A DNA stretch of 61,909 bases from assembly GCA_016868455.1 (NCBI GenBank), contig VGGV01000015.1:1-61909 (forward strand). The letters are read 5' to 3'. The stretch is from Bacteroidota bacterium (GTDB lineage Bacteria > Bacteroidota > Bacteroidia > Chitinophagales > Chitinophagaceae). Positions 1 to 61,909 of this stretch are shown here, piece after piece (the stretch's first letter is position 1; each line of letters opens with the position of its first letter). The notes beneath the pieces were generated by a model that worked only from the letters and a program-made list of their open reading frames with translations, had not been told where the DNA came from and searched no databases. The position numbers were made by a program, and so were the translations under genes.

Positions 1-57
1 ACCACCGAGCAAACGCCCCAAAGACGGTATGAGGAATCCGTAAAAAAAGCTGCCTGA
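1..57 (+). CDS. C-terminal end of an unidentified protein (partial)
   Basis: A reading frame is open from the window edge to a TGA at 55-57 and ends in RRYEESVKKAA. The charged tail gives no family. The next genes are a STAS domain and a carbonic anhydrase, so it could be the end of a SulP-type anion transporter, but that is only a guess from context. Confidence 0.4.
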   Translation, partial: TTEQTPQRRYEESVKKAA

Positions 58-112
58 AAAATTGTAAATGAAAAAAACCTTAACTTAACAACCTGATCCT
101 TTGGTATCGAAA

Positions 113-487
113 ATGGGGAGTATTATATATTATTTCCATAAGGAAAAACACCACGAAGGTGAAACCATCCTGATTCATCTTGCAGAAGAAGTTTCATTCC
201 TGAATAAGGCGAGTATCAAGCTTACACTGGAACACCTGCCTGCCAACTCAACAGTGATTATTGACGCTTATGACAGCCAGTATATTGACTATGATGTGCT
301 GGAACTGATAAGAGACTTTAAAGAAGTGCAGGCACCGGCCAGGAACATTACCTGCAAAACGGTTGGATTCAGGGAGAAGTACAACATTGCGAATACAGAC
401 AATGTTCAATCCATCCAGGGGTATATACCCCGCTATCACTCTGTTATTGTAGGTAAGCCGGTGAAAAACATACCGGTAATTAATTAA
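113..487 (+). CDS. Stand-alone STAS-domain protein resembling a SulP transporter C-terminus
   Basis: About 124 residues that match the STAS domain at the C-terminus of SulP anion transporters: the run FHKEKHHEGETILIHLAEEV, then SFLNKASI, then VIIDAYDSQYIDYDVLELI. In SulP proteins this follows about 12 membrane helices. None are encoded here, because the same frame upstream carries a TAA at 86-88. The ATG at 113 is preferred over the TTG at 101. It is either a genuine separate STAS subunit or the detached end of a split SulP gene. The carbonic anhydrase 21 bp downstream fits SulP-type bicarbonate transport, which is often paired with that enzyme. Family assignment is firm; function as a separate polypeptide is inferred. 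Confidence 0.7.
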   Translation: MGSIIYYFHKEKHHEGETILIHLAEEVSFLNKASIKLTLEHLPANSTVIIDAYDSQYIDYDVLELIRDFKEVQAPARNITCKTVGFREKYNIANTDNVQSIQGYIPRYHSVIVGKPVKNIPVIN

Positions 488-508
488 TCAGCTTAAATTA
501 TTTAAATT

Positions 509-1189
509 ATGAGAACACATAACAAAGAATCACAATCAACCATGACACCTGCCATGGCATTGCAGATACTGCAGGATGGCAACAAGCGGTTTGTAAGTAA
601 CTTAAGACTCAACCGTGACCTGCTGCAGCAGGTAAATGAAACGAGGGACGGGCAGTGGCCTTTTGCTGTGGTACTCAGCTGCATTGACAGCCGCACCAGC
701 GCTGAATTGATTTTTGACCAGGGGCTTGGCGATATATTCAGCGTACGCATCGCCGGCAATATTGTGAATGAAGATATACTGGGCAGCATGGAGTTTACCT
801 GCAAGGTGGCGGGATCAAAATTCATTGTGGTGCTGGGCCATACCAAATGCGGGGCCGTAAAAGGCGCCTGCGATCATGTGGAGATGGGTAATCTGACGTC
901 GTTACTTGCCAAACTCAGACCCGCCGTGGACGATGAAACAACCACAAACACCGGACGCAGCTCAGCCAACGGTGAGTTTGTGGAGAATGTTGCCGCCATC
1001 AATGTACGCCGTACTGTAAAGGATATTTTGAACCGCAGTGTAATACTGCATGATATGATTGAGAAAGGAGAAATAGGTATTTGCGGTGCTATGTATAATG
1101 TGGAAACAGGTCTGGTGGAATTTTATAATGACACCAAAATCATAAAACCTTCTCCAAAACAGGCAAGAATGCAGGGGACTCTTTCATAA
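509..1189 (+). CDS. Beta-class carbonic anhydrase
   Basis: This 226-residue protein would interconvert CO2 and bicarbonate in the cytoplasm. The zinc site of beta-carbonic anhydrases is visible: Cys58-x-Asp60-x-Arg62 in SCIDSR, and His111-x-x-Cys114 in GHTKCGAVKG. The spacing and the VRIAGN segment after the first motif are typical, and length fits the family. It lies directly after the STAS gene in the same direction, so the pair probably serves inorganic carbon supply or pH balance. A GC-rich hairpin follows the stop codon. Confidence 0.93.
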   Translation: MRTHNKESQSTMTPAMALQILQDGNKRFVSNLRLNRDLLQQVNETRDGQWPFAVVLSCIDSRTSAELIFDQGLGDIFSVRIAGNIVNEDILGSMEFTCKVAGSKFIVVLGHTKCGAVKGACDHVEMGNLTSLLAKLRPAVDDETTTNTGRSSANGEFVENVAAINVRRTVKDILNRSVILHDMIEKGEIGICGAMYNVETGLVEFYNDTKIIKPSPKQARMQGTLS

Positions 1190-1212
1190 CAAGGGTTATT
1201 TTAGAAGCACAG

Positions 1213-1240
1213 ATCCCGCCCGTCAGGGGCGGGATTTATT
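1213..1240 (+). terminator. GC-rich hairpin after carbonic anhydrase
   Basis: ATCCCGCCC and GGGCGGGAT form a 9-bp stem around GTCAG, followed by a short T-rich stretch. It sits between the carbonic anhydrase stop and the DUF2490 gene. The same type of stem (TCCCGCC) recurs at 9695, so it may also be one of the dispersed palindromes of this genome. Confidence 0.55.
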
Positions 1241-1252
1241 GAATGGATATGT

Positions 1253-2005
1253 ATGAAAAAAAAGATCTTATTTCCTTTTTTCATTCTTTGTTATTTCAAT
1301 GTCGTTGCCCAGAACGACCGGGTGAATGATTATAACTATCTCAACTGGGTGCAAACGTTCAACACTGTTTTGCTGAATAAGAAATGGAGCCTGCACCTGG
1401 AATACCAGTGGCGAAGGGATGAAGGATTAAAAAACTGGCAACAAAGCTTATTGCGCATCGGCGCTAATTATAAAATCAATGATAACGTAACAGCGCATCT
1501 CGGTTACGGATGGATTGAAACATTTTCCTACGGCGATTTTCCCATTGCCAATAACGGAACATTTCCCGAACACCGCATTTATGAACAAATCAGTTTTCGG
1601 CAGCCGGTAAATAAATTTTTATTTACTCACCGCTTCCGTATTGAACAAAGATGGCTGGGCCGTGTAAAAGCCGGCACTGTCGGTAACCGGGAGATTGAAG
1701 ACTGGTTTTTTCTGCACCGCTTCCGTTACCAGTTCAGGATGCAGCGGTCAATGTGGGCAAAGAATGATAAACAACTTTATGCCGCCGCAGCCGATGAAAT
1801 TTTTATTGGCGCCGGAAAAAATCTGGGTGTGAATATTTTTGACCAGAACCGGATTTTCCTGCTGCTCGGTTATAAACTGAATAAAAATCTTTCCATTGAA
1901 GGTGGTTATATGAACCAGACACTGCAGCAGGGAAGAAGGATAAATAACCAATCTATTATGCAAAGAAATAATGGGTGGGTGTTTAGCACAATTATTAATT
2001 TATAA
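1253..2005 (+). CDS. DUF2490 family outer-membrane-type protein
   Basis: A 250-residue protein with a signal peptide (residues 1-19, ending VVAQ). The rest is rich in alternating aromatic beta strands such as WSLHLEYQWRRD and FTHRFRIEQRW and ends in a phenylalanine-poor beta strand. This is the pattern of DUF2490 proteins, predicted outer-membrane beta barrels of unknown role in Bacteroidota. The start codon closely follows the hairpin at 1213. No function can be assigned. It may share a transcript with terC, 9 bp downstream. Confidence 0.75.
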   Translation: MKKKILFPFFILCYFNVVAQNDRVNDYNYLNWVQTFNTVLLNKKWSLHLEYQWRRDEGLKNWQQSLLRIGANYKINDNVTAHLGYGWIETFSYGDFPIANNGTFPEHRIYEQISFRQPVNKFLFTHRFRIEQRWLGRVKAGTVGNREIEDWFFLHRFRYQFRMQRSMWAKNDKQLYAAAADEIFIGAGKNLGVNIFDQNRIFLLLGYKLNKNLSIEGGYMNQTLQQGRRINNQSIMQRNNGWVFSTIINL

Positions 2006-2014
2006 AAAGTAATC

Positions 2015-2776
2015 ATGAATTATGAAATAATTATCGGATTCCTTACGCTGATTGCATTGGAAGTAGTGCTGGGCATTGATAATATCATTTTTATCTCCAT
2101 CCTGGCATCCAAACTTCCCCAACACCAACAGAAAAAGGCAAGGCGTATTGGTTTGCTGCTGGCGGCTATAACCAGGCTTACTTTGCTGGCTTTGATATCT
2201 GTTATCTTGAAACTGGAAAAAGACCTCTTTACTGTTATCAACACAGGCATTTCGGGGAAGGACCTGATATTGATTGGCGGCGGATTATTTCTATTATACA
2301 AAAGTGCAACAGAAATATATCACAAAATGGAAGGAGTGGAGGGCGATAAAACAATGAAACTGAAACCAGCCTCCTTTAAAGCCGTTATCGGGCAGGTGCT
2401 CATTATGGATATGGTTTTTTCCATTGATTCAATTATTACGGCTGTGGGAATGGTAAAAGAAATATGGATAATGTATGCAGCTGTAATAATTACCGTGGTG
2501 ATTATGTTATTCGCGGCAGAGCCGGTAAGTAATTTTGTAAACAGGCACCCGGCATTTAAAATGCTTGCCCTGAGTTTCCTGCTCTTGATTGGTTTTGCCC
2601 TGCTGGTGGAAGGATTTGATATGAAAATTCCGAAAGGATATATTTATTTTTCTATGGCTTTTGCATTATTCGTGGATATCATTCAGATGCGGATGCAGAG
2701 AAAAAAGACAGCGCCTGTTCAGTTACATGAGCACTGGACAGAGAAAGAAGCAGGAAAAAATAAAACAATATTGTAA
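2015..2776 (+). CDS. TerC family integral membrane protein
   Basis: A 253-residue membrane protein of the TerC family (tellurite resistance / metal-ion export related). Family signatures are the repeated acidic membrane motifs EVVLGIDNIIFISILA near the N-terminus and MDMVFSIDSIITAVGM near residue 135, with intramembrane Asp residues thought to bind metal ions. About seven helices can be traced. TerC homologues are linked to manganese efflux and loading of exported metalloenzymes, but the substrate here is unknown. Confidence 0.88.
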   Translation: MNYEIIIGFLTLIALEVVLGIDNIIFISILASKLPQHQQKKARRIGLLLAAITRLTLLALISVILKLEKDLFTVINTGISGKDLILIGGGLFLLYKSATEIYHKMEGVEGDKTMKLKPASFKAVIGQVLIMDMVFSIDSIITAVGMVKEIWIMYAAVIITVVIMLFAAEPVSNFVNRHPAFKMLALSFLLLIGFALLVEGFDMKIPKGYIYFSMAFALFVDIIQMRMQRKKTAPVQLHEHWTEKEAGKNKTIL

Positions 2777-2779
2777 AAA

Positions 2780-3040
2780 TCAATTGTCAAGTTCCTTTGA
2801 CTTCCACGGCAGGTGATCATATTCACCCCGGAAGGCGTACCATCCAAAAATAACCAACCCGGCAGCGATGGGGGTGAAGATGGTGATGATGATGATCCAG
2901 ATCACCGGGTTGTTGATGTCTTTCTTACCCGCAGAATCAATATTGGCAACAGCACCGGCAACCAGTTCATAAATAACAAGAGGAGCCAGTATTAAAAATA
3001 AAAGGCCGAAATATCTTTTAAAGGCGTTGAATTTTTTCAT
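2780..3040 (-). CDS. Small two-helix membrane protein (DUF6814-like)
   Basis: 86 residues with two clear membrane helices (about 12-32 and 46-66) separated by a short loop with KKDINNPV. It resembles the small Bacteroidota membrane proteins annotated DUF6814. It starts 3 bp after the MFS stop codon on the same strand, so the two are almost certainly co-transcribed and the small protein may be an accessory subunit of the transporter. No catalytic motif is seen. Confidence 0.65.
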   Translation of the reverse strand: MKKFNAFKRYFGLLFLILAPLVIYELVAGAVANIDSAGKKDINNPVIWIIIITIFTPIAAGLVIFGWYAFRGEYDHLPWKSKELDN

Positions 3041-3043
3041 AGT

Positions 3044-4636
3044 TCAATCGTATATATTTCTGTCAATTTTATTTCTCAGGTATAAAGAGCCGATTACAAA
3101 ACACAAAGCCGCCACACCAATCGGGTACCACAGGCCCACCAGCGGGTCGACGGGATAAGTGGTTGTCAATAATAATCCAATAAAGGGGACCAGCCCGCCA
3201 AAGATACCGTTACCGATATGATAAGGAAGCGACATCGAAGTGTAACGGATTTTTGTTGGAAATAATTCAACTAAAAATGCTGCGACAGGGCCGTAGGCCA
3301 TGGTGACAAACAGGATCATAACAAAAACAAGGAAAATAAATTTCCAATAAGAGGCTGAATTAATGCTAAGGCCTGAAAACACCGGTTTTATATCGGGCCG
3401 CAAAGCAGATGGTTTGTCCTGACCTAATGCATTTAATGGGGGATATTTTGTCCGCCCTCCGGTTGTAGTGAGTGTATCATATTTTTCTTCGCTGAAGTGA
3501 TTTCCTGAATATTCCCATCTCTTTTTTTTATGAAGAACTACCGTGTCACCGTTTACCAGTGTGTCAGAGTTTATAATCTTTACAACATTTAATGAAGCAA
3601 TTTTAGATTCATCTATTACCCACTCCTTCACATTTGTATCAGTCAGGAAAATTCCAAAGATTGGTCTATAAAAAATAATTCCACCCAACAACCCAGCCAT
3701 CATGATCCACTTCCTTCCGATTTTATCGCTTAGCCATCCCCAGAAAATAAAAAATGGGGTGGCAAATGCAATAGCCCAGAGCATGATGGTCCGGCTTTGC
3801 TCAAATTCAATATTGCATTTTGTCTCTAAGAAATTTTGCGCATAAAACTGGCCTGTGTACCAGATCACTCCCTGCCCCATTACAGCGCCGAACAATGCCA
3901 GGAGCACCATTTTAAAATTTGCTTTGTGCCTGAAACTTTCTGTTATCGGGTTTACGGATGTTTTACCTGCCGCCTTTAACTCGGCATAAAGCGGGGATTC
4001 CTTCATCTTCAAACGGATGTATATAGAAATGCCAACCAATAAGATTGAAATCCAGAAAGGATAACGCCAGCCGCCCCATTCAGCGCTGAATTGTGCATCG
4101 GGCATATTCAGCTTTACCAGCATAATAACGCCAAGGGCAATAAATAAACCGAGAGTGGCAGTTGTCTGTATCCAGGAAGTATAAAAACCTCTTTTGCCAA
4201 TTGGTGCATGTTCTGCCACATAAGTGGCGGCGCCGCCGTATTCACCACCCAAGGCAAGGCCCTGCAACAATCTTAGAATTAAAACTAAGATAGGGGCAGC
4301 TATGCCAATACTCTTATAATTCGGTACACAGCCGATTAAAAAAGTGGATACACCCATGATGACAAGGGTGAGCAGGAAAGTATATTTTCTGCCCACCAAG
4401 TCACCAATGCGGCCAAAGACCAATGCTCCAAATGGGCGGACAATAAAACCCGCAGCAAATACAGCCAGGGTACTCAGCAATGCAGCAGTAGGATTTCCTT
4501 CCGGGAAAAACTGGGTGCTGATGGTTTTGGCCAGCATACCAAAGATGTAGAAATCATACCACTCAATCATGGTGCCTACTGAAGAAGCAGCTATGATTTT
4601 GCGTATGGCCCAGCCGCCGGTTTTTGTTTCGTTCAT
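3044..4636 (-). CDS. MFS transporter of the metabolite:H+ symporter (MHS) type with a large loop insert
   Basis: A 530-residue major facilitator related to the MHS group (ProP/ShiA/KgtP-like carriers of small carboxylates and osmolytes). The MFS signature between helices 2 and 3 is present as GRIGDLVGRKYTF, and LLQGLALGGEYGGA is typical of MHS. Around residues 325-425 lies a hydrophilic insert of about 100 residues (from FLTDTNVKEW to SINSASYWKF) absent from usual 430-450-residue members. It is divergent from acetyl-CoA synthetase, which suggests uptake of acetate or another short carboxylate. Substrate is inferred from neighbours only. Confidence 0.85.
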   Translation of the reverse strand: MNETKTGGWAIRKIIAASSVGTMIEWYDFYIFGMLAKTISTQFFPEGNPTAALLSTLAVFAAGFIVRPFGALVFGRIGDLVGRKYTFLLTLVIMGVSTFLIGCVPNYKSIGIAAPILVLILRLLQGLALGGEYGGAATYVAEHAPIGKRGFYTSWIQTTATLGLFIALGVIMLVKLNMPDAQFSAEWGGWRYPFWISILLVGISIYIRLKMKESPLYAELKAAGKTSVNPITESFRHKANFKMVLLALFGAVMGQGVIWYTGQFYAQNFLETKCNIEFEQSRTIMLWAIAFATPFFIFWGWLSDKIGRKWIMMAGLLGGIIFYRPIFGIFLTDTNVKEWVIDESKIASLNVVKIINSDTLVNGDTVVLHKKKRWEYSGNHFSEEKYDTLTTTGGRTKYPPLNALGQDKPSALRPDIKPVFSGLSINSASYWKFIFLVFVMILFVTMAYGPVAAFLVELFPTKIRYTSMSLPYHIGNGIFGGLVPFIGLLLTTTYPVDPLVGLWYPIGVAALCFVIGSLYLRNKIDRNIYD

Positions 4637-4713
4637 GGGATTAAAATACGAATAGATTTTATGCTGCGGATAAATTTTTTGTCTTCGTACTTTTAAGGGG
4701 TAAAAGATTGCCT

Positions 4714-6654
4714 ATGTCATATCCATTTCAGATAACATCGCTGAAGCAATACCATAAAGACTATAAAAAAAGTGTGGAAGAACCCGAAGCCTTCTGGACT
4801 TCTGTTGCAGAAAATTTTAAATGGAGAAAAAAATGGGACAAGGTATTGGAATGGAATTTTAAAGAACCCAAAATAAAATGGTTTGAAGGAGCAAAACTAA
4901 ATATCACAGAAAACTGTATTGACCGTCACCTTGCTACCATGGGCGAAAAGCCAGCTATCATCTGGGAACCAAACGATCCTAATGACCGGGTAAGGATTGT
5001 AACCTACAACCGGTTGCATAAAAGAGTTTGCCAGGTGGCGCAGATGCTTCGCAACAATGGAGCAAAGAAAGGCGACCGTATATGTATATATATGGGCATG
5101 GTGCCTGAGTTGGTGTATGCGGTGCTGGGCTGTGCAAGAATTGGCGCCATTCATTCAGTCATCTTTGGCGGCTTCAGCGCACAAAGTATTGCCGACAGGT
5201 TAGATGATGCACAAGCGGAATACATCATTACCTGCGATGGAGCTTATCGTGGCGGAAAAGATATTCCGCTGAAAAGTGTTATTGATGATGCACTGATTGG
5301 AAATAAAACAGTCAAGAGAGTGATTGTTTACACTAGAACAAGAACTCCTGTTTCCATGATCAAGGGCCGGGATGTTTGGTGGGAAGATGAAATGGATATA
5401 TCAGAAGACCAAATAGAAAAAAATGGTTTTGTCTCTTTCCCTGCCGAAGAAATGGACGCAGAAGACCCTTTGTTCATTCTTTATACATCAGGTTCCACAG
5501 GTAAACCTAAAGGGGTTGTTCATACCTGCGCCGGTTATATGGTGTGGACTACTTACACTTTTGTAAATGTATTTCAATACAAACCCGGCGAGATTCATTT
5601 TTGTACTGCCGATATTGGCTGGATAACGGGGCATAGTTATATTGTCTATGGTCCGTTAAGCGCCGGCGCCACTTCATTGATGTTTGAAGGCATCCCAACC
5701 TGGCCTGATGCAGGAAGGTTTTGGGATATTGTTGACAGGCATAAAGTAAACATTCTTTACACCGCTCCGACAGCTATCAGAAGTTTAATGGGATTTGGTA
5801 CCGAGCCGCTGAAAGGAAAAGATTTATCATCATTAAAAATTCTGGGAACAGTTGGCGAACCCATCAATGAGGAGGCCTGGCACTGGTATGATGAAAATAT
5901 TGGTAAGAAAAAATGCCCGATAGTGGATACCTGGTGGCAAACGGAAACAGGAGGTGCGCTGATTTCAAACCTTGCAGGCGTTACTCCGGCTAAACCAAGC
6001 TGGGCCACACGGCCCATGCCGGGTGTACAGCCGGTACTGCTTGATGAGAATGGAGCCCCCTCCCAAGCTCCCCCCGGAGGGGGAGGCGTCATTTCCGGCA
6101 ATTTATGTATTCAAGCGCCATGGCCGGGTATTCTTCGTACCACTTGGGGAGACCATGAGAGGTGCAGACAGAATTATTTCGTCACGTATGAAAATTTATA
6201 CTTCACCGGCGATGGAGCCTTGAAAGATGAACAAGGGAATTATCGCATTACAGGAAGAGTGGATGATGTATTAAATGTAAGCGGCCACCGTATTGGTACC
6301 GCTGAAGTGGAGAACGCAATCAATATGCATGCCGGAGTAGTGGAAAGCGCTGTGGTGGGCTACCCGCATGATATAAAAGGACAGGGCATTTATGCTTATG
6401 TGATTTATAAGGGTCACCACGGTGATGAAAACCTCAGAAGACAGGATATTTTACAAACTGTGACAAGAATCATCGGCCCGATTGCCAAGCCCGATAAAAT
6501 CCAGTTTGTTTCCGGGCTGCCCAAAACAAGAAGCGGAAAAATCATGCGGCGAATTTTAAGAAAGATTGCAGAGGGAGAAATCTCCAATCTTGGCGATACC
6601 ACAACATTATTAGACCCGGGAGTGGTGGAAGAGATAAAGAATGGCCGTTTATAG
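4714..6654 (+). CDS. acs: Acetyl-CoA synthetase
   Basis: A 646-residue acyl-adenylate enzyme that activates acetate with ATP and CoA. Core motifs are present: YTSGSTGKPKGVVH (phosphate loop), DTWWQTETGG, YFTGDGA and RITGRVDDVLNVSGHRIGT, and the C-terminal catalytic and acetylation-site lysine in KTRSGKIMRRILRKIA. The ATG at 4714 is chosen over a TTG at 4708. Length matches Acs. A GC-rich palindrome of 33 bp is inserted in frame near residue 448, adding Ala/Pro/Gly residues (APSQAPPGGGG) to a surface loop. Divergent from the MFS carrier; both probably serve acetate use. Confidence 0.95.
   Translation: MSYPFQITSLKQYHKDYKKSVEEPEAFWTSVAENFKWRKKWDKVLEWNFKEPKIKWFEGAKLNITENCIDRHLATMGEKPAIIWEPNDPNDRVRIVTYNRLHKRVCQVAQMLRNNGAKKGDRICIYMGMVPELVYAVLGCARIGAIHSVIFGGFSAQSIADRLDDAQAEYIITCDGAYRGGKDIPLKSVIDDALIGNKTVKRVIVYTRTRTPVSMIKGRDVWWEDEMDISEDQIEKNGFVSFPAEEMDAEDPLFILYTSGSTGKPKGVVHTCAGYMVWTTYTFVNVFQYKPGEIHFCTADIGWITGHSYIVYGPLSAGATSLMFEGIPTWPDAGRFWDIVDRHKVNILYTAPTAIRSLMGFGTEPLKGKDLSSLKILGTVGEPINEEAWHWYDENIGKKKCPIVDTWWQTETGGALISNLAGVTPAKPSWATRPMPGVQPVLLDENGAPSQAPPGGGGVISGNLCIQAPWPGILRTTWGDHERCRQNYFVTYENLYFTGDGALKDEQGNYRITGRVDDVLNVSGHRIGTAEVENAINMHAGVVESAVVGYPHDIKGQGIYAYVIYKGHHGDENLRRQDILQTVTRIIGPIAKPDKIQFVSGLPKTRSGKIMRRILRKIAEGEISNLGDTTTLLDPGVVEEIKNGRL
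6055..6087 (+). repeat. In-frame CCTCCC/GGGAGG palindromic insert in acs
   Basis: GCTCCCCC and GGGGGAGGC form an inverted repeat, preceded by CCCCCTCCCAA. The 33 bp are a multiple of three and are translated. The unit resembles the palindrome in the radical SAM gene at 44233 and the one in nadB at 16890. Confidence 0.7.
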
Positions 6655-6670
6655 CAGATGTTGTGTTCCG

Positions 6671-6735
6671 CTCTCCTGCCGGAGAGGGGTTAGTAGTGAG
6701 GTTTTGATCCCGGAGTGGAGGAGGAAATCAAAAAA
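6671..6735 (+). other. Palindrome plus remnant of a second acs-like 3' end
   Basis: CTCTCC-TGCC-GGAGAG at 6671-6686 is a short hairpin. Bases 6703-6735 then match the acs codons at 6610-6642 almost entirely with third-position changes: LDPGVVEEIKN versus FDPGVEEEIKK. This pattern of mainly synonymous differences means the stretch was once coding, probably the end of a deleted tandem acs copy. Confidence 0.55.
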
Positions 6736-6821
6736 GTAAGCTGTAATGAGGGCTTTCAAAATACCCACAGCAGGGTATCGGGTTATTGATGAAGAGAGAT
6801 TAGTTTGAAGAAACTTGTTTC

Positions 6822-7907
6822 ATGTTCAGAGTTTTATATTTCCTGTTTTTCCTGGTTTCCCACCTCTCTTTTGCCCAGAGGCTTAAAAGGGTTGAGCTTA
6901 ACCTGCCGGCTCTCCCAACCATCCATTGCACCCCTGTTAAAGATCAGCACATGTCTTCCACCTGCTGGAGTTTTTCCAGTATTTCACTGTTAGAAAGTGA
7001 ATTAATTAAAGCGGGCAAAGTTGAAGTGGACCTGAGTGAAATGTTTATTGCCCGTCATTCCATGCTGCGGAAAATTCACCGGCATCTGAAACTGAAAGGA
7101 GGTAATTTTTTTACTCCCGGCGGCCAGTTTCATGATGCGGTATGGGTAATGAAAAATTTCGGCCTGGTGCCGGAAGAAGCTTACCCTGGCAAAGGCCGCG
7201 GTGAGCTAAACCATAATCACGCAGAAATGGACACCATTTTAAGCAGGATGGTAAAAGGGCTAATAGAAAAAGGGGTTGTGGAACTTGATCAAAAGCAAAA
7301 TGAAACCTTGAACAAAATCTTTGATTATTATTACGGACCGGTTCCCGCTGAGTTTATTTACAGGGGCCGGTTGTACACTTCGTTTTCGTTTATGGAGCAA
7401 TATCTTGGCATCCATCCGGATGATTACATTGAGATTACTTCCTATACCCATCATCCATTTTATTCAAAATTTGTACTGGAGGATCAATATAACTGGACCG
7501 GCGACGAATACTGAAATGTGCCATTAACTGATTTTTCGGCAATTACAGATTCAGCGCTGGCAAAAGGATATACGGTGGCCTGGGACGGTGATGCCAACGA
7601 CCTGTATTTTGAATACGGGGAAGGTGTTGCATATATGCCCGGAACAATAAAAGATTTTAGAGTGGAAAGACAAACTGCCTTTGAAGACCAGACCACCCAG
7701 CTGAACCATATGATGCATATCGTTGGAAAAGCAAAAGATAAAAACGGCGACACCTGGTATTATATCAAAAACTCCTGGGGCCATTATTCCAATCCGCTCG
7801 GCGGCTTTATCTGGATGCGGGAAGATTATTTTAAAATGCGGACACTGGCGGTTATTGTAAATAAAAATGCCATTCCTTTTGGCATCCGGAGGAAGCTCGG
7901 CCTGTAA
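6822..7907 (+). pseudogene. Secreted papain-like (C1, bleomycin hydrolase type) protease interrupted by TGA
   Basis: Two reading frames in the same phase, separated only by TGA at 7512-7514, together encode a C1 family cysteine protease of about 361 residues. A signal peptide ends near LSFAQ (residue 19). The catalytic Cys is C48 in SSTCWSFSS, the His lies in NHMMHIVG and the Asn in IKNSWG, so all catalytic parts survive on both sides of the stop. The break lies in the conserved stretch DEY-stop-NVPL. TGG (Trp) to TGA is the simplest single-base origin. It is a pseudogene, a read-through gene or a sequencing error; no selenocysteine role is expected because the position is not catalytic. Confidence 0.8.
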
Positions 7908-8049
7908 AAATTGTAACGGTACACCTGCCGTTATTGCGGGAAGCGGGCAGCCTTAATAGACTTTTCACAATCAGGCCATTACCCCGTTAATACTGATTTT
8001 TGGGTATTGACTGCCTGAAGCAGCTGTATTAGCCCCCGCAACACTTTTC

Positions 8050-8057
8050 TATATTTG
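8050..8057 (+). promoter_or_regulatory. -7 promoter box TATATTTG for kbl
   Basis: A perfect Bacteroidota -7 box (TAnnTTTG) 18 bp upstream of the kbl ATG, giving a predicted transcript start close to 8064. No clear -33 TTTG is seen. Confidence 0.5.
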
Positions 8058-8075
8058 CCGCAAAGCCTGAAGTTT

Positions 8076-9275
8076 ATGAATGAAAAACTGGTACAACGCA
8101 TTGCCAAAGAAGTAGAGGAAATAAAAGCATCCGGACTATATAAAACCGAACGGATCATTGAAAGCCCCCAGGGGGCAGAAATTGTAGTGAATGGAAGAAA
8201 AGTGCTGAATTTTTGCGCCAACAACTACCTCGGCCTTTCCAGCCACCCCAAAGTGATAGAAGCTGCCCACAAAGCCATTGACCACCGCGGATATGGTATG
8301 AGCAGTGTGCGGTTCATCTGCGGCACACAGGATATTCATAAAGAACTGGAAGAAAAGATCTCGAAATTCCTCGGCACGGAGGATACTATATTATATGCCG
8401 CCGCATTTGATGCTAACGGAGGAGTGTTTGAACCCTTGTTCAACGAGCAGGATGCCATCATCTCCGATACGCTGAACCATGCAAGTATTATTGACGGCGT
8501 TCGTTTGTGCAAAGCCCAGCGCTACCGCTATGAGCACAACGATATGAATGACCTGGAGGCTAAACTAAAAGAAGCAGCCGGTGCCCGCAGCCGCATTATT
8601 GTAACGGATGGTTCGTTCAGTATGGATGGCACCATTGCAAAGCTGGATGAAATAGTTAAACTAGCAGAGCAGTACGATGCCTGTATCATGATTGATGAAT
8701 GCCACTCTTCCGGCTTTTTAGGAAAAACAGGAAGGGGCACCCATGAGTACCGCGGTGTGATGGGTAAGATCGACATTATCACCGGCACATTGGGTAAGGC
8801 TTTAGGCGGGGCCTCCGGCGGTTTTACATCCGGAAGAAAGGAGATCATTGATATGCTGCGGCAGAAGTCAAGGCCTTATTTGTTCAGCAACACCCTGGCG
8901 CCTTCCATCGTTGGTGCCTCCATTGCTGTGCTGGATATGCTTACAGAAACAACAGAATTAAGAGATAAGCTGGAATATAACACCAAATACTTCCGCAGCA
9001 AGATGACCGAAGCCGGCTTCGATATCAAACCCGGCGATCATCCCATCGTTCCCATCATGCTGTATGATGCGGTGCTGGCGCAAACTATGGCCGCTAAACT
9101 TTTAGAAGAAGGCATTTATGTTATCGGTTTCTTCTTCCCGGTGGTGGCCAAGGGCCAGGCAAGGATTAGGGTGCAGCTGAGTGCGGCACATGAACAGCAG
9201 CACCTGGATAAAGCAATAGCTGCGTTTACCAAAATTGCGAAGGAACAGGGAGTGCTAAAGGAACAGCAGGCCTGA
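8076..9275 (+). CDS. kbl: Glycine C-acetyltransferase (2-amino-3-ketobutyrate CoA ligase)
   Basis: A 399-residue PLP enzyme of the alpha-oxoamine synthase family that splits 2-amino-3-oxobutanoate with CoA into glycine and acetyl-CoA (threonine breakdown). Near end-to-end similarity to Kbl is visible: [36 protein letters not shown], and the PLP lysine K241 in [15 protein letters not shown]. The ATG at 8076 is preferred over an in-frame TTG at 8055, which lies inside the -7 box. Serine palmitoyltransferase is a close relative used by Chitinophagaceae for sphingolipids, but the N-terminal and substrate-loop sequences fit Kbl better. Confidence 0.9.
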
Positions 9276-9541
9276 TTTTAGAGGCCAATGCTTGCAACAA
9301 CCCCGGGTTTTTACGATAACTAAGGCTTATCCCGTAGTTTTCCGATAAGGCTGCGGAAAAAAAACCGGGAAAAACTATAAGAAGTAATAATCCGGCATTA
9401 TTTTCGTTTCTAACTACTACGATGGTCTAAACACTACCCACCAATCATCCCTTGGAATTTCCTTAACTGATTGTTGAACTGTACGCCGCAGCATCCTGAG
9501 CTTGCCGAAGGATCAAGGCAGTACCCAATTTGAAACAAAAC
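9276..9541. other. Non-coding stretch with nested inverted repeats and a dispersed palindrome
   Basis: No gene is seen. Between 9300 and 9385 there are imperfect inverted repeats: CCCGG-GTTTTT against AAAAAA-CCGGG, CTTATC against GATAAG, and TAGTTTTCC against GGAAAAACTA, so the transcript could fold. At 9492-9513 lies CATCCTGAG-CTTGCC-GAAGGAT, the type of short palindrome dispersed in Bacteroidota genomes. It may be the leader of the small lipoprotein gene. Confidence 0.4.
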
Positions 9542-9670
9542 ATGAAAAAAATCTTGTTTACCCTGGCCCTCGTTGCCACAGTAATGTTTGTATTAAGTTC
9601 ATGCGCTGCCACCAAAAGGGATTGTAATGGAGTAAGACACTACAAACAAAAAGGCGGATTTTATCTTTAA
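9542..9670 (+). CDS. Tiny lipoprotein (42 residues)
   Basis: ATG at 9542, TAA at 9668-9670. The protein begins with MKKILFTLALVATVMFVLSS and then a lipobox Cys21 (SSCA), so the mature lipopeptide has only 22 residues: basic, with CNGVRH and ending GGFYL. Similar very short lipoproteins with a C-x-G-x-(R/K)-H pattern occur in Bacteroidota, but no function is known. It is followed by a strong terminator at 9695, supporting it as an independent transcription unit. Confidence 0.7.
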   Translation: MKKILFTLALVATVMFVLSSCAATKRDCNGVRHYKQKGGFYL

Positions 9671-9694
9671 TCAGGAAATTAAAAGAGTTTTGTC

Positions 9695-9720
9695 ATCCCG
9701 CCTGGCGGGATTTTTTATTT
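9695..9720 (+). terminator. Rho-independent terminator after the small lipoprotein gene
   Basis: ATCCCG-CCTGG-CGGGAT hairpin followed directly by TTTTTATTT. Its T tract overlaps the -7 box (TATTTTTG, 9716-9723) of the next gene. Confidence 0.75.
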
Positions 9721-9736
9721 TTGAAAAAATCTCTGT

Positions 9737-10264
9737 ATGAAGTGTTTGTTATTTGCAGTTCTTATTATTGCATTTTCTTTAACCGCAACTGCACAAAAAG
9801 GGTCTTTTCCTGAAAGCTGGGTGGGCAGTTGGAAAGGTGAATTGCAATGGTTCAAAGCTGGCAAAGCTGATCCTCAAAAAGTGAATATGGAGCTTCATAT
9901 CCGGCCTGCCGACAGCACCGGTCATTTCACCTGGCAAATTATTTATGGCAAGGCTTCTGAAGATAACCGGCCTTATTTATTAAAACCCAAAGATGTTGCA
10001 GCAGGGCATTGGGTAATTGATGAACGCAATGGCATTGTGCTGGACCAGTTTTGGGCGGGAAATAAGTTCAGCGGTGCCTTTACGGTGCAGTCGAATACGA
10101 TTATAAACAGCTATTCGATGGAAAACAATCAACTAATGGTGGAGTTTTACAGCATCGGGGCCAAACCGCTTGCCACCAGTGGTGGCGGTACGGAAGAAAG
10201 TCCCAAAGTCGACAGCTACAAAATGAACAGCTATCAAAAAGCCGTTTTAAAACGGGCGCCATGA
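9737..10264 (+). CDS. Secreted protein of unknown function
   Basis: 175 residues with a signal peptide cleaved near TATAQ (residue 19). The mature part looks beta-rich (WVGSWKGELQWF, HFTWQIIYG, NTIINSYSMENNQLMVEFY), like a small lipocalin-like or heme-free beta-barrel fold, but no family is recognised. A perfect -7 box TATTTTTG lies at 9716-9723. The gene precedes the class D beta-lactamase homologue, which has its own promoter. Confidence 0.7.
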   Translation: MKCLLFAVLIIAFSLTATAQKGSFPESWVGSWKGELQWFKAGKADPQKVNMELHIRPADSTGHFTWQIIYGKASEDNRPYLLKPKDVAAGHWVIDERNGIVLDQFWAGNKFSGAFTVQSNTIINSYSMENNQLMVEFYSIGAKPLATSGGGTEESPKVDSYKMNSYQKAVLKRAP

Positions 10265-10267
10265 TGT

Positions 10268-10275
10268 TACCTTTG
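10268..10275 (+). promoter_or_regulatory. -7 promoter box TACCTTTG for the beta-lactamase gene
   Basis: A perfect TAnnTTTG match just after the previous stop codon and 20 bp upstream of the beta-lactamase ATG. It predicts a leader of about 12 nt. Confidence 0.55.
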
Positions 10276-10294
10276 CCAAAACTTTTTATACCGG

Positions 10295-11122
10295 ATGAAG
10301 AAAATAGTCTTTGCGTCGTTTACCGCACTGTTTTTAACAGCCTGCTCGCAGAATAATGTAAAGCAGGATAAAAGCCTGAAGAAATACTTTGATGAAAATA
10401 AAGTAGAAGGTTGTTTTGCGCTGATGAATAATGCCACCGGCAAATTCACCGTATATAACCTCGGCCGCTACCGCGACAGCAGTTACCTGCCGGCATCCAC
10501 TTTCAAGATTGTCAACTCCCTGATCGGTTTGCAAACCGGTAAGATTATTAATGACAGTATGGTGATTAAATGGGATGGGGTAAAACGATGGAATAATGAC
10601 TGGAATAAAGACCTTACCATGTATGAAGCCTTTAGGGTATCATCACTGCCATATTACCAGGAAGTGGCCCGCCGGATAGGTAAGGATACGATGCAGCTCT
10701 GGCTCGATAGTTTAAAATATGGTGCAAAAGAAATTTCAGAAAAAGTAACCATCAAAACTGCAATAGACAGTTTTTGGATTGATAATTCACTTAAAATTAC
10801 CCCCGACCAGCAACTGGGACTGGTAAAGCGGTTGTATTTTAACCAGCTTCCTTTTTTTAAAAGTTACCAGGAAGTGGTAAAAAGGGCCATGCTGTTTGAA
10901 GATAATACCAATTACCGGTTGGGTTATAAAACCGGATGGGGGTTTACAGAAAAAGATCATGCCATTGGCTGGATAGTTGGGTGGATAGAGGAAAATAAAC
11001 ATCCTTATTTTTTTGTGTTGAATATTGAATCACCCGGTAAGAAATTTGATATGATACCGGTCCGTATGAAAATACTGAAAGACATTTTGAAGCAACTGGG
11101 ATTTTTTGAAGGCAAAATGTAG
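10295..11122 (+). CDS. Class D (OXA-type) beta-lactamase homologue, lipoprotein
   Basis: A 275-residue serine beta-lactamase-fold protein with a lipobox at Cys17 (LTACSQ), so it is predicted to be membrane-anchored. Class D motifs: PASTFK with nucleophile Ser68 and Lys71, KTG at 212-214, and the Trp-rich GWIVGWIEE strand. Two motifs deviate: the S-x-V motif reads S116-S-L118, and YGN reads YGA at 142-144. A short insert follows (EKVTIKTAI). Such changes near the active site could alter substrate range or turn the protein into a sensor. Activity cannot be judged from sequence. Confidence 0.88.
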   Translation: MKKIVFASFTALFLTACSQNNVKQDKSLKKYFDENKVEGCFALMNNATGKFTVYNLGRYRDSSYLPASTFKIVNSLIGLQTGKIINDSMVIKWDGVKRWNNDWNKDLTMYEAFRVSSLPYYQEVARRIGKDTMQLWLDSLKYGAKEISEKVTIKTAIDSFWIDNSLKITPDQQLGLVKRLYFNQLPFFKSYQEVVKRAMLFEDNTNYRLGYKTGWGFTEKDHAIGWIVGWIEENKHPYFFVLNIESPGKKFDMIPVRMKILKDILKQLGFFEGKM

Positions 11123-11132
11123 TTAACCAACC

Positions 11133-11158
11133 CCGTCAGCCGCTGAAAGCGCTGACGG
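11133..11158 (+). repeat. REP-like palindrome (copy 1)
   Basis: CCGTCAGC and GCTGACGG form an 8-bp stem with an inner CGC-TGAAA-GCG hairpin. The same architecture (CCGTC-A/G-G outer stem, TGAAA inner loop) is found flanking the RAYT transposase gene at 42182 and 42846. Confidence 0.7.
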
Positions 11159-11209
11159 CAGTTGTTGAAAAATTGATGACGGCTTGATTTTTGAACATCA
11201 TTTACTGAT

Positions 11210-12208
11210 TTGAAATTTAGTTTTGAACATAAAGAACTTAGCGGGCTTTTTATCTGCATTGCTGTATTGATATTGCTTTTTTCAGCATTTCTGCATTGGA
11301 AAAAGAAAGTAAAAAAAAGGATTGGCGATGAACAACTGGTGAATGTTCTTATTGCCGGTTATTCTCCCAGGCGGTTTAACCTGAAATATATTTTATTGTT
11401 TGCTGCTTTTGCAGCCGGGATCATTGCTGCCATGAATCCGGGACAAACAGATGGCGTTGATAAACTGCAACGTAAGGGTATTGATATTGCCGTAGCATTG
11501 GATGTAAGTAAAAGTATGCTGGCTGCGGACATGCCGCCGAACCGGCTTGAAAGGGCTAAACAGTTTGTGAACCGTTTACTGGATGAAAGGCCGGATGACC
11601 GGGTTGCACTTATCTTGTTTGCAGGCAAAGCCTATATGCAGATGCCCCTGACCACAGACCACGGGGCCGCAAAGCTTTTTGTTTTATCGGCCGGCCCGGA
11701 TGCGGTGCCTCAGCAGGGAACCGTTTTGGGAGATGCCATGGAAATAAGCAGCCGGGCATTTAACCCAACCGATAAGCGGTTTAAAACAATCATTCTTATT
11801 TCAGATGGAGAAGACCATGATAACAGCGCTGTAAAAACAGCAAAGGACCTGGCGGAACAGGGAATCATGATCAACACAGTTGGAATCGGAACAACAGAAG
11901 GCTCAGTTATTACCGATCCGGTTACAGGAGAAAAGAAGGACGAATCCGGCAATACGGTTGTTTCAAAGCTGAATGAATCAGTGCTTAAAGAAGTTGCTGC
12001 CGGCACAAACGGGATTTACATCAACCTGCAGAATAGTTCAGAAGCAGTTGTGCTGGTTAAGCGCCAGCTTTCTCAAATTGAAGGCAAAGCATTCAATGAT
12101 ATATCACAAATGAATTTCCGGACTTTCTTTATGTGGTTTGCCGCAGCCATGTTTGTATTGCTGCTGGCTGAAAACTTTGTCCCTGAACGTAAAAAAGCAC
12201 TGGCATGA
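11210..12208 (+). CDS. batB: von Willebrand factor A protein, BatB-like
   Basis: 332 residues: two N-terminal membrane helices (about 12-28 and 57-76), a vWA domain (about 88-280) and a C-terminal helix (about 303-323). The MIDAS metal site is intact: DVSKS (D-x-S-x-S), the threonine in QGTVLGD, and the aspartate in ISDGEDHD. The TTG at 11210 is the only start available, since TGA lies in frame at 11192. BatB belongs to the Bacteroides aerotolerance operon, usually moxR-batA-batB-batC-batD-batE. Here only batB and batC are present, preceded by an unrelated gene, so the operon is split or reduced. Confidence 0.85.
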   Translation: MKFSFEHKELSGLFICIAVLILLFSAFLHWKKKVKKRIGDEQLVNVLIAGYSPRRFNLKYILLFAAFAAGIIAAMNPGQTDGVDKLQRKGIDIAVALDVSKSMLAADMPPNRLERAKQFVNRLLDERPDDRVALILFAGKAYMQMPLTTDHGAAKLFVLSAGPDAVPQQGTVLGDAMEISSRAFNPTDKRFKTIILISDGEDHDNSAVKTAKDLAEQGIMINTVGIGTTEGSVITDPVTGEKKDESGNTVVSKLNESVLKEVAAGTNGIYINLQNSSEAVVLVKRQLSQIEGKAFNDISQMNFRTFFMWFAAAMFVLLLAENFVPERKKALA

Positions 12209-12837
12209 GCAGGAAAATGTTTATACTGTTTTTTTTATTCCTGCCGGCTTTTGCTTATTGCCAGTCAAGGCAGGCAGAAGGTCTGATACATACGGGAAAT
12301 GAATATTACAAAAACAATGAATACGATAAAGCTTCAGCAGAGTATAATAAAGCGCTGCAGGCTGATCCGTCCAGTATGACAGCCAGGTTTAACCAGGCAA
12401 ACTCTTTGTACAGACAGGAACAGAAAGTAGAGGCCGTGCAGCTGTTCACCGCAATAGCAAGGGAAGCAAGCATTACGAATCTAAGGGCCAATGCATTCTA
12501 TAATAAAGGCGTAATTCTAAGCCAGCAAAAAAACCCGGAGGAAAGTATTGAAGCGTATAAAAATGCCCTTCGCAGCAACCCGGCTGACAAAGAGGCCCGG
12601 GAGAACCTGCAAAAGGCATTGCTTGAACTCAAAAAGAAAACTCCGCCTCAAAAGCAAAACGAAAAAAAAGATGAAAAGCCGCAGGACCGGCAAAAGCAAA
12701 AACAACCGCAATTTAAAATGAGTCCTAAAGAAGCTGAGCAAAGGCTTAAACTGCTGCAGCAAAAAGAGAAAGAAGTACAACAGCGCTTGCAAAAAGAAAA
12801 GAGTAAATCAGGCGGTTCTCAACCAAAAGACTGGTGA
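12205..12837 (+). CDS. batC: TPR protein, BatC-like
   Basis: 210 residues with a signal peptide (to about AYCQ, residue 20) and two to three TPR units (about 25-140; NEYYKNNEYDKASAEYNKALQADP and AFYNKGVILSQQKNPEESIEAYKNALRSNP are split across repeats). A highly charged Lys/Gln-rich tail follows (from KKKTPPQKQNEKKDEK on), probably a coiled coil. ATGA overlaps the batB stop, implying translational coupling. Expected role: periplasmic partner of the BatA/BatB vWA proteins; the molecular function of Bat is not settled. Confidence 0.82.
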   Translation: MSRKMFILFFLFLPAFAYCQSRQAEGLIHTGNEYYKNNEYDKASAEYNKALQADPSSMTARFNQANSLYRQEQKVEAVQLFTAIAREASITNLRANAFYNKGVILSQQKNPEESIEAYKNALRSNPADKEARENLQKALLELKKKTPPQKQNEKKDEKPQDRQKQKQPQFKMSPKEAEQRLKLLQQKEKEVQQRLQKEKSKSGGSQPKDW

Positions 12838-12886
12838 TTAAATTGGTTAATATGCTGTTCCAAAGCCCTGCAACTCCATTCTTTAG

Positions 12887-12894
12887 TAACTTCG
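12887..12894 (+). promoter_or_regulatory. -7 promoter box TAACTTCG for ispG
   Basis: A TAnnTTCG variant box in the 99-bp gap between batC and ispG, 42 bp upstream of the ispG ATG. Confidence 0.4.
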
Positions 12895-12936
12895 CCAATC
12901 AGCACATCAGCATAGTATAACATTAGCAAATTACTC

Positions 12937-14940
12937 ATGCAATTTTATTGCGAATCACTAACGGAATACAGACGTCTTAAAACGAAAGAAGTCAGCATCG
13001 GAGGCCTTTTACTGGGAAACTATCATCCCATCCGGGTGCAGACGATGACTACTACCGACACGATGGATACTATTGCCACGGTTGAACAAAGCATCCGTTG
13101 CATTGAGGCTGGTTCAGAACTGATACGTATTACAGCCCCGTCGAAAAAGGAGGCAGAGAATTTGCTGAACATTAAAAATGAGCTCCGCAAAAGGGGATAT
13201 AACACACCCATTGTTGCCGATATTCATTTTACACCCAATGCTGCTGAAATAGCTGCAAGGATTGTAGAAAAGGTAAGGGTAAATCCCGGCAACTACGTGG
13301 ATAAGAAAAAATTTGAGCAAATTGAATACACTGATACAGAGTATGCAGAAGAGATTGACAGGATAAGGGAACGTTTTACACCGCTGGTTAAGATATGCAA
13401 AGAGTACGGCACGGCGATGCGTATTGGCACCAATCACGGGTCGCTCAGCGACCGCATCATGAGCCGTTACGGAGATACGCCGACAGGAATGGTGGAAAGC
13501 GCCATGGAGTTTTTACGGATAGCAAGGTCAGAAGCTTATCACAATATTGTGCTGAGTATGAAGAGCAGCAATCCGCAGGTGATGGTGCAGGCTTATCGCT
13601 TATTGATTAAAATGATGTATGATGAATTTGGCGAAGTTTATCCTTTGCATTTAGGTGTAACGGAGGCAGGCGATGGAGAAGATGGAAGAATAAAATCTGC
13701 AGTTGGTATTGGTACTTTGCTCGAAGATGGTATGGGTGATACGATAAGGGTCTCCTTGACGGAGGATCCCGAATTTGAGATGCCGGTATGTAAGGATTTG
13801 GTGAAGAGATATGAGGTAAGAGGCCAGAAGTCAGAGGTCAGGGATGAAAATGGAGAGATCAAACTTCCATATTCACCATTTGAATATAAAAGAAGGGAAA
13901 GTTTTCCTGTTGGTAATATTGGAGGTAAGCAGGTGCCGGTGGTAATTGCTGATTTGAGTAAGATGGATAATATCACTCCCCAGCACCTGCAAAGCATAGG
14001 GTATAGTTATGATGAGAAAACAGACAAATGGTTTATCAGTGATGCGGCAGCTGACTTTATTTTTACCGGGCATCAGTTATTGGATTTTGCATTACCGGGC
14101 ACGTTAAAAGTGATTGTTTATCCTGCTGCATGGCAGGAGGCAGAGGATAAGGCAAAATATTTTCCCATTTACAGTGATAAGGGGTTTGCTGAAGCAATCG
14201 AAATAAGCGACAAAATCAATTTTGTAATGCTGGATTGTTTCAGCGATGACACATCAATTAATGACTTTGCATACCTTGACAAACTGGCAAACAATCCATC
14301 TGTTGTTATTTGTTTAAGTTCAACAAGATTAAATGCGGTACAATCCATTCGCCATATGTTTGTTGAACTTATGAACGGGGGAATAAAAAACCCTGTTGTG
14401 CTGATTGCAGAAAGTAGCTGGCAAACCCCCGATGAGCACCTGATACATTTTGCCACAGAAACCGGCGCTTTGTTTTTAGAGGGGATGGGCGATGGAATTT
14501 GCCTGGGCTACAACAGTAAAGCTGAAATGAAAAACCTGCGAGTAACCGGAAGAACTTATTTACCGGTAAAAGACTTTTATCAATTCACCAACAACACTGC
14601 TTTTAATATATTGCAGGCTACAAGAACAAGGATTTCCAAAACCGAATACATCAGTTGTCCCAGTTGTGGCCGCACTTTGTTTGACTTGCAGGAAACCACG
14701 GCTAAAATAAGAGCAGTAACCAATCATCTGAAAGGAGTTAAAATTGCCATTATGGGTTGTATTGTAAACGGCCCGGGTGAAATGGCCGATGCAGACTTTG
14801 GATATGTGGGCAGCGGTCCGGGTAAGATCACTCTTTATAAAGGCAAAGAAGTAGTGAAGCGTAATGTAAACAGTGAGGTGGCTGTGGCTGAATTGATTAA
14901 TTTGCTGAAAGAAAATAACGTCTGGGTAAACCCCTTATAG
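12937..14940 (+). CDS. ispG: 4-hydroxy-3-methylbut-2-enyl diphosphate synthase, long Bacteroidota form
   Basis: A 667-residue iron-sulfur enzyme of the MEP isoprenoid pathway (converts MEcPP to HMBPP). The N-terminal TIM barrel (about 1-290) begins with VQTMTTTDTMDT. A middle domain of about 250 residues, present only in the long form found in plants and Bacteroidota, separates it from the C-terminal [4Fe-4S] domain with SCPSCGRTLFDLQ and MGCIVNGPGE. A repeat-derived segment, EVRGQKSEVRDENGE (about 293-307), sits in frame at the boundary between barrel and middle domain. Start ATG at 12937 (MQFYCESLTEY) fits the family. Confidence 0.95.
   Translation: MQFYCESLTEYRRLKTKEVSIGGLLLGNYHPIRVQTMTTTDTMDTIATVEQSIRCIEAGSELIRITAPSKKEAENLLNIKNELRKRGYNTPIVADIHFTPNAAEIAARIVEKVRVNPGNYVDKKKFEQIEYTDTEYAEEIDRIRERFTPLVKICKEYGTAMRIGTNHGSLSDRIMSRYGDTPTGMVESAMEFLRIARSEAYHNIVLSMKSSNPQVMVQAYRLLIKMMYDEFGEVYPLHLGVTEAGDGEDGRIKSAVGIGTLLEDGMGDTIRVSLTEDPEFEMPVCKDLVKRYEVRGQKSEVRDENGEIKLPYSPFEYKRRESFPVGNIGGKQVPVVIADLSKMDNITPQHLQSIGYSYDEKTDKWFISDAAADFIFTGHQLLDFALPGTLKVIVYPAAWQEAEDKAKYFPIYSDKGFAEAIEISDKINFVMLDCFSDDTSINDFAYLDKLANNPSVVICLSSTRLNAVQSIRHMFVELMNGGIKNPVVLIAESSWQTPDEHLIHFATETGALFLEGMGDGICLGYNSKAEMKNLRVTGRTYLPVKDFYQFTNNTAFNILQATRTRISKTEYISCPSCGRTLFDLQETTAKIRAVTNHLKGVKIAIMGCIVNGPGEMADADFGYVGSGPGKITLYKGKEVVKRNVNSEVAVAELINLLKENNVWVNPL
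13813..13844 (+). repeat. In-frame AGAAGTCAGAGGTC-type repeat in ispG
   Basis: Near-tandem units GAGGTAAGAG-GCCAGAAGTCA-GAGGTCAGGGA, translated as EVRGQKSEVR. Such GTCAGAAGTC runs are dispersed in Bacteroidota genomes. The domain boundary seems to tolerate it. Confidence 0.6.
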
Positions 14941-14944
14941 ATAG

Positions 14945-15625
14945 ATGAAAAAGCAAAGCCTGATAATTTTTTTCTTTCTGGTTCTTCTTGTTGATATTAT
15001 CGCCGTGGAAACCGGCAATGCCCTTCTCCAGTATCTTTCCAAACCTTTGCTGATGCCGGTGCTGGTATTGTTTTTGGTTTTCAACACGTCAGCAATTACC
15101 TCGTCTTTTAAAAAGTGGATTGCAGCAGCGCTTTTCTTTTCCTGGTCCGGCGATGTGCTTTTGATGTTCCAGGATAATATCCCTGATTTTTTTCTTTTTG
15201 GTCTTTCGGCTTTTTTGCTGGCACATATTTGCTACATTATCTTTTTTCACAATATCAGAAGAACAGAAGGTCTCAAGGGAAAGCCAGGATTGTTTCTGCC
15301 GGTGGCCGCATATTATACGGGTTTAATTTTGTTGCTTTTTCCGCACCTGGGTGAAATGAAAATGCCGGTGGTGATATATGGCCTTATTATCAGCTTTATG
15401 CTGGTACTGGCTTTACACATGGCGTTCATCCGAAACAGAGAAACCGGTAAACTGCTTGCGGCAGGTGCCTTACTATTTGTTATTTCTGATTCAGTTTTGG
15501 CTGTTAATAAATTCTATCATCCATTTGAGATGGCCGGTGCTGTAACCATGCTTACCTATGGACTGGCCCAGTATTTAATAATAAAAGGCGCTTGTTTATA
15601 TATACGATCAGGCTATCAAAAATAA
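14945..15625 (+). CDS. Lysoplasmalogenase, YhhN family membrane protein
   Basis: 226 residues with about seven to eight membrane helices, of the YhhN/TMEM86 family. Family signatures visible: SKPLLMPVL near residue 32, FSWSGDVLLMF near 70 and FVISDSVLAVNKF near 180, supplying the conserved acidic residues. Characterised members hydrolyse the vinyl-ether bond of lysoplasmalogens. Whether this organism makes plasmalogens is unknown. It begins 4 bp after ispG and 9 bp before nadB, so the three may form one operon. Confidence 0.85.
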   Translation: MKKQSLIIFFFLVLLVDIIAVETGNALLQYLSKPLLMPVLVLFLVFNTSAITSSFKKWIAAALFFSWSGDVLLMFQDNIPDFFLFGLSAFLLAHICYIIFFHNIRRTEGLKGKPGLFLPVAAYYTGLILLLFPHLGEMKMPVVIYGLIISFMLVLALHMAFIRNRETGKLLAAGALLFVISDSVLAVNKFYHPFEMAGAVTMLTYGLAQYLIIKGACLYIRSGYQK

Positions 15626-15634
15626 TTTGGCTTC

Positions 15635-17257
15635 ATGCGACAAACAGATTTTTTGGTCATCGGTTCAGGCATTGCTGGGCTCACCTATGCCCTGAAAGTA
15701 GCCAGTCATTTTCCCGATAAGAAAATTTTGATAATAACCAAAGCCGCTGCTGATGAAACAAATACCAAATATGCGCAGGGCGGCATTGCTGTGGTAAATG
15801 ATCCGGAGAATGACAGTTTTGAAAAACATATTGAAGATACTTTGATTGCCGGAGATGGCCTTTGCAATGAAAAAGTGGTAGAGGTTGTGGTGAAGGAAGG
15901 CCCGGACAGAGTGCGGGAAATAATTGACTGGGGCGCCCGGTTTGATAAAGAAGCAGACGGAGATTATAAAAGAGGAAAAGAAGGAGGGCATTCGGAGTTC
16001 CGCATTCTGCACCATAAGGATGTTACAGGAAAGGAATTGGAGAGAGCTCTGATTGAAGAGGTGGCAAAACAGAAAAATATTGAATTTGTCAAGCATTGCT
16101 TTGTGGTTGATATCATTACCCAGCACCATCTGGGTTACCTGGTAAACAAAGCAACGCCTGATGTGGAATGCTACGGAGTGTATGTTCTGAACCTGGAAAG
16201 TAATATGATTGAAAAAATATTGGCAAAAATCACCTTGCTGGCAACCGGGGGCAACGGGCAGGTTTACAGAGCAACTACCAACCCCTCCATAGCAACAGGA
16301 GATGGTGTGGCCATGGTGTACCGTGCCAAGGGCCGGGTAGAGAATATGGAATTCATTCAGTTTCACCCAACGGCATTATACGAACCAGGTGTAAAAGGGC
16401 AGGCTTTTTTAATTACCGAGGCGGTGAGAGGCGACGGAGGTATACTAAGGAACCGGAATGGAGAGGCTTTTATGGAGCGCTATGATGAAAGAAAAGATCT
16501 GGCGCCCCGTGATATTGTGGCGAGGGCGATTGACAGTGAAATGAAAAGAACTGGTACAGAACATGTATGGCTTGACTGCCGGCATTTCGGAAAGGAAAGA
16601 TTTATTGAACATTTTCCGAATATTCATGATAAATGCATGAGCATTGGTATTGATATCATAAAGCACATGATCCCGGTATCGCCGGCAGCTCATTACAGTT
16701 GCGGCGGTATTAAAACAGATGAGTGGGGCAGAAGCAGCATACGTAATTTATATGCCTGCGGTGAATGTGCATCAACCGGTTTGCATGGGGCAAACCGCTT
16801 AGCCTCCAATTCTTTATTAGAAGCGATGGTGTTTGCGCACCGTTGTTACATGGATGCTGTGAAGATTTTTGAAAAGGAGGAAACAAGAACCCCCCAGCGG
16901 GGGGCAGGGGGGCTTTTTCCTGACTGGAATGCACAGGGTACTGCTGAACCCAGGGAAATGATCCTGATCACCCAAAGCCTGAAAGAACTGCAATTGGTGA
17001 TGAGTGATTATGTGGGTATCGTCCGCAACGACATCCGTTTACAAAGGGCCATGCGACGGCTTGATCTTTTATGGGAGGAGACAGAACAGCTTTACGAAAC
17101 ATCTACGCTTTCGCCTCAGCTCCTCGAACTTCGCAATATGATTACTGTTGGCTACCTGATTGTAAAAGGCGCATCTTTCAGAAAAGAAAGCAGGGGTCTT
17201 CACTTTAATACAGACTATCCGGATAAGAGCAGCCTGGTTCAGAATATCGTACTGTAG
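15635..17257 (+). CDS. nadB: L-aspartate oxidase
   Basis: A 540-residue flavoenzyme that oxidises L-aspartate to iminoaspartate, the first step of de novo NAD synthesis. FAD motif GSGIAGLTYAL near the N-terminus, NTKYAQGGIAVV, EFIQFHPTALY, the catalytic segment TEAVRGDGGILRN, PAAHYSCGGIKTD and GLHGANRLASNSLLEAMVF are all present. A GC-rich palindrome inserted near residue 418 adds TPQRGAGG just where the FAD domain passes into the C-terminal helical domain. nadA and nadC are not in the window. Confidence 0.95.
   Translation: MRQTDFLVIGSGIAGLTYALKVASHFPDKKILIITKAAADETNTKYAQGGIAVVNDPENDSFEKHIEDTLIAGDGLCNEKVVEVVVKEGPDRVREIIDWGARFDKEADGDYKRGKEGGHSEFRILHHKDVTGKELERALIEEVAKQKNIEFVKHCFVVDIITQHHLGYLVNKATPDVECYGVYVLNLESNMIEKILAKITLLATGGNGQVYRATTNPSIATGDGVAMVYRAKGRVENMEFIQFHPTALYEPGVKGQAFLITEAVRGDGGILRNRNGEAFMERYDERKDLAPRDIVARAIDSEMKRTGTEHVWLDCRHFGKERFIEHFPNIHDKCMSIGIDIIKHMIPVSPAAHYSCGGIKTDEWGRSSIRNLYACGECASTGLHGANRLASNSLLEAMVFAHRCYMDAVKIFEKEETRTPQRGAGGLFPDWNAQGTAEPREMILITQSLKELQLVMSDYVGIVRNDIRLQRAMRRLDLLWEETEQLYETSTLSPQLLELRNMITVGYLIVKGASFRKESRGLHFNTDYPDKSSLVQNIVL
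16890..16913 (+). repeat. In-frame CCCCCC/GGGGGG palindromic insert in nadB
   Basis: CCCCCC-AGC-GGGGGG-CA-GGGGGGC, translated within RTPQRGAGGLF. Related in composition and shape to the inserts in acs (6055) and the radical SAM gene (44233). Confidence 0.65.
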
Positions 17258-17261
17258 TGGT

Positions 17262-17269
17262 TATCTTTG
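17262..17269 (+). promoter_or_regulatory. -7 promoter box TATCTTTG upstream of the acyltransferase
   Basis: A perfect TAnnTTTG just 7 bp before the ATG at 17276. If used, transcription would begin at or beside the start codon, giving a leaderless mRNA. Confidence 0.45.
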
Positions 17270-17275
17270 CCGGCT

Positions 17276-18154
17276 ATGTATTATGTTGTATATGGAATAT
17301 TGCGGCTGCTATCTTTATTGCCCCTAAGGTTACTTTATCTTTTTTCAGCTCTCTCGTTTGGTATCCTTTTTTACCTGGTGAAGTACCGGAAGAATGTGGT
17401 AATGAATAACCTCTCAATAGCTTTTCCTGAAAAAACGGAAAAAGAAAGATTAAAAATTGCAAAAGATTTTTATCATAACCTTACAGACACTTTTATTGAG
17501 ACACTTAAATTTTTACATTGGAATATCAGCGATGTTGAAAAAAGATTTGTTGCCGATTTATCAGGGATTGAACAGGCCTATGCAACCGGCAAGCCAATTC
17601 ATGCGCTGGGCATGCATAATATGAACTGGGAATATGTAAACTGGGGGCTTGTAAAAAAAGTAAAAGTGCCTTTTTTAGGTATATATCTCCCGGCCATTAA
17701 TAAGACGATGGATAAAATAATATTTGATATCCGCAGTAAATACGGCACTATATTGATTCCTGCTACTGATTTTAAAAACTCCTATTTAAAATATATTAAA
17801 CAACCGCATTTATTAGCTTCGGCGGCAGATCAAAGTCCCGGGCATCCGCTTAATGCCTACTGGATTAATTTTTTTGGCAAACCAACACCCTTTATTAAAG
17901 GCGCTGAAAGGGGAGCTGCTGCTATAAATGCTTCTATCGTATTTGCACATTTTTATAAAACGAAAAGAGGACATTATCGTATTGATACCAGGTTTATCAC
18001 TGCGGATGCTGCCACCATGAATGAAGGGCAAATGACAAAAGCCTTTGCAGCATACATTGAGCAGGCCATCCGTTTTCAGCCATCTAATTATCTTTGGAGC
18101 CACCGGCGGTGGAAACATGAGTACAAACCTGAATACGGGGAAATTATTGAATAG
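17276..18154 (+). CDS. Lysophospholipid / lipid A acyltransferase (LpxL/HtrB family)
   Basis: A 292-residue member of the lipid A late acyltransferase family: an N-terminal membrane anchor (about 5-38) and the catalytic H-x4-E motif in GMHNMNWEYVNW (about residue 107). AADQSPGHP and FIKGAERGAA correspond to the conserved mid-domain motifs (AADQ.P, F.G...g). It should transfer a fatty acyl chain to a lipid A precursor or another membrane lipid at the inner-membrane face. The ATG at 17276 is chosen over the TTG at 17267. Confidence 0.87.
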   Translation: MYYVVYGILRLLSLLPLRLLYLFSALSFGILFYLVKYRKNVVMNNLSIAFPEKTEKERLKIAKDFYHNLTDTFIETLKFLHWNISDVEKRFVADLSGIEQAYATGKPIHALGMHNMNWEYVNWGLVKKVKVPFLGIYLPAINKTMDKIIFDIRSKYGTILIPATDFKNSYLKYIKQPHLLASAADQSPGHPLNAYWINFFGKPTPFIKGAERGAAAINASIVFAHFYKTKRGHYRIDTRFITADAATMNEGQMTKAFAAYIEQAIRFQPSNYLWSHRRWKHEYKPEYGEIIE

Positions 18155-18213
18155 GCAGGAGTGATAAAAGAACAGGGAAGAAATGCATACATCCCCTCCC
18201 TGCCTGAAAATAA
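18153..18213. terminator. Long inverted repeat between converging genes
   Basis: AGGCAGG and CCTGCCT bracket a 61-bp stretch with inner AGGGA/TCCCCT pairing, lying between the acyltransferase and the convergent DUF5916 remnant. Possibly a bidirectional terminator, but there is no strong T tract. Confidence 0.3.
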
Positions 18214-18227
18214 CCCGATATCTTTCG

Positions 18228-20070
18228 TCACTGCCTTTTTTTCTTCTTCAGTTTTTTCAGCTCAAGGTAATCAAGAAAATAAATCACTTTTAAAGAGATG
18301 TTGTTGTTCTGATCTGATTCTATTGTCTGCCTGAAATTCTTGAAATAACTGTCTTCCACATTACGGGTAAAATGCTGGGCTGCATCTTTCCATACAATGT
18401 TGATAAAACTGCCCGGAGCAAACTGCCAGGTATACACCATATCAATATTGAACAGGTTAAAATTCTGATCCGCTTCGTTAACAAAAGCAGCAGGTTTGAG
18501 GCTGCCGTCTTTTTGAAGTAAATAAAACTTTTTATTATACACATTGCTCAGGTAATGCCTTGCCCGGAAAGTAAGGCCCATTTTGTTGGTAAAACTGTAT
18601 TTGACAAAAAGAATATTCTCAATCGTATTTCTCCTGCGTCTGGCAAAATTGATCTCGCTGCTGTTGGGCACAAATGCATAACCGATATTGTTGAACCAGG
18701 GGTTGGTATTTATCCGGTGTGATACGGTAAGCTTATTATTGAACCGGTATTGCTGGCGCAGCGAAACCTGGTAGCTGAAGCCGTTGTAAAAATTGAAAAA
18801 AGTACGGGTAAAAACTTCAGAACTGAATGAATATTTCTTGGCTTCATTGCTTTCAAACCATCCGCCAAATACCAGGCGGGCGCCCCGCCTGAAAAACCAT
18901 CCATTTTTTCTTGGCTCATAAAAATCATTGCCGCGGAACATCAGGTTGGTAAAACTGCCCAGCCACCAAAGTTTTTTTGACTGGATGTTGATATTAAAAT
19001 TTACATTGGCTTCCTGATATTGCTGGTCAATATCACCAATTGGTTTCAGCAGTTTACTGAAACGCCAGTTGGAATTCAGGAATATCCGGTTGTAAAAGCT
19101 TTTGGGTTCAATCCATTTATATCCCACCCAAAGACCCTGATCCATGTAATTATTGTTGGTCCAAAACCCAAGATCACGGTGGGTGTACTTTGTATTGGCT
19201 CATTCCTGCCAGATATTAAAATTGAAGCGTCCGCGCAGGCCGTATTTCAGATCCAGCCCCCCGTTTACCTGACTGGTCCAGTTTTTTGATCCGGGCTGAT
19301 TGCCAGGAAAATGATTGGCATAAACGGAGAAATAAGGTGAAAACTGCAATCGCAAGGGAGGCTTTATATCTGTAATACCTGTCCACATCCCTTCCTGAGT
19401 TTAAAAGCCGTTTACATTCGGGTCAATAGGATTCCAGGTGAATTGCTGTTCGGTTTTTCTTCTTCTCCGGGTAATGTTCAGACCCCAGTTTTGTACTTCT
19501 TTTTTCCCGAAGCGGATAGCCGCATAAGGAATGAACATTTCAAAGCTCCAGCCATTATCATGTATTACGGCCCCGCTTTGCCATACGGCATTCCAGCTGA
19601 AGTCTTCGCTGTTAGCCATTGGTGTTGGGCGACATCTTGGCATCCCATTGCTCACCCAGCGGTGTGATAAAATATTCAAATCCATTCAGCTTGTCATAAT
19701 AGGTATCAAATATCAAACCCACATAATCGTTTGTGCCGAAACCGTCACGGCCCGCCAGTTCGGTAGCAATGCTGTCTTTGGTTCTTTCATAACAATGACC
19801 GCCGAAGTAGATACCTTCATCATTGTACATGAGGTAAGCCACCGTTTTTGTTTCCGGTGCTTCTTTAGCGCCCACTTTTGGGCGAAACTCTGTCAGGTCG
19901 GTCATCACGGCAGCATCCCTCCATGCCTCATCATTAATAAGACCATCAATTTTAACTGGTTGGTTAGTTCGTTTTGCCTGCAGTTGAAGCGGGGCGGGGT
20001 TCTGAGCCTGCCATGAGCCGCTTATAAATAACAGGGCAAGCCCAAGGGTTGCATTGATTTTGATTTTCAT
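18228..20070 (-). pseudogene. DUF5916 family outer-membrane protein, multiply disrupted
   Basis: Reading on the minus strand from ATG at 20070: a signal peptide, then a carbohydrate-binding-like domain (VKIDGLINDEAWRDAA, YLMYNDEGIYFGGHCYE), typical of DUF5916. Near 19612-19625 the frame shifts by one (SPNTNG versus SEDFSWNAVW). Then TAA at 19401-19403 (in VNGF-stop-TQEG, where the family has Leu) and TGA at 19200-19202 break the continuing frame. At about 19203-19260 the protein jumps from the first barrel strands (NGGLDLKYG) to the late barrel region (ANTKYTHRDLGFWTNNNY), so a large internal part is missing. About 614 codons remain of a family with usually 730-880. A true decayed gene. Confidence 0.85.
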
Positions 20071-20189
20071 GGCTATACTTTGTTATGACGGTTAATGATT
20101 TTTACTGGTTACAGCTGGTGTGTGTCATAACTACTAAAATCTTCGTAGAATAAAAATAACCTCTTCAATTATGGATTTATTCTGTTTTC

Positions 20190-20221
20190 GGCGAATGGCG
20201 CTATTGGCTTGGCGAGTGGCG
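20190..20221. repeat. Short direct repeat GGCGAATGGCG / GGCGAGTGGCG
   Basis: Two 11-bp near-identical units 10 bp apart in the 275-bp gap between the DUF5916 remnant and the next gene. The gap shows nothing else except a TACTTTCG -7-like box at 20306-20313. Confidence 0.45.
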
Positions 20222-20345
20222 AAAAAAAAGGGGCGTTAACTTTTTATTGGGAAAATAAATAACTATCATAAATAGTTACTCATATCCTCTTTAAGCGATA
20301 TTTACTACTTTCGATCCTGCTTTTTTGTATTATAAAACCTTAAAC

Positions 20346-21053
20346 ATGTCTTCACCAGCCCCTGCCATATTCTGGCCTCACAGTGAACATTGGTCTGTAA
20401 AAATTCCGGTCAACACCAGTCATTATGAAATGCCCGTAATGAAAGATAAGGGCTATGTTATTATGAAGACACTGGATATATCTCATATACCCTCCTCTGA
20501 ATGGGAGAGCCTGGTGTATATGGACTGGAAAAGCGGCGGCGATACCAACTTTGCCCCGCTGGCCTCCTGTGATGGTACATTGGAATGTAAGGGCTTTTGG
20601 GAAAACGGCAAGCCGGATAAACATGCTTTGTTTACTCCCAATACTGATAAATGTCCGAACCTGATGGCTTACATAAAATCCATACCGGCCAATTTTGGCA
20701 GGGTGCGGATCATAAAGCTGGAACCTCAAAATCATGACCAGGCCCTTCGCTCTGTTCACCGTGATGATAACAATCGTTTAAATCCCGAAGGCGAAGGCTG
20801 GGTGGTAAGGATGTGGATTGAATTAACTGATAATCCTGACAGCTACATGCTGCTGTACGACAGCGATGAAAATAATCTCCCCATCAAAGAATCAGAAGCC
20901 CATGTGCCTATGCCGAAAGGGGCGCATTTTGTGGTAGATAGTCAAAGGTTATGGCATGTAGGTGTTCACAACGGGACAAAACCAAGAAATGCAGCCATCA
21001 TCAGCTGCGAGAGTTCTCCGGAACTGGATGCGTGGATAAAGTCAAAAATGTAG
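20346..21053 (+). CDS. Putative Fe(II)/2-oxoglutarate-type oxygenase-fold protein
   Basis: 235 residues, no signal peptide. The C-terminal half carries an H-x-D-like pair (VHRDDNN, about residue 138), a distal His in LWHVGVHNG (about 203) and a following Arg (KPRNAA), in the order expected for a double-stranded beta-helix non-heme iron dioxygenase of the aspartyl/asparaginyl hydroxylase kind. The ATG at 20346 is used rather than the TTG at 20325. Substrate unknown. It stands alone with its own probable -7 box at 20306-20313. It could also be a non-enzymatic cupin-like protein. Confidence 0.5.
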   Translation: MSSPAPAIFWPHSEHWSVKIPVNTSHYEMPVMKDKGYVIMKTLDISHIPSSEWESLVYMDWKSGGDTNFAPLASCDGTLECKGFWENGKPDKHALFTPNTDKCPNLMAYIKSIPANFGRVRIIKLEPQNHDQALRSVHRDDNNRLNPEGEGWVVRMWIELTDNPDSYMLLYDSDENNLPIKESEAHVPMPKGAHFVVDSQRLWHVGVHNGTKPRNAAIISCESSPELDAWIKSKM

Positions 21054-21133
21054 GCTCCGGGTTTGAAAATTAATGACCCCGTCTTATTAAGCTTGCCGAA
21101 ATAATGACAGTTTTTTTGTTAAGCTAAATTAAG

Positions 21134-21154
21134 ATGCCGGATCAAGTCCGGCAT
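21134..21154. repeat. Dispersed palindrome ATGCCGGA-TCAAG-TCCGGCAT
   Basis: An 8-bp perfect stem with a 5-base loop between two convergent genes; may act as a terminator for either. Confidence 0.6.
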
Positions 21155-21169
21155 GACAAACAATCTTTC

Positions 21170-22579
21170 TTAATTAAGTACACTCTTTTCTTTCACTATT
21201 TCCGCTTTTTCCAGTTCTTTTATTTTATTCCAGCCGCCCAGCACATTCCTGAGGTTGTGCATCCCCTGTCTTTTTAACAAAGACGCAGCAATAACACTGC
21301 GGTATCCCCCGCCGCAATGCACATACAGGTTTTGGGTTTCTTCCAGGCTGGCTATACTGCCGGGGTCTGTCATTTCATTGAGCGGAATATTCACAGCATT
21401 TTTCAGATGCCCGTCGGCAAATTCAGTTTCCCTGCGTACATCTAAAACTACAAGGTTTTTATCATGCGGAATGTCCATCATCAGTTCATCCGGTTCCACA
21501 TCCACAATCATATCAATACCTTCCCCGGCATTTCTCCAGGCCTCAAAGCCTCCTGCCAGGTAACCTTTCATTTTATCAAATCCCACCCTGGCAAGGCGCA
21601 CCATACTTTCTTTTTCCTTGACGGGTTCTGTTACCAGCAGTATTGGAACATCAAAAGGCAGCAGGCTGCCCGCCCATTCTGCAAAACGGCCTTCCAGGCC
21701 AATACTCACAGAGCCGGGAACAAAGCCCTGGGTGAATACGGTTGCATTCCGTGTATCCAATATAATGGTCCTTTCATCCATTTCTTTTTTGAATGCCTCA
21801 ACCGTTAATGCCTTCATTCCTTTTTCCAGCACTTCTTCCAGGCTATCGTATCCTTCCTTATTTATTTTGGCATTGATGGGGAAGTATTGGGGCGGATCTG
21901 CAATGCCGATGGTAACAGCCCTGATAAATTCATTTTTGGTGGCGGCCTGGAGGGCATAATTATATTTCTTCTGCTCGCCAATGGTACTGAAAGTTTCTTT
22001 GCCCAGGTTTTTACCGCAACTGCTGCCGGCGCCATGCGCCGGGTAAACGATTACATCATCTGCCAGCGGAAATAGTTTGGTGTGGATACTGTCATACATC
22101 ATAGCGGCCAGGTCATTCATGGTAAGCTCTGCCCCTTTCTGGGCCAGGTCGGGCCGGCCTACATCACCTACAAACAGGGTATCGCCGGTAAAAACGCAAT
22201 GATCTTTCCCCGCTGCATCCTTCAGCAGAAAACAACTGGACTCCAGTGTATGGCCGGGGGTATGCAGCACCCGTATGGTCAGTTCTCCAATTTTAAAGGT
22301 TTCACCGTCTTTGGCCACATGTACGGGGAATTTGGTATTGGTATTGGGCCCGTATACAATCGGGGCGCCGGTGGCATTGCTCAAATCAAGATGGCCGCTT
22401 ACAAAGTCTGCATGAAAATGGGTCTCAAATATATATTTGATCCTTGCTTTTCTTTCATTGGCAAGCGAAAGGTAGGCATCAATATCCCGCAGGGGATCCA
22501 CCACAGCCGCCTCGCCGTTGCTTTCAATATAATAGGCTGCTTCACTCAGGCAGCCGGTGTATAACTGGCGGATAAACAT
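21170..22579 (-). CDS. MBL-fold hydrolase with two rhodanese domains (persulfide dioxygenase type)
   Basis: 469 residues in three parts. An N-terminal metallo-beta-lactamase domain (about 1-240) has THFHADFVSGH, HTPGHT and FTGDTLFVGDVGRPDL, as in ETHE1-like persulfide dioxygenases. A first rhodanese domain (about 255-355) has no catalytic Cys (the loop reads LLVTEPVKEKE). A second (about 365-460) has the active-site loop with Cys in HCGGGYRS. Likely role: oxidation of glutathione-type or protein persulfides, that is, sulfide detoxification. The ArsR-type gene just upstream on the same strand is probably its regulator. Confidence 0.88.
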   Translation of the reverse strand: MFIRQLYTGCLSEAAYYIESNGEAAVVDPLRDIDAYLSLANERKARIKYIFETHFHADFVSGHLDLSNATGAPIVYGPNTNTKFPVHVAKDGETFKIGELTIRVLHTPGHTLESSCFLLKDAAGKDHCVFTGDTLFVGDVGRPDLAQKGAELTMNDLAAMMYDSIHTKLFPLADDVIVYPAHGAGSSCGKNLGKETFSTIGEQKKYNYALQAATKNEFIRAVTIGIADPPQYFPINAKINKEGYDSLEEVLEKGMKALTVEAFKKEMDERTIILDTRNATVFTQGFVPGSVSIGLEGRFAEWAGSLLPFDVPILLVTEPVKEKESMVRLARVGFDKMKGYLAGGFEAWRNAGEGIDMIVDVEPDELMMDIPHDKNLVVLDVRRETEFADGHLKNAVNIPLNEMTDPGSIASLEETQNLYVHCGGGYRSVIAASLLKRQGMHNLRNVLGGWNKIKELEKAEIVKEKSVLN

Positions 22580-22672
22580 AGTCGCTCTTTTGGCTGTAAA
22601 ATTACCGGATAATTGCTTTTACTGAAGAAAGACATCTGTATGCGGCTGATATTTAACAGTGCAGGCTGAAAA

Positions 22673-23011
22673 TCAGGCAATGAGCCTGCCGACCAGAGCA
22701 TTTACCTCCTGTAATCGAGCGGTATTGATTGAGTAGTAAATAAATTTTCCCTCCCTTTCTGTTTTTACAAAACCGGCCTTGCGCAATATGGTCAGATGCT
22801 GTGATGCAACAGACTGTTCAAGCCTTAACTTAAGGTACAATTCGGTTACGGTTATTTTACCATGCTCATCAATCTGTTTCAGAATTTGCTGACGCAGCTT
22901 GTGATTAACAGCCCTCAATACAAGGGCAGCCTTTTTGATATTCAGCAGGTTTATCGTACTTGTACCGCTTTTGTCAGGCCCGGTGTTGATCGTCAGGGAA
23001 TGATTGGTCAT
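22673..23011 (-). CDS. ArsR/SmtB-type transcriptional regulator without cysteines
   Basis: 112 residues with a winged helix: LRAVNHKLRQQILKQI, recognition helix LRLEQSVASQHLTILRKAGF and the wing TEREGKFIYYSI. It resembles the BigR/SqrR sulfur-sensing branch by its position before a persulfide-dioxygenase-like gene, but the protein contains no cysteine at all, so it cannot sense persulfides by a disulfide as BigR/SqrR do. It may respond to another ligand or act as a constitutive repressor. Located 93 bp upstream of the MBL-rhodanese gene. Confidence 0.83.
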   Translation of the reverse strand: MTNHSLTINTGPDKSGTSTINLLNIKKAALVLRAVNHKLRQQILKQIDEHGKITVTELYLKLRLEQSVASQHLTILRKAGFVKTEREGKFIYYSINTARLQEVNALVGRLIA

Positions 23012-23093
23012 GGCTTATTCGGTTTAGCAACTCACGGTAAATACGGTTTACCCGGCTTTTGAGAATTTATCTGTACTAAGACGTAAGCACCTG

Positions 23094-23762
23094 TCATTCC
23101 TTTCGGGCGGGGCTGTAAAATTCTTTTACATAAAGGGGTTCTGAATAAGCGAGATCAGCAAATTGCTTTTCCATATAGCTTTTTTGGGACAAACGGCCAA
23201 AGGATTGCGGGGATATGACCGATTCAATAAAAAAAGCATTTGGATGATGCTGCAAAGGCCGCAGTTTTTTACTGCCCATTCCGCAAAATAATACAACCTG
23301 AGAGTTCAGCCACTCCATAAAGCTGTGCTCATTCAACACCCGTGCATGAGGCGGTTTTATTTCCTGTACATTTTTGTCGTATAATGCAGCATATACTTCC
23401 ATCCGCCGGGCATCAATAAGGGGGCATATCAGGTCAACGGACTTATCCTGTACTGAAGCGGCAAGCAGTTGCAGTGTTCCAATGGCAATAAGCGGAATAT
23501 CTAACGCATAACAAAACCCTTTTGCTGCCGAAAGACCGACCCGGAGGCCGGTATAAGAACCCGGCCCGATACTTACTGCCACTGCATTCAGCCGGTTAAG
23601 GGTGATGCCTGTTTGCTTAGCAAGAGAAGATATGGCAGGATGAAGCCATGCTGCATGATCTTTTTGGTCATTGCTGGCGGCAACCTGCAGCACTTCACCG
23701 TCTTTTACAATGGAAACAAAAGCTGATTCAAGAGCGGTATCTATGTTTAGTATAAAACTCAT
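23094..23762 (-). CDS. tsaB: tRNA threonylcarbamoyladenosine modification protein TsaB
   Basis: 222 residues of the ASKHA fold; TsaB partners TsaD and TsaE to place the t6A modification on tRNAs read by ANN codons. Family motifs: ILNIDTALESAFVSI at the N-terminus, and VSIGPGSYTGLRVGLSAAKGFCYAL (given here in two overlapping parts: SIGPGSYTGLRVG and AAKGFCYAL). The start overlaps the stop of the upstream dehydrogenase-like gene by ATGA, indicating co-translation. Confidence 0.93.
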   Translation of the reverse strand: MSFILNIDTALESAFVSIVKDGEVLQVAASNDQKDHAAWLHPAISSLAKQTGITLNRLNAVAVSIGPGSYTGLRVGLSAAKGFCYALDIPLIAIGTLQLLAASVQDKSVDLICPLIDARRMEVYAALYDKNVQEIKPPHARVLNEHSFMEWLNSQVVLFCGMGSKKLRPLQHHPNAFFIESVISPQSFGRLSQKSYMEKQFADLAYSEPLYVKEFYSPARKE

Positions 23763-24385
23763 GGGGCAGCGGCTTCTTGTTGCAGCAGGGCTGCAGGTGT
23801 GTACCGGGGGTTTGGTTCAGCCATCTTCAGAAGCAATTGATGCACATTAGCGGGACCAATAAGCTCACTCCACTCAAAAGGGCCGTAAGGATAGTTGGTG
23901 CCGAGTTTCATGGCCGTATCAATTTCATCCCGGCTGCTTACTGCCTCCTCCAGCGCAAAATAAGCTTCGTTGATGATCATGCTCACCACTCTTGCCGTAA
24001 TGAAGCCGGGAACATCCGGCGCCCACTCTGTTTTTTTGCCAAAGCAGGATAATATCTTTTCTGCCTGCAGTTTTATTTTCTCATCGTTGCAGGCAGCTTC
24101 GGTAATGGGTCTTTTTAAAAAACTTTTCCAGCCATTAATACGGATGAAACCGTCAGGCAAAGCTGACGAAGTAATGCAAACGGCATTCACAATTACTATA
24201 GCCGGTTGCAAAGCCTGCAGGCGACTAATCCTTTCTGCCGAATAAGTAAAAAGCAAGTCGATATAAGCAGCTGCACCGGGAACAATCTGCGGTCCCGGCA
24301 GCCATTCCACCCGTACATCGTTTTGCAGACCCTGTGCCTGCAGTTCACCTTTCAGCCAATCATTGGTGATCACGGCTATTTTCAT
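23759..24385 (-). CDS. 3-hydroxyacyl-CoA dehydrogenase-like protein lacking the NAD motif
   Basis: 208 residues from the ATG at 24385 (MKIAVITND). The second half has the helical C-terminal domain of 3-hydroxyacyl-CoA dehydrogenases: VPGFITARVVSMIINEAYFALEEAV, DEIDTAMKLGTNYPYGPFEW and a final helix. The N-terminal half is only about 100 residues and lacks the GxGxxG nucleotide-binding loop, so NAD-dependent activity is doubtful. The same shortened form may be fixed in relatives. It is coupled to tsaB by an ATGA overlap, an odd pairing. Confidence 0.72.
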   Translation of the reverse strand: MKIAVITNDWLKGELQAQGLQNDVRVEWLPGPQIVPGAAAYIDLLFTYSAERISRLQALQPAIVIVNAVCITSSALPDGFIRINGWKSFLKRPITEAACNDEKIKLQAEKILSCFGKKTEWAPDVPGFITARVVSMIINEAYFALEEAVSSRDEIDTAMKLGTNYPYGPFEWSELIGPANVHQLLLKMAEPNPRYTPAALLQQEAAAP

Positions 24386-24465
24386 TACCAGTACAATTTT
24401 TTGCAAAGAAAACGTATAAATCGACATGAAATTTTTCATGCCGAAATTATAGAGAACAGGCATGA

Positions 24466-24485
24466 ATCCCGAAAGCTTTCGGGAT
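24466..24485. repeat. Perfect 20-bp palindrome ATCCCGAAAGCTTTCGGGAT
   Basis: Dispersed-type palindrome in the gap between two divergent genes. Not followed by a T tract on the plus strand. Confidence 0.6.
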
Positions 24486-24538
24486 CATCAAAGATTCTTC
24501 CTGGCCTTATTACAAAATAATAACTTACAGGAAAAAGC

Positions 24539-24546
24539 TAAATTCG
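24539..24546 (+). promoter_or_regulatory. -7 promoter box TAAATTCG for ridA
   Basis: A TAnnTTCG variant 18 bp upstream of the ridA ATG. Confidence 0.4.
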
Positions 24547-24564
24547 CTGAACTGAATTTTGATT

Positions 24565-24969
24565 ATGAACAAAACCATCATCACCACCCCCCATGCACCT
24601 GCTCCCATTGGCCCCTATAACCAGGCAGTTCTTACAGGAACTATGTTGTTCATTTCAGGGCAAATATGTCTTAACCCCGCCACTGGCGAACTGAAAAATA
24701 AAGATATACAGGAAGAAACCCACCAGGTAATGCATAACCTGAAAGCTATTTTGCAACAGGCAGGAATGGATTTCGGGAATGTGGTAAAAACAACCATCTT
24801 TCTTACAGACATGCACCAGTTTGGCGCTGTGAACGAAGTGTATGGAAAATATTTTGAGAGCAACCTGCCTGCCGGACAGGCAGGTTTTCCCGCCAGGGAA
24901 ACCGTTCAGGTATCAGCCCTTCCCAAATTTGTGAATGTGGAGATCAGCATGATTGCAGTAAAAGAATGA
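24565..24969 (+). CDS. ridA: RidA family imine/enamine deaminase with a repeat-encoded insert
   Basis: A 134-residue trimeric deaminase that hydrolyses reactive 2-aminoacrylate and related enamines from PLP enzymes. Motifs: PIGPYNQAV, GQICLNPATGEL, and the catalytic Arg111 in PARETVQVSALPK. The RidA core runs straight from YGKYFESN into FPARE in usual members. Here LPAGQAG lies between them, encoded by a palindrome (24862-24886). The insert is two residues before the catalytic Arg segment, close to the active-site rim. The ATG at 24565 is used. Confidence 0.92.
   Translation: MNKTIITTPHAPAPIGPYNQAVLTGTMLFISGQICLNPATGELKNKDIQEETHQVMHNLKAILQQAGMDFGNVVKTTIFLTDMHQFGAVNEVYGKYFESNLPAGQAGFPARETVQVSALPKFVNVEISMIAVKE
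24862..24886 (+). repeat. In-frame palindrome AACCTGCCTG-CCGGA-CAGGCAGGTT in ridA
   Basis: A 10-bp perfect inverted repeat with a 5-base centre, translated as NLPAGQAGF. A related unit (CCTGCCGACAGGCGGG) sits between genes at 44053. Confidence 0.8.
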
Positions 24970-24973
24970 CGCT

Positions 24974-26089
24974 ATGCGGCGGCTGCTCCGGATATTATTA
25001 TTAAAACCCATTCTTTGGGCAGCCGCTAAATTTTCATCCAAACCGGACAAGGAAAGAATTTTCAAAGCGCTGACAAAACTTTATACCTCCCTACAAGAAG
25101 AACCGGGTAAGCGGGGCCTGGTCATTCCTTTTGAATACAAGACCAGTAAATTCATCATCTTTTCCGATCAGCATAAGGGCCGGCGCAACGGGGCTGATGA
25201 TTTTATGCTTGCGGAACCCAATTACCTGTCGGCGCTGCAGCATTACTATGAACAGGATTTTTACTTTATCAATCTTGGCGACAGTGAAGAACTCTGGGAA
25301 AACAGCCTCCGGCAGGTAAAGAAAAAGAATAAAGCCAATTTTGAGGCCGAGAAAAAATTCCTGGGTCATAACCGTTATATCAAGGTATTCGGCAATCACG
25401 ACCTGTTTTGGGACAACGATCCGCTGGCTTGGTGGCACCTGAAGAATATTTACGGGGAGAAAGTGAAGGTGTATGAGGGCGTTGTATTGCTTACGGAGGT
25501 CCCACCCACTAATTCCCGATTAACAAATTCCCGGTTAACGATTTTCCTCACCCACGGCCACCAGGGCGATGCCAGCAGTGATGGTAACTGGTTCAGCAAA
25601 TTCTTTGTAGCGAAAATATGGGCGCCGCTCCAGGCTTTCCTGCGCATTAACCCCAATACGCCGGCTTATGATGCGGAGAAAAAAACATGGCACAATCATA
25701 TCATGTACGAGTGGTCGGCCGAACAACAAAACACTTTGCTGGTAACCGGCCACACCCACCAGCCGGTATTTGCCTCGCTTACTCATTTGGAAAGGTTGTA
25801 TAAAAAATACCAGTTAGCGGAAGCTGCAAATGACGATGTAAAGAAAAAAGAACTGAAAGCGGAGATACAGAAAAGGGAAAAAGAATTTTCCGCTGTATCG
25901 GTTGACTATCTGACGATGAAACCAACCTATTTTAATTCCGGCTGCTGTTGTTTCAGTGATGGAGATATAACAGGGATTGAGATTGCAGGTGGATGCATAA
26001 GGCTGGTGAAATGGACTATGCGGGAAGGGAAACCGGTAAGGATGCTTTTGGAAGAAATTTCTGTTACTGAACTGATAGGCAAGTTTTGA
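24974..26089 (+). CDS. Calcineurin-like metallophosphoesterase
   Basis: 371 residues. Metal-binding motifs of the family are present: FSDQHKGR (D-x-H), NLGDSEELWE (GD), FGNHDLFW (GNHD), FLTHGHQGD and TGHTHQP (two His clusters). It shares features with UDP-2,3-diacylglucosamine hydrolase-like enzymes but is longer, with a charged helical insert after the last motif (LERLYKKYQL to QKREKEF). An unusual repeated segment, TNSRLTNSRLT (about 178-188), comes from a duplicated 15-bp unit in frame. 5 bp after ridA, so probably co-transcribed. Substrate unknown. Confidence 0.83.
   Translation: MRRLLRILLLKPILWAAAKFSSKPDKERIFKALTKLYTSLQEEPGKRGLVIPFEYKTSKFIIFSDQHKGRRNGADDFMLAEPNYLSALQHYYEQDFYFINLGDSEELWENSLRQVKKKNKANFEAEKKFLGHNRYIKVFGNHDLFWDNDPLAWWHLKNIYGEKVKVYEGVVLLTEVPPTNSRLTNSRLTIFLTHGHQGDASSDGNWFSKFFVAKIWAPLQAFLRINPNTPAYDAEKKTWHNHIMYEWSAEQQNTLLVTGHTHQPVFASLTHLERLYKKYQLAEAANDDVKKKELKAEIQKREKEFSAVSVDYLTMKPTYFNSGCCCFSDGDITGIEIAGGCIRLVKWTMREGKPVRMLLEEISVTELIGKF
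25511..25539 (+). repeat. In-frame 15-bp tandem repeat in the phosphoesterase gene
   Basis: AATTCCCGATTAAC and AATTCCCGGTTAAC in tandem, each giving NSRLT. The 15-bp period keeps the frame. Confidence 0.7.
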
Positions 26090-26129
26090 TAGTGTTACGT
26101 CGGGTCTATATCTGGAGATTAGCTGAATG

Positions 26130-26950
26130 TCACTCTTGAAGGCTTAATGATACTTTGCTTTGTGTCCTTAATGACATCATGCCTGTTGGTATAGTTTCCT
26201 GTGTCCCTTCATATGAAAGCCATCTTCCTTTTGTTATTGAAAATTTTCCAATTGCTTTATGTTTGAACTCCATTAGAATATTATCCTTTTTTTTGGATAA
26301 GAAACCTCCACCTTTGCCTGAGACATATTCAATCAAGTCATAACTGATAATGGCAATCATCTCATTATTGATTCTTGATATGTCAGTAAGAGTGACTGAG
26401 TTTAATTTATAGGCAGAGTCACAAATAAATCCTTCGTTAAAAAAGATATAGTTAAAGTCAACTGGCCAGCTGTCGCCAATCTTTATTTTCTTATTAGGGA
26501 GTTGAAAATAAAAGGCAAGATAGTTTGTCTGGGGTGAGTAAAAGCTGTGCATTACACCATTGTCATACACAGAACCACGGAGTACGGTATCACCGGGAGT
26601 TGATTTTCTCCATATTAGAGCCGTCGAGGTGTCTGCTCCGATCGGCCTGATTGATTCGTTATACGTAACCCAATCTATGTTTATGATATTTTTTCTTTTT
26701 TTAGTCAAGTTGCAAATAAAAGTGTCAGTTCCTGAGTAGGAGTCTTTCGGGCCGTAAAAAAATCCTTTATGTTCAATAAAAATTGTGAAGTGTCGGATTT
26801 TTTGTTAGAAAGTACATCCTGATGGATTGTGACCGCATAAGTCCGTGTTTCATTTGGTTCAATTTTCCATCTCAGGAAAACGCTGTCAGAGTTTTGCCCT
26901 TTGCAAAGTGATTGTAATAAGAGTGTCAATATGACTAAGAGAACTTTCAT
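26130..26950 (-). pseudogene. Secreted protein of unknown function, frameshifted
   Basis: A signal peptide (MKVLLVILTLLLQSLCKGQ) and 81 residues end at TGA (26705-26707), while a second frame, opening with TTG at 26708, gives 192 more residues to 26130. The two overlap by TTGA and neither looks complete: the second has no signal peptide and the first ends in mid-strand. Adding one base at the junction would give one protein of about 273 residues (LLFAT-LTKKRKN). The mature part has beta-rich segments such as NYLAFYFQLPNKKIKIGDSW. No family is recognised. Frameshift mutation is likelier than overlapping genes; no slippery heptamer is seen at the junction. Confidence 0.65.
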
Positions 26951-27005
26951 TCACAGGTTGAAAAATTGATTGCTGCCATCTCACCGATTTGTATACCTCT
27001 TGTTC

Positions 27006-27013
27006 CAAATTTA
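27006..27013 (-). promoter_or_regulatory. -7 promoter box TAAATTTG (minus strand)
   Basis: A perfect TAnnTTTG on the minus strand, with TTG about 18 bp upstream as a possible -33, feeding the frameshifted secreted-protein gene that starts at 26950. Confidence 0.5.
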
Positions 27014-27046
27014 AATGATTTTGATTTTCAATCTGAACAAGAAACT

Positions 27047-27077
27047 AAAAGCCCCTTCAGAAAATGAAGGGGCTTTT
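27047..27077 (-). terminator. Strong bidirectional-type terminator after the M1 peptidase
   Basis: AAAAGCCCCTTCA and TGAAGGGGCTTTT form a 13-bp perfect stem around GAAAA, immediately after the M1 peptidase stop. Confidence 0.88.
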
Positions 27078-27079
27078 GG

Positions 27080-29050
27080 TCAAAACGCTTTCTTCTTCCA
27101 GGTATTATTCGCCCGGTCCCATTCGGGCAGTTTTTTATCGGGGTCCAGTATCACTTCCTTTACTTCCGTAGTGGTGGGCACATCAAATATCCACACAGCG
27201 CCACGCTGCCATATTTCCACCGGCAGGTTCAGTTTATGTTCCTTGCCATTGGTTTCTTTTACCAGCACGGTTACCGGCATGGGCATTTTCTCTAAATTTT
27301 CAATGGATATTTCTGCACCGTTGGCCGGTTCATCCTTTACATACTTTACAGCCTTTACTGTTTGGTCAAGGCGCCAGGCGTTGAGCACCCATGCCCGCCA
27401 GAACCAACCCAGGTCTTCGCCGGAAACATTTTCCATGGTATGAAAGAAATCCCATGGCGTGGGATGTTTGAAAGCCCAGCGGTGAATATACTCCCTGAAA
27501 GCAGCTTCAAAACGTTCTTTGCCAAGCACAACATCTCTTAATGCTGTAAGCATTTGCGCCGGCTTCAAATAGGCGGCAATGCTGAGGTTATCCTGCTGTA
27601 TCACTTCCGGGATATGATACAGTCCATCCATCTCATCGCCAAAACTGTATTTTACCATAAAGGATGAATTGGGGTCGGCAAAAAAGCCGCCTTCTTTAAA
27701 TTCTCCGTTGTTAAATGCTTCGGTAGAGCCATCATTGATAAAGGTGTTGAAACCTTCATCCATCCAGGCATACTTTCTTTCATTACTGCCCACAATCATC
27801 GGGAACCAGGTATGGCCGAACTCATGATCCGTTACGCCCCACAATCCCGATCCGGATGCACCGGCGCTGCAGAAAACGATGCCGGGGTATTCCATACCGC
27901 CCACGATGCCCGCCACATTGGTGGCAGCGGGATAGGGATACTCGGACCATTTTTTTGAGTAATGTTCAATACTTGCTTTTACAAATTCGGTGGAGCGCTG
28001 CCATCCGTTCTTCTTTATGCTTTTGGCCGGGTAGGCGCTGATGGCAAGACATTTTTTTCCGCTTGGCAAATTAATTTTCGCTGCATCCAGTACAAAGGCT
28101 TTGCTTGCAGCCCATGCCACATCCCTTGTATTGGTAATTTTAAATTTCCAGGTCAGGCTGGCTTGTTTGGGTCTTGAAGCAGGGTTGGTTACTTCCTGGT
28201 CGCTGCGGATAGTTACTGTTTTATCGCTGGCTTTGGCGGCATCCCACCTCTTCATTTGTTCGGCCGTGTAACATTCCTGCGGGTTCAGCAGCTCGCCGGA
28301 GCCAACAACAATCAGGTCGGCAGGAGCGGTTACGGTAAAATCAATATCGCCAAATTCAAGATAAAACTCACCGGCGCCCACATAGGGCATGGTATTCCAT
28401 CCCTGTATATCATCATACACACACATCCGGGGAAACCATTGCGCCACTTCATATATCCACCCGTTTTTTGCCAGTTTACGGCCCATCCTGTCTGTACCAT
28501 ATTCAGGAACGGTGAATTCAAACTGGATAACCAGTTTTGTTTTACCGCCGCCCGCTTTCAAAGCTTCGGGCAGCCATGCCTGCATGCGGGTATCGGTAAT
28601 AATGTATTTAGGTGTAAACGATTTTCCGCTGCTTTCACCCAAAACAGATTTAATGATATAGCCATCAGTAAATTTTGCGTTGGCCCAGCGGCCGCCGGTT
28701 TCTGTGGTGGTGGCAGAGCCCCGGGAATCTTTTTTATAAATGTTCTGGTCAAGCTGTAACCAGAGAAATTTCAGATTATCGGGACTGTTGTTTGTGTACA
28801 GGATCTCCACTGTACCGCTTACACTGTGTTTCCCGGTATCAAGAGTACAGTTGATCTTATAATCTGCCCTGTTTTGCCAGTATCTGGGGCCGGGTTCTCC
28901 GCTGGCGCTGCGGAAATCATTACCGGGATAAGGATAAAACTGGGGATTGAATGCTTCTTTGTGGTCATAAATGGAAACAATCGTTTGATTTTGTCCGTAT
29001 GAAATAAAGAGCAGGGAAAAAGTTACAATGCTCAATACTGATTTCTTCAT
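27080..29050 (-). CDS. Secreted M1 family metallopeptidase
   Basis: 656 residues with a signal peptide (to about SYGQ, residue 19). Aminopeptidase N-like catalytic parts: exopeptidase motif GGMEY (about 384-388), zinc motif HEFGH (409-413) and the distal Glu in WMDEGFNTF (about 432). The order and spacing are those of M1 peptidases; an N-terminal beta domain precedes and a helical tail follows. Likely a periplasmic or surface peptidase in peptide scavenging. The transcript ends at the terminator at 27047. Confidence 0.92.
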
Positions 29051-29159
29051 ATAGTACTTATTGTTTTATGGGTGAAAGATAATTGAAAACCCGGCTACCG
29101 CTCTACCGTTGAAAGGGTATTTGCAATATTTTAGTGAATGGGGTCATTTTTCTCAATAA

Positions 29160-29207
29160 AAGAGTCTCCGGGTACCGGGTGCTCATTGCCCATTGACTAT
29201 TGACCAT
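29160..29207. repeat. ATTGACTATTGACCATT-type repeat after the nucleotidyltransferase
   Basis: Near-tandem words CATTGCC, CATTGACTATTGACCATT directly after the nucleotidyltransferase stop codon; a dispersed repeat type. Nothing else is seen in the 157-bp gap. Confidence 0.45.
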
Positions 29208-29939
29208 TCACTTCGGAAACAGCGCTTCTGCCAATGCCACACTTTCCGGCTTGCCCACATCCACCAGCCGGTCGCCGGTATGGTCATACCCCATAATAAG
29301 ATGGACAGGTGCCAGTTTCAGGTACACATCAATTAAAGAAAATTTGCCGCTAAATCCGGCTTCCTCCGTCAGGCGGAAGATATCATATTCAAAAACAACT
29401 ACACAGCTATAAGCCTTTTCATGCTTCACTTCTTCTGCTGGCATTGCCATTTTTGTTTCACCGGTAGTATTGTTTATCCAGCCAATTAACCGGTAATCTT
29501 TATTGAAAAGCAGATTCCGGGATGTTTTGCGGCCGGTAATACCAAAGGAGATCAGTGCATGATTGGCAATATGAAAAGCAATCAGTTTGCTGATGTCAAG
29601 ATCAGTAAGAATATCTACATTGCAGGTAATAAATCTTTCGCCGGGAGTAAATAAACTATTTGCTTTGAGCAAGCCGCCGCCGGTTTCCAGCAGTTGATCT
29701 CTTTCATTGCTGATGATAACCCGGCTTCCCCAGCCTTTTGTTTTTTCAATGGCTTCTTCTATCTGCTCTGCAAAATGATGAACGTTAACAACAACATCTT
29801 TAATTCCGTACTGTTGAAGGTATTCGATATTGCGTTGCAGCAATGATTTGCCATTCACCAATGCGAGGGCTTTGGGATGTGAATCAGTCCAGGGTTTGAA
29901 CCGTGTGCCTAATCCTGCTGAGAAAATCATTACTTGCAT
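29208..29939 (-). CDS. Sugar-1-phosphate nucleotidyltransferase, MurU-like
   Basis: 243 residues with the N-terminal GLGTRFKPWTDSHPKAL signature of sugar nucleotidyltransferases, the metal-site segment TCNVDILTDLD and ETGGGLLKA. It closely resembles MurU, which makes UDP-MurNAc from MurNAc-1-phosphate in peptidoglycan recycling. The gene upstream on the same strand encodes a kinase domain like AmgK, the enzyme that makes that sugar phosphate, which supports the assignment. D-glycero-manno-heptose or mannose substrates cannot be excluded. Confidence 0.8.
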   Translation of the reverse strand: MQVMIFSAGLGTRFKPWTDSHPKALALVNGKSLLQRNIEYLQQYGIKDVVVNVHHFAEQIEEAIEKTKGWGSRVIISNERDQLLETGGGLLKANSLFTPGERFITCNVDILTDLDISKLIAFHIANHALISFGITGRKTSRNLLFNKDYRLIGWINNTTGETKMAMPAEEVKHEKAYSCVVVFEYDIFRLTEEAGFSGKFSLIDVYLKLAPVHLIMGYDHTGDRLVDVGKPESVALAEALFPK

Positions 29940-30034
29940 ACCTGAATTTTAACCGAAAAGAATATGAAAACGCTGGGTTAACGTAGAGGCTCTCTGCAAA
30001 ACCCCTTTATCTTCTTTTCTCTGCGGTGAAAAAA

Positions 30035-31501
30035 TTATTTCTTTTCCGGCAATGGGTTTTGCCATTTTTTTTCTTCCTGAACAATATGTTTTAGTTCAAT
30101 TTTCACTCTGAACTTGTTTTTTAAATGCCTTGCCAGCTCATCGGCTGCATACACACTGCGGTGCTGTCCGCCGGTACAGCCAAAACTCACCATCAGGCTT
30201 TCAAATCCTCTTTTGATGTACTCCTCAACGGTAGTATCAACAATATCAAATATGCTGTTTAAAAACTCCGGCATTTTGGTTTCCTGTTCCAGGTAATCCT
30301 TTACTTCTTTATCCCGGCCGGTCAGTGTTTTCATACTGTCAATTCGTCCCGGGTTCAGTAAACCGCGGCAGTCAAACACAAACCCGCCCCCGTTACCTGT
30401 TTCATCGTCCGGAATACCGCCGTTGCGATAAGAAAAGCTGCAGATCTTTACTATCAGCGGAGTATCTGCATTTGCCTGTGTGGGGGTAAACTGCCGGATG
30501 ATCTCACTGGCTACGCAGATGTCCAGCACTTTTCTGAATTCGGGTACAGCGATGCCCACACTTTGTTTGCCGAAAAACGCCCCAAGGTTTTTTAACGCCA
30601 TCGGGATGCTGGTGAGGAACTGCGCCTTTCTTTCAAACAATCCCCTGAAACCATAGGCGCCTAATACCTGAAGCAGGCGTATCAGCACATAGCCATTAAA
30701 CTGGCTGCGGAAAATGGTCCGGTCAATTTTTTTCCCAATCGTTTTTTCAAATGAACTCATGTAATCTTCCAGCAGGTCATTTTTCCAGTCTTCCGGCAAA
30801 TTGGCCCTTGCCTGCCAGAGCAGGGAAGCCACATCATACTGCGGGGCGCCCTTCATGCCGCCCTGGTAGTCTATGAAATAAGGCTGCTTTCCTTTAATCA
30901 TGATATTCCGGCTTTGAAAATCCCGGAACATAAAGTATTTATATTCGGTATGAGTGAGGTAGTTGCTCAATGCTTCAAAGTCATCAATCAGTTTTTGTTT
31001 GTCATAGGGTTTTCGAAGCGCATCAAGAAAGTAATATTTAAAATAAAGAAGGTCTGCCATGATCGCCTGCTTGCCAAACTCTTTATTGGTCAGGCATTTA
31101 CTGTAATCCAGTTTTTCATCGCCTTTCACCTGCAGCAGGGCCAGATTCTCCAGGCTTTTTCTGAAAAGCTCATATACTGCATCAGTAAGCCCTTTTGTTT
31201 CCAGGTGGTTCAGCAGGGAGGTATCACCCAAATCCCCCTGCAGGTAAAACAGTTTATCAGCGCTTACGGACAGAATTTCCGGAACAGCAAGATTTTTACT
31301 GCTGAATTTTTCAGTGAAGTAAATAAACGTTTCATTTTCTTTGATGTTGGCGCCGTAAGTTCCTATAACTGAACCGCCATTTCCATGAAGGCGGAAATAA
31401 CGCCGCTCACTGCCGCTCTGCGGAAGAACATCTACAGAAAGGGGTGCGCCGCCAGCCCAATCCCGGTATAATGCTGCTATTGATTCAACAAGATGCTGCA
31501 T
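30035..31501 (-). CDS. AmgK-like sugar kinase fused to a RapZ C-terminal domain
   Basis: 488 residues in two domains. Residues about 1-330 are an aminoglycoside-phosphotransferase fold kinase like AmgK (anomeric MurNAc/GlcNAc kinase): catalytic loop MFRDFQSRNIMI and metal Asp in FIDYQGG. Residues about 345-488 match the C-terminal domain of RapZ: KICSFSYRNGGIPDD, FVFDCRGLLNPG, LTGRDKEVKDYLE, and VSFGCTGGQHRSVYAADELA. In E. coli RapZ that domain binds GlcN6P and the small RNA GlmZ to control amino-sugar synthesis. The fusion, next to a MurU-like gene, suggests a link between cell-wall sugar salvage and sensing. Start ATG 31501; a TACATTTG box lies 5 bp upstream. Confidence 0.87.
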   Translation of the reverse strand: MQHLVESIAALYRDWAGGAPLSVDVLPQSGSERRYFRLHGNGGSVIGTYGANIKENETFIYFTEKFSSKNLAVPEILSVSADKLFYLQGDLGDTSLLNHLETKGLTDAVYELFRKSLENLALLQVKGDEKLDYSKCLTNKEFGKQAIMADLLYFKYYFLDALRKPYDKQKLIDDFEALSNYLTHTEYKYFMFRDFQSRNIMIKGKQPYFIDYQGGMKGAPQYDVASLLWQARANLPEDWKNDLLEDYMSSFEKTIGKKIDRTIFRSQFNGYVLIRLLQVLGAYGFRGLFERKAQFLTSIPMALKNLGAFFGKQSVGIAVPEFRKVLDICVASEIIRQFTPTQANADTPLIVKICSFSYRNGGIPDDETGNGGGFVFDCRGLLNPGRIDSMKTLTGRDKEVKDYLEQETKMPEFLNSIFDIVDTTVEEYIKRGFESLMVSFGCTGGQHRSVYAADELARHLKNKFRVKIELKHIVQEEKKWQNPLPEKK

Positions 31502-31505
31502 CAGG

Positions 31506-31513
31506 CAAATGTA
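31506..31513 (-). promoter_or_regulatory. -7 promoter box TACATTTG (minus strand)
   Basis: A perfect TAnnTTTG reading toward the kinase-RapZ gene, ending 5 bp before its ATG, which predicts a leaderless or nearly leaderless mRNA. Confidence 0.45.
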
Positions 31514-31570
31514 GGTAACCACCTGCAATTGCGGTGGTTGCCGGGGCTAACAGGCATAAGCTTTTTAAGT

Positions 31571-31578
31571 TAAATTTG
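31571..31578 (+). promoter_or_regulatory. -7 promoter box TAAATTTG for icmF
   Basis: A perfect TAnnTTTG 17 bp upstream of the icmF ATG, in the divergent gap shared with the kinase-RapZ gene. Confidence 0.55.
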
Positions 31579-31594
31579 CACTTTACTGTTATTT

Positions 31595-34500
31595 ATGGGC
31601 TATTCTCCTACCAATAAGGTTCGTATAGTTACGGCAGCCAGTCTTTTTGACGGGCATGATGCTGCTATCAACATCATGCGACGCATCATGCAGAGCAAAG
31701 GCGCTGAGATCATTCATCTTGGTCACAACCGTTCAGTAAAAGAAATAGTGGAAACGGCTATTGAGGAAGACGTGCAGGGAATTGCCATTACCAGTTACCA
31801 GGGCGGCCATGTGGAGTTCTTTAAATATATGAAAGACCTGCTGGAGGAAAACGGCTGCGGCCATATCAAAATATTCGGCGGCGGCGGCGGTACCATTTTG
31901 CCCGATGAAATTGAAGAACTGCATCAATATGGCATCACCAGAATTTATAGCCCGGATGACGGAAGAAAAATGGGACTGGAGGGAATGATCGAGGATGTAA
32001 TCAGGCAATGTGATCTGCAACTGAACGGAAAAACAGACTTTAAAACGCCGCTGAAATTAGAAGAGGTAAAAGATATAAGAAAAATTGCAAGAGAAATTAC
32101 AAATGTTGAGAAGGGAACACAGCCGGGAGCCGGGAGTCGGGAGCCGGGAGTTAGTACGATTCCCGTACTGGGCATAACAGGAACGGGTGGGGCAGGCAAA
32201 TCATCTGTGACCGATGAAATCGTCCGGCGGTTTCTTAACAATTTTACTAATAAAACGATTGCCGTTATTTCGGTTGATCCTTCCAAGAAAAAAACAGGCG
32301 GGGCGTTGCTGGGCGACCGGATAAGGATGAACTCCATCAACCACCCCCGGGCATATATGCGCAGCCTTGCCACAAGGGATGATAACACGGCACTGAGCCG
32401 TGCCGTACAGGAAGCAATTGTTATCTGCAGGACTGCCGGTTTTGATTTTATTATTCTTGAATCGGCCGGGGTGGGACAAAGCGATGCCAGCATCCTGGAT
32501 TACTGCGATGTAAGCATGTATGTGATGACGCCTGAATACGGCGCTGCATCACAACTGGAAAAGATAAATATGCTGGACTATGCGGATATCGTCTGCATCA
32601 ACAAATTTGACAAAGCAGGCGCATTGGATGCGCTGGCAGATGTAAGGAAGCAATACAAAAGAAACCACCAGTTGTTTACAGCTAAAAATGAAGAACTTCC
32701 CATTATAGGTACTATGGCCAGTAAATTCAATGATGATGGAGTGAACCATCTTTTTGAACTGATGCTGAAGAAAATTGAAGCTAAAACAAAACTTACATTT
32801 GGGGAATTTCATTTTTCAGAAACGGCCAAAGTGTCGCAGGCGGTGATCCCTGCCAGCAGGGTGCGTTATCTGTCAGAAATTTCAGAGAATAACCGTGATT
32901 ATGACCAGCTGGTAAAAGACCAGTCGGCGATGGCTTCTACATTATACCAATTAAGCGGTTCTTTAGACACACTAAAGAGTAATGCTGATAAAAGTTTGCT
33001 TGGCATTATTCAAAAGCAGATTGAATTTTATACAGAACAACTGACACCGGTTGCCAGGAAACTCATCACTAACTGGCCAAACAAAACAACGGAATACCAG
33101 AAGGATTTCTACGAATACACGGTAAGGGATAAAGTGATTAAGCAGGCCATGACCACTAAAAGCCTGAGCGGAACAAGAATCCCCAAAGTGGTGTTACCTA
33201 AATACAAAGACTGGGGAGATATACTGAAATGGCAGGCGCAGGAAAATGTTCCGGGTCATTTCCCCTTTACCGCCGGAGTGTTTCCATTAAAAAGAGAAGG
33301 AGAAGATCCGACAAGAATGTTTGCCGGTGAGGGCGGGCCGGAAAGAACCAATAAAAGGTTTCATTATGTAAGCATTGATCAGCCTGCCAAAAGACTGTCA
33401 ACCGCATTTGACAGCGTAACGTTGTACGGAGAAGATCCGGATCATCGCCCCGATATTTACGGGAAAGTGGGCAATAGCGGCGTCAGCATCGCCACTGTTG
33501 ATGATGCAAAAAAACTTTACAGCGGCTTTGACCTCTGTGACCCGAAGACATCGGTATCCATGACCATTAACGGGCCGGCGCCGATGCTTCTCGCTTTCTT
33601 TATGAATGCAGCCATTGACCAGCAGTGTGAAAAATGGATTGAAGAAAATGGTAAATGGGATATGGTGAAGAATACATTGAAGAAAAAATATCCTGTTGGC
33701 AATATGCCTGTTTATAACAATCCTTCTTTTCCCGGCAAGTTACCCGAAGGCAACAATGGCCTGGGTTTGAAATTACTGGGTTTAAGCGGTGACGAAGTAT
33801 TGCCAGCTGATGTTTACAGAGAATGCAAGGAAGCAGCATTGCAGCAGGCAAGGGGAACTGTACAGGCTGATATTCTGAAAGAAGACCAGGCCCAGAACAC
33901 CTGTATTTTCTCCACCGAATTTGCACTGAAGCTGATGGGGGATGTGCAGGAATATTTTATTCTGAATAAGGTCCGCAATTTCTATTCCGTTTCCATCAGC
34001 GGTTATCATATCGCCGAAGCAGGCGCTAACCCCATTACGCAATTAGCCTTTACACTGGCCAATGGATTTACGTATGTTGAATATTACCTGAGCCGGGGAA
34101 TGGATATTGATGATTTTGCACCCAACCTTTCCTTCTTCTTCAGTAATGGCATGGACCCTGAATACAGTGTGATTGGAAGGGTGGCCAGACGCATCTGGGC
34201 CAAAGCGATGAAGTATAAATATAAAGCCAACAAACGCAGCCAGATGCTGAAATACCATATTCAGACATCCGGAAGAAGTTTGCATGCACAGGAAATTGAT
34301 TTTAACGACATACGTACAACGCTGCAAGCCTTGTATGCTATTTATGATAACTGCAACTCCCTTCATACCAATGCCTATGATGAAGCCATTACAACACCGA
34401 CTGAAGAAAGTGTGAGACGGGCAATGGCGATACAGTTAATCATCAACCGGGAATTAGGCTCTGCCAAAACAGAAAATTTTATACAGGGCTCATTCGCCAT

Positions 34501-34951
34501 CGAAGAACTGACCGACCTGGTGGAGGAAGCTGTACTCGCAGAGTTTGACCGCATTACCGAGCGGGGCGGTGTACTCGGCGCTATGGAAAGAATGTACCAG
34601 CGCAATAAAATACAGGAAGAAAGCCTGTATTATGAACACCAGAAGCATACCGGCGAATTGCCCCTGATAGGGGTAAACACATTCCTGAACAAAAAAGGTT
34701 CTCCCACTATTATTCCTTCTGAAGTGATACGCAGCACCCCGGAAGAAAAAGAGCAGCAGATAAATAACCTGAAGGCATTCTGGAAGCGGAATGAACATAA
34801 ATCGGCCGCAATGCTGAAGCGGTTACAAACAGTAGCCATCAATAACGGCAATCTTTTTGCGGAGTTGATGGAAACTGTAAAATATTGTTCACTGGGCCAA
34901 ATTACACATGCTTTGTATGAAGTGGGCGGGCAATACAGGAGGAATATGTAA
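31595..34951 (+). CDS. icmF: Fused acyl-CoA mutase with B12, GTPase chaperone and mutase domains (IcmF)
   Basis: 1118 residues in the IcmF order. A B12-binding domain (about 1-145) begins with [18 protein letters not shown], which carries the Co-ligand His. A MeaI/ArgK-type GTPase (about 185-400) has the P-loop [10 protein letters not shown] and NKFD. The C-terminal TIM-barrel mutase (about 530-1050) includes [22 protein letters not shown] in two parts and [11 protein letters not shown]. It interconverts isobutyryl-CoA and n-butyryl-CoA, and some members act on pivalyl- or isovaleryl-CoA. A repeat-encoded stretch PGAGSREPG is inserted near residue 177, in the linker between B12 and GTPase domains. 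Confidence 0.94.
32122..32150 (+). repeat. In-frame 7-bp tandem repeat in icmF
   Basis: Four GCCGGGA-like units (one GTCGGGA) and a trailing G. Falls in an interdomain linker of the protein. Confidence 0.7.
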
Positions 34952-34969
34952 TCGTCCTGTATTTTCAGC

Positions 34970-34977
34970 TACCTTCG
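34970..34977 (+). promoter_or_regulatory. -7 promoter box TACCTTCG for the helicase
   Basis: A TAnnTTCG variant in the 47-bp gap after icmF, 22 bp before the TTG start. Confidence 0.45.
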
Positions 34978-34998
34978 CTCCTTAAAAAAAGAACCGAA

Positions 34999-36216
34999 TT
35001 GCGATTTACCGATTTCAAATTTCATCCGAACCTGCTTGAAGGCATTGAGGCATCCAACTATGAAACGGCCACCCCGGTGCAGGAACAGGTTATTCCCCCA
35101 ATACTCGAAGGCCGGGATGTGATTGCCTCCGCACAAACCGGAACAGGAAAAACAGCCGCTTTTTTATTGCCCGTCATGGACCGCCTGCTGCAAAACCATG
35201 TGGACGGGCAAACCGGCGCATTGATAGTTGTGCCTACAAGGGAACTGGCTATTCAAATCTCACAACATATTGAGGGGCTTTCTTATTTTACCCACCTGAG
35301 TTCAATTGCCATTTACGGGGGCAGCGGCGGCGATAATTTTATCGCTGAGAAAAAGGCATTGCAGAATGGGGCGGACATTATTGTCTGCACACCCGGTCGT
35401 ATGATAGCCCACCTGAACATGGGTTATGTAAATATGAAAGGCCTGCAGTTCCTGGTGCTGGATGAAGCGGACCGCATGCTCGATATGGGTTTCCTGGATG
35501 ATATTACTAAGATCATCAAGACCCTGCCTGCAAAAAGACAGAATCTGTTGTTCTCTGCCACCATGCCGGAAAAAATCAGGCAGCTTGCGAAGAGGATTTT
35601 GCATCATCCTGCAGAAATTAATATCGCCATTGCCAAACCGCCGGAAAAAGTGGTACAAAAGGCATTTGTGGTGTATGAGCCGCAAAAACTTCCTTTAATA
35701 AAAAAACTGCTGAAAGAAACGCCGTATAAAAATGCACTGGTGTTTTGCAGCCGAAAGCAAACGGTGAAACAACTGACAAGAGAACTGAAACACGGAAAAA
35801 TAAATGTAGCAGAAATTCACAGCGATCTGGAACAGGCAGAAAGGGAAAATGTGCTGGGCGCATTCACAGCAGGCCGTATTCCTGTGATGGTGGCCACCGA
35901 TATTCTCAGCCGCGGTATTGATATTGACACCATTGACCTGGTGATCAATTATGATGTGCCTGGCGATGGTGAAGATTATGTGCATCGCATAGGCCGGACA
36001 GCCAGGGCTGAAGCCGACGGTGTTGCATACACTTTGGTGGGAGAAAAGGAGCAGAATAAATTCGCTTCGATAGAAAAACTGATTGACAAAGAAGTAGAGA
36101 AAGGATTGGTTCCGCAGGAATTAGGGCCCGTACCCGCCTATTCACCCCGGTATAAAAACAGCCGTAGCGGGCCAAAAAGAAGATTTTACCGTAATCCTAA
36201 CAGCCATAAAAAATAA
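34999..36216 (+). CDS. rhlE: DEAD-box RNA helicase, RhlE-like
   Basis: 405 residues with all helicase motifs: Q motif near YETATPVQEQ, AQTGTGKTAAF (I), PTRELAIQI (Ia), VLDEADRMLDMGF (II), LLFSATMP (III), VATDILSRGIDI (V) and HRIGRTARAE (VI). A basic tail (KNSRSGPKRRFYRN) follows. RhlE-type enzymes act in ribosome assembly and RNA decay. The only sensible start is TTG at 34999 (MRFTDFKFHPN). Confidence 0.93.
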   Translation: MRFTDFKFHPNLLEGIEASNYETATPVQEQVIPPILEGRDVIASAQTGTGKTAAFLLPVMDRLLQNHVDGQTGALIVVPTRELAIQISQHIEGLSYFTHLSSIAIYGGSGGDNFIAEKKALQNGADIIVCTPGRMIAHLNMGYVNMKGLQFLVLDEADRMLDMGFLDDITKIIKTLPAKRQNLLFSATMPEKIRQLAKRILHHPAEINIAIAKPPEKVVQKAFVVYEPQKLPLIKKLLKETPYKNALVFCSRKQTVKQLTRELKHGKINVAEIHSDLEQAERENVLGAFTAGRIPVMVATDILSRGIDIDTIDLVINYDVPGDGEDYVHRIGRTARAEADGVAYTLVGEKEQNKFASIEKLIDKEVEKGLVPQELGPVPAYSPRYKNSRSGPKRRFYRNPNSHKK

Positions 36217-36233
36217 AAAAGTTAACTTTAAGG

Positions 36234-37199
36234 ATGCAATCAAAAGCCGCCAATTCATTACGGAAAGCTTTTGTCCTTATCTTATTTGGCTGTGGCTTAC
36301 GGCTTTTTGCTGAGGCTTAGCCCGCAAAGCCATCCAATGAGGCAAAGGAAATCTTGCAGAAAGGATCCGTATTGCCCGGAAAAGATTCATCAGAAATTGC
36401 GGATGAAAAAAAACTGCTGGTTCCCGGTCTAGGCTCCTTGCTGGCAAAATTTGGCAGGGCCAACGAGCTATACAGTGCGATGGTAGATTCACTTTCCAGG
36501 GTTCTTTTCAGGTATCCCCTGATTGATTCCGCAGGGCTTACTTATTCTGCTGAATGGATAGGCACCCCCAATATGGGATTACGGCGTCCCAATTATGTAA
36601 TCATACATCATACTGCCAATAACAGCTGTGAAGAAACCTTACAGGAATTCACCACAACCGGCGGAAGAGAGGCCAGTGCACATTATGTGATCTGTAAAGA
36701 CGGTACGGTTCATCACATGCTGAACGACCTGCTTTGTTCTCACCACGCCGGCGAAAGTAAATGGGGAAACAATACGGACCTTAACTCAAGCAGCATCGGC
36801 ATCGAACTGGTTAATAACGGCTCGGAACCTTTTACCGAAGAACAAATCAATAGCCTGGCTATTTTACTGGAACGGCTGAAAGCAGCATATAAAATACCGG
36901 ATGCCCATTTTATTGGTCATGCTGATATAGCCCCAACCAGAAAAGTTGATCCCAGTTCAAAATTTCCGTGGCAAACTTTAAGCGATAAGGGTTTTGGGCT
37001 CTGGTGGGATGATACCACCGTTGTACAGGTACCCGATAACTTTGATTACCTGATGGGGTTAAGAATTATCGGGTATGGTATTTCAAACCCCGATGCGGCG
37101 GTGGCAGCCTTTAAGCGGCATTTTATGGCTGATAACTCCAGGGCCATGAATGCACAGGTCAGGAAGATCATTTATGTTTTGTATCGTAAGTTTGAATAA
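36234..37199 (+). pseudogene. N-acetylmuramoyl-L-alanine amidase-like protein, amber stop in the signal peptide region
   Basis: ATG at 36234 starts a hydrophobic leader (MQSKAANSLRKAFVLILFG...) that ends at TAG, 36318-36320. The same frame continues without a break to 37199 and encodes an amidase_2/PGRP domain with zinc ligands in VIIHHTANNS and GHADIAPTRKVDP and the motif SSSIGIELVNNG. So a single codon change has removed export. Restart at TTG 36354 or ATG 36480 would give a cytoplasmic, AmpD-like enzyme. Its intact paralogue follows 38 bp downstream. Pseudogene or deliberate relocalisation cannot be separated from sequence alone. Confidence 0.75.
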
Positions 37200-37237
37200 C
37201 GGTCAAAGTTTCATCTTTCCTGCACTAACTATTTCTC

Positions 37238-38056
37238 ATGAGATTATCAGCTAAAAGGGTCATAGTCTTTGCAATGATTATTTTATTTGCAGCCTGCTCT
37301 CCGGGCAAATATGCAACAACCAACAAAGTATATAAAAAGCAGGTAAAAGCATATGCAAAGTTACTGCTTGAATACCCGGTTAAGGATTCAGCGGGCCTGC
37401 CTTATGCGGCTGAATGGGCTGGAACCACCAATTTTTCCATGCGCAGTCCTAATTATGTCATCATTCATCATACTGCCCAGAACAGTTGCGAACAGACACT
37501 GCGGACATTTACACTCGCAAGAACACAGGTGAGTTCCCATTATGTGATTTGCAGGGACGGAACCGTGTACCACATGCTTCATGACCTGCTGAGGGCACAC
37601 CATGCCGGGGTGAGTAAATGGGGAAATACCACTGACTTAAACTCGTCGAGTATTGGTATTGAATTGGACAATAATGGTTTTGAACCATTTTCAGAATTGC
37701 AAATGCACAGCCTGCTGCTGCTGCTCGATCGCTTAAAAAAAGCTTATAGTATACCGGTTCCCAATTTTATTGGTCATGGTGATATTGCACCCACAAGAAA
37801 AAATGACCCTAACTGGAGGTTTCCCTGGCAAATATTAAGTGAAAACGGTTTTGGTTTATGGTGGAGTGATACTACGAATGTGCAGGTACCTGAAAATTTT
37901 GATTACCTCAACGCCATCAGGATTGTTGGGTTTGATATTAAGGATACCACGGCAGCCATTACTGGGTTTAAAAGACATTTTTTGCAGGATACTACAAAAA
38001 GAATGACACCTGCAGCACAGAAAGTGCTTTACTGTTTATATAAAAAATACCAGTAG
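37238..38056 (+). CDS. N-acetylmuramoyl-L-alanine amidase-like lipoprotein
   Basis: 272 residues with a lipobox at Cys20 (LFAACSPG). The amidase_2/PGRP domain (about 60-235) has zinc-ligand segments VIIHHTAQNS and GHGDIAPTRKNDP and the SSSIGIELDNNG strand. It should cleave the amide between MurNAc and L-Ala of peptidoglycan or its fragments in the periplasm. It is a tandem duplicate of the previous gene. Ends 1 bp from the stop of the convergent sulfatase gene. Confidence 0.88.
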   Translation: MRLSAKRVIVFAMIILFAACSPGKYATTNKVYKKQVKAYAKLLLEYPVKDSAGLPYAAEWAGTTNFSMRSPNYVIIHHTAQNSCEQTLRTFTLARTQVSSHYVICRDGTVYHMLHDLLRAHHAGVSKWGNTTDLNSSSIGIELDNNGFEPFSELQMHSLLLLLDRLKKAYSIPVPNFIGHGDIAPTRKNDPNWRFPWQILSENGFGLWWSDTTNVQVPENFDYLNAIRIVGFDIKDTTAAITGFKRHFLQDTTKRMTPAAQKVLYCLYKKYQ

Positions 38057-39604
38057 CTATTGAAGCCCGCCGGCAGGCTCATGATCATCATACTTATTTC
38101 GCAGCTTTATTAACTCAATCTTCATTTGCTGAACCAGGGCCTGATGAGCTGCAGATTTAATCAGATTATGCTGTTCCTGCATGTCGGTTTTCAGATCATA
38201 CAGTTCCCATTCACCTGCCGTATAAAAATAGATGAGCTTATACCGTTCCCCTCTTATACCCAGGTGGGGTAAAACATAATGATCTATAGGATATTCATAG
38301 TAATGATAATAGAGATATTTTCTTGAGAGAGAAGTTTGTTTGCCGGTCAGAATTGGTAACAGGCTGATGCCTTGCACCCATTCGGGGATCTTTATCCCCG
38401 CAATATCCAGGAAACTGGGAACGTAATCAATATTCTGTACCAAAGAAGTGCATACTGAGCCTGCTTTTATTTTTTCAGGCCATCTTATCAGCAACGGCGC
38501 TTGCATGGAAACATCATACATCCACCTTTTGTCAAACCATCCATTTTCGCCGAGGTACATTCCCTGGTCGCTGGTGTAAATAACAACAGTGTTTTTGGCA
38601 AGATTGTTTTTATCCAGGTATTCAAGCAGTCTGCCAACATTTTCATCTAACGATGCCACGCAAGCCATATAATCCTGCATATACCATTGGTATTTCAGTT
38701 TCAGTACAAGACGATCATTGCCCCATGCTTTCAGCAGTTGTTTTCCCCTTTCGGCATAAATTTCCTTCATTCTCTTCCGGTCGGTTTCCGGGATGCGGTT
38801 CATGCTAGCAGTATAGCCACGGATATCTGATGAGTCAATGGTATACACTCCAAGCTGAGGTATTATTGCGGGGTCCACTTTCAGGTCGGTAAAAAGAGTC
38901 AGGTCTCTCAGAATGCTCATCTTTTGTGTTCGCCATGCCTGTCCATATTTACTCATGTCAGCAAATAAAGTAGCAGGCTCGGGAAAAGATTTTTTGCTGA
39001 AAACCTCCAGCCATTTCAGTGTTGGCACAAAATTTCTGTGCGGCGCTTTGTGGTGGTATAATAAAAGAAAAGGGTTGGTCTTATCCCTGTTATCAAGCCA
39101 GTTGATTGCTTCATCGGTTATCACATCAGTTGCATATCCTTTTATAACAGCAGTATCGCCGTGCATATTTATCATTCTCGGGTCATAATATAACCCCTGT
39201 CCGGGTAAAATCTTCCAGTAATCAAATCCCGTGGGGTATGAATGCAAATGCCACTTACCAACTATTGCTGTTTGATATCCGTTCTGCTGAAAAATTTTCG
39301 GCAGGGTAAGTTTCGAGGAGTCAAACCTTGTACGGTTATTCCTGATACCATTTTTGTGCGAATGTTGGCCGGTGAGCAGGGTGGCCCTTACGGGTCCGCA
39401 GATCGAATTAGCGACAAAATTCCGGGTGAAAAGCATACCTTCCTTTGCCAGCCGGTCTATATTTGGCGTTGAAATAAATTTTATATTATAAGTGCTGATA
39501 GCATCGGCATCATGATCATCGCTCATGATGTAGATGATATTAGGGCGTTGCTGTGCCAAAATAATTTGTGAGAAACAAAGCGCAAACAATAAAAGCCACC
39601 GCAT
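38057..39604 (-). CDS. Secreted sulfatase
   Basis: 515 residues with a signal peptide (to about ILAQ, residue 18). The sulfatase consensus C-x-P-x-R is present as SICGPVRATLLTGQ. The Cys would be turned into formylglycine by a radical SAM maturase (anSME). Metal-binding residues lie in IYIMSDDHD (Asp pair) and TSDQGMYLGENG. Bacteroidota sulfatases of this kind desulfate algal or host glycans. No susC/susD or glycoside hydrolase genes are adjacent, so the substrate cannot be inferred. Confidence 0.9.
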   Translation of the reverse strand: MRWLLLFALCFSQIILAQQRPNIIYIMSDDHDADAISTYNIKFISTPNIDRLAKEGMLFTRNFVANSICGPVRATLLTGQHSHKNGIRNNRTRFDSSKLTLPKIFQQNGYQTAIVGKWHLHSYPTGFDYWKILPGQGLYYDPRMINMHGDTAVIKGYATDVITDEAINWLDNRDKTNPFLLLYHHKAPHRNFVPTLKWLEVFSKKSFPEPATLFADMSKYGQAWRTQKMSILRDLTLFTDLKVDPAIIPQLGVYTIDSSDIRGYTASMNRIPETDRKRMKEIYAERGKQLLKAWGNDRLVLKLKYQWYMQDYMACVASLDENVGRLLEYLDKNNLAKNTVVIYTSDQGMYLGENGWFDKRWMYDVSMQAPLLIRWPEKIKAGSVCTSLVQNIDYVPSFLDIAGIKIPEWVQGISLLPILTGKQTSLSRKYLYYHYYEYPIDHYVLPHLGIRGERYKLIYFYTAGEWELYDLKTDMQEQHNLIKSAAHQALVQQMKIELIKLRNKYDDHEPAGGLQ

Positions 39605-39646
39605 AAAATAATTTTAAGAAAGGTACAATTATCAGCTGACTTGAAA

Positions 39647-40381
39647 TCAGAGTGATGGAATCTTTGATGCATCCAGTTTTTTGATAACTGATTCATCATC
39701 TTTTTTACGAGTACGGATGGTATTCACTGGCCAGGCTTCAAGCTTATTTTCAGGAAATTCAAAATGAATAATATCTTCAATTTCTTTATCGGTTAATTTT
39801 TCATCCAGCCATTTTAACGCAAGTTCTTTTGTTAGTATCAATGGCATGCGATGGCTGTTTGGTCCGCCGTTATGAATTTTATTCATCAATGGATTACCCG
39901 GGCGGGTAATAACAGTAAAAGTTCCAATAGCCTCACCTGTTTCTTCATCTGGTATCGGTGAATAATTATATAACCCACCAAAACAAAAAACATTTTCATC
40001 TTTTACTTTTATGAAATAAGGCAGTTTTTTTTTCTCACCTATATCCCTGTGTTCAAAAAAACCGGTGGTGAATACCAGGCAGCGATTCTTCCGGATACGA
40101 TGCCAGACCGATCGTTTATCGTCAATAATTTTTTCACTTCTTGCATTGGCCATGCTGGTACGGTACTCCTTTATTTTTTCAGGAGTGTTCATATAGTCGG
40201 CAATCATACCCCATTCAAATAATTTTATTTTTAATCCGTCATCATTCACTACTACCGGCCATTTGCTGAATGATTGCGCTACTGCGTGGTAAGTCGGCTC
40301 AAACTCCAGCGTTGACGGTTTTATATGCAGGTAATCGCTGATGAGTTTGATGTTGCTGAAAAAGCTCATGTCATAGCACAT
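39647..40381 (-). CDS. SRAP (YedK/HMCES) peptidase protecting abasic sites
   Basis: 244 residues of the SOS response-associated peptidase family, which forms a covalent thiazolidine bond with abasic sites in single-stranded DNA. Hallmarks: Cys2 directly after the initiator Met (MCYDM), the Asn of MANARSEKI, the Glu of TTGFFEHRD and the His of SHRMPLILT. The exact start is fixed by Cys2. It overlaps the end of the unknown 172-residue gene by 16 bp and closes the operon that starts with the UmuD-like gene. Expected to act together with the translesion polymerase. Confidence 0.92.
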   Translation of the reverse strand: MCYDMSFFSNIKLISDYLHIKPSTLEFEPTYHAVAQSFSKWPVVVNDDGLKIKLFEWGMIADYMNTPEKIKEYRTSMANARSEKIIDDKRSVWHRIRKNRCLVFTTGFFEHRDIGEKKKLPYFIKVKDENVFCFGGLYNYSPIPDEETGEAIGTFTVITRPGNPLMNKIHNGGPNSHRMPLILTKELALKWLDEKLTDKEIEDIIHFEFPENKLEAWPVNTIRTRKKDDESVIKKLDASKIPSL

Positions 40382-40884
40382 AAAATGAAGTTTTCGATAT
40401 CTTCCAAAAGTACTTCAGTTTGCTGGCCCCGCCATAATAATGCGATGAATAATTCTCCGTAGCGTTCTTTCAGTGTTACATTCAGTTTGTCGGCAGGTGA
40501 ATAATTCCACCAGGGCAATTTATCTTTTAGATAGCTGCTGATCTTCATTTTCATTGCGTCGGTTGCTTTCCATTTTTTGGGTAAAAGGTTGATGAAAATT
40601 TTGTAGCCGCCGGGTTGTGTTGCAGCCAGTTTTAGTTTTTCATAGTGTTGCAGGTTTTTACTGTCATATAAAAAACGATATGGGTCTTTATATAATAACC
40701 GTATATGCCGGTCTGCTCTTTCTTTATCTGTGTCATTATGCAAATAATGTGTCAGCAGTATTGGAATCGTGTTTTCATGTTCGAATACGTTACCTCTTGG
40801 GAAATGCTGCCTGACAAAATACATTGGTTGGTTCAGCATTGTTGAAAGAATTTCCGTTGATAATATGACATAAGGATTGTACAT
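40366..40884 (-). CDS. Unknown protein in the SOS operon
   Basis: 172 residues, no signal peptide or membrane segment. Sequence is rich in aromatics and Lys/Leu: FVRQHFPRGNVFEHENTIP, YKDPYRFLYDS, LPKKWKATDAMKMKISSYLKD, and an acidic C-terminus (EVLLEDIENFILCA). No family is recognised. ATG at 40884 overlaps the umuC stop as TGATG, and its own end overlaps the SRAP start by 16 bp, so it is translationally coupled to both neighbours. That tight packing makes a role in translesion synthesis or abasic-site handling plausible, by inference only. Confidence 0.75.
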   Translation of the reverse strand: MYNPYVILSTEILSTMLNQPMYFVRQHFPRGNVFEHENTIPILLTHYLHNDTDKERADRHIRLLYKDPYRFLYDSKNLQHYEKLKLAATQPGGYKIFINLLPKKWKATDAMKMKISSYLKDKLPWWNYSPADKLNVTLKERYGELFIALLWRGQQTEVLLEDIENFILCAMT

Positions 40885-42164
40885 CACCGTATTTCATAAA
40901 GTTCATCCCACCTTGTAGTGAATCGCTTGCTGCGCATTTCCTGTCGCATTTTCCAGTTACGTTTCAAACCCGTAGCAGCATATTTTATTACATCATCCCG
41001 CTGGCTGAAATTGATGTTGTCTACTGTTTCCATCAAAAACTTTTTGCGGTTTTTTGTTTCGCCAAAAAATAGATTTGCCTGGATGGAATTATCGGGCACC
41101 AGACCGCTTAATATCACACCTGCTTTCAGGTATTTTATTCCTGGCTGATATAGTTTCTCTGCCAGCGGTAATGCGTAATGGATCAGTTGAGCTGTATCTG
41201 CTGTTGCTTTTGGAAATGTGGCGTACTGGTATCTTGACTGCGGATTATATTCATACTTTTCATTGCGGTTGCCATTTGTAACTACAAATACCTGTATCAT
41301 TTTTGCTGCGCAATATTGACGGCGCAGTTTTTCAGCGGCTCTTGAAGCATAGGTTGCCACGGCTTCTTTGATATCATTAAGTTCAAAGACAGGTTTGCCA
41401 AACATTCTTGTTGTGGCGATCATCTTTTTTACTTCCAGCGGATCCTTCATCGGTATGCAGGAAATGCCATTCAGTTCTTTTATCAGCCGCACACCCACCA
41501 CACCGCCCAGGTTTTTCCTGGCCCATTCTTCGGGCAAATGTTTTAATTGCCATCCATTGTTGATGCCGTAACTGCGAAGCTTTGATGCATACTGCCGGCC
41601 TACACCCCATAGATCATCCACACTTGTTTTCTCCAGTGCTTCCCTGATTTTTTCAGGAGTATCGAGTACCATTACTCCTTTCGTTCCTTCATTATCTTTC
41701 TTGGAAAGCCGGTTTGCCACTTTGGAAAGCAGCTTGCCGGGGGCAACGCCAATTGAAACTTTGATACCAGTCCATTGTTCGGTGATTTCTTTTATCTTTT
41801 TAGCAGCAGCATATAATTTTTCCGGGAGAATCCTACTGAGGTCAAGAAAAGATTCATCTACCGAATAAACCTCTACATTCTCTTCGCCAACCAGACAGCG
41901 CAAAGTATCCATCACCCTCATGCTGAGGTCGCCGTATAAATTATAGTTGCTGGAAAATACAGCTACATTGTTTTTTTCAATGATGTCACGGTTCTGGTAA
42001 TAAGGCGCTGCCATGCGCACGCCAAGTTTTTTTGCCTCATCGGTTCTTGAAATAATGCAGCCGTCGTTATTGCTGAGAACAACAACGGGTTGCTCCGCCA
42101 GGTCGGGCCTGTATAGCCTTTCGCAGGAGCAATAAAAACTGTTACAGTCAACAAGGGCTTTCAT
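40884..42164 (-). CDS. umuC: Y-family DNA polymerase V catalytic subunit UmuC
   Basis: 426 residues. Palm-domain catalytic acids are in MKALVDCNSFYCSCE (Asp6) and VYSVDESFLDLS (Asp-Glu). The helix-hairpin-helix segment DDLWGVGRQYASKLRSYGI follows. A beta-clamp-binding sequence, IQANLFFG, lies near residue 360. Length matches UmuC. It performs error-prone synthesis across DNA lesions. Usually it needs the cleaved partner UmuD'; the UmuD-like gene two positions upstream appears uncleavable. The RAYT gene lies between the two. Confidence 0.93.
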   Translation of the reverse strand: MKALVDCNSFYCSCERLYRPDLAEQPVVVLSNNDGCIISRTDEAKKLGVRMAAPYYQNRDIIEKNNVAVFSSNYNLYGDLSMRVMDTLRCLVGEENVEVYSVDESFLDLSRILPEKLYAAAKKIKEITEQWTGIKVSIGVAPGKLLSKVANRLSKKDNEGTKGVMVLDTPEKIREALEKTSVDDLWGVGRQYASKLRSYGINNGWQLKHLPEEWARKNLGGVVGVRLIKELNGISCIPMKDPLEVKKMIATTRMFGKPVFELNDIKEAVATYASRAAEKLRRQYCAAKMIQVFVVTNGNRNEKYEYNPQSRYQYATFPKATADTAQLIHYALPLAEKLYQPGIKYLKAGVILSGLVPDNSIQANLFFGETKNRKKFLMETVDNINFSQRDDVIKYAATGLKRNWKMRQEMRSKRFTTRWDELYEIR

Positions 42165-42181
42165 TACCGTCTGTGAAAACC

Positions 42182-42207
42182 CCGTCAGCGGTCGCAGACC
42201 CTGACGG
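42182..42207. repeat. REP-like palindrome (copy 2), left of RAYT
   Basis: CCGTCAG and CTGACGG outer arms around GGTC-GCA-GACC. Lies between the umuC start and the RAYT stop codon. Confidence 0.75.
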
Positions 42208-42221
42208 CGGTTTGCTGTTTT

Positions 42222-42821
42222 CTAGTATTCTATAATATAGTTTTCCAATTCATCATCTGTAGTAAAGGCTTTATGAGCCTCTTCAAATTTTTGAACACTC
42301 CCAAACCGTTTTATAACTTCATCAACTGCTACAATATTTTTATCATTTGCCAAAACAGAATGGTAGGAAGAATACTCCCATTCACGCAGGTCGTTTACAA
42401 ACTCATGACGAACGGCATTACGGTGACAGTAGAAAATCATGGACTTCATATAGCTTTCGTCATCAACCAGTTTTCTTTCAAAAGGGGATTCAAACAATGG
42501 CCCGGTGCGGTTGTATGCTTTATTAATAGACTGAGCATATGAATTAAAAAAATGGCCAAGTTGTTTTGATGCATTCAATCGGAACATTCCTTCTTTACCA
42601 TCACGACGGGGTACTTCTGCATTTTCTTTTATTCGTACTAATAAATGAAAATGATTTTTTAACAGGCAATAAGCCAGTGTTTTCAGAATATCGCCACAAT
42701 AGAATTTATATTTTTCAAGAAAATGATAATAGTTCCTCTTTTCCTTAAAAATCCCTTCGCCATTTACTCCACGGTTGTAGATGTGGAAGTAGCAGCCTTC
42801 AATAATGGGTTGTATATCCAT
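42222..42821 (-). CDS. REP-associated tyrosine transposase (RAYT, Y1 HUH family)
   Basis: 199 residues of the IS200-like Y1 transposase superfamily. The HUH metal-binding motif is NHFHLLVRI (about 57-65), and the candidate catalytic Tyr lies in FFNSYAQSINKAYNRTGPLF. RAYTs process REP palindromes as single strands. REP-like palindromes lie on each side, 14 bp past the stop and 24 bp before the start. Together they form a REPtron-like unit placed inside the SOS operon, same direction as its neighbours. The frame is complete, so it may still be active. Confidence 0.87.
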   Translation of the reverse strand: MDIQPIIEGCYFHIYNRGVNGEGIFKEKRNYYHFLEKYKFYCGDILKTLAYCLLKNHFHLLVRIKENAEVPRRDGKEGMFRLNASKQLGHFFNSYAQSINKAYNRTGPLFESPFERKLVDDESYMKSMIFYCHRNAVRHEFVNDLREWEYSSYHSVLANDKNIVAVDEVIKRFGSVQKFEEAHKAFTTDDELENYIIEY

Positions 42822-42845
42822 ACAGTTTATTTTTTAGAATAACCG

Positions 42846-42871
42846 CCGTCGGGGCTTTCAGCCGCCGACGG
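42846..42871. repeat. REP-like palindrome (copy 3), right of RAYT and overlapping umuD
   Basis: CCGTCGG and CCGACGG outer arms around GGC-TTTCA-GCC. Bases 42858-42871 are also the last codons and the TGA stop of the UmuD-like gene. Confidence 0.78.
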
Positions 42872-43295
42872 GGTGAATAGTATATATCACCACTCCCCAC
42901 ACGGAGAAGTTAGTAAACCCTGCCAGGTTGATATTTTTATATCGCTCATTTTCTGCAATCAAAAATGCCGATGAAAAATTTTTATGAAACCGCCTCACCA
43001 GCAGTTCGCCGTTCAGTACCGCCACAATCACTTTGCCATTTACCAGCATAAGCGAACGGTCAACAATTAAGGTATCGCCGTCAAATATGCCGGCCTCCTT
43101 CATGGCATCGCCTTTCATCCTGAAAAAGAATGTAGCCGGCTTGTTGCGGATAAGCTGTTCATTCAGGTCAATACCCCGCTCGGCATAATCATCCGCAGCG
43201 GCGCCAAAGCCGGTGGCGTTAGCTGTTTTCACCTGCTGCTGGGTGAATTGTTTCGAACCTTTATAAGCCGCCCCATAAAATTCTTCCTCCTCCAT
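42858..43295 (-). CDS. UmuD/LexA-like S24 protein with both catalytic residues replaced
   Basis: 145 residues aligned along their length to UmuD: AAADDYAERGIDLNEQLIR, PATFFFRMKGDAM, FDGDTLIVDRSL, KVIVAVLNGELLVRR, FSVWGVVIYTI. In active UmuD the catalytic Ser lies in GDSM and the Lys in TVKKL. Here the codons read GDAM (Ala64, GCC) and LVRRF (Arg101, AGG). The usual Cys/Ala-Gly cleavage site reads Thr28-Gly29. RecA-driven self-cleavage is therefore not expected. The last residues PVGG and the stop come from a REP palindrome. It may act as a full-length, constitutive partner or inhibitor of UmuC. No DNA-binding domain is present. Confidence 0.85.
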   Translation of the reverse strand: MEEEEFYGAAYKGSKQFTQQQVKTANATGFGAAADDYAERGIDLNEQLIRNKPATFFFRMKGDAMKEAGIFDGDTLIVDRSLMLVNGKVIVAVLNGELLVRRFHKNFSSAFLIAENERYKNINLAGFTNFSVWGVVIYTIHPVGG

Positions 43296-43309
43296 AAAAT
43301 AATTTTTGT

Positions 43310-43350
43310 AATACTAAATTAATTAGTATTTTTATACTAAACAAATTTGT
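43310..43350. promoter_or_regulatory. Candidate SOS operator/promoter between umuD-like and 2H genes
   Basis: AATACTAA-ATTAA-TTAGTATT is a perfect 8-bp inverted repeat (43310-43330), followed by a third half-site ATACTAA (43334-43340) and a perfect palindrome ACAAATTTGT (43341-43350). On the minus strand, TTTG (43344-43347 region) and TAATTTAG (near 43316-43323) form a -33/-7-like pair, so the operator overlaps the umuD promoter. Confidence 0.6.
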
Positions 43351-43375
43351 AAACAGATTTTTAAAACCGGTGCGT

Positions 43376-44014
43376 ATGCGGTTGCAGACAGTGACAACGG
43401 TTACCATCCCCGGCTACAGGATATATGAATACCTCCTGGTATTAAGCCCGCATGAAGAGTTGCGGGAGCGTATAATGAAGGTGAAAGAAAAATTTGCCGA
43501 AGAATACAAATCTGACTATGCCCGATGGGGCAAACCGCAGATTATCCTTTCAAATTTTTTGCAGTATGAAATAATGGAAGAACGGATTGTGAACCGTCTT
43601 CACCAGGTGGCAATGAGTTTTCCTCCGTTTAAAGTGGAGCTGCATGACTTCGGCAGTTTCCCTTCCCATACCATATTTATTAATGTAACAAGCAAACTGC
43701 CGGTGCAGGGCCTGGTAAAACGAGTGCGTTCTGAAGCGCAGCGGCTGATGAAACCCAACGACGACAATAAACCGCATTTCATCATGGAGCCGCATTTAAC
43801 AATAGCCAGAAAATTACTGCCCTGGCAATATGAAAAGGGCTGGCTGGAATACAGCAATAAACATTTTACAGGGCGGTTCATTGCGGAAGGAATGACGCTG
43901 CTGAAACGTCCGCTTGTTGAATCCGAAAACACCCTGGTGAAATATCATACTGCAGGTAAGTTTGCATTCCAGAACCTGCCGGTAATAACTAAGCAGGGGG
44001 AATTATTCGGATAA
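43376..44014 (+). CDS. 2H phosphoesterase (2'-5' RNA ligase family) with one degenerate catalytic motif
   Basis: 212 residues of the LigT/2H superfamily, which normally carries two H-x-T motifs. The second is intact (PHLTIAR, about residue 140), but the first reads KPQIILSNF, with His to Gln and Thr to Ile, so half the active site is missing. Members cleave or ligate cyclic phosphates of RNA or nucleotides. It is transcribed away from the SOS operon from the same palindrome-rich promoter region. The ATG at 43376 is preferred over a GTG at 43370. Confidence 0.75.
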   Translation: MRLQTVTTVTIPGYRIYEYLLVLSPHEELRERIMKVKEKFAEEYKSDYARWGKPQIILSNFLQYEIMEERIVNRLHQVAMSFPPFKVELHDFGSFPSHTIFINVTSKLPVQGLVKRVRSEAQRLMKPNDDNKPHFIMEPHLTIARKLLPWQYEKGWLEYSNKHFTGRFIAEGMTLLKRPLVESENTLVKYHTAGKFAFQNLPVITKQGELFG

Positions 44015-44052
44015 CAGTTAATCCGTACGTGGTAACAATAAACAGCGGGAGG

Positions 44053-44070
44053 CCTGCCGACAGGCGGGCG
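44053..44070. repeat. Intergenic palindrome related to the ridA insert
   Basis: CCTGCC-GA-CAGGCGGG, same core as the palindrome inside ridA. The 162-bp gap before the radical SAM ATG has nothing else except an open frame continuous with the gene from 44108, judged non-coding. Confidence 0.45.
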
Positions 44071-44176
44071 GGGGTTAGTGAGTAAGGAGAATAAAGAGTA
44101 AGATTAAGTGAGAGCGGTAATGAAAGGAAAACTCTTTATTCTCCTTTTTTTATTTGTACAAACAAAAACCAATTAT

Positions 44177-45316
44177 ATGTCAGAACCATTACAGCAGGAT
44201 CATTTCAGGGTAATTCCAAAGAATAATGACTCTTCCCAAACCTCCCCCTTGAGGGGAGGTTTGGAGGGGGCTTACCTCTCTGGCCGAGGAGCCCAGATCA
44301 ATACTAAAAACCGCTTCCTGAAAAATGAAATAACGAGAGAACACATTGAAGGCATTGACGATTGGGAAGACAACAATGTACCCACTATATACATGGAACA
44401 GGAAAGCAAAACCATTGTAAACAAAGTGGAAAGTCCGGATGTGGGAATGATGTACAGTATGAACCCCTATGCCGGTTGTGAGCATGGCTGTATCTACTGC
44501 TATGCCCGCAATGTGCATGAATACTGGGGCTACAGCGCCGGGCTTGATTTTGAACGAAAGATCATTGTAAAGAAAAATGCACCGCAACTACTGCGTAAAT
44601 TTTTACTGAAAAAGGGATGGGACGCCACGCCGATAATGCTCAGTGGCAACACTGATTGTTATCAACCAGCTGAACAAACTTATCGCCTAACAAGGAGCTT
44701 ACTGGAAGTATGTAATGAATTCAACCAGCCTGTTGGGATACTCACCAAAAACTCCTGGATACTGAAAGACAAAGATGTGCTGCAGGAAATGGGAAAAAAG
44801 AGAATTGTTTCAGCTATGGTGTCTATCACTTCATTTAATGAAAATTTAAGAAGAGTGATGGAACCCAGAACCACCACTGCCAAACAAAAATTGAAAGTAA
44901 TTAATGAACTCAGCAGCGCCGGTGTACGCATGGGTATTATGATGGGGCCAATGATACCCGGCCTGAATGAACATGAGATGCAAAGAATAATGAAAGCGGC
45001 AAAGGATAATGGAGCCACTTTTACCGCATACACTTTTATACGCCTGAATGGCGCTATCAAGTTTTTATTTCACGACTGGCTGTATAAAAATTTCCCTGAC
45101 CGGGCGGACAGGGTGTGGCATAATATTGAACACAGTCATGATGGAAAAGTGAATGACAGCCGCTGGGGTGTACGTATGCGGGGCGAAGGACCCATTGCAC
45201 AAATGGTGGCGCAGCAATATAAAAAGTATGGAAAGTTATATGGCATGAATGCCGAAGAATGGAGTTTGGACAGAACCAAGTTCCGGGTGCCGGGCGGGCA
45301 GATAAGAATGTTTTGA
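44177..45316 (+). CDS. Radical SAM protein, PA0069/SplB-like family
   Basis: 379 residues from the ATG at 44177. The radical SAM cluster motif is CEHGCIYCYA (C-x3-C-x2-C), followed by LSGNTDCYQPAE and GILTKNS, typical of the family grouped with spore photoproduct lyase (COG1533). Biochemical role of PA0069-type members is not known; DNA-lesion repair is a family-level guess supported here by the SOS genes next door. A 12-bp perfect-stem palindrome is inserted in frame near residue 20-33, in the N-terminal tail before the conserved NRFLKNEI. Confidence 0.85.
   Translation: MSEPLQQDHFRVIPKNNDSSQTSPLRGGLEGAYLSGRGAQINTKNRFLKNEITREHIEGIDDWEDNNVPTIYMEQESKTIVNKVESPDVGMMYSMNPYAGCEHGCIYCYARNVHEYWGYSAGLDFERKIIVKKNAPQLLRKFLLKKGWDATPIMLSGNTDCYQPAEQTYRLTRSLLEVCNEFNQPVGILTKNSWILKDKDVLQEMGKKRIVSAMVSITSFNENLRRVMEPRTTTAKQKLKVINELSSAGVRMGIMMGPMIPGLNEHEMQRIMKAAKDNGATFTAYTFIRLNGAIKFLFHDWLYKNFPDRADRVWHNIEHSHDGKVNDSRWGVRMRGEGPIAQMVAQQYKKYGKLYGMNAEEWSLDRTKFRVPGGQIRMF
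44233..44270 (+). repeat. In-frame palindromic insert in the radical SAM gene
   Basis: CCAAACCTCCCC and GGGGAGGTTTGG form a 12-bp perfect stem around CTTGA; translated as SQTSPLRGGLEGA. Same type as the insert in acs. Confidence 0.75.
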
Positions 45317-45378
45317 AGATGGTTTTAGGATTCTTCTTCCAAAACTAAACCACATCATAAATATATTTTCATTGTTAC

Positions 45379-46539
45379 TCACACCTTCACATAAATCTTC
45401 TTCTTGTCCATCCACCAGCAGATGGCCCACATGAAGAGGATAACGCAAACAGCATAGAGCAAAGAACCATTTTCTTTGGCTCCCGGTGTATGGATCAGCA
45501 TTTTTTTATACGGCCAGTTCCACGGGTTTACGCCTTCGCCAAGGCGGATTAATGCAAGGCCTTTAGGCAGAAAAGCGCTAAGTGCAAATACAAACAGTGC
45601 ATTTTTCCCAAATACATCAAAGAACCTGGCAAGGCCACCTTTAATGTTCTTAAACTCTATCATGTAGATCATGACGGCGATGGTGATCATGGCAAGACCG
45701 GTTGTGTACACTACATAAGAGCTTGTCCATATTTTTTTATTGATAGGAAAAACCATGTCCCAGAAAAAACCTGCCAGCAGAAATGCCACCCCGGCAACAA
45801 AAAGTCCGGTGAGCATTTCATGCGTCTTTCCTTTTTTGATAATATAATCACCTGCCATGTATCCAAATATCACCTGAACAATAGCAGGAAGTGTGCTCAT
45901 GATACCTTCAGGGTCGAAAAGCATTCCCTCACCTTTATACATGTGGGCAGCGCCAAGAACGGTCTCATCTATTTTATTACCAAACCAGCCGTTCATGCTG
46001 TAGGGATCTGTCTTATCGCCCAGCATGGCACAAAGTATCCAGTACAAGAGCAGCAGAATCACTCCTGCAAAAAAAGCTTTGCGCAGCCTCAGATAATAAA
46101 TCAGGATTGCAGCAAAAAAATAACAGAGGGCAATGCGTGGCAGCACTCCCAGAATGCGTATACCCTGCGGATTTCCTTTATCATCAATATATGACCAGGG
46201 TTTGAATACCAGTTCATTTCCCGACCATTTAAAGAAGGGCCACCAGGCCAGAAAAAGACCGATGGCAAAAATGAGCAGGCTACGCCTGGTAACTTTCTTC
46301 CAGAATACCGGGTCACCACCCGCTTCCAGCCGGGGCATCACAAAAGCAAGGGCATTTCCTACGGCAAATAAAAAAAACGGAAAGACCAGATCTGTGGGAG
46401 TCAATCCATGCCAGGTGGCATGTTCCAGCGGGTCGTAGATGTGACTCCATGTACCGGGATTATTCACCAGTATCATCAGGCACACCGTGGCGCCGCGGAA
46501 TACATCCAATGAGTAATAGCGTTGGTTCAAAGCAGGCAT
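45379..46539 (-). CDS. HGSNAT/NagX-like membrane acyltransferase
   Basis: 386 residues with about 10-11 membrane helices, of the heparan-alpha-glucosaminide N-acetyltransferase-like family (DUF5009/DUF1624). N-terminal signature RYYSLDVFRGATVCLMILVN and HATWHGLTPTDLVFPFFLF hold the conserved His and Asp. Bacterial members (NagX) sit with amino-sugar use genes. In eukaryotes the relative moves an acetyl group across a membrane to glucosamine. Here the gene stands alone, divergent from the polysaccharide locus, so it may acetylate a glycan. Confidence 0.82.
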   Translation of the reverse strand: MPALNQRYYSLDVFRGATVCLMILVNNPGTWSHIYDPLEHATWHGLTPTDLVFPFFLFAVGNALAFVMPRLEAGGDPVFWKKVTRRSLLIFAIGLFLAWWPFFKWSGNELVFKPWSYIDDKGNPQGIRILGVLPRIALCYFFAAILIYYLRLRKAFFAGVILLLLYWILCAMLGDKTDPYSMNGWFGNKIDETVLGAAHMYKGEGMLFDPEGIMSTLPAIVQVIFGYMAGDYIIKKGKTHEMLTGLFVAGVAFLLAGFFWDMVFPINKKIWTSSYVVYTTGLAMITIAVMIYMIEFKNIKGGLARFFDVFGKNALFVFALSAFLPKGLALIRLGEGVNPWNWPYKKMLIHTPGAKENGSLLYAVCVILFMWAICWWMDKKKIYVKV

Positions 46540-46607
46540 TAAAAACTAAATGTAAGAATTTGAAAGGTATTCGGCGGGCAAACGGATAAAAGAAGTATTT
46601 TGCTGTA

Positions 46608-47189
46608 ATGGCATTGGAAAATTTTTTTGTTCATCCCAGTTCTTTCGTGGAAGATGGCACCCCAATAGGCACCGGTACCCGCATCTGGCATTTTTGTCAC
46701 CTGATGCCCCGGTGCAGGGTTGGGGAAAACTGTATAATTGGTCAAAATGCATTTATAGATAATGAGACCGTTATCGGCAACCGGGTAAAAATTCAGAACA
46801 ATGTATCAGTATATAATGGAGTAGAACTTGAGGATGACGTTTTTATAGGCCCTTCAGTCGTATTCACCAACGTAATTAACCCCCGCAGTTTTATAGAAAG
46901 AAAAACCGAATTCAAAAAGACAATAATCAGGAAAGGCGCAACACTTGGTGCCAATGCCACCATACTTTGCGGAATAAAAATAGGAGCCTATGCTATGGTT
47001 GGCGCCGGAGCCGTGGTAACCCAATCTGTTCCTGATTATGCGCTTATTACAGGTAATCCGGCCAAACAAACCGGCTGGGTTAGCGCTGCCGGGTATAAGC
47101 TTGATTTTAAAGACGGAGAACTAAGCGTTTGCCCTAAAACAGGCGAAAATTACAAGATAGCAGGCAATCGTATTTCCCCGGTCAAATAG
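46608..47189 (+). CDS. Hexapeptide-repeat N-acetyltransferase, WbpD/WlbB-like
   Basis: 193 residues of left-handed beta helix with repeated I/V-G-x-x motifs (CIIGQNAFIDNETVIGNRVKI is split over three turns), VFTNVINPR and GNPAKQTGW. It closely resembles WbpD/WlbB, the 3-N-acetyltransferase that completes UDP-2,3-diacetamido-glucuronic acid. The other Wbp enzymes are not next to it. It opens the surface-polysaccharide locus, though UpxY may start the main operon. Confidence 0.83.
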   Translation: MALENFFVHPSSFVEDGTPIGTGTRIWHFCHLMPRCRVGENCIIGQNAFIDNETVIGNRVKIQNNVSVYNGVELEDDVFIGPSVVFTNVINPRSFIERKTEFKKTIIRKGATLGANATILCGIKIGAYAMVGAGAVVTQSVPDYALITGNPAKQTGWVSAAGYKLDFKDGELSVCPKTGENYKIAGNRISPVK

Positions 47190-47259
47190 TTATCAACTGA
47201 TGGGAATACTTCACTCATAATTAGCGTATTTTATCTTACTTCCACTCCCATTCTTCTCC

Positions 47260-47354
47260 TATATTTGCTGGCACACAGCAATTTCCCAATGAAAAATTGC
47301 TGTTGATAAGTTTTTTGCTGATAATCAGTCATGTAAAAAAGAATAATGTGACTG
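47260..47354 (+). promoter_or_regulatory. Promoter box and structured leader of upxY
   Basis: A perfect -7 box TATATTTG (47260-47267) is followed by CAGCAATTT/AAATTGCTG, a perfect 9-bp stem (47276-47302), a T-rich run, and a second stem CAGTCA/TGACTG (47326-47354). The leader ends 18 bp before the upxY ATG. UpxY-type factors act on the 5' leaders of their own operons, so this is the likely target. Confidence 0.55.
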
Positions 47355-47372
47355 AAGTGGCGAAGCTGTGCA

Positions 47373-47888
47373 ATGAAAAATCCGGCATCTATACGTAAAT
47401 GGCTGGCTGTATATACTAGGCCAAGATGGGAAAAGAAAGTTAACCAGCTTCTGGCAGCCCAGGAGCTGGAAACGTATTGCCCGCTAAACAAGGTACGCCG
47501 TAAATGGAGCGACAGGATAAAAACAGTGGAGGAGCCTTTGTTTAAGTCGTATGTATTTGTAAAGGTGAGTGATGAAGACCGGGCAGCTGTGCGGATGACA
47601 AACGGCGCTATAAATTTTGTATACTGGAACGGTAAGCCTGCTGTAATCAGGGAGAAGGAGATCACTGCTATCAGGCGATTTCTGAATGAATACGAAAATG
47701 TGATAGCAAGGCCCATTGACCTGAAACTCAATCAGCGGGTAAGAATCACGGCCGGCACCCTGATGGACCAGGAAGGTAAAGTGCTGGATGTTCGCCGCAA
47801 GACCGCCAAAGTGGCTATTGACAGTCTTGGGTATATTTTAATAGCCTATATTGACAGAACTAAATTAACTTCGGCGCCGGCCAGGTAA
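47373..47888 (+). CDS. upxY: UpxY-type (NusG-like) transcription antiterminator
   Basis: 171 residues: an NGN domain (about 8-110) with KWLAVYTRPRWEKKV, ETYCPLNK and KSYVFVKVS, then a KOW domain (VRITAGTLMDQEGKVLDV). In Bacteroides, UpxY proteins prevent early termination in the leader of their cognate capsule operon. Its place as first gene before wza and wzc fits this. No UpxZ-like inhibitor gene is seen. Confidence 0.9.
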   Translation: MKNPASIRKWLAVYTRPRWEKKVNQLLAAQELETYCPLNKVRRKWSDRIKTVEEPLFKSYVFVKVSDEDRAAVRMTNGAINFVYWNGKPAVIREKEITAIRRFLNEYENVIARPIDLKLNQRVRITAGTLMDQEGKVLDVRRKTAKVAIDSLGYILIAYIDRTKLTSAPAR

Positions 47889-47953
47889 AACCCAAGCCTG
47901 AAATGAGTTGCAGGGCGCAGGCTGTAAAACCATAACCTATTAAAGACGCACCA

Positions 47954-48733
47954 ATGAAATTCAACCGGATTGTTTTCCTGCTTGTCCTTCCTCTTTATTT
48001 TTTTTCCTGCAAGCCGGTACAAAAGCTCCCCAATTATCTGGAAAATGTAAATGATACAACAGGGAAAGGGGGGGTAAAAATTCCAGACCTGAAGATTCAG
48101 AAAAATGATGAACTGTCAATCCAGATAGTGAGCCTCAGCCTGGATCCGGAAAAAATAGATGTACCGTATAATTTTCCTTTTTCTGTTTCCGGCAACTCCG
48201 CCATGCCTGTTTATTCCGTAGATAATAATGGCAATATCACCCATCACCGGCTTGGTGTAATTCATGCAGCAGGACTTACTAAAAATGAACTGGCTGCAGA
48301 AATAAAAAAACGGCTTACCGAACCCGTTGAACTGTTAAAAGACCCGACGGTGATTATCCGCATTACTAATTTCAGGGTAACTATACTGGGCCAGGTAGGA
48401 AGGGAGGGTGAAATAAAGGCGCCCGGTGAAAGGTTGACGATTTTTGAAGCCGTAGGCCTGGCCGGCGGCATTACCGATTACGGAAAAAAAAATAATCTTA
48501 AAGTAGTTCGGGAATCCAACGGAACCAGGGAAACAGGTTATATTGATCTTTCATCCAAAGATGTATTTGAATCCCCGTACTACTATCTTACGCAGAATGA
48601 CATGATCTTTGTGGAAGCTACCAATCAACAACTGAAAGAAGCAGAACAGCTTAAAACGATGCAAAAAGTTTCGTTTGCGCTTTCATTAGTCACCGTGGCG
48701 GCAACGCTGGCCACTATTTTTATCCGTAACTGA
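47954..48733 (+). CDS. wza: Polysaccharide export lipoprotein, Wza-like
   Basis: 259 residues with a lipobox at Cys19 (YFFSCKPV). Poly_export domain (about 45-140; IQKNDELSIQIVSL) followed by an SLBB domain (FRVTILGQVGREGEIKAPGERLTIFEAVGLAGG is split over its strands). A C-terminal hydrophobic helix (about 236-256) could be the outer-membrane alpha barrel element. It would form the outer-membrane export pore with Wzc. Next gene is wzc, 22 bp downstream. Confidence 0.9.
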   Translation: MKFNRIVFLLVLPLYFFSCKPVQKLPNYLENVNDTTGKGGVKIPDLKIQKNDELSIQIVSLSLDPEKIDVPYNFPFSVSGNSAMPVYSVDNNGNITHHRLGVIHAAGLTKNELAAEIKKRLTEPVELLKDPTVIIRITNFRVTILGQVGREGEIKAPGERLTIFEAVGLAGGITDYGKKNNLKVVRESNGTRETGYIDLSSKDVFESPYYYLTQNDMIFVEATNQQLKEAEQLKTMQKVSFALSLVTVAATLATIFIRN

Positions 48734-48755
48734 TCCTGAAACAACCATTATCCTC

Positions 48756-51146
48756 ATGCAAGAAGCAAACACTAACAATCACCCTCATAAAAGCGAACTC
48801 TGGAGCCTCAGCTTACGGGATTTATTTTATAAATACATCCGGTTTATTCCGTGGTTTGTATTATCGTTAGTGGTGGCATGGTTTGGGGCATATGCTTACC
48901 TGAGGTATGCTACCCCTATCTACAGCACATCAGGGATTCTTGTCATCAAAACGGAAAAGCAGGGGAGCAGGAACGATAAATATGAAGATATTTTCAGCGG
49001 CGGAAAATCGCAGGATATTCAAAGCGAAATTGAGGTGCTGAAATCAAAGGCGCTGATGACAAGGGTTGTTCAGAAGAAAAATTTTCAGTTCAGTTATTTT
49101 GTAAAGGGGCGTATCAAAAAAGAAAATATTTACCGCAACACTCCGTTTAACCTGTATGTTTATAAAATCAATGATTCGCTCCGGTCCTATACAATTAAAT
49201 TAAGGTTCCAGGATAATCAGTCCTTTAAGGTAAACAGCGATAATACCGTTTACAGGTTTGGTCAGCAGATACGAAGCCCTTTTGGTGAATTTATGCTGGA
49301 ACGAAACCCATCCTTTCCCCTGTCAACAGATTACAGTGTTATCTACAGGCCCCTCAATTCGGCTGCAGCCAGTTTTGCCAAGGCTGTTCAGGTTGTGCCT
49401 AAACTTGGAACAGGTATTTTAAAAATCACCATGGAAAGTCCCAACCCCTTGCTGGCGGCGGATGTAATCAACCAGATCATGGATGAGTATGGCGTATTTA
49501 CCAGGGAGTTGAAAACAAGAACGGCAGACTCTTCTCTGGCATTTATTGCAAAAAGGCTGACTGATTTCGGCAGGGAACTGGACAGCGTACAAGATGAGTT
49601 GCTCCGCTACATGCAAGCGAATAATATGACGGATGTTGAAAAACAATTTTCTTCTTTTTTTGATGTTATCACTGAAACCGACAGGGCCATTAATGAGCAA
49701 CAACTGCAGTTAAATACTGCAGATTTTATTGAAATATACCTTCGGGATAAAAAAAATACATACAGCCCGGTGCTGGTGCCTTCTTCACTGGGTCTGAATG
49801 ATGCTACCCTGAACGCTCTTATAAACAATTATAATACAATGCAGGTACAGCGGCAAAGCCTCCTGGATGGAAATGCCCCTTCGGGACATCCGGCAGTAGT
49901 AGAGCTGAATGAACAAATTGAAAAAATGAGGATCAGCCTGCTGGAAAATATTGCCAATATCAAACGGTCATATGTAAAAACGATGCAGGCCCTGAGGCAA
50001 AACAGCAGCCAGGCAGAAGCACAAATCAAGAATCTGCCATTAAAGGAAAAGGGCTATATGGATATCAGGCGGCAGGTAGATAACAAGCAGACGTTATACA
50101 ATATCATGCTTAACAAAAGAGAAGAAACAGCGCTTTCAAGAGCCGCTACAATTGAGAACTCACAAATTATAGACAAGGCCTATGTCCCGGGTTCGCCCAT
50201 TAAACCCAAGAAAAGAACTATCCAGTTAATGGCCATACTGATCGGACTGGCTATTCCCGCTTTATTCGTATTTGCCGGCGAGGTATTTAATGATAAGGTA
50301 ACCACCCGGTTTGATGTGGAGAAGATAACCACAGCGCCCATTCTCGGAGAAGTGGGACACTCTTATTACAACACGATGCAGGTAGTAAATAAAACCACCC
50401 GCAGTATGGTGGCAGAGCAGTTTCGTATTATACGGTCAAATCTTCTGTATATTATCGGCAAATCGGATAAAGCAACTATCCTGGTAACATCTTCATTCAG
50501 CGGGGAAGGCAAGTCATTTGTAAGCGTCAATGTGGGCGCCGTAATGGCGCTGGCCGGTAAAAAGACAATCATTCTTGAACTCGATATCCGCAAACCCAAA
50601 GTGCTTTCTGGCCTGGGCATACCGAAAGGTCCGGGAATTACTACCTATCTTATCGGCAAAGCCGCCATTGAAGACCTGGTTATACAACTGCCGGGCCAGG
50701 AGAATCTGTATGTGCTGGGCTGCGGGCCTGTGCCCCCTAATCCTTCTGAACTCTTACTCGACGCTAAAGTTGAAGAGATGTTTGTATGGCTGAAAAAAAA
50801 TTTTGATATGATTATAGTGGATACCGCCCCCGTGGGTATGGTAAGCGATGCACAAACCATCAGCAAATTCGCCACCTGCACTTTATACCTGGTGCGCCAG
50901 GGGCATACTTTCAAAAAGCAGGTTACGCTTGTTGATGAGTTTTACCGCGACAATAAACTGCCGTCCATTTCCATTATTATCAACGATGTAAAAATGAAAC
51001 CGGGTTATGGCTATTACTATGGCCGGTACGGGTATGGCTATGGTTACGGCTACAGCAGTTATTACGAGGAAGAGCACCCTCCCAAAAACAAGCTGGAAAA
51101 AGTGCTGGAAAAAGCGGATCCGAGAAACTGGTTTGGTAAAAAATAA
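48756..51146 (+). CDS. wzc: Polysaccharide co-polymerase / BY-kinase, Wzc-like
   Basis: 796 residues. Wzz chain-length domain with membrane helices near 30 and 500, periplasmic coiled coil between, then the cytoplasmic bacterial tyrosine kinase: Walker A SSFSGEGKSFVSVN, Walker A' ILELDIRKP, Walker B IIVDTAPVG. A tyrosine-rich tail (YGYYYGRYGYGYGYGYSSYY) is the autophosphorylation cluster. It controls chain length and export together with Wza. Confidence 0.94.
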   Translation: MQEANTNNHPHKSELWSLSLRDLFYKYIRFIPWFVLSLVVAWFGAYAYLRYATPIYSTSGILVIKTEKQGSRNDKYEDIFSGGKSQDIQSEIEVLKSKALMTRVVQKKNFQFSYFVKGRIKKENIYRNTPFNLYVYKINDSLRSYTIKLRFQDNQSFKVNSDNTVYRFGQQIRSPFGEFMLERNPSFPLSTDYSVIYRPLNSAAASFAKAVQVVPKLGTGILKITMESPNPLLAADVINQIMDEYGVFTRELKTRTADSSLAFIAKRLTDFGRELDSVQDELLRYMQANNMTDVEKQFSSFFDVITETDRAINEQQLQLNTADFIEIYLRDKKNTYSPVLVPSSLGLNDATLNALINNYNTMQVQRQSLLDGNAPSGHPAVVELNEQIEKMRISLLENIANIKRSYVKTMQALRQNSSQAEAQIKNLPLKEKGYMDIRRQVDNKQTLYNIMLNKREETALSRAATIENSQIIDKAYVPGSPIKPKKRTIQLMAILIGLAIPALFVFAGEVFNDKVTTRFDVEKITTAPILGEVGHSYYNTMQVVNKTTRSMVAEQFRIIRSNLLYIIGKSDKATILVTSSFSGEGKSFVSVNVGAVMALAGKKTIILELDIRKPKVLSGLGIPKGPGITTYLIGKAAIEDLVIQLPGQENLYVLGCGPVPPNPSELLLDAKVEEMFVWLKKNFDMIIVDTAPVGMVSDAQTISKFATCTLYLVRQGHTFKKQVTLVDEFYRDNKLPSISIIINDVKMKPGYGYYYGRYGYGYGYGYSSYYEEEHPPKNKLEKVLEKADPRNWFGKK

Positions 51147-51161
51147 TCTTCGGTCACCTTC

Positions 51162-52115
51162 ATGCGTATTTTGATTACCGGCGGCGCCGGTTTTATCGGT
51201 TCTAATCTTATTGAAGGATTATTGAGGCTTCACCATGTGTCGCTGGTAAGGGTGCTGGACAATTATTCTACCGGTTCACCAAAAAATATTGAAGAATTCA
51301 GCACACACCCCCGTTTTGAATTTTGTGAAGCGGATATCCGCAGTTTCCATGATTGTTTAAGGGCCTGTGAAGGCATGGATTTGGTAAGCCACCAGGCGGC
51401 GCTGGGGTCGGTGCCCCGCTCCATTTATGACCCTCTTACCACCAATGAAGTAAATATTACCGGTACAGTAAACGTTTTTACAGCGGCAAAGGAGAATAAA
51501 ATTAAAAGAGTGGTATATGCAGCCAGTTCTTCCACCTATGGCGATCATCCGGGATTACCTAAACAGGAGGATAAAACCGGCAATCCCCTTTCACCGTATG
51601 CAGTTACCAAGTTTGTAAATGAGTTGTATGCAAGAGTATATGCTTCAGTGTATGATATGAAATTTATCGGACTGAGGTATTTCAATATTTTCGGCCCTAA
51701 ACAAAATCCCGGCGGACCTTATGCAGCAGTGATACCTTTGTTTGCCGAAGCTTTGCTGAATAATAAAGCTCCGGTCATTAACGGGGATGGCAGCCACAGC
51801 AGGGACTTTACATTTATTGACAATGCCGTACAGGCCAATATTCTCGCTCTTTTTACTGAAAAACCGGAGGCCCTGAACCAGGTATATAATATCGCCTGCG
51901 GTAAACAGACTTCCCTGCTTCAATTATTTGAATTCTTAAGAAAAGAAGCAGGCAGCGAAATAAAGCCGGAACATGGCCCCGAGAGGAAGGGAGACGTAAA
52001 ACACAGCCTGGCGGATATTTCCAAAGCCAAAATTTTACTGGGGTATGAAGTGAAAGTTCCGGTGGAGGAAGGGTTGAGAAGAACGTTTAACTGGTACAAG
52101 AATAACAGAAATTGA
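51162..52115 (+). CDS. UDP-sugar 4-epimerase, WbpP-like SDR
   Basis: 317 residues, extended short-chain dehydrogenase: GGAGFIGSNLIEG NAD motif, SSSTYGDHP, catalytic Tyr-x3-Lys in SPYAVTK, GLRYFNIFGP and RDFTFIDN. The pattern SVPRSIYDP and the N-terminus fit UDP-GlcNAc/GlcNAc(A) 4-epimerases such as WbpP. It supplies a galacto-configured UDP-sugar for the surface polysaccharide. Confidence 0.85.
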   Translation: MRILITGGAGFIGSNLIEGLLRLHHVSLVRVLDNYSTGSPKNIEEFSTHPRFEFCEADIRSFHDCLRACEGMDLVSHQAALGSVPRSIYDPLTTNEVNITGTVNVFTAAKENKIKRVVYAASSSTYGDHPGLPKQEDKTGNPLSPYAVTKFVNELYARVYASVYDMKFIGLRYFNIFGPKQNPGGPYAAVIPLFAEALLNNKAPVINGDGSHSRDFTFIDNAVQANILALFTEKPEALNQVYNIACGKQTSLLQLFEFLRKEAGSEIKPEHGPERKGDVKHSLADISKAKILLGYEVKVPVEEGLRRTFNWYKNNRN

Positions 52116-53185
52116 GAAAGACAATCATCATTACCGGCGGCGCCGGTTTCATCGGCTCACATGTAGTCAGGTTATTTGTCACCAAATACCCTGATTACAG
52201 GATCATCAACCTGGATGCATTAACCTATGCAGGGAATCTTGAAAATCTCCGTGACCTTGAACAGTCGCCCAATTATATTTTCAGGAAAGCCAATATCCTG
52301 AATACCGGTGAACTGGAAGATATATTCAGCACCTACCAGCCGGACGGAGTGATACATCTTGCAGCCGAAAGCCATGTGGATCGCTCAATTCTCTCTCCTC
52401 TGGATTTTGTTTATACCAATGTAATTGGTACAGTAAACCTGCTGAATGCCGCAAAAAAACATTGGTTGCAAACTTCTTCACCCGGGGGTGGAAAATGGGA
52501 AAACACCAGGTTTCATCATGTTTCAACAGATGAAGTTTTTGGTGCCCTGGGCGATACTGGTTTTTTTAGCGAGGATACAAAATATGATCCTCATTCACCC
52601 TACAGCGCATCCAAAGCCGCCAGCGATCATTTTGTAAGATCGTATCATGATACCTACGGGTTGCCTGTAGTGCTCACCAACTGTTCCAACAATTATGGCC
52701 CCAACCATTTTCCGGAAAAACTCATTCCTTTATTCATCAATAATGTCATTAACCAAAAACCACTTCCCGTTTATGGGGATGGTCTGTATACCCGTGACTG
52801 GCTGTATGTAAAAGACCATGCCGTTGCCATCGACACAGTTTTTCATAGAGGAAAAAACAGCGAGACGTACAATATCGGCGGGTTTAATGAGTGGAAAAAT
52901 ATTGACCTTGTAAAATTACTTTGCCGGCTGATGGATGAAAAGCTGGGCAGAAGTAAAGGGGAAAGTGAGCAATTGATTACTTATGTAAAAGACAGGCCGG
53001 GGCATGACCGGCGCTATGCTATAGATGCATCCAAAATAAACAAAGAGCTGGGATGGAAGCCGTCTGTAACTTTTGAAGAAGGGCTTTCATTAACTATTGA
53101 CTGGTATATGGAAAACGGTGAATGGCTGAAGCATGTAACTTCAGGTGAGTATATGAAGTATTATCAGGAGCAGTACGGGGATTAG
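52112..53185 (+). CDS. rfbB: dTDP-glucose 4,6-dehydratase
   Basis: 357 residues: GGAGFIGSHVVRLF, HLAAESHVDRS, the catalytic triad region HVSTDEVFGALG and SPYSASKAASDH, and NCSNNYGPNHFPEKLIP. Makes dTDP-4-keto-6-deoxyglucose. The start is TTG at 52112, overlapping the epimerase stop (TTGA), so the two are coupled. Later enzymes (rfbC, rfbD, or fdtA/B-type) are not in the window. Confidence 0.95.
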   Translation: MRKTIIITGGAGFIGSHVVRLFVTKYPDYRIINLDALTYAGNLENLRDLEQSPNYIFRKANILNTGELEDIFSTYQPDGVIHLAAESHVDRSILSPLDFVYTNVIGTVNLLNAAKKHWLQTSSPGGGKWENTRFHHVSTDEVFGALGDTGFFSEDTKYDPHSPYSASKAASDHFVRSYHDTYGLPVVLTNCSNNYGPNHFPEKLIPLFINNVINQKPLPVYGDGLYTRDWLYVKDHAVAIDTVFHRGKNSETYNIGGFNEWKNIDLVKLLCRLMDEKLGRSKGESEQLITYVKDRPGHDRRYAIDASKINKELGWKPSVTFEEGLSLTIDWYMENGEWLKHVTSGEYMKYYQEQYGD

Positions 53186-53208
53186 GGAGTGGATTTGTTT
53201 ATTTGTTG

Positions 53209-53605
53209 ATTCGTTTATTTGTTTTTTGTTTATAGCATGCATATTTATTCGTTTGAGAAATTAGAAGTTTGGCAGGACTCCAGGATTTAGTCAGACAGAT
53301 TTATTCGATATCTGCAAAGTTCCCAACAGAGGAAAAATTTGGAATTATCAGTCAAATAAGAAGATCAGCTGTTTCAGTCAGCTGTAATATTTCAGAAGGA
53401 TCAGGACGAAAAAGCAAAAAAGACCAGGCGCAATTTTACTGAATTGCATTTGGCAGTACATTAGAAACATTAAACCTGCTAATACTTTCTGCAGACCTGA
53501 AATTTATCAATGAAATTCAACTTATCGAATTGAGGATGTTGGTTGAGAAGATTTCCAATAAACTCAACAGGCTGATTGAGTCACTCGCAAAACAAATAAA
53601 CGAAT
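53209..53605. mobile_element. Small element with 16-bp terminal inverted repeats carrying a four-helix-bundle gene
   Basis: ATTCGTTTATTTGTTT at 53209-53224 and its exact complement AAACAAATAAACGAAT at 53590-53605 bracket a decayed four-helix-bundle gene. The 397-bp unit separates rfbB from rfbA, which are normally adjacent. No target-site duplication is obvious. Confidence 0.6.
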
Positions 53606-53607
53606 AA
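53237..53607 (+). pseudogene. Four-helix-bundle (S23-type, IVS) protein, frameshifted and with a stop
   Basis: ATG at 53237 gives MHIYSFEKLEVWQDSR, then the frame shifts by one near 53286 (CTCCAGGATTTAG). The next frame gives DLVRQIYSISAKFPTEEKFG, IISQIRRSAVSVSCNISEGS and so on, with TGA near 53440 (QAQFY-stop-IAFGS) and an end at TAA 53607. This is the family of four-helix-bundle proteins related to those encoded in 23S rRNA intervening sequences (TIGR02436). Two disruptions make it a pseudogene. Its gene lies entirely within the inverted repeats except for the final bases. Confidence 0.8.
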
Positions 53608-53623
53608 GCGAAAAACATTCTCC

Positions 53624-54487
53624 ATGAAAGGTATTATTCTTGCAGGCGGAAGCGGCACCCGGCTTTACCCCATCACGAAGGCCATCAGCAAACAGCTGAT
53701 GCCGATTTATGATAAGCCGATGATATATTATCCGCTGTCCATCCTGATGATGGCGGGGATCAATGAAATACTCATCATCACTACTCCGGAGGATAATGCA
53801 CAGTTTAAAAGATTGCTGGGAGATGGCAAACAACTGGGCTGCAAATTTGAATATGCAGTGCAGGAAATACCCAACGGACTGGCGCAGGCATTTGTAATAG
53901 GGGCTGATTTCATTGCCAATGATAAAGTAGCGCTGATATTGGGTGACAATATATTCCACGGCACCGGACTTGATAAACAGTTGAAAACGCTTGCCGATGT
54001 AGAAGGCGGTTATGTGTTTGCTTACCAGGTATCCGATCCCGAACGTTACGGCGTGGTGGAGTTTGATGCTAACATGAAAGCTGTTTCCATAGAAGAGAAA
54101 CCGGCTGTTCCCAAATCCAACTATGCGGTACCGGGTTTATATTTTTATGATAATGAGGTGGTGCAAATTGCCAAAGATTTAAAGCCTTCTGCACGGGGCG
54201 AATATGAGATAACCGATGTAAATAAAGCCTATCTGCAGGTGGGCAAGCTGCATGTATCCGTACTTGATAAAGGAACGGCCTGGCTGGATACTGGTACATT
54301 TGATTCGTTGACTGATGCCAGTGAGTTTGTACGGGTGATTGAAAAAAGACAGGGCACAAAAATCGGCTGCGTGGAAGAAGTAGCCTATAGACAAGGTTTT
54401 ATCAACAAAGAACAATTACTCCAGCTTGCCAATGAACTGGCAAAAAGCGGATATGGCGAATATTTGAGAAAGATAGTTAGGGGTTGA
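53624..54487 (+). CDS. rfbA: Glucose-1-phosphate thymidylyltransferase
   Basis: 287 residues with the full RfbA signature: [63 protein letters not shown] and [12 protein letters not shown]. Makes dTDP-glucose, the substrate of RfbB. Followed by a hairpin terminator. Confidence 0.96.
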
Positions 54488-54504
54488 GAACTCTGTTTAA
54501 GGTC

Positions 54505-54533
54505 ATTCCGGACCCGATCCGGAATCTTTTCTG
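54505..54533 (+). terminator. Hairpin ATTCCGGA-CCCGA-TCCGGAAT with T tract after rfbA
   Basis: An 8-bp perfect stem followed by CTTTTCTG. Belongs to the dispersed palindrome type as well; may end or attenuate the capsule transcript here. Confidence 0.6.
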
Positions 54534-54562
54534 TAAGACGTACTAAAACAGACTATTTTAAA

Positions 54563-54862
54563 ATGCAAAAAGCCAGTTATAGTATTTCCGATTTTTCACC
54601 ACACCTGTTCTGGGATGTGGACAGTAATAAGCTTGACCTGCATATAAATAAGCAGCTAATAGTGGAAAGGGTGATTCAAAGAGGTAGTCTCTCAGATTTT
54701 AAAATAATTCTTTCTTATTACGGGAAACAGGAAGCTGGCGAACTGTTAAAACAAGTTCCCTGGCTTAATGACAAGGACATGAACTTTGTACATGTTTTTT
54801 TTGATATCCCTTTTACGGAAATGAAATGTTACGCAAAGAAACAGTCGACCCGGTATTGTTAG
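54563..54862 (+). CDS. DUF6922-type protein, orphan antitoxin-like
   Basis: 99 residues: ISDFSPHLFWDVDSNKLDLH, IVERVIQRGSLSDFKIILSYYG, FFDIPFTEMKCYAKKQ. This matches the DUF6922 family, small proteins that often precede an AbiEii/AbiGii nucleotidyltransferase-type toxin gene. No such toxin follows. The C-terminus after KKQ (STRYC) departs from the family, and the same frame runs on past the stop into an acyltransferase remnant, suggesting a recombination joint at about 54845-54862. Confidence 0.65.
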   Translation: MQKASYSISDFSPHLFWDVDSNKLDLHINKQLIVERVIQRGSLSDFKIILSYYGKQEAGELLKQVPWLNDKDMNFVHVFFDIPFTEMKCYAKKQSTRYC

Positions 54863-54964
54863 GGCCTTATTGGAATGGGGGCTAACATTATCAAAAACTG
54901 TCCGGCAGAAAGCAAAATGGTTGGAAACCCTGCTAAAAACTTGAATGGAGATAAAGCAAAGTGA
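54863..54964 (+). pseudogene. 3' remnant of a hexapeptide-repeat sugar acyltransferase
   Basis: Directly after the DUF6922 stop and in the same frame: GLIGMGANIIKNCPAES followed by KMVGNPAKNLNGDKAK and TGA (54962-54964). VGNPAK is the hallmark of left-handed beta-helix acetyltransferases. Only the last 33 codons are left; the rest of the gene is gone. Probably the former sugar acetyltransferase of this locus. Confidence 0.65.
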
Positions 54965-55014
54965 TATTTACACTTTAGCCGACTGGGTTATTCCCACATA
55001 ACACTTTTTTAATT

Positions 55015-56490
55015 GTGAATAGAAATAAGAGTACCGAGCAAAGGCTGGGAATAGAATGGGATAAAAATAATTTATTAAATAATTACTTATTTAATATCCT
55101 GACCCAATTTGGAGCTGCGCTGGTTTCATTTTTTATTGTATGGACAATAACACGGTATTCCGGCACAGAAATTTTAGCGGTAACAGTTGCCGTTACTGCC
55201 GGTTCGCAAGCAGCGGTATTATTTTGCAACTGGACCTCAATCGCCGTGATAAGACTGGGAGGCGAAGAATACATTAACACACACGGGATATCATTTATCT
55301 TTTCAGCGAGGACGGTGATCCTCCTTTTTAATATCGCTGCTCTCATACTTCTTTATCCTCTTTGGAACAATTTTTTAACCAGCCTTTTAAAGATACCCGG
55401 GGATACCGGTCCTTATCTTTTGTGCCAGTTTGTTTTAATGTCCATTCTATCACATTTTACCGCAGGGCTCCAGGCGGTAAAATTGTTAAGGTTACAGGGG
55501 GTATTATTGTTACTGGAAAAAGGGATATCCCTGGTGATCATACTGCTGGTTTATTTTTTTTTTAACATAAGCTGGCAGAATATCATGGTAGCTTACCTGA
55601 TAGCTGTCGCCGTTTCCTGTATTTGTTCTTTTTTTCTTTTACGCAAGTATTTTTTGTTTCGTATAGAAAGAAAGCATTTGAAGCAAGTACTTTATTTTTC
55701 TTTTCCTTTATTGCCTTATGGGATCACAGCATTTTTATCTACCAATTACCTGGATACTTTTTTTATTTCAAATTACCTGGAAAGAAATGACCTCGGTATC
55801 TATTCAGTGGCCTACCAGTTTTATGGTGTTTGGTCGCAACTGCCGACCATACTGGGTGGATTAATGATGCCCATGTTTCTATCTTATTTAGTCCGGAACC
55901 ATTTGCATGTGGTAGAACGGTTTCTTAAGGAAAGCATGCATATAGTAGTTCTTATCTGGACGATGTTGAGTGCCATACTGGCCTTTGCCTTGTGTATCAT
56001 AATACCCGAAGCTTTTAATATCAACCACCCTCAACTCAATTCCATTTTAATAATTTTCATACTCGGCACGGCTTTTTTAATACCGAATTTTATAGGGTTC
56101 AATCCATATATACTGGCAAGAAAAGTTGTTTTTTTTGCCTTTCCATTGACCATTATTACAGCAGGACTCAATTTGCTGGGAAATTTTTTATTAATACCCA
56201 AATATGGTCTTATCGGGTCCACCTATTCCACTATTTTATCTATGTTAACTGGTTTTATAGCCACTTATTTCTTTTTGACATATTACTTCAGGGTTAATGC
56301 AATTCGTTGTGTCATGTCTCTTGCTCCTGCTTTACTGGGTATTTTGCTTTGTTTTTGGATCTCCAATATCCTGGTTATCCTAGGCAGTGTTTTGTTCTCA
56401 GCCTTGCTATTGTTATTCCTGTACAGGAATAATTTTGAGTCTGTGATAGGGTTTTTAAAGAATAGTTTGCATACCAGGTCAATTGTATAA
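55015..56490 (+). CDS. wzx: Lipopolysaccharide/O-antigen flippase, Wzx-like
   Basis: 491 residues with about 12-14 membrane helices, polysaccharide-transport (MATE-like/Wzx) family: FNILTQFGAALVSFFIVWTI at the start, LPYGITAFLSTNYLDTFFIS and DLGIYSVAYQF in the middle. It would flip lipid-linked repeat units across the inner membrane. GTG at 55015 is the likely start (MNRNKSTEQRLG). The next gene follows 1 bp later. Confidence 0.85.
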   Translation: MNRNKSTEQRLGIEWDKNNLLNNYLFNILTQFGAALVSFFIVWTITRYSGTEILAVTVAVTAGSQAAVLFCNWTSIAVIRLGGEEYINTHGISFIFSARTVILLFNIAALILLYPLWNNFLTSLLKIPGDTGPYLLCQFVLMSILSHFTAGLQAVKLLRLQGVLLLLEKGISLVIILLVYFFFNISWQNIMVAYLIAVAVSCICSFFLLRKYFLFRIERKHLKQVLYFSFPLLPYGITAFLSTNYLDTFFISNYLERNDLGIYSVAYQFYGVWSQLPTILGGLMMPMFLSYLVRNHLHVVERFLKESMHIVVLIWTMLSAILAFALCIIIPEAFNINHPQLNSILIIFILGTAFLIPNFIGFNPYILARKVVFFAFPLTIITAGLNLLGNFLLIPKYGLIGSTYSTILSMLTGFIATYFFLTYYFRVNAIRCVMSLAPALLGILLCFWISNILVILGSVLFSALLLLFLYRNNFESVIGFLKNSLHTRSIV

Positions 56491-56491
56491 G

Positions 56492-57640
56492 ATGCGTTCC
56501 TCGAATATTTTATTGTTTAATATGAGTGCCGGTCACAATCCGTCAGATCTTTCTCCTGGGAGCAATACCTGGCAAGTAAAGAATTATGAAGAGATCGCTG
56601 ATACAGTGTATGTGCTGTTTCTTGGAGCGAAAGGCAATAAAAAAATTATCAGGAATGGGAGAACGATCATCCTGTTAGCCGGAAAAGGAAAGACCAGTTC
56701 CGATTTTTTCCGGGCTCCCTGGGTTATTCATAAATTGGTAAAAAGAAAAAAGATCAAACTGGCGTTCACATACGAACAGGTCTTTACATGGTGGTTCATC
56801 CTGTTCGTAAAAATGATGACAAAATGCCGGGTTATATTGGTACCATTGACCCTTCCTCCCGTGATGTATAAGATAACAAAGAGATCATTATCCATTTTTC
56901 TACCGATATGGGTTGAAAAGATCCTGAGACGCATGAGTTCATTTTTTGTGCGATCTGTCATTTTCCCTCGGATGATGGGCGATTATAAAACATGGTTGAT
57001 GAGTGACCGGGTATTCAGAAAAAAAATTGTAATGCTGGATACGGTCGTGGAAGAAGTCCCTTCCCCCTTTTTTTTAAAAGCGATTGATGAACAAAGGACG
57101 AAACCTGTACAAAAAGATAATAAGTATCATCTTTTATGCATAAGCAGGTTGCGAAAAGAAAAACTGATCGGAGATGTGCTTAAATGCATGCAATATCTGG
57201 TCAAAACAAATCCCAATTTTGTATTGCATATTCTTGGGGAAGGAGAGGACAAGGATTATTTTAACCAGCTTATAAAGGAACTGGGCATTGAAGATTATGT
57301 AAGACTCCATGGTTACATGCCTTTGACCGATATCATTCCATTTTATTCATTATGTGATGTGTATGTCTCTGCAATGACCGGGAGTGCACTCAGGGAAGTG
57401 GCTCTTTTTGGCATGCCTGTAGTGGCTTATGAAATGGATTGGTTAAAAGGAACATTTACTCGTGGAATAAATTATCTGGGTGTCGAACCCTATAATTATC
57501 AAATGCTGGCCCGGGAAGTAATGAATATTGTTAATGACCCAAAGCTTGCGGAATCATTGCGGACAAATATTCGTAAACTGGGAGAAGAGAATTGGTCTCC
57601 TCTTGAATTAAGTGAAAGCTATCAAAAAGTATTGTGCTGA
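56492..57640 (+). CDS. Glycosyltransferase family 4
   Basis: 382 residues from the ATG at 56492. C-terminal GT-B half recognisable: LLCISRLRKEKLIGDVLKCM, LHILGEGEDKDYF, VRLHGYMPLTDIIPFYSLCD, and SALREVALFGMPVVAYE with the donor-binding acidic residue. N-terminal half is divergent (acceptor side). It adds one sugar to the repeat unit; specificity unknown. Confidence 0.82.
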   Translation: MRSSNILLFNMSAGHNPSDLSPGSNTWQVKNYEEIADTVYVLFLGAKGNKKIIRNGRTIILLAGKGKTSSDFFRAPWVIHKLVKRKKIKLAFTYEQVFTWWFILFVKMMTKCRVILVPLTLPPVMYKITKRSLSIFLPIWVEKILRRMSSFFVRSVIFPRMMGDYKTWLMSDRVFRKKIVMLDTVVEEVPSPFFLKAIDEQRTKPVQKDNKYHLLCISRLRKEKLIGDVLKCMQYLVKTNPNFVLHILGEGEDKDYFNQLIKELGIEDYVRLHGYMPLTDIIPFYSLCDVYVSAMTGSALREVALFGMPVVAYEMDWLKGTFTRGINYLGVEPYNYQMLAREVMNIVNDPKLAESLRTNIRKLGEENWSPLELSESYQKVLC

Positions 57641-57654
57641 CCCTGTAGTAACTA

Positions 57655-58455
57655 TTGTTTTATAATGCTGAAGCCCTGTTTTTGAAAAGATTATTATATA
57701 CGCTTCTGGATCTTATAACCCTGAAAAAAGGAGTTTCAAGGAAAATAAATAAAATTAAGGTTAGATTTCCTGCAAGATATAGCCGCTATTATAACAAAAA
57801 CTATGAAACGGATAATTATCTCTTTCTGCAGCAAGAACTAGAAGCAGGAATGCAGGTTATAGACATAGGAGCCCATATAGTATTATTCAGTGTTTGCTGT
57901 TCTAAGTTAACAGGGCCCGGAGGGAGAATTATTTGCTTTGAACCAACACCAGGTACTTTTTCTATTTTGAAGGATACATTACGGCTGAATCATTGTAGTA
58001 ATGTAATAGCCCGGCAAGCCGCCGTTGGCAGTAAGAAAGGAACAGCGACATTCTATGTCAATCACACTGCAGGCTGCAATAGTAACAGTCTTGTGAGAAA
58101 CACATCCGGTAAAGACCAGTTTCCTTGTGAGGTAGTATTGGTAACTATTGACAGTATTGTAGCAGAGTATGAAATGTGTCCTTCGCTAATTAAAATTGAT
58201 GCGGAGGGCGCCGAACTGGATGTTTTAAAAGGAGGAATAAAAACATTTAAAGATCATAGACCCAAGCTAATACTTGGATTGCATCCTGTCTTTATAAAGC
58301 AAAAAGGCGATTCCCTGGAAGCCATATTTGACCTGTTATCAGAAAGCGGGTACCGGATTAGTATGGCAGGTAAATTATTGACCAAACAAGATTTTTGCAA
58401 TCACTTTTTGCTTTTTGATGTTCACTGTTTCCCATTATCAGGGGAGTATTTGTAA
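57655..58455 (+). CDS. FkbM family methyltransferase
   Basis: 266 residues. SAM-binding motif VIDIGAHIVLFSVCC (the usual Asn of IGANIG is His), FEPTPGTFSIL and LIKIDAEGAELDVLKGG, the FkbM hallmark. The start is uncertain: TTG at 57655 is the longest choice, with no early ATG. Presumably O-methylates a sugar of the polysaccharide. Confidence 0.8.
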   Translation: MFYNAEALFLKRLLYTLLDLITLKKGVSRKINKIKVRFPARYSRYYNKNYETDNYLFLQQELEAGMQVIDIGAHIVLFSVCCSKLTGPGGRIICFEPTPGTFSILKDTLRLNHCSNVIARQAAVGSKKGTATFYVNHTAGCNSNSLVRNTSGKDQFPCEVVLVTIDSIVAEYEMCPSLIKIDAEGAELDVLKGGIKTFKDHRPKLILGLHPVFIKQKGDSLEAIFDLLSESGYRISMAGKLLTKQDFCNHFLLFDVHCFPLSGEYL

Positions 58456-58506
58456 CAGGACCCTCTTGTTGCCAGTATACAACTTACTTAGAAAAAATTA
58501 TGAAGC

Positions 58507-59647
58507 TTGCCGGGCACTTATAGCAAAATACTAGTATACTATCCCGACAATAAACGTTCCGTTGCTGTTGAAACATTAATCAGAACCATCGTAGACGCAG
58601 GTTATGAGGTAATTGTATTAACATTGACAGCAAGAGGTCCCTTTCATGAGGAACTGGAAAAGAAAGGCATCCGGACATTGAGCCATGTGCTGGTCCGAAA
58701 AAATGCGTGGACATATTTTTATAAACATTCCCGTTTTCTGGCCCGTTTTTGCAAAAAGGAAGGTATCAATATTGTCTTAAGCCATTTGCAGGATGCTAAT
58801 TTTATTGCGGTTCTTTCTTCATTATTTCTAAAAGCAAAAGTGACCACATTCCGGCATCATGATGAGTCATCATTTTTTGCAGAATATGGAGAAAGGGTTA
58901 GACTAAAAAGAAATAAAAAAGAAGTATTGATTGACTGGTTCATTAACCGATTTTCTAAGAAAATAGTTGTTTTGTCAGAACATGTTAAAGAGTCTATGAT
59001 AAGGCATGAAAGGTGCTCTGAAAAAAAGATTGTTGTTTGTCCCCTTATTTATGATTTTTCTATGTACCCTTTACCCGAACCAGCTGTAGTATATGAAGTA
59101 AGGCAAGCCCATCCCTGCAATCTTTTATTACTAATGGTAAGCAGGTTCATTTCAACAAAACAACATTTGCCTGTTTTTGAGGTTGTATCAGGATTGATAA
59201 AGGAAGGTCTGTCAATAAAGATAATTGCATTAGATGAGGGTCCATTAAAGCTGGAAATGGAGAAGTTTGTGATGAATAGATCTTTAGGAAGCTATATATA
59301 TGCCCGGGTATAGAAATGATGTAATAAACTTTATAGAGGCCGCTGATCTGTTAATTCATCCTTCCCTAACCGAGGCTAGCAGCAATGTTATTAAGGAGGC
59401 GGGGCTAAGGGAAAAGGCAGTAGCAGTTTGCGAAGGGGTTGGTGATTTTGACGATTATTTGGAAGATGGTGTAAATTGCTTTTTGATGCGAAGGGAAAAC
59501 ATTAAAGTATCTATTGAAAAAGTAATAAGGGCTGCTTATAATAACAAAGAACACCTTCATAGAATGGGCAAACTTTTAAAGGGAAATGTAATAAATAAAT
59601 TTTCAGATTCGGTGTTAAATAAACAAAGGTTAAAAAATTTAATATAG
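58507..59647 (+). pseudogene. Glycosyltransferase family 4, frameshifted in a TA tract
   Basis: Frame one (58507-59313, TTG start) gives 268 residues including VSRFISTKQHLPVFEVVSGL and ALDEGPLKLEMEKF. Frame two (59300-59647) gives the missing C-terminus: MPGYRNDVINFIEAADLLIHP, SLTEASSNVIKEAGLREKAV. The break falls in TATATATAT (59293-59301). One more AT unit restores a single GT4 protein of about 380 residues reading GSYIYMPGYRND. So it is either a fixed frameshift, an assembly slip or a phase-variable state. No programmed-frameshift signal is seen. Confidence 0.78.
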
Positions 59648-59651
59648 AAAT

Positions 59652-60407
59652 ATGTCGTCAGAAAGGCAATTGTTAAATAAAAGAGACCCCTGGTGGGGTG
59701 AACATATTCATCGTTATAACGAAGTTTTGAAATATGTTAGGGCAAATGATGTAATTCTAGATATTGCCTGCGGAACCGGGTTTGGATCACAAATACTGGC
59801 ACGGCATACAAAAGGGGCAGTTACTGGTGGAGATATTGCAGAAGATGCAGTAAAAGAGTGCAAAAGAAACTGGCAGCAACCGAACCTTGATTTTAAAGTG
59901 CTGGATGGGACCCAACTTCCATACAGTGACGAGTATTTTGATATAGTTGTTTCCTTTGAAACTATTGAACACACAACTTTGTACTGGAAAATGATAAAAG
60001 AGTTTTTCCGGGTACTAAAGCAAGGCGGTACTGCATTAATTTCAACACCTAATTTTCCTATAAACAGCCCAACAGGAAAAGTTACCAATCCTTATCACAC
60101 ACAGGAATTTGACTACAATGAATTGAGCCAAATCTTAAATAGTGTGTTTTCAAGTGTAAAAATTGAGGGACAACAATTTAATCGATATAATAAGAAAAAC
60201 TTTTCAACCTTTATGGCTAGACTGAATTATGCTTTTTTCAATATTATTGGCATTCGAAAATTTACTCCGTTTAAAATCAAAAATTATTTCTCTAAACTTT
60301 TTTCTGGTTATCCTTTTTACCCAACACCATCAGATTTTGTGTTAGTCGATGAAAGGGAAGAAATAATTAAGTGTAAAACATTTTTCTGCATATGCAAAAA
60401 GCATTAA
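59652..60407 (+). CDS. Class I SAM-dependent methyltransferase
   Basis: 251 residues: motif I ILDIACGTGFGSQILA, acidic residue in GGDIAEDAVK, YSDEYFDIVVSFETIEHT and EFFRVLKQGGTALISTPN, the Methyltransf_11 pattern. C-terminal hydrophobic/basic tail of unknown role. Located between glycosyltransferases, so a sugar or lipid-carrier methyltransferase, perhaps chain-terminating. From here the sequence becomes clearly AT-richer. Confidence 0.87.
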   Translation: MSSERQLLNKRDPWWGEHIHRYNEVLKYVRANDVILDIACGTGFGSQILARHTKGAVTGGDIAEDAVKECKRNWQQPNLDFKVLDGTQLPYSDEYFDIVVSFETIEHTTLYWKMIKEFFRVLKQGGTALISTPNFPINSPTGKVTNPYHTQEFDYNELSQILNSVFSSVKIEGQQFNRYNKKNFSTFMARLNYAFFNIIGIRKFTPFKIKNYFSKLFSGYPFYPTPSDFVLVDEREEIIKCKTFFCICKKH

Positions 60408-60409
60408 AA

Positions 60410-61273
60410 ATGGTAGAGGTCTCAATTATTATACCGGTTTATAATGCAGCTAGCTATATTAAAGAAACTATTGACTCAGTTTTAGCCCAAACCATTTCAA
60501 GTTGGGAGCTTATAGTAATTAATGATGGGTCAACTGATGATAGCGAAAGCATTATTGCTTCCTATAGAGATAGTCGTATTAGCTTGTTTAACCAAAACAA
60601 TCAAGGGGTTTCAATAACTAGAAACAATGGTTTGCGGCTGGCAAAAGGAATTTGGCTGGTTTTTTTAGACGCTGACGATGTTTTGGGAGTTGATTTTTTG
60701 AAGCAACGTATCAGTTTTTTAAAAGATAATCCGACTGTAAGTTATGTAGGAGGCGATATTATTTCATTTCCTATAAAAGCAAAAAGATATCAAGCAGCCT
60801 TAGGAAACAATCCTGAGGAAATTCTTTTTTTTAAAAAAGGTTTTTCAACGGTACCATCAAACTATCTTTTTAGAACAGATTTTTTAATTACTAATCAGAT
60901 TTACTTTAATAAAAATTTAAGCAGCACAGCCGATAAATATTTTTTATTGCAGCTTTCAAAGGCCGGTAAAGGTGCAAGGGTAACCAATTCACCAGAAGGA
61001 TTTTTGCATTATAGGATAAGCCCAAATAGCATGTCAAGCACAGTTGATTATAAGCTTATTTCAGATAATGAAAAGTTCTTTTTTGAAGTAGTAAAAGAAA
61101 AACTAGTGTCCGATAGGTTGTTCAAAAGATTTAAGTGTTTTTTTTCTTTTTCACTGGCTTCTAGCTTTGCCAAAATAAGGTATTGGAAAAAAAGTTTTTT
61201 TTATTTTGCCAAGTCGTTTACTACCAACCCATTCCATTTCTCAAAATATTTTATAAGTCGGATGTTCAAGTAA
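60410..61273 (+). CDS. Glycosyltransferase family 2
   Basis: 287 residues from the ATG at 60410 (MVEVSIIIPVYNAASYIKET); an upstream ATG at 60392 would overlap the previous gene by 16 bp. GT-A motifs: VINDGSTDDSES and VFLDADDVLG (DxD). Codon use is AT-rich (many Phe/Lys/Ser AT codons), unlike the housekeeping part of the window. Confidence 0.88.
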   Translation: MVEVSIIIPVYNAASYIKETIDSVLAQTISSWELIVINDGSTDDSESIIASYRDSRISLFNQNNQGVSITRNNGLRLAKGIWLVFLDADDVLGVDFLKQRISFLKDNPTVSYVGGDIISFPIKAKRYQAALGNNPEEILFFKKGFSTVPSNYLFRTDFLITNQIYFNKNLSSTADKYFLLQLSKAGKGARVTNSPEGFLHYRISPNSMSSTVDYKLISDNEKFFFEVVKEKLVSDRLFKRFKCFFSFSLASSFAKIRYWKKSFFYFAKSFTTNPFHFSKYFISRMFK

Positions 61274-61285
61274 ATATTTTAAAAG

Positions 61286-61435
61286 ATGCTTGTAGTAATA
61301 GTATTTGCATCAATACCAATAAGTGTTAACTCTGGCTACATTAATACGCCATTTTTTATTAATAGCTTATTTTTTAATTCTTACAATTTTCTCCCATCAG
61401 ACTATGTGCGGTATTGCAGGGTTCATCTCCCGTAA
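61286..61435 (+). other. Possible truncated start of a membrane-protein gene
   Basis: ATG 12 bp after the GT2 stop opens 49 codons (MLVVIVFASIPISVNSGYIN, then TPFFINSLFFNSYNF) and runs out of frame into asnB, ending at 61435. A hydrophobic start this close to the preceding gene suggests the beginning of a membrane protein such as an O-antigen polymerase, cut off by the asnB segment. Weak evidence. Confidence 0.25.
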
Positions 61436-61808
61436 TTACAACCAGGAACATCTCCGGCTTTTAACGTCGGCTATTAAACACCGCGGCCCCGATGCAAAAG
61501 GGTTTTACTTTAATCTCCGAACAGGCACCGGCTTAGGCCACAGGCGTTTAAGCATACTTGATCTTTCGGCTGCTGCAAACCAGCCGTATTACTCAAGGGA
61601 TGGACGCTATGTAATGGTTTTTAATGGTGAGGTATATAATTTTAAGGAAGTAGCAGCAAAATACAGGATTGAGACCAGAACCACGTCCGACTCTGAAGTA
61701 CTTGTTGAAAGCTTTGCCAGGTATGGCAGCAAATGCTTTGCCTGGCTTAATGGTATGTTTGCCATCGCTATTTGGGACAAGGAATCGAAAGTATCCCCTC
61801 CTTTATAG
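61404..61808 (+). CDS. asnB: Asparagine synthetase (glutamine-hydrolysing), truncated after the glutaminase domain
   Basis: ATG at 61404 gives MCGIAGFISRN with the N-terminal nucleophile Cys2, then SAIKHRGPDAKG, GLGHRRLSILDLS, FNGEVYNFKE and NGMFAIAIWDKESK. The class II glutaminase domain should continue as ARDRFGIKPLYY and then the synthetase domain. Instead the frame ends after VSPPL at TAG (61806-61808). Beyond about 61786 the minus strand encodes a different protein. Members in polysaccharide loci amidate sugar acids. Only about 134 of some 600 residues are present. Confidence 0.85.
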   Translation: MCGIAGFISRNYNQEHLRLLTSAIKHRGPDAKGFYFNLRTGTGLGHRRLSILDLSAAANQPYYSRDGRYVMVFNGEVYNFKEVAAKYRIETRTTSDSEVLVESFARYGSKCFAWLNGMFAIAIWDKESKVSPPL

Positions 61809-61909
61809 TAGTAGTGATACACTAAGCCAATAAAGATTGCTCCTGCAATTTTTGCGGATAAACCTGGTATAAAATATTTCCTTAGCGGGTGTTCAGTTTT
61901 ATAAAAATG
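61786..61909 (-). CDS. Fragment of a membrane protein (partial, inverted)
   Basis: The minus strand from the window edge is open: HFYKTEHPLRKYFIPGLSAK, then IAGAIFIGLVYHYYYKGGDT and FDS, a helix followed by a GGDT motif typical of Bacteroidota polysaccharide-locus membrane proteins. Past about 61786 the frame continues only as the antisense of asnB, so the true gene is cut here. Confidence 0.5.

What the first reader, a model, noticed from the sequence alone, without database searches (positions are those of the whole stretch)
39647..45316. DNA-damage island: UmuD-like, UmuC, unknown protein, SRAP, with divergent 2H and SplB-like genes
Seen: a tightly packed minus-strand set (UmuD-like, UmuC, a 172-residue unknown, SRAP) shares a palindromic promoter region with a plus-strand pair (2H phosphoesterase-like, PA0069/SplB-type radical SAM). 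Known: UmuC does translesion synthesis, SRAP crosslinks abasic sites, and COG1533 includes spore photoproduct lyase. Inference: one damage-inducible regulon that couples lesion bypass, abasic-site protection and possibly direct reversal, with at least one undescribed component.
Basis: partly seen in the sequence, partly recalled or inferred. Interest (0 to 1): 0.75.

Follow-up and report, generated by a model that had tools for sequence, protein, structure and literature searches.

The report
SOS operon with protease-dead UmuD
A bacterium of (probably) the Chitinophagaceae has a damage-switched set of DNA-repair genes whose parts are mostly familiar, but its UmuD protein has lost the self-cutting site that normally arms an error-prone DNA polymerase, and it sits beside a small undescribed protein that travels with the abasic-site protein SRAP.

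Summary
The genes are real and at the stated places. The shared palindromic promoter is a tandem pair of CTAA-N5-TTAG boxes, the published operator of Bacteroidota non-canonical LexA, so both arms are probably SOS genes; that, and umuDC-SRAP linkage, is already in print. Three things were missed. (1) UmuD has lost its Ser-Lys protease dyad (Ala64, Arg101). Its clade makes up 71 of 103 UmuDs from 147 sampled family genomes: Lys is Arg in 71 of 71, no dyad is intact, yet the N-terminal arm is conserved. Six other UmuDs start at the cleavage site ("born processed"), none with a dyad. The LexA-like repressor keeps its dyad in 30 of 30 genomes. (2) The 172-residue protein is an undescribed family; 24 of 27 places lie directly upstream of SRAP, beside umuC, a Pol IV-type gene, or neither. 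It is an add-on: most umuDC-2H loci lack it. (3) A RAYT-like transposase with an inverted REP pair lies between umuD and umuC. Best reading: here Pol V is controlled by transcription, with uncleaved UmuD as the working subunit; how the polymerase is activated is inferred. New variant of a known kind.

The parts
39647..40381 (-). SRAP (HMCES/YedK-like) gene; starts Met-Cys
   Evidence: PF02586 4.8e-37, 128 bits over cut-off 27.1; aligns to solved SRAPs incl. 2f20 and YedK
40366..40884 (-). U172: undescribed 172-aa protein; its ATG overlaps the umuC stop and its end overlaps the SRAP start
   Evidence: no Pfam/NCBIfam/PADLOC hit; homologues in 26 of 147 family genomes; 24 of 27 places directly upstream of SRAP
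40884..42164 (-). umuC, Pol V catalytic subunit
   Evidence: PF00817, PF11799, PF13438 over cut-off; NF002955 2.5e-103; catalytic Asp6, Asp103, Glu104 invariant in an 11-row alignment
42179..42212 (.). left REP-like arm of the RAYT unit
   Evidence: 34 nt, 79% complementary to 42841-42874
42222..42821 (-). RAYT-like (REP-associated tyrosine transposase) gene between umuD and umuC
   Evidence: NF047646 8.6e-13, 48.4 bits, below its cut-off of 80; 60% identical copy at the same place in L212
42841..42874 (.). right REP-like arm, overlapping the 3' end of umuD
42858..43295 (-). umuD without Ser-Lys dyad (Ala64, Arg101); N-terminal arm kept
   Evidence: NF007621 127 bits over cut-off 110; alignment to E. 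coli UmuD'; model matches 1umu
43311..43329 (.). SOS box O1, 16 bp from umuD start
   Evidence: exact CTAA-N5-TTAG
43334..43352 (.). SOS box O2 (degenerate), 17 bp from the 2H start, 23 bp from O1
   Evidence: 2 mismatches to O1 pattern; tandem arrangement conserved in the clade
43370..44014 (+). 2H phosphoesterase-like gene (GTG start; ATG six bases on)
   Evidence: PF13563 2.7e-15, 57.1 bits over cut-off 27
44108..45316 (+). PA0069-family radical SAM gene
   Evidence: NF033668 465 bits over cut-off 360, residues 59-402

Best explanation
This is an SOS-controlled Pol V locus of the Bacteroidota type, in a variant that has given up the second, post-translational lock. A cleavable HTH-S24 (LexA-like) repressor, encoded elsewhere in the genome and carrying the same tandem boxes in its own promoter, represses umuD-umuC-U172-SRAP and 2H-PA0069 from two boxes in the shared promoter; RecA filaments cleave it after damage. 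In E. coli UmuD must then also cut itself to UmuD' before Pol V is mutagenic. Here UmuD cannot: nucleophile and general base are gone, so the uncut protein, with a remodelled and conserved N-terminal arm, most likely is the working subunit of UmuC, and control rests on transcription. U172 and SRAP are an accessory pair that joins TLS operons; SRAP should crosslink and shield abasic sites in single-stranded DNA, and U172 most likely binds SRAP or brings it to the polymerase/lesion. Shown: gene set, boxes, dyad loss and its conservation, U172-SRAP linkage. Inferred: repressor binding, induction, activity of uncut UmuD, role of U172.
For: Boxes: umuD promoters, 67 of 71 clade loci within 160 bp, TTAG exactly 14 bp before O1 in 52 of 67, second box matching 6 or more of 8 positions in 60 of 65 against about 2.8 expected from shuffles. 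Repressor: an orthologue in 30 of 30 genomes chosen, exact box in 28 of 30 promoters and tandem in 21 of 30 against shuffle means 0.1 and 0.02, Ser and Lys kept in 30 of 30. Motif is the one bound by the Pontibacter actiniarum repressor in EMSA (PMC8565304, passages; genus name recalled). Other strict boxes in the own genome: recA and ssb. UmuD: E. coli Ser60 aligns to Ala64 and Lys97 to Arg101 (residue numbers recalled); Lys is Arg in 71 of 71, Ala 64, Ser 5, Thr 1, gap 1; 68 of 71 genomes hold no intact S-K UmuD; clade is one side of a branch, SH-aLRT 100; arm motif Y.GsK.f.Q..v.tAnAtGF; median dN/dS 0.11 arm, 0.055 core. Convergence: six UmuDs start M-x-FPSP with no alternative start upstream and 0 of 6 have the dyad. 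A non-cleavable E. coli UmuD that mimics UmuD' exists (title in the reference list of PMC5342242). U172-SRAP: 24 of 27.
Against: No expression or binding data. In E. coli the same kind of change (S60A) greatly reduces UV mutagenesis (PMC5342242 passages), so dead UmuD could as well mean a silenced Pol V. Five clade members keep Ser, so the loss may be of activity only in stages. dS values are near saturation and only 59 (arm) and 33 (core) of 120 pairs gave values. 14 of 71 clade loci show no divergent 2H within the flanks held. O2 is exact in few loci (two or more exact sites in 5 of 71). Own-genome site counts do not exceed the control. Search by S24 family found one other S24 protein in the own genome, so cleavage in trans is not excluded. 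U172's structure is unknown: the single-sequence model is unusable (pLDDT 46.9).
Confidence: 0.55

Rival explanations
1. Uncut UmuD locks UmuC in a non-mutagenic or checkpoint role. As with E. coli UmuD2C or S60A, the complex slows replication or bypasses accurately; the clade has abandoned Pol V mutagenesis.
For: S60A in E. coli strongly reduces UV mutagenesis (PMC5342242 passages). The arm is conserved in the clade, as expected if its presence matters.
Against: Six other family members encode UmuD' directly, the opposite outcome. UmuC keeps its catalytic residues. SOS boxes are kept.
Confidence: 0.22
2. UmuD is cut in trans, by the LexA-like repressor's protease, a second UmuD or a housekeeping protease.
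For: E. coli UmuD S60A can be cut in trans inside heterodimers (PMC5342242 passages). The repressor keeps Ser and Lys. A T-G-F sequence sits where E. coli has Cys-Gly-Phe.
Confidence: 0.13
3. Ordinary SOS island, with a normal self-cleaving UmuD; the residue changes are alignment errors or neutral.
For: Family match to UmuD is above the curated cut-off.
Against: The alignment is ungapped around both residues and the same in the solved-structure alignment and in two independent family alignments; Arg or Ala cannot serve as the Ser-Lys dyad (general knowledge).
Confidence: 0.04
4. U172 is a poorly conserved bystander that hitch-hikes with SRAP in mobile repair cassettes and has no role in abasic-site handling.
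For: Patchy: 26 of 147 family genomes, 0 of 80 named UmuC loci, 3 of 395 in the phylum sample, all in the same family. Most SRAP places lack it (65 of 89).
Against: Order U172 then SRAP on one strand in 24 of 24 adjacent places, kept beside umuC (19), Pol IV-type genes (L043, L046) or neither; invariant residues across 25 diverged rows.
Confidence: 0.25

Closest known systems
Escherichia coli Pol V (UmuD'2C-RecA)
   Same: umuD-umuC order, UmuC domains, S24 fold of UmuD (1umu best match), SOS control
   Different: UmuD has Ala/Arg for Ser/Lys, keeps a different, conserved arm; repressor is not canonical LexA
Bacteroidetes non-canonical LexA SOS regulon (PMC8565304: outline, passages, section 12 in full)
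   Same: CTAA-N5-TTAG boxes, often two; umuDC, recA, splB, ssb and SRAP named as targets; HTH-S24 repressor with own boxes
   Different: 2H (COG1514) is not mentioned in its main text; the passages on UmuD shown (12 of 28 places) say nothing of dyad loss; U172 not mentioned in what I saw
SRAP neighbourhoods (PMC3765255: abstract and Findings section in full)
   Same: SRAP next to umuCD, next to DinB, linked to SplB-like radical SAM proteins
   Different: U172 is not described there; the standalone ImuB-C domain is about 80 residues and strand-rich
Phage P1 HumD, a natural UmuD' (recalled; NF051876 matched weakly)
   Same: a UmuD-like protein that needs no self-cleavage
   Different: HumD lacks the arm; clade-1 UmuD keeps it. 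The six born-processed family members are the closer parallel
Lab allele UmuD S60A (PMC5342242 passages)
   Same: Ser to Ala at the nucleophile, non-cleavable
   Different: here natural, with Lys to Arg, in a whole clade
UmuC-like / SRAP-like link (PMC12926913 passages)
   Same: reports a specific link of UmuC-like polymerases with SRAP-related proteins
   Different: no mention of U172 or dead UmuD in the nine passages shown

Membership tests
UmuD (Pol V autoproteolytic subunit) | sequence family and fold | tested here: met
   NF007621 127 bits, cut-off 110; model matches UmuD' 1umu, TM 0.93 by target
UmuD (Pol V autoproteolytic subunit) | Ser-Lys catalytic dyad for self-cleavage | tested here: not met
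   Ala64 and Arg101; intact in 0 of 71 clade members, 21 of 103 family UmuDs, 54 of 58 other named-locus UmuDs
UmuD (Pol V autoproteolytic subunit) | Cys-Gly or Ala-Gly cleavage site | tested here: inconclusive
   Thr-Gly-Phe at the aligned site
Bacteroidetes non-canonical LexA SOS regulon | CTAA-N5-TTAG in the promoter | tested here: met
Bacteroidetes non-canonical LexA SOS regulon | HTH-S24 repressor, self-regulated, dyad intact | tested here: met
Bacteroidetes non-canonical LexA SOS regulon | repressor binding and damage induction | not testable with these tools
   needs EMSA and RT-qPCR
SRAP | family match with N-terminal Cys2 and conserved Asn, Glu, His | tested here: met
   Met-Cys start and aligned Asn, Glu, His against 2f20 (residue roles from PMC3765255)
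SRAP | abasic-site crosslinking | not testable with these tools
   biochemistry needed
PA0069-family radical SAM | NF033668 over cut-off | tested here: met
   465 against 360 bits
Spore photoproduct lyase (SplB) | SPL-specific residues and activity | not tested
   only the PA0069 match was examined
2H phosphoesterase | family match and two HxT/S motifs | tested here: inconclusive
   PF13563 over cut-off; by eye one HLT motif, the first is SHTI
RAYT transposase | family model over cut-off | tested here: not met
   NF047646 48.4 bits, cut-off 80; hence 'RAYT-like'
RAYT transposase | flanking REP palindromes | tested here: met
   same layout in L212. The decamer is not enriched in the genome (10 vs control 18)
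ImuB-C or YolD for U172 | profile match | tested here: not met
   25 members against Pfam: 15 families, each one member, best E 0.025; whether Pfam holds an ImuB-C model was not checked

The most novel reading that the evidence does not exclude
A whole bacterial family has, at least twice and by two routes, abandoned UmuD self-cleavage: once by killing the protease while turning the arm into a permanent functional part, and elsewhere by encoding UmuD' directly. Pol V there has a single, transcriptional lock. In part of the family it is coupled to a new two-protein module, U172-SRAP, that also joins Pol IV/DnaE operons and protects abasic sites at the mutasome.
Probability: 0.45. Interest if true: 0.8.

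Novelty: new variant of a known kind. Interest (0 to 1): 0.62.

Why it matters
UmuD self-cleavage is the textbook second safety catch on SOS mutagenesis. A large clade that dispenses with it shows the catch is not essential to owning Pol V, and gives a natural version of the laboratory non-cleavable allele. That makes it directly testable whether an uncut UmuD can activate UmuC and what the arm does. U172 is a new candidate partner of SRAP, a protein conserved to humans whose bacterial partners are little known.

Tried and rejected
U172 identity: Pfam, NCBIfam, PADLOC, PHROGs (25 members) and solved structures gave nothing convincing; best PHROG match 0.0075 in one member. Viral spread: three viral-contig scans gave one hit, L147, which proved to be an XRE-repressor-like gene of a phage contig and was rejected by eye. 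Single-sequence structure of U172 is unusable, so no fold search was made. U172 between UmuC and SRAP outside the family: six loci with gaps inspected, none held it. The first palindrome search with two mismatches in the own genome was not above its control; the tandem in relatives, not this count, carries the argument. The idea that this SOS box was new was dropped when PMC8565304 was found. REP decamer not enriched.

Rows dropped: one search used 103 of 107 UmuD places listed (left out: a second piece of the G131 gene and three weak places in G054, G051, G138). One search left out three truncated family rows (L279, L285, L293) and 16 named rows (L083, L091, L128 and 13 mostly near-identical Pelagibacter-type rows), 157 rows used; many forks are unresolved and L128, which lacks the Ser, was among those left out. 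L296 may be a seventh born-processed UmuD but has a longer open frame and is not counted. One search printed promoters of masked stretches as N. output was cut. dN/dS used 16 chosen sequences. One search used a hand-picked part of the UmuC rows; one search repeated it with all 106 rows and gave the same numbers.

What is not in print: searched open-access PMC papers only; I found no mention of dyad-less UmuD in this family, which is not proof. Paper views: PMC3765255 abstract and Findings; PMC8565304 outline, passages and section 12; PMC6511836, PMC11791011, PMC12926913, PMC5342242 passages only.
Full report
Placement. The window is contig 15 of a 2.64 Mb genome. This is inference.

Genes. A seventh, RAYT-like, lies between umuD and umuC, framed by a 34-nt inverted REP pair whose right arm overlaps the end of umuD. 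One other genome of the set, L212, has a 60% identical gene at the same place with REPs of the same kind.

Promoter. Aligning umuD promoters of relatives gave TTRCTAAATWATTTAGYAA. Over 30 chosen genomes a 17-base form with one mismatch had 67 sites against 11 for the reversed control, in 26 of 30 genomes. It equals CTAA-N5-TTAG, the operator already published for Bacteroidetes non-canonical LexA. In the window's clade the boxes are tandem: TTAG stands exactly 14 bp before O1 in 52 of 67 loci, and a second box with at least 6 of 8 matches in 60 of 65 against about 2.8 expected. O1 adjoins umuD and O2 adjoins 2H, so the two arms share operators. Own-genome counts alone are not above control, but the three strict sites are umuD/2H, recA and ssb.

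Repressor. The own genome has two S24 genes, UmuD and one HTH-S24 protein. The latter has an orthologue in all 30 genomes searched, boxes in its own promoter in 28 of 30, tandem in 21 of 30 (shuffle means 0.1 and 0.02), and keeps Ser and Lys in 30 of 30.

UmuD. Against E. coli UmuD' the nucleophile Ser is Ala64 and the Lys is Arg101, in an ungapped stretch. In 103 UmuDs of the family sample the window's clade (52% identity or more) has 71: Lys is Arg in 71, Ser is Ala in 64, Ser in 5, Thr in 1, missing in 1 truncated row. Overall 21 of 103 have an intact dyad. Of 58 UmuDs outside the clade in named loci, 54 are intact. In 68 of 71 clade genomes no intact UmuD was found. The clade is one side of a branch with SH-aLRT 100; dyad state needs 7 changes on that tree, which is poorly resolved and built without 19 rows. 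The arm is conserved as Y.GsK.f.Q..v.tAnAtGF, whereas intact UmuDs share little before the cleavage site; median dN/dS is 0.11 for the arm and 0.055 for the core, with dS near saturation. Six others begin M-x-FPSP right at the cleavage site with no start upstream; none has the dyad. An AlphaFold model (mean pLDDT 79.8, arm below 50) matches UmuD' best.

U172 and SRAP. U172 has no recognisable relative in the libraries used. It occurs in 26 of 147 family genomes, 3 of 395 in a phylum sample, all in the same family (only the best few candidates per genome were scored), and 0 of 80 named UmuC loci. Of 27 places, 24 lie directly upstream of SRAP on the same strand and 19 beside UmuC; L043 and L046 put the pair after a Pol IV-type gene, in L046 with a DnaE-type gene before it. 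SRAP itself is commoner: 89 places in 77 genomes, 24 next to U172, 9 near UmuC without it. Of 24 U172 loci examined, 17 have an exact box within 3.2 kb upstream, mostly just before umuD, and in L060 64 bp before a stand-alone U172-SRAP pair; 7 do not, one of them at a contig end. In G019 the operon seems split by an assembly break.

Working model. Damage, RecA filament, repressor cleavage, joint release of both arms; UmuC then works with uncut UmuD. Everything after the boxes is inferred. Rivals are a permanently muzzled Pol V, and cutting in trans. SRAP's abasic-site chemistry is from the literature (named in PMC11791011); U172's role is a guess from linkage.

Known and new. SOS boxes, umuDC-SRAP and SplB-like links are in print. 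In the papers and searches seen (see Tried and rejected) I found neither the dyad-less UmuD clade nor U172. I rate it a new variant of a known kind.

Noticed in passing
window 42179-42874; L212:1942-2763: RAYT-like gene with inverted REPs sits between umuD and umuC in two species; the window's umuD ends inside the REP, and the transposase may be read with the SOS operon.
   Followed up: partly
L044, L053, L054, L055, L059, L061: umuD genes that start at the cleavage site, i.e. encode UmuD' directly, all without an intact dyad.
   Followed up: yes
L067, L069, L072: Two 2H-like genes in a row divergent from umuD.
   Followed up: no
L061: umuD followed by U172 under an SOS box with no UmuC hit from the window query beside it.
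   Followed up: no
L128: A cyanobacterial UmuD that begins at the cleavage site and has Ala for Ser, so the trend may not be confined to this family.
   Followed up: no
window 44231-44275: The N-terminal part of the radical SAM frame holds a GC-rich CCTCCCC/GGGGAGG repeat before the family match begins; start codon uncertain.
   Followed up: no
L051:9401-9934: A macro-domain-like frame directly follows U172-SRAP in one genome (read by eye).
   Followed up: no
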